A DNA stretch of 20,350 bases, from the IMG/VR virus record IMGVR_UViG_3300043395_001558, positions 1 to 20,350 of that record. One strand, 5' to 3'. The translations under genes and the position numbers were made by a program. A model generated the notes under the pieces. That model was not told where the DNA came from, did no database searches, and saw only the letters and a program-made list of their open reading frames with translations. Positions 1 through 20,350 of this stretch are shown here, piece after piece (positions within the stretch are counted from its first letter, which is position 1; each line of letters begins with the position of its first letter). The stretch comes from a virus.

Positions 1-379
1 CGTTAGCCCGATTGCGGAAGCGGAAGCGCGACATCGGGAGCGGCTTGTAGCCGTTGCGGGTCAGCCAGATTTCTCGGAGGCTGTATCCGGCGTGCTTTGC
101 GGTCGTCGGCTCGCAGCGGTCCAGCTCGTAGAACCAGACGTTGCCGCTTTCCACGAGCACGGGGATTTTGTGCGGCGGGCATCCATCCGTTGCGACGACA
201 ACCCCGACGCCGACGCCTTCAACGTGGACGAAGCTCCGGCGAGGGAATCGCCTGATTCGATATGCTTCCAGTTCCTCGCATACCGCCCGGTAACGGGCTA
301 ACAAGTCGCCGGACGACAACCCCTCATCACGTGGTTCTTCCGCGCTGGTTGGCTTCGATAGGGTCTGATTTTCAGGCAT
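1..379 (-). CDS. hypothetical protein, partial (C-terminus beyond the window)
   Basis: An open frame starts with ATG at 379 and runs without a stop off the left edge, giving 126 visible codons. The protein begins MPENQTLSKPTSAEE, has a short helical segment (DLLARYRAVCEELEAYRIRR, about residues 24-43), then a probable beta-rich part (HVEGVGVGVVVATDGCPPHK, then VESGNVWFYELDRC) and a basic end with two FR pairs. I do not recognise the family. It starts four bases after the stop of the gene at 384-884, so it is the fourth member of a tight minus-strand cluster left of the attachment region. The tight spacing and unbroken frame support a real gene; the function is unknown. Confidence 0.6.
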   Translation of the reverse strand, partial: MPENQTLSKPTSAEEPRDEGLSSGDLLARYRAVCEELEAYRIRRFPRRSFVHVEGVGVGVVVATDGCPPHKIPVLVESGNVWFYELDRCEPTTAKHAGYSLREIWLTRNGYKPLPMSRFRFRNRAN

Positions 380-383
380 GGTC

Positions 384-884
384 TTAGGGCTTCGGTTCGG
401 GGTGTGTCGGCTCGGCGTTTCGCCGGCCGCTCGCGGTTCCATTGCTAGGAGTTGCACTGGCTTCGGGTGACTCTTTGGATTGCTTGCCATCACCCGCGTT
501 TTCGCCCTGCTCGCTTTCCGGCTTCGGCAGCATAGACGTTAGCGTCTCAATCCAGCAGCGGACTATGGCGGCCTGCTTTTTCCTAACGGCAACTCCATTT
601 TGGAATCCGGGTATCCATTCCCGCCACGCCGCATCATTCAAGTAATCGGCCGCCTCGGACTCAAAAAACTCGATCATGTCTTCGATGTGCTGCCTCGCCT
701 CCACCGGCGAAACGGCCAAGCTCTGCGGCAAGCCCTCCGCACCGCGCGGTTCCTCCTCACGCTTCGCGTCGGAGAAACCACACGGTGCTCCGGAACCTTC
801 ACCCCGCTCCAGTCGCTTTTCAATCCGGCGTGCAATATCTCGGATGTCCATCAACAGGCTATCGGTCAATTTTCGTTCGATCAT
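384..884 (-). CDS. hypothetical protein, 166 aa
   Basis: Start is the ATG at 884, whose ATGA overlaps the stop of the upstream gene. A good Shine-Dalgarno sequence (AAAGGAG) sits seven bases upstream, unlike most genes to the right. The N-terminus is a charged helix (ERKLTDSLLMDIRDIARRIE). The middle is acidic and helical (HIEDMIEFFESEAADYLNDA, then WREWIPGF and a helix ending CWIETLTSML). The last 40 residues are Glu/Ser/Pro/Gly-rich and look disordered. There is no catalytic motif. A longer in-frame extension reaching 1259 has unnatural composition across the neighbouring gene and is rejected. Family not recognised. Confidence 0.7.
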   Translation of the reverse strand: MIERKLTDSLLMDIRDIARRIEKRLERGEGSGAPCGFSDAKREEEPRGAEGLPQSLAVSPVEARQHIEDMIEFFESEAADYLNDAAWREWIPGFQNGVAVRKKQAAIVRCWIETLTSMLPKPESEQGENAGDGKQSKESPEASATPSNGTASGRRNAEPTHPEPKP

Positions 885-1339
885 ACTTTGCTCCTTTCGG
901 GGGTTACGGTCCGCAGACCTTGGCCGTTGTGCCGAAACAAATGCGGCGTGATGTCCATTGCGTTCATCGAGTGCTTGTCCACTTCGAAGCACGGACCCAC
1001 GACATGGATTCGGTCTTCGTTGATGTCGATCATCAGGGATCGACCGCGCCAATCGATTTCCAGATGTGTCTCGTCCTGTCCACCCCAAGAGTCCGTTGCA
1101 TAGTTGATGCGCTTCGACGTGCGATATTTTAGCGTGATTTCCAGCTTCTCTTTTACCTCGCGGAACGGAGCAGGCACATTCTTGCCGCCCATGATCATGT
1201 CGCAGAGTTCTTGGAGTTCCGATGCGTATTTCCGCTCGCCCTCCGAAGAGGCACAACAAGACGTGGCTGGATCGACCTGGCCTACGTCCTTCTTTTGTGC
1301 GGAGTTTTGGCCCTCCGCTGGCGCTGATTTGCTTTGCAT
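881..1339 (-). CDS. hypothetical protein, 152 aa
   Basis: Start taken at ATG 1339 (MQSKSAPAEGQ), in an AC-rich context (CTAACCGAAACAAAATC before ATG); the stop overlaps the next gene start by four bases. The first 35 residues look disordered. They are followed by a helix (ERKYASELQELCDMIMGG) and a probable beta-rich domain (KLEITLKYRTSKRINYATD, THLEIDWRGRSLMIDINEDR, IHVVGPCFEVDKHSMNAMDI). The domain could be a small binding fold, but I do not recognise it. It belongs to the compact left cluster of unknown genes. An upstream in-frame start at 1426 is possible but would run into the preceding gene. Confidence 0.65.
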   Translation of the reverse strand: MQSKSAPAEGQNSAQKKDVGQVDPATSCCASSEGERKYASELQELCDMIMGGKNVPAPFREVKEKLEITLKYRTSKRINYATDSWGGQDETHLEIDWRGRSLMIDINEDRIHVVGPCFEVDKHSMNAMDITPHLFRHNGQGLRTVTPERSKV

Positions 1340-1374
1340 GATTTTGTTTCGGTTAGTCGGCCAGTCGCCAGCAC

Positions 1375-1938
1375 TTAGACGTTCGTGGTTTCCTTCACGG
1401 CGGCGAGGGCGACACACTGCGGGCAAGTGACCGAGTCGTCAGGATAGTGGCACTCGTGGTTCCGGAGAGCAGCCGCCAGCGCGTCCCGCTGGTCGCGGGC
1501 CTCGGCGAGATGGCGTTCGAGGTTCTCGGACACGTTTTTATGAACGTGATACGTTAGATTGCCACCGGTCGTGCGGGACATTTCCTGTCTCGCCGCATCC
1601 GTGATCGGCGTCGGGCGCTCGGCGGGCCGCATTGCAGAAACCGGGCATCCCGGGCCGTCGCTTTCGCCACGCGGGGTGGCGTGGCGTCGCTTCCACTCGC
1701 GTTCAATCGCCCCGCAGTCGCAAAGCAGCGCGGGTCCGGATAGCGGATGCCATCCCGGCACGCTGGAACACTTCGGGTCATGGTCGAGCGACGGCCCCAC
1801 CGAGTGCTGAATGTCCCACGCGTCGCCGAACGTCAAACCGGGCGCGTGCTCGGGCTCGTCCTGTCCGCAGTTTGTCCGCAATTCGCCGCAAATGTCCTCA
1901 CGGCCCTTCGATTCATTCTGTATGTCGTTGGTGTTCAT
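1375..1938 (-). CDS. hypothetical Cys-containing protein, 187 aa
   Basis: Start chosen at ATG 1938 (MNTNDIQNES); the longer frame to 2004 would read through the tRNA-like attachment core. The N-terminal third is polar, with a segment (ICGELRTNCGQDEPEH) encoded by the left repeat of the attachment region. A middle part has LLCDCGAIEREWKRR. The C-terminal half has a phage-style helix (SENLERHLAEARDQRDALAAALRNHE) followed by a Cys/His cluster (HECHYPDDSVTCPQC) that could bind zinc. The helix-plus-CxxC layout recalls small accessory phage proteins, but I cannot name a family. It is the first gene left of the putative attP, with a candidate promoter just upstream. Confidence 0.6.
   Translation of the reverse strand: MNTNDIQNESKGREDICGELRTNCGQDEPEHAPGLTFGDAWDIQHSVGPSLDHDPKCSSVPGWHPLSGPALLCDCGAIEREWKRRHATPRGESDGPGCPVSAMRPAERPTPITDAARQEMSRTTGGNLTYHVHKNVSENLERHLAEARDQRDALAAALRNHECHYPDDSVTCPQCVALAAVKETTNV
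1862..1890 (+). repeat. left arm-type repeats of putative attP
   Basis: On the plus strand TGTCCGCA occurs at 1862 and 1873 (11-base period), followed by a degenerate TCGCCGCA at 1883. The 22-base unit starting at 1862 differs at only two positions from the unit starting at 2094 on the other side of the tRNA-like core, in the same orientation. Tandem, helically phased short repeats on both sides of a core are typical of arm-type binding sites for tyrosine integrases. The repeat overlaps the 5' coding part of the gene starting at 1938. Confidence 0.5.
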
Positions 1939-1946
1939 GTGTTTGT

Positions 1947-1974
1947 AATCTATCAGAATTTCAATTTTCCGCAA
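1947..1974 (-). promoter_or_regulatory. candidate promoter for the left gene cluster
   Basis: On the minus strand a TTGCGG box (1969-1974) is followed after 16 bases by TAGATT (1947-1952). Transcription would start about 1940, almost at the ATG at 1938, giving a very short leader. The stretch is clearly more AT-rich than its surroundings. It is a pattern match only. Confidence 0.3.
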
Positions 1975-1992
1975 TCTCCCGCGAAGGTCGGC

Positions 1993-2044
1993 CGTCAGGC
2001 TCATAACCTGAAGGTCGTCAGTTCAAATCTGGCCCCCGCAACCA
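1993..2044 (+). other. attachment-site core: 3' half of initiator tRNA-Met (CAT)
   Basis: The plus strand holds a near-perfect 3' half of a bacterial initiator tRNA. It has an anticodon stem-loop TCAGG-CTCATAA-CCTGA (anticodon CAT), the variable segment AGGTC, a T arm GTCAG-TTCAAAT-CTGGC with all five pairs intact, the acceptor strand CCCCGCA, discriminator A and encoded CCA (2042-2044). A72/A73 are typical of initiator tRNA. The outermost of its three conserved anticodon-stem G:C pairs is A:U here. The bases left of 1993 do not form a D arm or a 5' acceptor strand, so this is not an intact tRNA gene. Such fragments are the usual identity block of phages that integrate into tRNA genes. Confidence 0.75.
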
Positions 2045-2058
2045 TTATTATCAAGGAC

Positions 2059-2493
2059 TTACGGCCCCGGATCATCTCCGGGGCCGTTTTCGTTGTCCGC
2101 AGATTGTCCGCAGTTAGAGCGGATGAAGTCGCGGGCGATCAGGTAGATGGCGCGGGCTTCCTCCACGGAACGGATGTGTGCGGTGTGATACTGCCGACCG
2201 GTCCGCTCTGAAAGGTGCCGGTAAATCGCCGCTCTCTTCACCGTGCCGGATTTCCATGCCGGGTCGATCAGAGCGTGGATGTGCTGGCGGGCGTTGCGCA
2301 CGTCGTCGTTCGGAATGCAGCCTAGAGGCCGGGTCCGGTCGGCGGTCTTGTGATGGCAGCCGACATGGTTTCCGCACGCGTCACACTTCCAAAACGGAAT
2401 GTCCGCAAGATCGGCGCGTCGAGGGTAAATCTCCGCGCCGTTGGTGAGCCTTGCGGTGACCTTAGCAGCGCATTCGCAGCAATAGAGGTTCAC
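2059..2493 (-). CDS. zinc-finger protein (DUF3268-like), 144 aa
   Basis: Start is GTG at 2493, overlapping the upstream stop as GTGA. The protein opens with a zinc ribbon: CCEC at residues 5-8, CDAC at 37-40 and further His/Cys (HVGCHHK) just after. The following helical region (NARQHIHALIDPAWKSG, then RAAIYRHLSERTGRQYHTAHI) resembles the small phage proteins annotated as zinc-finger-containing DUF3268, which carry a CC.C ribbon plus an R.YH-type segment. That assignment is from memory. The last 25 residues are polar and are encoded over the attP repeats and plus-strand terminator, so the C-terminus may be constrained by those sites. Probable nucleic-acid binding; role unknown. Confidence 0.65.
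   Translation of the reverse strand: MNLYCCECAAKVTARLTNGAEIYPRRADLADIPFWKCDACGNHVGCHHKTADRTRPLGCIPNDDVRNARQHIHALIDPAWKSGTVKRAAIYRHLSERTGRQYHTAHIRSVEEARAIYLIARDFIRSNCGQSADNENGPGDDPGP
2061..2090 (+). terminator. rho-independent terminator after the tRNA-like core
   Basis: An 11-bp perfect GC-rich stem (2061-2071 with 2077-2087), a five-base loop (TCATC) and a T run ending at 2090 lie 16 bases after the tRNA-like CCA on the plus strand. Only the plus direction has the T run. This is what would terminate a tRNA transcript restored on integration. The hairpin overlaps the last codons of the minus-strand gene ending at 2059. Confidence 0.75.
2093..2113 (+). repeat. right arm-type repeats of putative attP
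   Basis: TTGTCCGCAG occurs at 2093-2102 and again at 2104-2113, an 11-base period matching the left repeats at 1862-1880. The pair lies about 50 bases right of the tRNA-like core. It is also coding sequence for the C-terminus of the zinc-finger gene (IRSNCGQSADN). Matching arms on both sides favour an attP arrangement over a single prophage end. Confidence 0.5.
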
Positions 2494-2723
2494 GTTGTTG
2501 GCGGTTGGGGTTGGGGTTGGTTGTCGCGGAGCCGCACCGAGAAGGTCTTCGGCCCCGCGTGCTGAATGTCGAACATCTCGAACTCACGAGTCGGGAGATG
2601 AATCGCGAGGTGGGTGGCGGCTTCTTCCGTGAGGGTGACGCTCGCGCCCTTGATCGGCCCGGCTGCTTGGCAGGCGTTCACCAGGCACTGGCAGAGGTCG
2701 GTGAACTTCGGGATGTGTTTCAT
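2490..2723 (-). CDS. small phage protein, paralogue of the 65-aa gene at 3787-3984 (77 aa)
   Basis: Start at ATG 2723 overlaps the SprT-like gene stop by four bases. Residues 16-68 match the protein at 3787-3984 closely: both have NACQA, KGASVT, REF and FDIQH.GPK.F.V.L in the same order and spacing. The predicted fold is one helix followed by beta strands. The last ten residues (NQPQPQPPTT) are low-complexity. They coincide with the A/C-rich CAACC leader in front of the next gene's GTG start, so they are probably by-products of that leader. Function unknown; the duplication is clear at both protein and nucleotide level. Confidence 0.75.
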   Translation of the reverse strand: MKHIPKFTDLCQCLVNACQAAGPIKGASVTLTEEAATHLAIHLPTREFEMFDIQHAGPKTFSVRLRDNQPQPQPPTT

Positions 2724-3385
2724 TCGTCCCCCTCCCCGTCGATTCCTTCGACCTCCATGCTGCCGTGTGTAGGACACTGAGCCCCGAGTTCGAGTGCCCA
2801 CTTGCGCGAGAGCCGGACGGTGTAGCCGCACTCATCGCAGCACGCCTTGAGCATGCGGGTCGTCTGCTTTTTCTTCTGGTTCGAGCTTCCGCCCTCGTCG
2901 TCTTCGGTGCCGGCGTCCGGTGCGCCTTCTTGGCTCGGGCGAACACCACCACGGAACATGAGCGGAGCGTGAGGAATCGGGCCGAGCGTTTCGAGCATTG
3001 GAGCCACCCACGACTTGAACTCGTCACCAGGTATCGAATCCGTGTATGGGCGGAGCAGCCCGAGCTTTGCCATCATCACGGCGAAGTCGCCCTTGTGCTG
3101 GCACTTGAAACCGACGGCCGTGTGAATCAGCTCGTGGCACAGGATCGCGGCGAGCTTGTCGAAGTCGTCGAGGTCAGGAACGATGAAGATTTCGAAGTGC
3201 TGGTCGGCGCTCAGGTGCCTGTTCCACGCCTCGCCTTGAGCATTCGAGTTCCGGCCTGCGGAGGTGAATCCAATGCTCACGCGGAATGGCGGGAGCGGTC
3301 GGCCGAGTTCTTCGAAGCGGGGAGCCATCAGCGCGGCCAGCTTGTTCAGCCACGTCTCGCGGGTCTCATTGGTTGGTGCTTTCAT
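2720..3385 (-). CDS. SprT-like zinc metalloprotease-fold protein, 221 aa
   Basis: Starts at ATG 3385 behind CATCCAACCA. The HExxH motif is HELIH at residues 84-88, with a third histidine at 97 (QHKGDF), as in SprT/Spartan-like proteins. A C-terminal zinc ribbon has C183 and C186 (CDECGY) paired with C204 and H207 (CPTHG). Between them lies an acidic, Gly-rich linker (about 150-172). The catalytic Glu85 is intact. Cellular SprT/Spartan proteins act on DNA-protein crosslinks; a phage version could clear proteins from replicating DNA or attack host factors, which is inference. A substrate cannot be read from the sequence. It heads a subgroup with its own candidate promoter upstream. Confidence 0.8.
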   Translation of the reverse strand: MKAPTNETRETWLNKLAALMAPRFEELGRPLPPFRVSIGFTSAGRNSNAQGEAWNRHLSADQHFEIFIVPDLDDFDKLAAILCHELIHTAVGFKCQHKGDFAVMMAKLGLLRPYTDSIPGDEFKSWVAPMLETLGPIPHAPLMFRGGVRPSQEGAPDAGTEDDEGGSSNQKKKQTTRMLKACCDECGYTVRLSRKWALELGAQCPTHGSMEVEGIDGEGDE

Positions 3386-3401
3386 TGGTTGGATGCGGGG
3401 A

Positions 3402-3441
3402 GTATTACCCGCGACGGCGTTTAAACAAGGAAAATTTTCAG
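3402..3441 (-). promoter_or_regulatory. candidate promoter with AT-rich upstream element
   Basis: The minus strand has the sequence GAAAATTTTCCTTG (about 3427-3440), then TTGTTT (3423-3428) and, after 15 bases, TAATAC (3402-3407). The AT-rich block resembles those at 7984-7998 and 8005-8020, also upstream of a gene start. The 15-base spacer is short. It overlaps the last codons of the 55-aa gene. Confidence 0.35.
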
Positions 3442-3605
3442 CGAGTTCCGGGCCGGGGCTGCGGGACCTTGGGGAGCGAGGACCGACGCGGGGGAGGTGC
3501 CCCGCATCGGTCGCATTGCTCGCCGGGTTTCGTCGGCATCCCGCAGTAGTCGCAACGTGGGCGGCTCGGTGGCCGTGGTGGCGGTGGTGGCGGAATGAAT
3601 CCCAT
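3438..3605 (-). CDS. small zinc-ribbon protein, 55 aa
   Basis: ATG at 3605, two bases after the upstream gene stop; TGA at 3440-3438. The protein starts MGFI, followed by a polyproline run (residues 5-10). It then has two CxxC knuckles (CDYCG at 18-22 and CDRCG at 31-35) and ends with a basic, Pro-rich tail. The two CxxC pairs are consistent with one zinc ribbon. Tight packing between neighbours supports it as real despite its size. Small phage zinc ribbons often bind nucleic acid or host RNA polymerase and nucleases, but no partner can be inferred here. Confidence 0.65.
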   Translation of the reverse strand: MGFIPPPPPPRPPSRPRCDYCGMPTKPGEQCDRCGAPPPRRSSLPKVPQPRPGTR

Positions 3606-3607
3606 GG

Positions 3608-3790
3608 TCAGGATTGGGGTTTGCGTTTCGACGCCAGCGCCTTCACCGAGTCGGCCAGCAACCGCGCCGCCATGTTGCGCCAGTAGGCGCGACGGTGGAC
3701 AGCGCGGCCGGTGTAGCCGCTCGCCTTGCGCCAGTCCGCGTCGATACGTTCGAGGTGATCGGCCAGGGCGTTGACGGTGTCGGAGGTCAT
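3608..3790 (-). CDS. hypothetical protein, 60 aa
   Basis: ATG at 3790 overlaps the stop of the upstream paralogue gene by four bases. The protein is entirely helical by composition, with many Ala, Arg and Leu (DTVNALADHLERIDADWRK, then RRAYWRNMAARLLADSVKAL). It is basic and could form a helical hairpin. No family recognised. The overlap with its upstream neighbour and two-base gap to the zinc-ribbon gene support co-translation in the early operon. Confidence 0.65.
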   Translation of the reverse strand: MTSDTVNALADHLERIDADWRKASGYTGRAVHRRAYWRNMAARLLADSVKALASKRKPQS

Positions 3791-3984
3791 GGCTTGAGCT
3801 TGACGGTGAAGATTTTCGGCCCGGAGTGCTGGATGTCGAACAACTGGAATTCGCGAGGCGGAAGCAAGGCCATCGAGCTCGTGGTTTCCAGCGTGATCGT
3901 GACCGACGCGCCCTTGACCGTTTCGACGGCTTGGCAGGCGTTGATGAGCGCCATCGTGCCGGATGAGTATTTCGGGCGGCTCAT
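3787..3984 (-). CDS. small phage protein, paralogue of the gene at 2490-2723 (65 aa)
   Basis: ATG at 3984 overlaps the ASCH-like gene stop (ATGA). The sequence MSRPKYSSGTMALINACQ leads into the shared core with KGASVTIT, PPREFQLFDIQH and SGPKIFTVKLKP. It lacks the Q/P/T tail of its paralogue. The conserved KGASV and FDIQHxGPK blocks suggest a defined small domain retained in both copies. Three genes separate the copies, so the event was either a dispersed duplication or a tandem one followed by insertions. Function not known. Confidence 0.75.
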   Translation of the reverse strand: MSRPKYSSGTMALINACQAVETVKGASVTITLETTSSMALLPPREFQLFDIQHSGPKIFTVKLKP

Positions 3985-4376
3985 GGCTTCACGGGGTTCG
4001 GGTTGATGTCCTCGGGTGTCGCCAGCCGGAACCGCATCAGCGCCTTCGTGACGGTCTGGCCTTGCGGCACCACGGCGGCGAACCAGTTGTGCAACTCGAT
4101 GCTGTCCCGGAAACCTTCCGTCCCGAACAGCGGCCGGTTGCTCACGTAGGTGACCGAGAAGACGCACCCAAACCCTGTGTTGGTGATTTCAATGTCGGTG
4201 GTTTCCTCGACCACGACCGGCGCAATCTCGACCTGCTTCGATCGGTAGGGCTTCCCCTCCCACCGGAACAGCATGATAGGCTTGTCCACTGGCCAAGGCT
4301 TGTCCCGGATCGTCGTGACCTTCCGGCCTTCCAGCACGGCCGACGTGAATCGTTCGTTGAGCGGGCGGCGGATCAT
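3981..4376 (-). CDS. ASCH-domain-like protein, 131 aa
   Basis: ATG at 4376 overlaps the upstream gene stop by four bases. Residues 1-45 (FTSAVLEGRKVTTIRDKPWP, then KPIMLFRWEGK) match the ASCH pattern of a G(R/K)K.(Q/T)T.R loop followed by a strand. The later EGFRDSIELHNWF (about 88-99) fits the typical ASCH helix after a GF motif. ASCH domains are PUA-related beta-barrels that bind or process RNA and modified nucleosides. In phages they are common small accessory proteins without a settled role. The catalytic Lys/Asp set of the amidohydrolase subgroup cannot be confirmed by eye. Confidence 0.6.
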   Translation of the reverse strand: MIRRPLNERFTSAVLEGRKVTTIRDKPWPVDKPIMLFRWEGKPYRSKQVEIAPVVVEETTDIEITNTGFGCVFSVTYVSNRPLFGTEGFRDSIELHNWFAAVVPQGQTVTKALMRFRLATPEDINPNPVKP

Positions 4377-5338
4377 GACTCGGGCTGGTTCGGTTTGAGC
4401 TCGGGCAGGGCAAGGATCGCGTCGCAAGCCTTGTCGTAACCGGATGATCCGGTCCCTTGATCGTAGAGCCAGCCGTCGAAGGTTCCGCGCATGTCCTCGA
4501 TCTTCACACGGAGCGCCGTGAGTTGGCCTTTCCAGTGAGCAGCCTCGGCATCGGCGCTTTCTGCCGCAATGCGGTAGTCGTTGCATTTTTCCGCCCGTCG
4601 CTGCCACTCATCCCTCGCAGCCTCCGCCATCGCCAGACGGTTCTTGATCGCCGTGATGGCCTCGTCGAACGGCATCGTGTTCCAGTCTTCACCGAGCGCG
4701 TCGGAAATCCTCTTGATTCCGGCGTCAACACGGGCGAGGTCTGCCTTCGCGGCCTCATAGGCATTTTTATCGACTACCATGCTCGGCCATTTCTCCGCGA
4801 CTTCGGCCTTGATCCGCTCCGCCTCCGCCTTCCACCCCTCCGCGTCGGACCGGTAGCGGTCAACGTCGGTTTGTGTGACCGCGGGCGGCGGCTCCGATTC
4901 CGTTTCCGCAACATCGACCACCGCGCCTTTCTTCGGCGGATTGATCATGTCGAGGAACGAATCCACCAACCGGCGACGCCTCGGTGTGTCGGCCGTTTCG
5001 CTGACCCACGCGGCGACAATCTGCTTGACCAGCGCGACGAGCCGGTTGATCCGGCCGTTGACCGCCTCCATGCGGTGCTGATACTCGGACGAGTCGATGG
5101 CATGGGCAGCGTCCTCGTGCGGGTGGGTAGCGAGGATGTTGAGCGGCGGGTGGGTTGATGCCTCCACGCGAAGCGCGACGCATCCGCCGTTGTTGATCGC
5201 GATCAGCTCTTCCGCGTTCGGTCTCCAAAACGACCAGACGGCGTCTTTATCGCGTGCGATGTGGAGGTCATTGACGGCTTCCGAGCCGATGGGTGCCTTG
5301 AGAACGTCGTTGCAGTGCGGGTGTTTGATCGGTGTCAT
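4373..5338 (-). CDS. hypothetical coiled-coil protein, 321 aa
   Basis: ATG at 5338, preceded by CCACCACCAACCA and overlapping the clamp-like gene stop by four bases. The first 70 residues contain HPHCNDVLKAPIGSEA and a probable alpha/beta part (LIAINNGGCVALRVEAS). Residues about 75-130 are helical (HRMEAVNGRINRLVALVKQI), then comes a Pro/Glu linker. From about 150 to 300 there are charged heptad-like helices (YRSDAEGWKAEAERIKAEVAEKW, EWQRRAEKCNDYRIAAESA). The C-terminus (AILALPELKPNQPES) resembles short phage proteins with mixed helices and no catalytic site. I do not recognise the family. It could be a structural or scaffolding partner in replication. Confidence 0.7.
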   Translation of the reverse strand: MTPIKHPHCNDVLKAPIGSEAVNDLHIARDKDAVWSFWRPNAEELIAINNGGCVALRVEASTHPPLNILATHPHEDAAHAIDSSEYQHRMEAVNGRINRLVALVKQIVAAWVSETADTPRRRRLVDSFLDMINPPKKGAVVDVAETESEPPPAVTQTDVDRYRSDAEGWKAEAERIKAEVAEKWPSMVVDKNAYEAAKADLARVDAGIKRISDALGEDWNTMPFDEAITAIKNRLAMAEAARDEWQRRAEKCNDYRIAAESADAEAAHWKGQLTALRVKIEDMRGTFDGWLYDQGTGSSGYDKACDAILALPELKPNQPES

Positions 5339-6063
5339 TGGTTGGTGGTGGTTTCGGTTTGGGGTTGAGTGGTCGTTTCCGCGGCTGCCTTGGCAGCGGC
5401 TTCGGCGGCGGCTCGTTTGGCGATTTCGGCTTCGACCTTGGCGTCGAGGCACTTCATGAGCAGTGGATGAATCGCGATGGGATCGCTGTCGGATCGCATC
5501 GGCATCAGGATTGCGAACGCCTCGCCAGATTTGGATGTGACATAGATCGGCGGCTTGTAGCCGGGAGCCTGAAACCCGTCGGGATCGAGGTGCAGCGTCA
5601 GGCCATCGTCGCCGAACGACTTGGCGATGCGTGCCAGTAACGCGACGTTGATTGTGAGCCGCTTCGTCATCGGCTTTGGGTCTTCCAACACCTGATGCCA
5701 CTTCGGGAAGTTGCCGTCGATTTCCTTCACGGTGGTGAGGTCAAGGTCCTTGTCCGTAATGGTGACGGTGCCGAACGTCGCGACCGGATCGGCCTCCGGG
5801 ATTGGGTCGATGCGGAGCGTGTCGATGACCGAGCGGCGAGACCGCTTTCCTCGCGACTTCGGGAATGCCTTCATCATCGCCCTGGTCGGGATCAAGGCAG
5901 GCCTGTTGGTGTCCTCTTCGGACAGTTCGACGGTCGAGGCCATGAACACACGGCCATCGGTGGCGACCGCGATTCCGTCCTCGATCTTCACGCCGTTGAG
6001 GACAAATCGGGTCTGGTCAGAGCTGGCGCAGTGCGCCGGGTTGATTCCATGTGGTAGTTTCAT
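5335..6063 (-). CDS. shortened DnaN-like (beta) sliding clamp homologue, 242 aa
   Basis: ATG at 6063, directly after ACACCAACCA. Residues 12-128 follow domain II of bacterial DNA polymerase III beta: DQTRFVLNGVKIEDG, then VATDGR at 33-38, LIPTRAMMKAF at 57-67, and DGNFPKWHQVL at 116-126 (E. coli has DGRFPDYRRVL). Residues 138-190 follow the end of domain III, finishing AFAILMPMR at 182-190, close to YVVMPMRL of E. coli. Domain I and part of domain III are missing; the normal clamp is about 370 residues. A further 50 residues form an Ala/Lys helix and a TTTQPQTETTTNQ tail. It probably contacts DNA polymerase or clamp-binding proteins. Whether it forms a ring is unknown. Confidence 0.75.
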   Translation of the reverse strand: MKLPHGINPAHCASSDQTRFVLNGVKIEDGIAVATDGRVFMASTVELSEEDTNRPALIPTRAMMKAFPKSRGKRSRRSVIDTLRIDPIPEADPVATFGTVTITDKDLDLTTVKEIDGNFPKWHQVLEDPKPMTKRLTINVALLARIAKSFGDDGLTLHLDPDGFQAPGYKPPIYVTSKSGEAFAILMPMRSDSDPIAIHPLLMKCLDAKVEAEIAKRAAAEAAAKAAAETTTQPQTETTTNQ

Positions 6064-6353
6064 TGGTTGGTGTGGTTGTGGTCGATGAGGGTCCACTCGC
6101 AGATCGAGCGGAGATAGAAGAGGTGGTAGCGTTCGCACTCGCGATACTCGATGACTGAGCCGAACAGCGCGAACACGGCGGAGAGCAGGCACACGATGAC
6201 GAGCCACGTGATGCCGTAGAACCCGGCGACGACTGCCCAGATGATTGCGTTCGCGAGCAGCGCCAGGGCGACGATGAAGCACAGGCTGTGGTGCCTCCAC
6301 TTGATCCAGTAGTAGCGGCCCGACTCGGTGGTCGGCGGTTTCAGGTGTTTCAT
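6060..6353 (-). CDS. small membrane protein with two predicted spans, 97 aa
   Basis: ATG at 6353 overlaps the winged-helix gene stop. The protein has a basic, aromatic N-terminus (RYYWIKWRHH), two hydrophobic spans at about 24-44 and 48-68, and a C-terminal part with several aromatic residues and Cys (ECERYHLFYLRSICEW). The positive-inside pattern suggests the N-terminus is cytoplasmic. The final residues (DHNHTNQ) are encoded by the ACCAACC leader of the next gene. There is no known family. In an early region, such proteins may affect the host membrane or block superinfection, which is inference. Confidence 0.65.
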   Translation of the reverse strand: MKHLKPPTTESGRYYWIKWRHHSLCFIVALALLANAIIWAVVAGFYGITWLVIVCLLSAVFALFGSVIEYRECERYHLFYLRSICEWTLIDHNHTNQ

Positions 6354-6628
6354 GGTGCCACGTTCGCTATGATTGAGTTGCCCTTGGCGGTCGGTTTGTA
6401 GATCGCATGCCCGTCCCGGTCGTAGCCGGTGATCTCGACAAGCGATTTCTTCCTCAGGACGCCGAGACGCCCTTTGACGGTGTCGCGATGCTCTGCAATG
6501 GCGGCGGCGAGCTTGTTGACGGTCTCGCCGTCGGTGCAGGCGAAGAGAAGCGTCGCCTCGCGGAGCCCGACTTTTTGCTTACTCAGGCGGATCAGCTTCG
6601 AGGTGAAGTGAAGATGCTGCTTGGTCAT
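6350..6628 (-). CDS. winged-helix DNA-binding protein, 92 aa
   Basis: ATG at 6628, 12 bases after the preceding gene. Residues 20-85 read as a winged helix: REATLLFACTDG, ETVNKLAAAIAEHRDTVKGRL (helix-turn-helix), then VLRKKSLVEI followed by a wing (YDRDGHAIYKPTAKG). The ending TAKGNSI is typical of MarR/ArsR-like or phage winged-helix domains. It is too short for an effector domain. It may control early genes or act in replication; no operator can be assigned. It shares the operon with the clamp-like and coiled-coil genes. Confidence 0.7.
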   Translation of the reverse strand: MTKQHLHFTSKLIRLSKQKVGLREATLLFACTDGETVNKLAAAIAEHRDTVKGRLGVLRKKSLVEITGYDRDGHAIYKPTAKGNSIIANVAP

Positions 6629-6640
6629 GGGGTCAGTGGG

Positions 6641-7513
6641 TCAGCGGTTCTTGACGCGGAGGTTCTGAAACACCCGGAGGCCGGCGACCTCGGGGAGCTT
6701 CCCGTTCTTGGCGTAGGACTTCTTGAGGGCTGCGAGGATGTCGGCCCGCTTCGGCGTGATCGTCACGAGCTGCGGGAACTTCGCGGCGAACGCGTGAGCG
6801 TCGATCACCTCGAAGTCGATCTCTTCCTTCGACCCAGCGGGTAGGACCGGAGCCACCACGGCAGAGCGGGCGGCTTCCTCTTGGCGGCGGGCTTCCTCGG
6901 CAGCGCGTTCGGCTTCGAGGCGTGCGGCCTCGGCACGCTCCGCGGCCTCGCGTTGCGCTTTGGCGGCTTCCTGCTCGCGTCGGCGTGCTTCGGCCTCAGC
7001 CTCAGCGTCGGCGGCACGAGCAGCCCTCAGTCGCTCCATCTCGGCCTCGTGCCTGGCACGCTCAGCCTCCATGCGTTGCCGCTCGGCCTCCTGCTCGGCG
7101 CGGAGCGCAGCCATCCGGGCCTCGTGTTCCTCGCGCTCGATGCGCTGGCGTTCGCGTTCGGCGGCGGCGGCGGCTTCCCGGGCGATCCGCTGTTGCTCGC
7201 GGGCGTATTCGTTGACCAGGCCGGTGAGGCGGGCCTCTTCGGCGACGACCTCGGCGGCGAACTCGCGGGCAATGCCGTCGATCTCGCGGCCTTTTTCGAG
7301 GACCGGTCTTTTCACGGCCTCGCGGGACTTGTCGACTCCGATCCGGATCGCGGCCAGCGCCTTGATGCGGGCTTGCGCGATGTCGCACGAGTCCTGATCC
7401 GTGACGGCCACGACTCGTCGGGATTCTTCGAGGGCGGTGGCCTTTAGTTGTTCGGCCTCAGGCGTCACGGTGATCGTGTAGCCATCGCCGAGGATGGAAA
7501 GAGCGTTGCTCAT
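6641..7513 (-). CDS. phage coiled-coil protein (DUF1351-like arrangement), 290 aa
   Basis: ATG at 7513 behind a long A/C-rich leader (CACCAACCCCCACACC). The N-terminus (about 1-85) has YTITVTPEAEQLKATALEE, IAQARIKALAAI and VDKSREAVKRPVLEKGREID. This pattern is seen in phage proteins beside recombination genes, where a Ser-Arg-Lys-x-Val-Lys-x-Pro segment recurs. Residues about 85-220 are a long Glu/Arg/Ala coiled coil. The last 55 residues (FEVIDAHAFAAKFPQLVTI, then LPEVAGLRVFQNLRVKNR) form a small C-terminal domain. Such proteins are conserved near RecT/RecE-type genes, but their function is not established. Confidence 0.7.
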   Translation of the reverse strand: MSNALSILGDGYTITVTPEAEQLKATALEESRRVVAVTDQDSCDIAQARIKALAAIRIGVDKSREAVKRPVLEKGREIDGIAREFAAEVVAEEARLTGLVNEYAREQQRIAREAAAAAERERQRIEREEHEARMAALRAEQEAERQRMEAERARHEAEMERLRAARAADAEAEAEARRREQEAAKAQREAAERAEAARLEAERAAEEARRQEEAARSAVVAPVLPAGSKEEIDFEVIDAHAFAAKFPQLVTITPKRADILAALKKSYAKNGKLPEVAGLRVFQNLRVKNR

Positions 7514-7537
7514 GGTCGGTGGTGTGGGGGTTGGTGG

Positions 7538-7942
7538 TTAGAACGGGACGCCGTTGGCCTTGGCGACGTCGGAGCCGATGCGAGCGGCCCACGGCCCCTC
7601 GGAGGTGCCATACCATTTACGATTGGTGGTCCATTCGTCGCCGTCGAACCAGATGAGGTCGTCGGTCGGCACATTTGGCGGATTGGCGAGCGGATCGAAC
7701 GACAGGAACGCGAACCCCTCGGGCGGTGCGGGGATGCCTTCAGGCAGCGCGGCAACGTGACCGCTCTTGCCGTCCTCGTCGGTCGGGCCGTCCAGCTCGC
7801 CAGCGACCGGCCACGGCAGCTCGGGGTGTCCCGGTGCGGGGTCCGTGGTGGCCTCCGCGGGGATGGACTTCGCGACGAGCGCGGAGACGAATTCAAGGAT
7901 CGCGCCCGTGTGGGCGTCGGGGATTTCGATGGTCAGTTTCAT
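7538..7942 (-). CDS. hypothetical protein, 134 aa
   Basis: ATG at 7942, preceded by two ACCAACC motifs. The N-terminal 28 residues (MKLTIEIPDAHTGAILEFV) look like a short strand and helix. A Pro/Gly/Asp-rich linker follows to about residue 75. The end carries FAFLSFDPLANPPNVPTDDL and DEWTTNRKWYGTSEGPW, with many aromatic residues. No motif is recognised. A candidate promoter and a weak terminator hairpin lie between it and the upstream helix-turn-helix gene, so it may start a transcript. Confidence 0.6.
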   Translation of the reverse strand: MKLTIEIPDAHTGAILEFVSALVAKSIPAEATTDPAPGHPELPWPVAGELDGPTDEDGKSGHVAALPEGIPAPPEGFAFLSFDPLANPPNVPTDDLIWFDGDEWTTNRKWYGTSEGPWAARIGSDVAKANGVPF

Positions 7943-7978
7943 ATGGTTGGTGCGTTGCTGGTTGGTGCAACTGGCGCG

Positions 7979-8006
7979 ACTCTAAGAAAATTTTACCCAC
8001 TGGCAA
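7979..8006 (-). promoter_or_regulatory. candidate promoter with flanking AT-rich direct repeats
   Basis: The minus strand has TTGCCA (8001-8006) and TAGAGT (7979-7984), 16 bases apart. Two similar AT-rich blocks overlap or flank it: 8005-8020 (GGGTGAAATTTTTCTT) and 7984-7998 (GGGTAAAATTTTCTT), repeated with about 22-base spacing, two helical turns. This could be an operator pair or UP-like sequence. A pattern match without experimental support. Confidence 0.35.
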
Positions 8007-8046
8007 GAAAAATTTCACCCCCGGCAGATTTTTTCTCCACCGGGGG
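8007..8046 (-). terminator. weak candidate terminator after the helix-turn-helix gene
   Basis: The minus strand can pair CCCCCGG (8040-8046) with CCGGGGG (8018-8024), with a 15-base loop that contains a short AGA/TCT pairing. A TTTTT run (8008-8012) follows after a five-base gap. The gap and large loop make it a poor terminator; partial termination or attenuation is possible. Confidence 0.35.
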
Positions 8047-8053
8047 CGATCGA

Positions 8054-8248
8054 TTACTTCCGGGTGTTCTTGACCTCGTAGCTCAAGACGTCCGCAAGTC
8101 TGTAGAGGACCCGCCCGCCGACCTTCACGAACGCCGGGCCGTTGCCTCTCGATCGCCACGTTGCGAGCGTGGCCTTCGTGACCTGGCCGAGCCACCGTTC
8201 GGCGAGCTGGTCGACGGTCAGGAACTCAGCCGAAGATGTCGCCGTCAT
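8054..8248 (-). CDS. small helix-turn-helix DNA-binding protein (excisionase/MerR-like), 64 aa
   Basis: Start chosen at ATG 8248 because AGGAAA lies seven bases upstream. A longer frame to 8293 would overlap the upstream gene further. The sequence FLTVDQLAERWLGQVTKATLATWRSRGNGPAFVKVGGRVLYRLADVLSY is the typical single-domain wing helix-turn-helix (HTH_17) of phage excisionases and prophage AlpA-like regulators. The GPAFVKVGGRVLY wing and final basic tail are intact. It could be a Xis/recombination directionality factor for the attP region or an early regulator; the sequence does not decide. It overlaps the annealing-protein gene by 23 bases. Confidence 0.8.
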   Translation of the reverse strand: MTATSSAEFLTVDQLAERWLGQVTKATLATWRSRGNGPAFVKVGGRVLYRLADVLSYEVKNTRK

Positions 8249-9236
8249 CGGAGTTTCCTGTTGGTGCTTCCTGAGCTTGTTCGGGCACGTCATCGGTCAC
8301 GACCTCAACCGGTGCTGGTTCCTGTGTTGGTGCGGGTGTGGCCTTGCGCGGGCGCGGGGCCGGTTTCGGAGCGGGCGTCTCCGCGGGCGGGCCCGTCGAG
8401 TCGCCGTCAAGGATGTTCTCGGCGGTCTCGCGCTCGGGCTTGGCTCCGCCGAACCATTCACCGGCCGCGGTGACGCCGTTCTTGATCGAGGTGTAGATCG
8501 AGCGGAGGTCGGCCAGTTCCTCGGGGAGCACGGCGTCGAGCGAGTGCCCGAGCCGGGCCTCGATCATCGCGGCCGTAACGCCGAGCTTCGAGAACGCGGC
8601 GGTCGTCTTCCTGATCCGGTCCTTGATCGGTTCCTCGTTCGATCCGGCGAGCGTCTTCCGGCACTCGTCCTCAGCGGCCCGCACGAGGTCGGACGGCAGG
8701 ACGCCGAAAATGCACGACCGGAGGCGGCGAGCTCCCTGGTTGGCCGTCAGCTCGTAGATGTCGCGCTCGTCGGTCAGCGCGTAGCCGCCCGTGCGGGTGT
8801 CACGCCAGTGCCGGACGGTGAAGTTCTGAGTGACCAGCGTGTTCGTCTGGAGGTCCCAGGCGAACGCCTGCATTTCCGAGACGCCGTCCTTCCGGCTGAG
8901 TTCGCGGATGTTGTATTCGATGTTCCCCCACACGCGGGCGAGTTCGCGGGCGAGGTGGATCGACGAGCCGGTGATCGTCTCGCGGCCACGCGGGAACGAC
9001 CAGAACGCCTCTTCGGCGAGGCCCGGACGCCGGCACGCTTGCATGGCCTCGTCGAACGCGATCGCCTCGTTGCGAGGGAACCGCTTCGCGATCACGAGCT
9101 TGCCCTGAGCCTCAGCGACGGCGCGGGCGGATTCGACTTCAATGGTTCCCGCGTTGACGTGCTCGGAGAGCCCTTGACGTTGGAACGGGTTGACGGGTCC
9201 GGCGTGCGTGCCGGTGACGATTTCGGTGCTTTTCAT
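8226..9236 (-). CDS. probable single-strand DNA annealing protein (RecT/Red-beta type), 336 aa
   Basis: ATG at 9236 behind CACCAACACAAACACCAACACC. The first 240 residues form one conserved-looking domain (ITGSSIHLARELARVWGNIE, LSRKDGVSEMQAFAWDL, VTQNFTVRHWRDTR, LTDERDIYELTANQGARRLR). The C-terminal part of that domain (VTAAMIEARLGHSLDAVLPEEL, LRSIYTSIKNG) resembles the end of several phage annealing proteins. The last 75 residues are Pro/Ala/Glu-rich and end DDGDIFG, an acidic tip like that of SSB-type tails. It sits immediately upstream of a helix-turn-helix gene and just downstream of an exonuclease gene, the usual exonuclease-annealing pair. Family assignment is partly by position. Confidence 0.55.
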   Translation of the reverse strand: MKSTEIVTGTHAGPVNPFQRQGLSEHVNAGTIEVESARAVAEAQGKLVIAKRFPRNEAIAFDEAMQACRRPGLAEEAFWSFPRGRETITGSSIHLARELARVWGNIEYNIRELSRKDGVSEMQAFAWDLQTNTLVTQNFTVRHWRDTRTGGYALTDERDIYELTANQGARRLRSCIFGVLPSDLVRAAEDECRKTLAGSNEEPIKDRIRKTTAAFSKLGVTAAMIEARLGHSLDAVLPEELADLRSIYTSIKNGVTAAGEWFGGAKPERETAENILDGDSTGPPAETPAPKPAPRPRKATPAPTQEPAPVEVVTDDVPEQAQEAPTGNSDDGDIFG

Positions 9237-9315
9237 GGTGTTGGTGTTTGTGTTGGTGCTTCCCCCCTCAGGAGCGGATTCGCTTATCAGAGGGAATGAG
9301 AATTGTTAATGTGAA

Positions 9316-10122
9316 TCACGCCCATTTGGGCAGGTCGAGGATCACCGGAGCGTCGGGCAAACCCGGCCACGTGTCGGACTCCCGGCAGCGTTTCAGGACG
9401 TCGAGGTCGGCCTCGTATTCCGACCGGCCACGGAGCACAGCCTTCGCGTCGAGGACGTAGAGGGCGCACAGGAACGGCCGGGTTTTCTCGACGGCCAGGA
9501 ACGCGAACCCGCGGGGTGGCTCGCCGAACGCGGCCTTGTAGCCGTCGCCGTAGAACGCTGCCTGCACGTGGTATCGGTAGTTCGCGATCGACCTCGCGAA
9601 CTCGTCCGGCCGGGCGTCCTTCGTGGTCTTCACGTCGAGGATCGTGCCGTTCGTCATGATCGCGTCGGGGCGGCACCGGCACTCGATCCCGGTGCGCTCG
9701 TCCTGCCAGAAGATCGACGTCTCGACCTCGCGGATCATCCCGAGGGCCTTGCTCGTGGCGGGGTGCGTCCAGACGGCGTCGCGGGTGGCTCGGAGGTCGT
9801 CGAGTTCTTCGGCCGTCACGATCTCGCGGCCCTTCGCCTCGATCTGGAACGCGGCCCAGTCGGCTTTCCCTTGGGTCGTCCGGCGATCCACCACCGGAGC
9901 GATGATCGTGCGTTCTTCCAAGGTGTCGGGCTCGAGAATCGCGGTGTGAACCAGCGTTCCCCAGCGCATCGCCTCAGTCGGCTCGGTCGGGTTGTCCCGC
10001 GTCCACTTGTAGAGGGCGGGGGCTTTGCGGATCAGGTCGAGGCCTGATTTCGAGACGGACGGCAACGAGTGATATTCTTCGTTGCTCATCCCGCGAATTA
10101 TTTGCGGTTGGTTGGTGCTCAT
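9316..10122 (-). CDS. PD-(D/E)XK exonuclease, RecE/Cas4-like, 268 aa
   Basis: Start set at ATG 10122 (MSTNQPQIIRGMSNEEYH); an in-frame TTG at 10137 is possible. The N-terminus SNEEYHSLPSVSKSGLDLI is typical of the PDDEXK-like phage exonuclease VIII family (DUF3799). Catalytic residues are visible: E136 (EVETSIFW), D153 (CRPDA), then D163 and K165 (ILDVKTTKD), with Q187 and Y191 (YHVQAAFY) as the QxxxY motif. Length is normal for the family. It would resect double-stranded ends to feed the annealing protein encoded next, for recombination and replication restart. It is separated from the tail gene D by 63 bases. Confidence 0.9.
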   Translation of the reverse strand: MSTNQPQIIRGMSNEEYHSLPSVSKSGLDLIRKAPALYKWTRDNPTEPTEAMRWGTLVHTAILEPDTLEERTIIAPVVDRRTTQGKADWAAFQIEAKGREIVTAEELDDLRATRDAVWTHPATSKALGMIREVETSIFWQDERTGIECRCRPDAIMTNGTILDVKTTKDARPDEFARSIANYRYHVQAAFYGDGYKAAFGEPPRGFAFLAVEKTRPFLCALYVLDAKAVLRGRSEYEADLDVLKRCRESDTWPGLPDAPVILDLPKWA

Positions 10123-10185
10123 AGCGGCACCAGTCAAAGCAATCCCCCGCCGGATGCAAGGTCAAAGTTTGTGGAAGTTTGCACG

Positions 10186-10458
10186 TTATTGCGCTGCTTC
10201 GCCCGTTATTGCCGTGAGGAACCCCGAGCGGCTGATTGTATGCCGAACCGATACGAGTTTCCACTTTCCGGATACTCCACTACGGAATCCCACGAGGTTG
10301 ACGACCATCCCGGCCACCAGGTCGATTCGCCCCGGTAGCGTCAGCTCGATCTGTCGCTTGCTGCGCTCGATCCGCTTGGCCGCGGTCTTCGCCGACGCCT
10401 TCGCCTCGTCCGGCGTCCGGGCCCACGCGTAGACCTCTCTGAAATTGTCCTCCGCCAT
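10186..10458 (-). CDS. D: tail protein D, C-terminal fragment in a second frame (90 aa)
   Basis: ATG at 10458, two bases after the stop of the N-terminal part. MAEDNFREVYAWARTPDEAK, then a helix (KASAKTAAKRIERSKR), then beta strands (IELTLPGRIDLVAGMVVNL, VSGKWKLVSVRHTIS) and GFLTAITGEAAQ. This is the usual end of P2 gpD/late-control D and gp27-like hub proteins, which normally form one polypeptide of about 340-390 residues with the preceding part. Here it is in the -1 frame relative to the first part. Translation by reinitiation is feasible. It may be a natural split, a mutation or an assembly error. Confidence 0.75.
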   Translation of the reverse strand: MAEDNFREVYAWARTPDEAKASAKTAAKRIERSKRQIELTLPGRIDLVAGMVVNLVGFRSGVSGKWKLVSVRHTISRSGFLTAITGEAAQ

Positions 10459-10460
10459 AG

Positions 10461-11204
10461 TCAGTCACCGAATTGAGGGTTGGAGACGTCGACGTCGTAT
10501 TCGTCGGCCTCGCCGGTCTGGTAGTTGTGGACCCGGGCCTTGACCTTCGTCACGCCCTGAGACTTCCCGCCGATCTTCACCCTGTAGTTCGTGACGTCGT
10601 CCGGGGTCAGTGTGAGTTCCAACGCCTGCCCGCTGGTCGTCTGCCCGCCCTGCTCGCTGGCCAGCACGAGCCGCCCGTCGGCGGGCTTCAGCACGCCACC
10701 GTATCGGCGAGCGATGCGGATCAGGAGGTTCGCATCCGATTCGCCGACCTGGGCGATGTGCGGGATCGTGATGTCCTTCAGCGTCTTGTCCACGACCGGC
10801 TGCAAGCCGCACTCGCCCGCGATGGTGGCCACGATGTCGCCGACGGTCTTGCCCTCCCACGAGCGCGATTTCCGGCTCGTGAAGGACGCGGAGCCGCCAC
10901 CGTTGCCGTCCACGAACGGGGTTGACGATCCGGTCACGGTGATCTGGTCGGGCGGGCCGTCGATGGTGACGTCATCCACCACGAACGCGCCCATGCGCTG
11001 GTTGGCGCCGTTGTAGCCGATGGCGACCTCGATCTTCGCCCCGGACTTCGGGAGCGCCAGAGTGCCCGCCGTGTCTTCGAGGACGAGCGTCATCCCGTCG
11101 CTGGTCTCGTCCACCGTGTCGACGATGTCGAGCGATACCAGTCGCGACGTGATCGAGCCGGTGATGTCGCTGCCGTTGGCCGTGATGGTGAACGTCGGTT
11201 TCAT
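10461..11204 (-). CDS. D: tail hub protein D, N-terminal part (247 aa)
   Basis: ATG at 11204 overlaps the X gene stop (ATGA). The sequence has the D/VgrG-like pattern: PTFTITANGSDITGSITSRL, LVSLDIVDTVDETSDGMTLVLED, GAKIEVAIGYNGANQRMGAF, then VVDDVTIDGPPDQITVTGSS. Later parts (SWEGKTVGDIVATIAGECG, IAQVGESDANLLIRIARRYG) match the hub domain with its ADANLL-type signature. The frame ends at VSNPQFGD, where homologues run on. P2 gpD is the baseplate hub at the end of the tail tube. The gene is otherwise intact with no internal disruptions before the stop. Confidence 0.85.
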   Translation of the reverse strand: MKPTFTITANGSDITGSITSRLVSLDIVDTVDETSDGMTLVLEDTAGTLALPKSGAKIEVAIGYNGANQRMGAFVVDDVTIDGPPDQITVTGSSTPFVDGNGGGSASFTSRKSRSWEGKTVGDIVATIAGECGLQPVVDKTLKDITIPHIAQVGESDANLLIRIARRYGGVLKPADGRLVLASEQGGQTTSGQALELTLTPDDVTNYRVKIGGKSQGVTKVKARVHNYQTGEADEYDVDVSNPQFGD

Positions 11205-11413
11205 CAGTCCCAGAGTCGGGTGAGCGATTCGGCAGGCGGCTCGGGGGCGCGGTCGGGAAGCGTGATCGTCAGCCCGGCGGGAAGCACCGGCCCGTGGTCG
11301 GCGAGGCCCCGGTTCGCTTCGAGCACGGTCTCGACGATCCGGCGCGAGGTGTCGCCGTAGTAGCGAAACACCACGTCGTCGAGGATGTCGTTCTGTCTGG
11401 TGAGGTAGAGCAT
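11204..11413 (-). CDS. X: tail protein X, LysM-like (69 aa)
   Basis: ATG at 11413 shares ATGA with the U stop. MLYLTRQNDILDDVVFRYYG starts a LysM-like fold, followed by VETVLEANRGLADHGPVLPAG and LTITLPDRAP, typical of P2 gpX. Length matches the family. It is expected at the baseplate or tail tip. Its position between U and D is common in P2-like relatives, though in P2 itself X lies earlier. A longer frame to 11572 is a shadow across the U gene. Confidence 0.85.
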   Translation of the reverse strand: MLYLTRQNDILDDVVFRYYGDTSRRIVETVLEANRGLADHGPVLPAGLTITLPDRAPEPPAESLTRLWD

Positions 11414-11856
11414 CAGCCGAAAAGAGAGATGATTTTCGAGGCCTTGGTGATCATGCCGAGCACGCCGGCACAGTCGCCGTATTGTTTCAGCCCGACGTTG
11501 AACGTGATCATCCGCGGGTAGCCGTCGCGCCAGTGCTTCGTGCCGGTGTCCTCGACGGACTCGATCACCCACAGGCCATGGACTCGGCCGGTGCCGTCGA
11601 TGAGCGTCATCGGCATGCCGAGGCCCGCCAGCGCCCGCATGCGTGCCATCTGCTCGGCTCCGCCGGTGAACCCCGGGATGATGCGCCCCGAGAGCGTGAT
11701 CGTCTCGTTCTGCGGCCCGGTGTATTGCAGCGCGGGCAGCTCGCCGACACGGTCAACGGGTTTCCAGTCCCACCGTGACGAGCGGGTCAGCTCGTCGTAG
11801 GCCGCGCCCGAGAGCGAGAACCGGAAGGGGCCGAGAGCGATCATTGTTCCGAACAT
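11413..11856 (-). CDS. U: tail protein U (147 aa)
   Basis: ATG at 11856; the internal Met5 (IALGPFRFSL) at 11844 would match P2 gpU better. Distinct U features are LGPFRFSLSGAAYDEL, WDWKPVDRVGELPALQYTGP, ITLSGRIIPGF and GTGRVHGLWVIESVEDT. The family is a tail completion protein controlling the tube end. It lies directly after the tape measure and before X and D, as in P2-like genomes. No unusual features. Confidence 0.85.
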   Translation of the reverse strand: MFGTMIALGPFRFSLSGAAYDELTRSSRWDWKPVDRVGELPALQYTGPQNETITLSGRIIPGFTGGAEQMARMRALAGLGMPMTLIDGTGRVHGLWVIESVEDTGTKHWRDGYPRMITFNVGLKQYGDCAGVLGMITKASKIISLFG

Positions 11857-11861
11857 GGCGA

Positions 11862-13631
11862 TCAGGCAGGGACGAGTGCGCCGTCAGCGTCGAACAGCGG
11901 CTTGCGTTGGAATTCGGTGCGAATCTGGTCGGCAATCCTCTTGCCGTCCGCACCGGGGGCGGTGACGTTGATGTTCCAGGTGTTGTTGGCCGTTCCGCGT
12001 GCAGGCCCGGGCGCTGCCATCTTCTCGGGCGCGACCATTGGCGCGACCTGCGAGGTTGAGCCGTCGTCGCCCGTGAAGAACCCGCTGATCGAGTTCGCGA
12101 GGTCCTTCATTTTCTGCCAGAGCGCGGTGAACTTCTGCCCGATCCAATCGAACTTGGAACCGATCCACGAGAAGAACGCCTCGAACGACGCCTTGATGCT
12201 GGCGATCATGTCGTCGACGATGGTGATCGCGGCCTCGGTGTTCCGACCGAGCCACTGGCCAACGTCGGCGCCGATCTCCTTGATCCACCGCCACGCGGCG
12301 TCGGCTTCCTTGCCGAGCGCCTTGATCGAGAACAACAGGCCGTCGAGCGGGTTGCCGTCGCCGACCAGCGAGAAGAACGTCGTCCACACGGCAATGACCA
12401 GGCCGATCGGCCCGAGCAGCCTCCACGTTGCGCCGGTCAGCGCGATCACGCCTTTCGTCAGGTTCGCGATGGCGAGGATCGTGGGGGCGAAGTTGAGAGC
12501 GACAAGCGCAATCCCGAGGTTTTCCCACCCGCCGACCAGGTCCTTGATCTTGACGATGACGGACGCGACCTTCGTGGCAAATGCGCCGAGCTTGTCGATG
12601 ATCTCCGGGAGCTTGTCGATGAACCGCCCGAGCGCGGGCACGACGCGAGTCTCGATGACGTTCGCGAAGTTCGCCGCCCATTCCTTGATCTGCGGGCCGT
12701 TGGTTCGGATGAACGACGTGAACTTCTCAGCGAGCCGGGTCAGCGTCGGCACGAACTGGATCGCGATCGTGTTGCGGAGGCCGATCATCGTGATCCCGAA
12801 CATGTCGAGAGCCGATGCGGCGTCTCCCGCGGCCTTCGCAGCCTCGTCGGTCAGGACGGCTCCGGTTTCCTCGCCAGCCTTGCGGAACTCGTCGAGGCCG
12901 TCCTTGCCTTTCGACAGGATGCCCGCGAGCTGATACCCGGACTTGCCGAACAGCTTCATCGCGAGCGCGGCTTTGTCCGCACCCTTGTAGTCCTTGAACG
13001 CCTCCGCCACGGCTTCGAGTTGCTGATCGAGCTTGAGCTTCCGGAGCCTCGCCGCGTTGAACCCGAGCTTGCCGAGCGCCTCGTCGGTGGACTCTCCGCC
13101 CTCCATGACGGCCTTCGAGAACTTCGCGATGCTCGCGGTCATCTTCGCGCCGCCGACGCCCACGGTCGCGGCTGCGAACTGCCACGTCTGCAGCGCCTGG
13201 GTGGACATTCCGAGAGCTTCGGCAGAGTCGCCGATGTCGTCGGCCCAGTCCACGAACCCGCGGGTCGTTGAATACACCGCCGCGCCGAGCGCCGTGACGG
13301 CCGCGGTAGCGATGCCGGCACCGGCAGCGAGTCTGCCCGCGTCCTTCGCGAACGTCGAGCCGATCGACTTGAACCCTCCGCCGATGGAGTAGTTCGCCGC
13401 GGCCTTGAGCCGCTTCAGTTCCCTCTCGGCCTCGGACGTCTTGCGCTTCAGCTCGTCGAGCTTCCCGGCGTATTCGCCGACGCCTTTCGACGCGTCCTTG
13501 TATGCCGAGCGGAGGCCCTTGAGGACCGCTTCCTGCTCCTTGATCTTCGACTTCAGCCCGCCGAAAACACGGTTGACCGACGAGCTTAGGGCGGCTCCGA
13601 TCTTGAGGTTTGCGGCGAAGTTCTTGGTCAT
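11862..13631 (-). CDS. T: tail tape measure protein (589 aa)
   Basis: ATG at 13631 overlaps the E' stop as ATGA. The N-terminus (about 1-95) is coiled coil (SKIKEQEAVLKGLRSAYKDA, LDELKRKTSEAERELKRLKA). Next comes a hydrophobic segment (LAAGAGIATAAVTALGAAVY, about 103-122), the tape measure core (ALGMSTQALQTWQFAAATVG), a second hydrophobic part (VALNFAPTILAIANLTKGV) and a C-terminal region with amphipathic helices (WIGSKFDWIGQKFTALWQKM). Length sets tail length; at roughly 0.15 nm per residue this predicts a shorter tail than P2, whose gpT is about 815 residues. That is inference from the family rule. Confidence 0.9.
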   Translation of the reverse strand: MTKNFAANLKIGAALSSSVNRVFGGLKSKIKEQEAVLKGLRSAYKDASKGVGEYAGKLDELKRKTSEAERELKRLKAAANYSIGGGFKSIGSTFAKDAGRLAAGAGIATAAVTALGAAVYSTTRGFVDWADDIGDSAEALGMSTQALQTWQFAAATVGVGGAKMTASIAKFSKAVMEGGESTDEALGKLGFNAARLRKLKLDQQLEAVAEAFKDYKGADKAALAMKLFGKSGYQLAGILSKGKDGLDEFRKAGEETGAVLTDEAAKAAGDAASALDMFGITMIGLRNTIAIQFVPTLTRLAEKFTSFIRTNGPQIKEWAANFANVIETRVVPALGRFIDKLPEIIDKLGAFATKVASVIVKIKDLVGGWENLGIALVALNFAPTILAIANLTKGVIALTGATWRLLGPIGLVIAVWTTFFSLVGDGNPLDGLLFSIKALGKEADAAWRWIKEIGADVGQWLGRNTEAAITIVDDMIASIKASFEAFFSWIGSKFDWIGQKFTALWQKMKDLANSISGFFTGDDGSTSQVAPMVAPEKMAAPGPARGTANNTWNINVTAPGADGKRIADQIRTEFQRKPLFDADGALVPA

Positions 13632-14001
13632 TTAGGAGCGGGTATCAGGCCGACCCACTCCGCGAACTCGTCGATTGGCAGGCCGTAGATTTCAGAGAGT
13701 GACCATCCGGTGTAATTGGCGAGCACCAGCACGCCACGCTTTACGTCCGTGGGGTCGTATGTTCGAAAAAACCCGCACCCTCCAAGGCCTCGCTGATCTC
13801 GCGGAAGTCGGCCGCGTCGATCTCTTCGATTGCCGACACGGGAAGCTCGGCGGAGATGGCGGCGATGTTAATCGCGGTCTTGAACTCGTCGCCCTTGTGC
13901 GTGCCTCGGGCGATCTCGCCGGTCTTGAGCCGACGGAACGTCAGCTTGTCGATCGTGCGGCCTTCGAACTGGATGGGATAGCGGAGCTTGACTTCAATCA
14001 T
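13628..14001 (-). CDS. E: tail assembly chaperone fusion E+E' (made by -1 frameshift, 124 aa)
   Basis: Reading from ATG 14001, a -1 slip at 13765-13771 (T TTT TTC) leads into an open frame that continues RTYDPTDVKRGVLVLANYTG and ends GWSLSEIYGLPIDEFAEWVG then LIPAPK, with TGA at 13630-13628. The extension matches P2 GpE' (a short helix with W, LS and a WxxL-type end), and its stop overlaps the tape measure start. P2 itself makes E and E+E' by a -1 shift at a T6G site. The frame has no start codon of its own in a suitable place. Both products are expected to chaperone the tape measure during tail assembly. Confidence 0.85.
13741..14001 (-). CDS. E: tail assembly chaperone E (unshifted product, 86 aa)
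   Basis: ATG at 14001 preceded by CACCAACCGCATCCCC. Protein: MIEVKLRYPIQFEGRTIDKL, TFRRLKTGEIARGTHKGDE, then INIAAISAELPVSAIEEIDA and DFREISEALEGAGFFEHTTP. This is the P2-like E family (phage tail assembly chaperone, Phage_TAC_7-like). It ends 23 bases after the slippery site, at TAA. The family uses a ratio of this short form to the shifted form; both lie directly before the tape measure gene as expected. Confidence 0.85.
   Translation of the reverse strand: MIEVKLRYPIQFEGRTIDKLTFRRLKTGEIARGTHKGDEFKTAINIAAISAELPVSAIEEIDAADFREISEALEGAGFFEHTTPRT
13765..13771 (-). promoter_or_regulatory. -1 ribosomal frameshift slippery heptamer
   Basis: In the E frame the codons are GGT TTT TTC, so the heptamer T TTT TTC fits the X XXY YYZ rule exactly. 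After slipping, reading continues CGA ACA TAC into the E' frame. P2 uses the same site with G as last base. No downstream structure was computed. Confidence 0.85.
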
Positions 14002-14031
14002 GGGGATGCGGTTGGTGCGGGTTGATGAGGG

Positions 14032-14535
14032 TTACAGGCCGACGGCCTTGCGCTGAGCGGCCAGGCGGTCGGTGCCACCGATGACGCACTTCATGTTGCG
14101 GACGTCGATGTCGTGGATCGTCTCGCCGTCGATCGTGTAGGAGTAGGACACGAGCGGGATGCGATAGCCGCGGGTCGCCTTCGCGCCCGGCGTGGCGGCG
14201 TCCGGCGTGATGCCGTGGACCTTGCCGAGCATCTTGACGACGCACGCCTTCACGGTGCCGTCGGCGCTTTCCAGCGCACCGCGGAACGTGAGCGGGATGT
14301 AACCCGGCGAGCGGAACAGCTTGTCGATGTGGTTTTCCCACTTCGAGAGCGTGATCGTAGCTTCGAGCTTGTCCATGCCCATGTCGATCTCGACCGGCGC
14401 GTCCATGCCCCCGGCGCGGTAGTCCTCGCCGGTGACGTTGAGCGTGGGGAGCTGGACCTCGTCGGCGTTGCCCGCGTATCCGCGGCCGTCGACGTAGACG
14501 TTGAAGTTCTTCAGGATTTGTGCGGCGGCACTCAT
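14032..14535 (-). CDS. FII: major tail tube protein (167 aa)
   Basis: ATG at 14535. MSAAAQILKNFNVYVDGRGY, NADEVQLPTLNVTGEDYRAG, GMDAPVEIDMGMDKLEATIT and SKWENHIDKLFRSPGYIPLT follow the P2 FII tube protein pattern, as does the end GETIHDIDVRNMKCVIGGTD. Length is near P2 FII (172). It polymerises as the inner tube inside the sheath encoded upstream. It is placed as in P2 between sheath and E. Nothing unusual. Confidence 0.92.
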   Translation of the reverse strand: MSAAAQILKNFNVYVDGRGYAGNADEVQLPTLNVTGEDYRAGGMDAPVEIDMGMDKLEATITLSKWENHIDKLFRSPGYIPLTFRGALESADGTVKACVVKMLGKVHGITPDAATPGAKATRGYRIPLVSYSYTIDGETIHDIDVRNMKCVIGGTDRLAAQRKAVGL

Positions 14536-14565
14536 GATGGCGGAGTGTTGTTAGGGTGGGGCTTG

Positions 14566-16008
14566 TTAGTCGATCAGCTCGGAGAGGTAATCGTTGGTGA
14601 GGATCGACCGGAAGGTGACGGTCTGCGCCGGGTAGGGCGGCGTGAACTCGAAGTTGAAGTAGACCTTGCCGAGCGCAATCTGATCGGGGCTGTTGAGCGC
14701 CGGGTCCGGCCAGCACTTGCCGCCGATGATCGCCCCGAGGTTGGTGAGCGTCGCGAGGTAGGCGTTCACGCCGTCGCTGACGTCTTCGAGGTAGGTGCGC
14801 GTGATGCTGCGATCGACCGCCCACAGGTGGTTGTAGAGGATTGAGTCGTTGATGATGTCGGCGGTGCGACGGACGCTCAGGAACTGCCACTTCGGATCGA
14901 TGCTGCCGGTGAGGTTGCCCCACACGCGGAAACCACCCTGGCGGATGAAGGTCGTGACCTTGCCCTCGTTCAGGATGTTGGCGAGGCAGGTCGAGTCGCC
15001 GAGCTGGAAGTCCACCGGCTTGTCGATGCTGGTCAGGCCGAACACTTCGACGTTGGACGGGCTCCACCAGAATCCGCGCTCGTTGTCGGACTTCGCCAGC
15101 ACGCCGGCCACGTAGGGCGCGGGGTCTTCGCCGCCGTTGATGAACGGCCAGATCGCGAACGTGCGCTCGTTGCCGTTGTCGGTCACCCATCCGGTGGCCT
15201 CGGTGGAAGTCGCGATGCTTTCGGAGTCGAGGCCGACGATCGCAACGGCGCGGCAGGATTCGGCCACTGACTTGATGTGTCCGACGACGCCCGTGTCGTG
15301 CGCGTATTCCGCGACAATGATCCGCGGCACATAGCCGAGGTCGGCCTGAGCGCGTTTCAGAGCGTAAATGCCGGTCGCGCTGGTCGCGTCGTGGGAGTCA
15401 GCGCCAGGGTCATCGACGCGCACCACGACGCACACCGCGCCGGCCTGCTTGTAAATCGCTTCGAGGGCCTTCCCGAGGTAGGTGTCGGCGCCGAGCGTGG
15501 CGTCGATGTTCCGCGGAGCCGTCACGAGGACCGGCGTGTCCAGCGGGAACGTCGCGTCGATGCCACCGGCGAGGCTGGTCGCGGCGTGCGCGGCATAGAC
15601 AGACGCGCCAGTCGAGGACGGAGCGAGCGAGGCGGTGACGAGCAAGGCAGCGGCAGCGGACGCGTTGACGGCCGCGAGGACCTGCGAGGCGGTCGAAGTC
15701 GCGGCGGCTGATCCGTCGGTGGCCAGGCTGATCGTAATGACCTTGCCGGACACGGAGACCGACAGGCTGGCGTTGTTGGTGCCAGGATTGACGGCCGCGA
15801 TCTGGATCGCGTTGCCGGACGCGCCCTGCTCGGCCTTCGCCGTGAATTTCAGAGCCGCGTTGCCGTTGCCGATGGTGACGCTGGCCGCGGTTTCGTCGTT
15901 GTTGCCAGTTCCCACGAGCCCGATGACCGAGCTGCGGACGGTGCGGATGGGGCGGATTCCATCGTCAACTTCGAGGACTTGCACGCCGTGAAGGAAGGTG
16001 TCGGACAT
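14566..16008 (-). CDS. FI: tail sheath protein with an inserted domain (480 aa)
   Basis: ATG at 16008. MSDTFLHGVQVLEVDDGIRP, IRTVRSSVIGLVGT is the P2 FI N-terminus. Residues about 37-149 are an insertion rich in Ala, Ser, Thr and Gly (VTIGNGNAALKFTAKAEQGA, GKVITISLATDGSAAATSTA, AAATSLAGGI). After it, DATFPLDTPVLVTAPRNIDA restores the sheath. The C-terminal half has the conserved WWSPSNVEVFGLTSID, VTTFIRQGGFRVWGN and the core ending FEFTPPYPAQTVTF. P2 FI is about 396 residues. The inserted segment resembles an Ig-like or bead domain found in other tail proteins, likely outward facing. Upstream leader shares a 23-base repeat with W. Confidence 0.92.
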   Translation of the reverse strand: MSDTFLHGVQVLEVDDGIRPIRTVRSSVIGLVGTGNNDETAASVTIGNGNAALKFTAKAEQGASGNAIQIAAVNPGTNNASLSVSVSGKVITISLATDGSAAATSTASQVLAAVNASAAAALLVTASLAPSSTGASVYAAHAATSLAGGIDATFPLDTPVLVTAPRNIDATLGADTYLGKALEAIYKQAGAVCVVVRVDDPGADSHDATSATGIYALKRAQADLGYVPRIIVAEYAHDTGVVGHIKSVAESCRAVAIVGLDSESIATSTEATGWVTDNGNERTFAIWPFINGGEDPAPYVAGVLAKSDNERGFWWSPSNVEVFGLTSIDKPVDFQLGDSTCLANILNEGKVTTFIRQGGFRVWGNLTGSIDPKWQFLSVRRTADIINDSILYNHLWAVDRSITRTYLEDVSDGVNAYLATLTNLGAIIGGKCWPDPALNSPDQIALGKVYFNFEFTPPYPAQTVTFRSILTNDYLSELID

Positions 16009-16033
16009 GGTCGGACGTTAGGTGTGGGGTTAT

Positions 16034-16056
16034 TGAGGGTCGAGTGGGGTTTTGTC
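16034..16056. repeat. 23-base direct repeat, copy 1 (leader of the sheath gene)
   Basis: The plus strand sequence starting TGAGGGTCGAG and ending GGGGTTTTGTC is identical to 20285-20307. In the transcribed (minus) sense it lies between the 77-aa gene stop and the sheath start, and both copies are followed by a CCTAMCGTCCGACSATG-type start region. It may be a duplicated leader or an activator/processing site. Confidence 0.7.
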
Positions 16057-16288
16057 AGCGTGATCGCCAGTGGCAGAGTTCGTGGCCGCATCCCTTTGAG
16101 AGCCGGTCGACGTCCTCCTGTAGCTTCTCGATAATGCGATCCTGCACGCCGAGGCGTTCGGTCAGCGTCTTCCAGATGATCCCGGCGAGCGTGGCGATCA
16201 CGCCTCCTAGGGTTCCGATGATCGCGATGACCCAGCCGACAGGCACGACAAGTTCGCGGGCGGTTTCGAGGTGAACGGCAGCGTCCAT
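16055..16288 (-). CDS. small single-span membrane protein (77 aa), possible lysis or tail accessory
   Basis: ATG at 16288, five bases after the upstream stop. Short acidic N-terminus (MDAAVHLETARE), one hydrophobic span (LVVPVGWVIAIIGTLGGVIA, about 13-38) and then a charged helix that may coil (ERLGVQDRIIEKLQEDVDRL). The end KGCGHELCHWRSR has two Cys and two His. The layout differs from XhlA, in which the coil precedes the span. It lies where P2 has G/Z, ahead of the sheath. A larger frame reading to 16507 is a shadow across the 52-aa gene. Confidence 0.6.
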   Translation of the reverse strand: MDAAVHLETARELVVPVGWVIAIIGTLGGVIATLAGIIWKTLTERLGVQDRIIEKLQEDVDRLSKGCGHELCHWRSR

Positions 16289-16293
16289 TGGTG

Positions 16294-16452
16294 TCACTTG
16301 CTCGGGGTTGCGTCTTTGGCGAGGTAGCCGAGGGCGGCAAGCGTGGCGGGCAGAATCCACGTCTTCCAGTCGGTGAGTTGGGCGCCGCCTTGAACGGTGC
16401 TTTGGATGGCGGCGGCGGCTGCGGCGAGCAGTCCGATGATGGTGGTTTTCAT
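16294..16452 (-). CDS. tiny hydrophobic protein (52 aa), possible holin-like
   Basis: ATG at 16452 (after CTAACGACC), five bases past the upstream gene stop; TGA at 16296-16294. MKTTIIGLLAAAAAAIQSTV is a signal-like hydrophobic N-terminus; residues 30-45 (KTWILPATLAALGYLA) form a second hydrophobic segment, ending KDATPSK. Similar small proteins with the WILPA..AALGYLAKD ending occur in phage tail or lysis regions, but I cannot name one. Tight spacing to its neighbours supports it as coding. Confidence 0.6.
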   Translation of the reverse strand: MKTTIIGLLAAAAAAIQSTVQGGAQLTDWKTWILPATLAALGYLAKDATPSK

Positions 16453-16457
16453 GGTCG

Positions 16458-16880
16458 TTAGGGGAGAAGGATGTCCGGGATCGTGGCCTTGATGCCTTCA
16501 AGGTCATCGGGAAGCGGATGATCGGTCACGTCGCGGAGGGCTTGCTTTTCGGCGGCGATGGCGTTGCGGCGTTTCGCGTCGCCGCGCTCGACGGCCTTGA
16601 TGACTTCGAGGTCGAGAGCTTCCAGCTTTGACGCGCGAATCCGGCGCCACACGTTGCGCTGGACCTCTTTCGCCTTCTCGACATTGACCTTCGCGCCGGT
16701 CGGGCCGTCGAACTCCCACGCGTCGCGGAAGTAGCGGTCGGGCAGCGTCGCTGAATCCACGAACGCGTGAGGCACGCCCTCGGGCACGTCGGTTTTCGCG
16801 GCCTCCTCCACGGGCACGTCCGGGGCCGGATAGACAACAGCGAGGCGGTCGCCTTCTTGATATGTGATGACAGTTGGCAT
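16458..16880 (-). CDS. probable tail fibre assembly protein (140 aa)
   Basis: ATG at 16880, just after the fibre gene stop. The pattern ITYQEGDRLAVVYPAPDVPVEE, VPEGVPHAFVDSATLPDR, FRDAWEFDGPTGAKVNVEKA, RRIRASKLEALDLEVIKAVERGD and KQALRDVTDHPLPDDLEGIK is typical of small phage proteins encoded beside tail fibres (AWE..., vDl.KAk...R..R, LRDVt). These are thought to assist fibre assembly; function is by position and pattern. It has no membrane segment. Followed by the 52-aa gene after five bases. Confidence 0.6.
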   Translation of the reverse strand: MPTVITYQEGDRLAVVYPAPDVPVEEAAKTDVPEGVPHAFVDSATLPDRYFRDAWEFDGPTGAKVNVEKAKEVQRNVWRRIRASKLEALDLEVIKAVERGDAKRRNAIAAEKQALRDVTDHPLPDDLEGIKATIPDILLP

Positions 16881-16893
16881 GGCGATTGATCGG

Positions 16894-18159
16894 TTAGAAG
16901 AACGCGACGACGCAAAGTTCCGACGAGTCGAACAGCGTGTCGGATTCGAGGTTGCAGATGGTGAGGGATGCGGTGGTCTTGCCTTGGCTGAGGCGAGCGG
17001 AGATGACGGACGCGGCGTCGATGTCGTTGATTTGGCGGCTCGTTCCGACCCAGCAGTAACCGGACCCGCCGAAGGTTCCGCTCACCCAGTTGATCCGATA
17101 GAGGCCGGTTCCGAGGTCGGTGACGGACGTCACGTTGAAGCTGCGCGTGATCGACAGCGTGCCGGTTGCGTCGAAAATGACCCACGCTCGCGCTGAGCCT
17201 GGATACAGCCGGTTCGTCGCCGGGGTGACGGCGCGGGTGTCGTCTTCGCCGTTGTCAACCTCGCTTTGGGTGGCCAGCTCGATCACACCACGCCGTGATG
17301 CGGTCGCCGTGCAATCGTTCAGCGTTGACGGGGTAACGGCGCGTGTTGCATCGGTTCCGGTCTGGACCTCGGAAGCCGTCGCCAGTTCGATCAGGCCAGC
17401 CCGGGTTGTGGTCGATGTGACTGACGCGAGGCTCGACGGCGTGATGGCGCGGGTTGCGTCGGACCCGGCTTGAGCCTCAGCGTCGGTTGCCAGCTCAATC
17501 AGACCCGTTCTGGTTTCGGTGGCCGTGCGCTGCGCCAACCCGGCTGGCGTGACAGCCCGCGTCGTGTCGGTGCCGGTGTTGACCTCGGTGTTCGTCGCGA
17601 GCTCGATCACGCCCTTGCGGGTTTCCGTCGCGGTGACGTCCTGAAGTTTCTTCGGGGTGATGATCCGCTCGTCATCCGTGCCGGCCTGCGCCTCAGCGGT
17701 GGTCGCGAGTTCGGCTACGCCCTTCACGGTTTCGGTGGCCTGCGGATAGTCGAACGTGGCATCGCCAACGGTGACCGACCCGGCGGGAAGCCCGGTGATG
17801 ACGAGGTCCGTCGCGATCAGCGCGACAGTGCCCGCACCCTTCGTGATGATCGGATCAGCCTGCGAGTAGATCGCGAGCAGGACGTTGCCTGAGGTGTAGA
17901 GGCCGATTTCCTTGACCGTGTAAACGTCGGTCGTCGAGTCGGTGGCCGTCACGTGGATCGTGTCGTCAGCGACGGCACCGCCACCGATGGCGCTGATTTT
18001 CTTGATCTCGGTGTTGAGCGCGGTCGCGGCGGCGGTCGGCGTCCACGACGCGGAACCAACGGCCACGCGGTCGATGACGACCGGGTTCGTTCCGGTGTTG
18101 TTCGCGTTGATGATCGCGTTCTTTCCGGCAGTCGTGAGGATGAATGAGAGGGCGGGCAT
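16894..18159 (-). CDS. tail fibre protein with five 36-residue repeats (421 aa)
   Basis: Start set at ATG 18159 (MPALSFILTTAGKNAIINAN); a TTG in frame at 18174 is the alternative. Residues 1-140 are the tail-collar type N-terminus of P2 H-like fibres (AVGSASWTPT, VYTVKEIGLYTSGNVLLAIY). Residues 141-320 are five units of 36 residues of the form ATETRxGxIELATxxEVxxG-TDxTRAVTPxxL, the phage fibre_2 repeat. Residues 321-421 are a beta-rich tip (GTGLYRINWVSGTFGGSGYC, SLTICNLESDTLFDSSELCV), expected to contact the host receptor. It attaches to the baseplate via gpI. The tip is short compared with P2 H. Confidence 0.9.
   Translation of the reverse strand: MPALSFILTTAGKNAIINANNTGTNPVVIDRVAVGSASWTPTAAATALNTEIKKISAIGGGAVADDTIHVTATDSTTDVYTVKEIGLYTSGNVLLAIYSQADPIITKGAGTVALIATDLVITGLPAGSVTVGDATFDYPQATETVKGVAELATTAEAQAGTDDERIITPKKLQDVTATETRKGVIELATNTEVNTGTDTTRAVTPAGLAQRTATETRTGLIELATDAEAQAGSDATRAITPSSLASVTSTTTRAGLIELATASEVQTGTDATRAVTPSTLNDCTATASRRGVIELATQSEVDNGEDDTRAVTPATNRLYPGSARAWVIFDATGTLSITRSFNVTSVTDLGTGLYRINWVSGTFGGSGYCWVGTSRQINDIDAASVISARLSQGKTTASLTICNLESDTLFDSSELCVVAFF
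17200..17739 (-). repeat. five tandem 108-bp coding repeats in the fibre gene
   Basis: Units start at residues 141, 177, 213, 249 and 285, all exactly 36 residues apart. Core words GVIELAT, TG(T/S)DxTRA(V/I)TP recur. DNA copies are diverged, mostly at third positions, so they are old. Length change by slippage or recombination is possible. Confidence 0.85.
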
Positions 18160-18170
18160 AGGAGTTGAGG

Positions 18171-19028
18171 TCAATAGGTTGCGCCTCCATCGAGACGGAC
18201 AAAAACGGCGGGTCGAAACAGAGCAACGACGTTGATCGTGCCTTCGGTCGCGACGCCATAGACGATGTCGTAGTGGGACCTGAGCGGCTTCGTGCGGTCG
18301 ATGGCGGCCGCCATCGCGTTTTGCATTTCGAGAGAACTGTCACCGGACACGAGATTGATCGTGAACGTGTGTGGTGTGCCGGTCGGTGATTTCTGCCACC
18401 ACTCGACGATCGCGCTGCTTGCACCGAGCGCGGACAAGGCACCCTTCACGGCACCGACGGTGCCCTTCTTCCGGTGCGTCTCGATGGATGTTCTGACGAC
18501 CGACCGCTTGATTGACTCGGACCAATTCGAATCCCACACGTCCACCGAGAACGCCCACGCCAACCACGGCAGGATGTCGAGCGGGCATGTGTCAGGATTG
18601 ATCAGCGGACGGATCGGCACGTCGAAGACTTCGACGTCTTGTACGGCGGGAGGGTTAAGCTCGGCCGTCAGCGTGAAATCACCCGACCCGTTGACGCTGG
18701 TCCACGATGTGACATCGAGCGGCGATTCCGTGTCCTCGGATGACTCGAAATACACGGTTCCCATGTCCGACTCGAACGACCAGTTAGAGCCATCCCAGAT
18801 GAGCAGGCGATTTCCGAGTTGGTTGGCGAAATGAATCTTGCCGTTTATCTCGCCGAAGCCTCGATAGATGGTTTCGTTCGCGCCGGCCGGGCTCGTCGTC
18901 CCGCTGATGATGATATGACCGGTTGTCGCCTCGACGGTTGCGTCGAGCACGGAGCCTCCAACGCGTGCCGTTGTTTTCACGACGTCGCGCTCTTGCTTTG
19001 TTGCGTTCGGTGGAAGAAGGTCATTCAT
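18171..19028 (-). CDS. I: baseplate/tail protein I with an inserted domain (285 aa)
   Basis: Start ATG 19028 overlaps the J stop by eight bases (ATGAATGA); an upstream TTG at 19049 is less likely because P2-like I proteins begin MNDLLPPNAT. Residues 1-24 are the normal start. Residues 25-131 are an insertion (IIISGTTSPAGANETIYRGF, GNRLLIWDGSNWSFESDMG, TVYFESSEDTESPLDVTSWT) resembling domains often repeated in phage tail fibres. Residues 132-285 return to family sequence (VPIRPLINPDTCPLDILPWL, AWAFSVDVWDSNWSESIKRS, THRKKGTVGAVKGAL). P2 I is about 176 residues. I joins the fibre to the baseplate. Confidence 0.88.
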   Translation of the reverse strand: MNDLLPPNATKQERDVVKTTARVGGSVLDATVEATTGHIIISGTTSPAGANETIYRGFGEINGKIHFANQLGNRLLIWDGSNWSFESDMGTVYFESSEDTESPLDVTSWTSVNGSGDFTLTAELNPPAVQDVEVFDVPIRPLINPDTCPLDILPWLAWAFSVDVWDSNWSESIKRSVVRTSIETHRKKGTVGAVKGALSALGASSAIVEWWQKSPTGTPHTFTINLVSGDSSLEMQNAMAAAIDRTKPLRSHYDIVYGVATEGTINVVALFRPAVFVRLDGGATY

Positions 19029-19923
19029 TGACAATGCCGACGTGGTCAACGGTGTAGGATGCGCAGAACGACACCTCGTCTGCCTCGACCTCGATGTCGA
19101 GGTTCGGGTTCAATAAGTGGACGCGCTGCACGCCCGGCTGGTGGAGAGCGGCGTAGATGCCCGAAACGGTGACGTCCTTCCCGATGCGCCGCACGCTTTC
19201 GAGGTAGGCTTCGAGCGCGTCGCGGGCGGCTTGCGTGACCACCGCCGGATCAGGGCCGGGGTAGGTGTAAAGCTCGGCGGTCAGGGTGAAGTTGACCACC
19301 GTCACCGGCTGCACGGTGACGTTGTCGGTGAGCGGCCGGACGTCCTCGGCATTGAGAGCGACCTCCACGATGTCGAGCAGTCCGCTCGACGGGACGCCGT
19401 CGGCGACCGATCGACACATGACGGTCACGACCACGTTGCCAGGGCTCGGGCTGCTCGCCGCGGCGTCGAGGACATCCCCATCAGCGGCGAGCGCGTGGAA
19501 GATGTAAGCGCCCTCAGGTCCCGCCGTGCTCAACCCCTCAAGCGCGAGCTGGATGCGTCGGCGAAGGTCCGTGTCGGACTCCATGACGGCCGGCACGGGA
19601 GGAACGGCTTCCTCGTCGGCCTCGGTGATGGTCAGCCTCGTCACGCCGAACAACGCGCCGATCTGCTCAAGGTCGGCCCCGGTCGCGTAGGCGAGCATCG
19701 TGGCGCGTGCGGCGTCGTTGACCCGCTGGCGGATCAGGAGTTCGCGATACGCACACACTTCGAGAATCTTGTAGGCCGGATCAGACTCGACCAGCGCCGT
19801 GAACGCCGGATCGCGGGCCTGTAGGTCGGCCAGCATCGCGGCGAGGATCGCCTCGAAGTCGAGGGTCTCCACCACGCTCGGCGGTGGAAGGGTGGAAAGG
19901 TCAATGGTCGTGAACGCACTCAT
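19021..19923 (-). CDS. J: baseplate protein J (300 aa)
   Basis: ATG at 19923 overlaps the W stop by four bases. MSAFTTIDLSTLPPPSVVET, LDFEAILAAMLADLQARDPA, FTALVESDPAYKILEVCAYR, ELLIRQRVNDAARATMLAYA, TGADLEQIGALFGVTRL is the clear P2 gpJ/baseplate-J start. The later RRIQLALEGLSTAGPEGAYI and GNVVVTVMCRSVADGVPSS, then PVTVVNFTLTAELYTYPG are typical of the family's wedge part. Length equals P2 J (302). It forms the baseplate wedge with W and I. No anomalies. Confidence 0.95.
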   Translation of the reverse strand: MSAFTTIDLSTLPPPSVVETLDFEAILAAMLADLQARDPAFTALVESDPAYKILEVCAYRELLIRQRVNDAARATMLAYATGADLEQIGALFGVTRLTITEADEEAVPPVPAVMESDTDLRRRIQLALEGLSTAGPEGAYIFHALAADGDVLDAAASSPSPGNVVVTVMCRSVADGVPSSGLLDIVEVALNAEDVRPLTDNVTVQPVTVVNFTLTAELYTYPGPDPAVVTQAARDALEAYLESVRRIGKDVTVSGIYAALHQPGVQRVHLLNPNLDIEVEADEVSFCASYTVDHVGIVNE

Positions 19924-20258
19924 GCGATTTGGACGCCGTCGAGGAACACCGGCTCGCCGGTCGGCAGGTAGATGGCTTCGAGGTCAATGGAGATGGACGC
20001 TTCCGACGTGCTGCGGGCCTGCACGCGCTGGACCTTGATGCGAGGTTCCCACCGGAGCAGGGCTTCGGCCGTCGCGGCGAACAGCTCGATGATCGTTGCG
20101 TCGTTCAGCGGGTTGTCGACCAGGTCAAAGAGTCGGCTCCCATACTCGCGACGCATGACGCGCGAACCCAGCGGCGTCGTCAGGATGTCCCGGATCGACT
20201 GCCGCAGGTGATCCAACCCCGAGAGCGGTTTCCCGGTTGTTGCGTCGGTGCCTCGCAT
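19920..20258 (-). CDS. W: baseplate wedge protein W, gp25-like (112 aa)
   Basis: ATG at 20258. The family signature TTPLGSRVMRREYGSRLFDL is at residues 27-46, followed by VDNPLNDATIIELFAATAEA, LLRWEPRIKVQRVQ and ISIDLEAIYLPTGEPV. Length fits P2 W (115) and T4 gp25-like lysozyme-fold proteins, without lysozyme activity. The first visible gene of the tail operon. P2 has the spike gene V upstream; the window ends before it could appear, and only a leader and terminator are seen. Confidence 0.95.
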   Translation of the reverse strand: MRGTDATTGKPLSGLDHLRQSIRDILTTPLGSRVMRREYGSRLFDLVDNPLNDATIIELFAATAEALLRWEPRIKVQRVQARSTSEASISIDLEAIYLPTGEPVFLDGVQIA

Positions 20259-20284
20259 CGTCGGACGGTAGGAACGGCACGGGC

Positions 20285-20307
20285 TGAGGGTCGAGTGGGG
20301 TTTTGTC
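20285..20307. repeat. 23-base direct repeat, copy 2 (leader of W)
   Basis: Identical to 16034-16056. It lies 27 bases upstream of the W start, after the minus-strand terminator at the right edge. A new transcript starting near here would carry it in its leader, as would an mRNA for the sheath gene. Confidence 0.7.
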
Positions 20308-20317
20308 TCACAGACGC

Positions 20318-20349
20318 AAAAACGCCCGCCACCGGTGAGGATGGCGAGC
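20318..20349 (-). terminator. rho-independent terminator upstream of W
   Basis: On the minus strand GCTCGCCA (20349-20342) pairs with TGGCGGGC (20331-20324) over eight pairs including one G:T, with a ten-base loop, followed by G then TTTTT (20322-20318). It probably ends the operon to the right and implies that W and following tail genes have their own promoter or read through. Confidence 0.6.
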
Positions 20350-20350
20350 G

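Follow-up and report, generated by a model that had tools for sequence, protein, structure and literature searches.

Gene content and putative attachment-site features of the window

The window analysed here is the whole of IMG/VR record IMGVR_UViG_3300043395_001558, which is complete at 20,350 bases and classed as linear, so that it is likely to be a fragment. It is a 20.35-kb linear piece of a contractile-tailed temperate phage of the Caudoviricetes: genes for a tail sheath and for a baseplate are both present, and the sheath protein is 40-46% identical, over its full length, to the sheaths of the best-matching isolated phages. The following features were located.

1375..1938, minus strand: small ORF of 187 codons left of the putative attP, likely start ATG 1936-1938; homologous to an ORF of relative L021
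1862..1869, plus strand: left arm unit 1, TGTCCGCA (repeat search)
1873..1880, plus strand: left arm unit 2, TGTCCGCA, 11 bases past unit 1
1893..1900, plus strand: left arm unit 3, TGTCCTCA, one mismatch (comparison with relatives)
1993..2044, plus strand: core of the putative attP, an initiator tRNA-Met 3' half of 52 bases identical to host genes
1995..2011, plus strand: inverted repeat of the anticodon stem, TCAGG-CTCATAA-CCTGA, around the 7-base anticodon loop (sequence)
2059..2493, minus strand: gene for a DUF3268 zinc-finger protein (Pfam/PHROG), its 3' end overlapping the right arm and the terminator
2061..2087, plus strand: intrinsic terminator between core and right arm, with an 11-pair stem and a T tail
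2094..2101, plus strand: right arm unit 1, TGTCCGCA (repeat search)
2105..2112, plus strand: right arm unit 2, TGTCCGCA, 11 bases past right unit 1
8054..8293, minus strand: 79-aa helix-turn-helix protein, candidate excision factor (weak match to an excisionase/regulator PHROG)
10461..20258, minus strand: contractile-tail gene block of tail protein, tape measure, tail sheath, tail fibre and baseplate (protein matches)

The initial annotation had recognised here a 52-base 3' half of an initiator tRNA-Met gene including CCA, and this is confirmed at 1993-2044, where the core takes in everything between the 5' strand of the anticodon stem and the CCA, both included. ARAGORN found no tRNA in the window alone. 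When the 5' half of the Methylocystis rosea gene was joined by script to the window from 1993 onward, a complete 77-nt tRNA-Met(CAT) resulted, whose CAT anticodon and C1 x A72 mismatch mark it as an initiator. The match to the tRNA gene covers everything between the anticodon loop and the 3' end, and so restores the tRNA. Three consecutive G-C pairs at 29-31:39-41 of the anticodon stem are not present; the pairs are A-U/G-C/G-C, and the host genes are alike in this. Such a stem is a natural variant among bacterial initiators, and it is therefore the C1 x A72 mismatch that decides initiator identity. A literature search for the variant in the three G-C pairs found no open paper. The inverted repeat at 1995..2011 presumably supplies the core-type Int sites, with crossover within 2000-2006.

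The repeats at 1862-1883 and 2094-2115 are 91% identical and share an 11-base period. TGTCCGCAR occurs in five copies on the plus strand (0.41 expected in shuffles, maximum 2), and the 8-mer TGTCCGCA describes the arm unit better, having six sites with at most one mismatch in the flanks where 0.15 are expected. The phased repeats that had been described on both sides of the half tRNA, with their 11-base period, are therefore present, as an array of 3+2 units rather than 2+2, the copy at 1893 having been missed. Since chance alone yields about 0.7 terminators per region in such a scan, support for this one comes from its place and from its recurrence in relatives, where a hairpin of different sequence sits at the same place.

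No PHROG or Pfam family was matched by the left-flank ORFs, and the left 1.4 kb of the window, including ORFs 2-493 and 881-1426, has no detectable relatives; these two ORFs were tried and abandoned as a route to a longer version of the phage. The helix-turn-helix protein at 8054..8293 matches phrog_66 (E 1.1e-7) and scores 25.9 bits with HTH_17, just under the cut-off. Elsewhere in the window, 3808-3942 and 2541-2678 are 71% identical DNA encoding similar small proteins, an internal duplication, and the tail fibre gene has internal repeats at 17217-17744 with an offset of about 216 bp. An Exonuclease VIII-like gene (phrog_412) lies beside that of a conserved phage protein (phrog_3657) at 8226-10137, and the two are perhaps a recombination pair.

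Related phage contigs and their integrases

Viral relatives came from an exact core search (seven contigs), an arm-pair search (one more) and an integrase search (L021). The window is collinear with G002 (38,778 bp) and G007 (38,800 bp) at 65-80% DNA identity. G007 bears a 248-bp terminal repeat at 99.6% and is most simply read as a closed circle of about 38.55-38.6 kb; compared with such a genome of about 38.55 kb, the window would amount to roughly half. G003, a more distantly related phage, combines the same core with different repeats; the ends of its contig overlap at the start of int, so that it also looks circular.

The 52-base core with its arm units is an architecture common to the window, G002, G007, G008 and L021. 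In these five attPs, GTCCGCA units lie at about -130/-119/-99 before the core and about +50/+61 after it, some exact copies being absent in G002 and L021; the unit is exact at the offset of left unit 3 in G002, G007 and G008. The four relatives keep the core and the arm offsets while their remaining DNA has diverged to 65-80% identity. Their spacer between core and right arm has kept its length (49-50) and its hairpin and changed its sequence. The cores of G008 and L021 are variants that have other T-stems with pairing intact, and both variants occur in alphaproteobacterial genomes.

Both flanks of the site are phage-like, as had been proposed. The right flank carries the tail sheath, tape measure and baseplate genes. 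On the left, the ORF at 1375..1938 is homologous to an L021 ORF located between attP and int, and homologues of this first left ORF adjoin the attP in three related phages, so that the left flank is phage DNA too and not host chromosome.

No integrase was found in the 20.35-kb window by Pfam profile. All four relatives (G002, G007, G008 and L021) have a minus-strand tyrosine integrase gene to the left of attP; the proteins show 74-77% identity to that of G002, and PF00589 (Phage_integrase) and PF13356 (Arm-DNA-bind_3) were confirmed in the three relatives scanned. The integrase that the initial annotation proposed to look for is thus absent from the fragment and adjoins the site in its relatives. 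Of the two observations named there as refuting an attP, a left flank of ordinary chromosome and a phage lacking an integrase, neither was made. The window ends 1.4 kb beyond the ORF at 1375..1938 without reaching an integrase gene, and that of the window phage presumably lies beyond the left end of the contig. In G007 the first arm unit abuts the integrase start codon, so arm-bound integrase could damp its own expression there, as has been described for IntS (PMC11963761).

Initiator tRNA genes and integrated elements in Alphaproteobacteria

The exact core is present in at least 119 genome contigs, mostly of Alphaproteobacteria. A profile search found an integrase match at E<=1e-75 in 27 of 385 alphaproteobacterial genomes; a degenerate-pattern search of the genome contigs had returned no integrase relatives, its patterns having sat in the poorly shared N-terminus. 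Among the 15 loci fetched, a truncated initiator tRNA adjoins the integrase in 10 (one of them degenerate), and for most of the integrated relatives the match to the tRNA has its start exactly at the anticodon loop, CTCATAACC. The search of host genomes suggested at the outset therefore yielded the exact core and attL/attR sites of elements with related integrases. A prophage of the window phage itself was not found in the genome contigs, and tail sheaths in alphaproteobacterial genomes are at best about 52% identical to that of the window. Verrucomicrobiota, in which the exact core also occurs, were considered as hosts and set aside, as none of 288 genomes gave the integrase in a search made there without a positive control.

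Two genomes contain stacks of elements at one initiator gene. G283 has its complete gene at 817219 and, further along, three half genes, at 841382, 879996 and 915410 (G283:C1 817219-915410; L192, L199, L202, L205); the complete gene of G400 lies at 2243277, and two halves come after it, at 2280369 and 2343955 (G400:C1 2243277-2343955; L201, L204, L207). In both, a complete tRNA comes first, then an element, then a half tRNA; two or three elements occupy one initiator tRNA gene, and every element has an arm unit of its own. The sequence downstream of the half at 2343955 is the same as that after another complete copy in G400, at 2099563. Single elements carry one arm unit on both left and right: TTGGCAAACGATTGGCAAAC in G283, and TGGGCACA and TGGAATCA in G400.

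Other occupied initiator genes were seen. Asticcacaulis benevestitus DSM 16100 (G015; loci L132, L151, L160, L164-L171) has ten copies of the initiator 3' half, complete and truncated, which suggests many insertions; its truncated copies are without the exact 11-bp repeat pair. Half initiator genes in Acidocella, Asticcacaulis and a MAG (L039, L056, L074, L080, L132) have other upstream repeats, such as TTTGGCACA in L056 and L132, in place of 11-bp pairs, and apparently belong to another integrase group with the same target.

Of 43 half genes, 21 have on their left a 7-mer repeated at a spacing of exactly 11 bp, about 0.6 being expected, and the next-commonest spacing was 12 (in 10). To the right of 87 complete initiator genes there is an 11-bp pair in 18, any other spacing occurring at most three times, and these pairs cluster near +48 and +70. 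The loci are non-independent, with several from some of the genomes and the window family included, and the control is a simple mononucleotide shuffle, so these numbers describe the spacing rather than prove it. In the proposed geometry, a pair of direct 8-mers with an 11-bp spacing stands on either side of the core, in a short register (-138/-127, +49/+60), to which the window belongs, or a long one (-150/-139, +69/+80). It is a little less than an even chance, in our judgement, that initiator-targeting integrases of Alphaproteobacteria share this fixed geometry while the 8-mer varies from element to element as a lock-and-key code. The element-specific 8-mer would then be read by the arm-binding domain of the integrase, and under such a code several prophages could share a single essential tRNA gene as a stack, without mutual excision.

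Origin of the site and comparison with known systems

We regard it as very probable that a temperate phage with a contractile tail, most likely one that infects an alphaproteobacterium, has its attP at this site; the host assignment rests on the tRNA and on the integrase relatives. The five phage contigs and the integrated elements in host genomes support the placing of an attP in an initiator tRNA 3' half, the presence of arms to its left and right, and the role of the plus-strand terminator in serving the restored tRNA. Integration follows the classic tRNA-restoring route, the crossover falling close to the anticodon loop; we infer the arm binding and the crossover position from the sequence. 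A tyrosine integrase with an N-terminal arm-binding and a C-terminal catalytic domain would connect the arm units (1862/1873/1893 and 2094/2105) with weak core sites in the anticodon-stem inverted repeat. Strand exchange with the identical stretch of the host's initiator tRNA gene would take place in the anticodon loop or close to it. The phage-borne 3' half would replace that of the host, giving a whole tRNA at attL followed by the phage's own terminator, and the displaced host 3' half would mark attR, beside int.

The same arrangement might be produced by the junction of two prophages in tandem at one initiator tRNA gene, with flanks from different elements. Such stacks do exist, with three halves in series after the complete gene of G283 and two after that of G400, but a half tRNA within a stack has unlike arms, as at L204, where TGGGCACA is on the left and TGGAATCA on the right. 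In the window TGTCCGCA is found on both sides of the half tRNA, at the offsets of the apparently circular relative G007, and we consider a tandem junction improbable. Less probable still, in our estimation, is that one lone prophage was integrated here and that the site is its attL or attR, with host chromosome on one side. IMG/VR does hold many trimmed proviruses, and L002, L005, L006 and L007 contain complete tRNAs; the tRNA of the window, however, is incomplete and has arms on both sides, and its left ORF has homologues next to the attP in related phages. A captured or decayed fragment of a phage tRNA gene that plays no part in integration would agree with the frequency of tRNA genes in phages and with the absence of an integrase from the fragment. 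It is equally implausible given a core that tracks host variants with its T-stem pairing intact, a conserved arm geometry, and integrases that adjoin the site in relatives.

Taken as attP, the site can be compared across five uncultured phages, which gives a clear view of an attachment site that restores a tRNA. In Alphaproteobacteria the initiator tRNA gene, indispensable to the cell, emerges as a target at which insertions recur and can stack. Because the spacing is fixed while the arm unit changes, the arm specificity of these integrases is open to direct test, and a simple marker for such elements is the 11-bp repeat pair that lies downstream of an initiator tRNA gene.

Integration that restores a tRNA near the anticodon loop is textbook knowledge. 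The initiator tRNA had been singled out as a notable target, but its use proves to be frequent rather than exceptional: many alphaproteobacterial initiator genes carry elements, and there are published precedents. The attP of Prochlorococcus siphovirus P-SS2, which we recovered by similarity search with the initiator 3' half, is the 3' part of a tRNA-Met gene beside int (PMC2784084). P-SS2 differs from the window phage in that its 53-bp match includes only 36 bp of tRNA; it is an unrelated cyanophage with a relic island in its host. Many Arthrobacter phage records also match an initiator 3' half, and in the FB-cluster phage Kumotta attB lies in tRNA-Met-CAT and a 51-bp common core rebuilds the tRNA (PMC10865867); these actinobacterial phages are unrelated to ours. 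phiKX1, Y6 and Sinorhizobium phages were rejected as parallels since they carry whole tRNA genes and not halves.

Among alphaproteobacterial systems, the IntS attP of ICEMlSymR7A, with five arm-type motifs in 283 bp (PMC11963761), resembles the 3+2 array of the window. IntM of the Mesorhizobium tripartite ICEs targets a met-tRNA gene (PMC9973854), and the likeness holds at the level of met-tRNA, which may not be the initiator. The Mesorhizobium ICEs are unlike the window phage in being conjugative and in their arm consensus, TGKTGGTATC, and IntS targets phe-tRNA. The integrated elements described here share with the window a related integrase, a half tRNA and paired 11-bp arms, and the element at 2243277-2280369 of G400 matches its offsets (-138/-127 on the left, +49/+60 on the right); they differ in their arm units and, for the most part, in a longer spacing (-150/-139, +69/+80). 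What is new is an arm geometry common to elements whose unit sequence differs, and a phage family with an initiator tRNA attP that uses a mechanism of a known kind.
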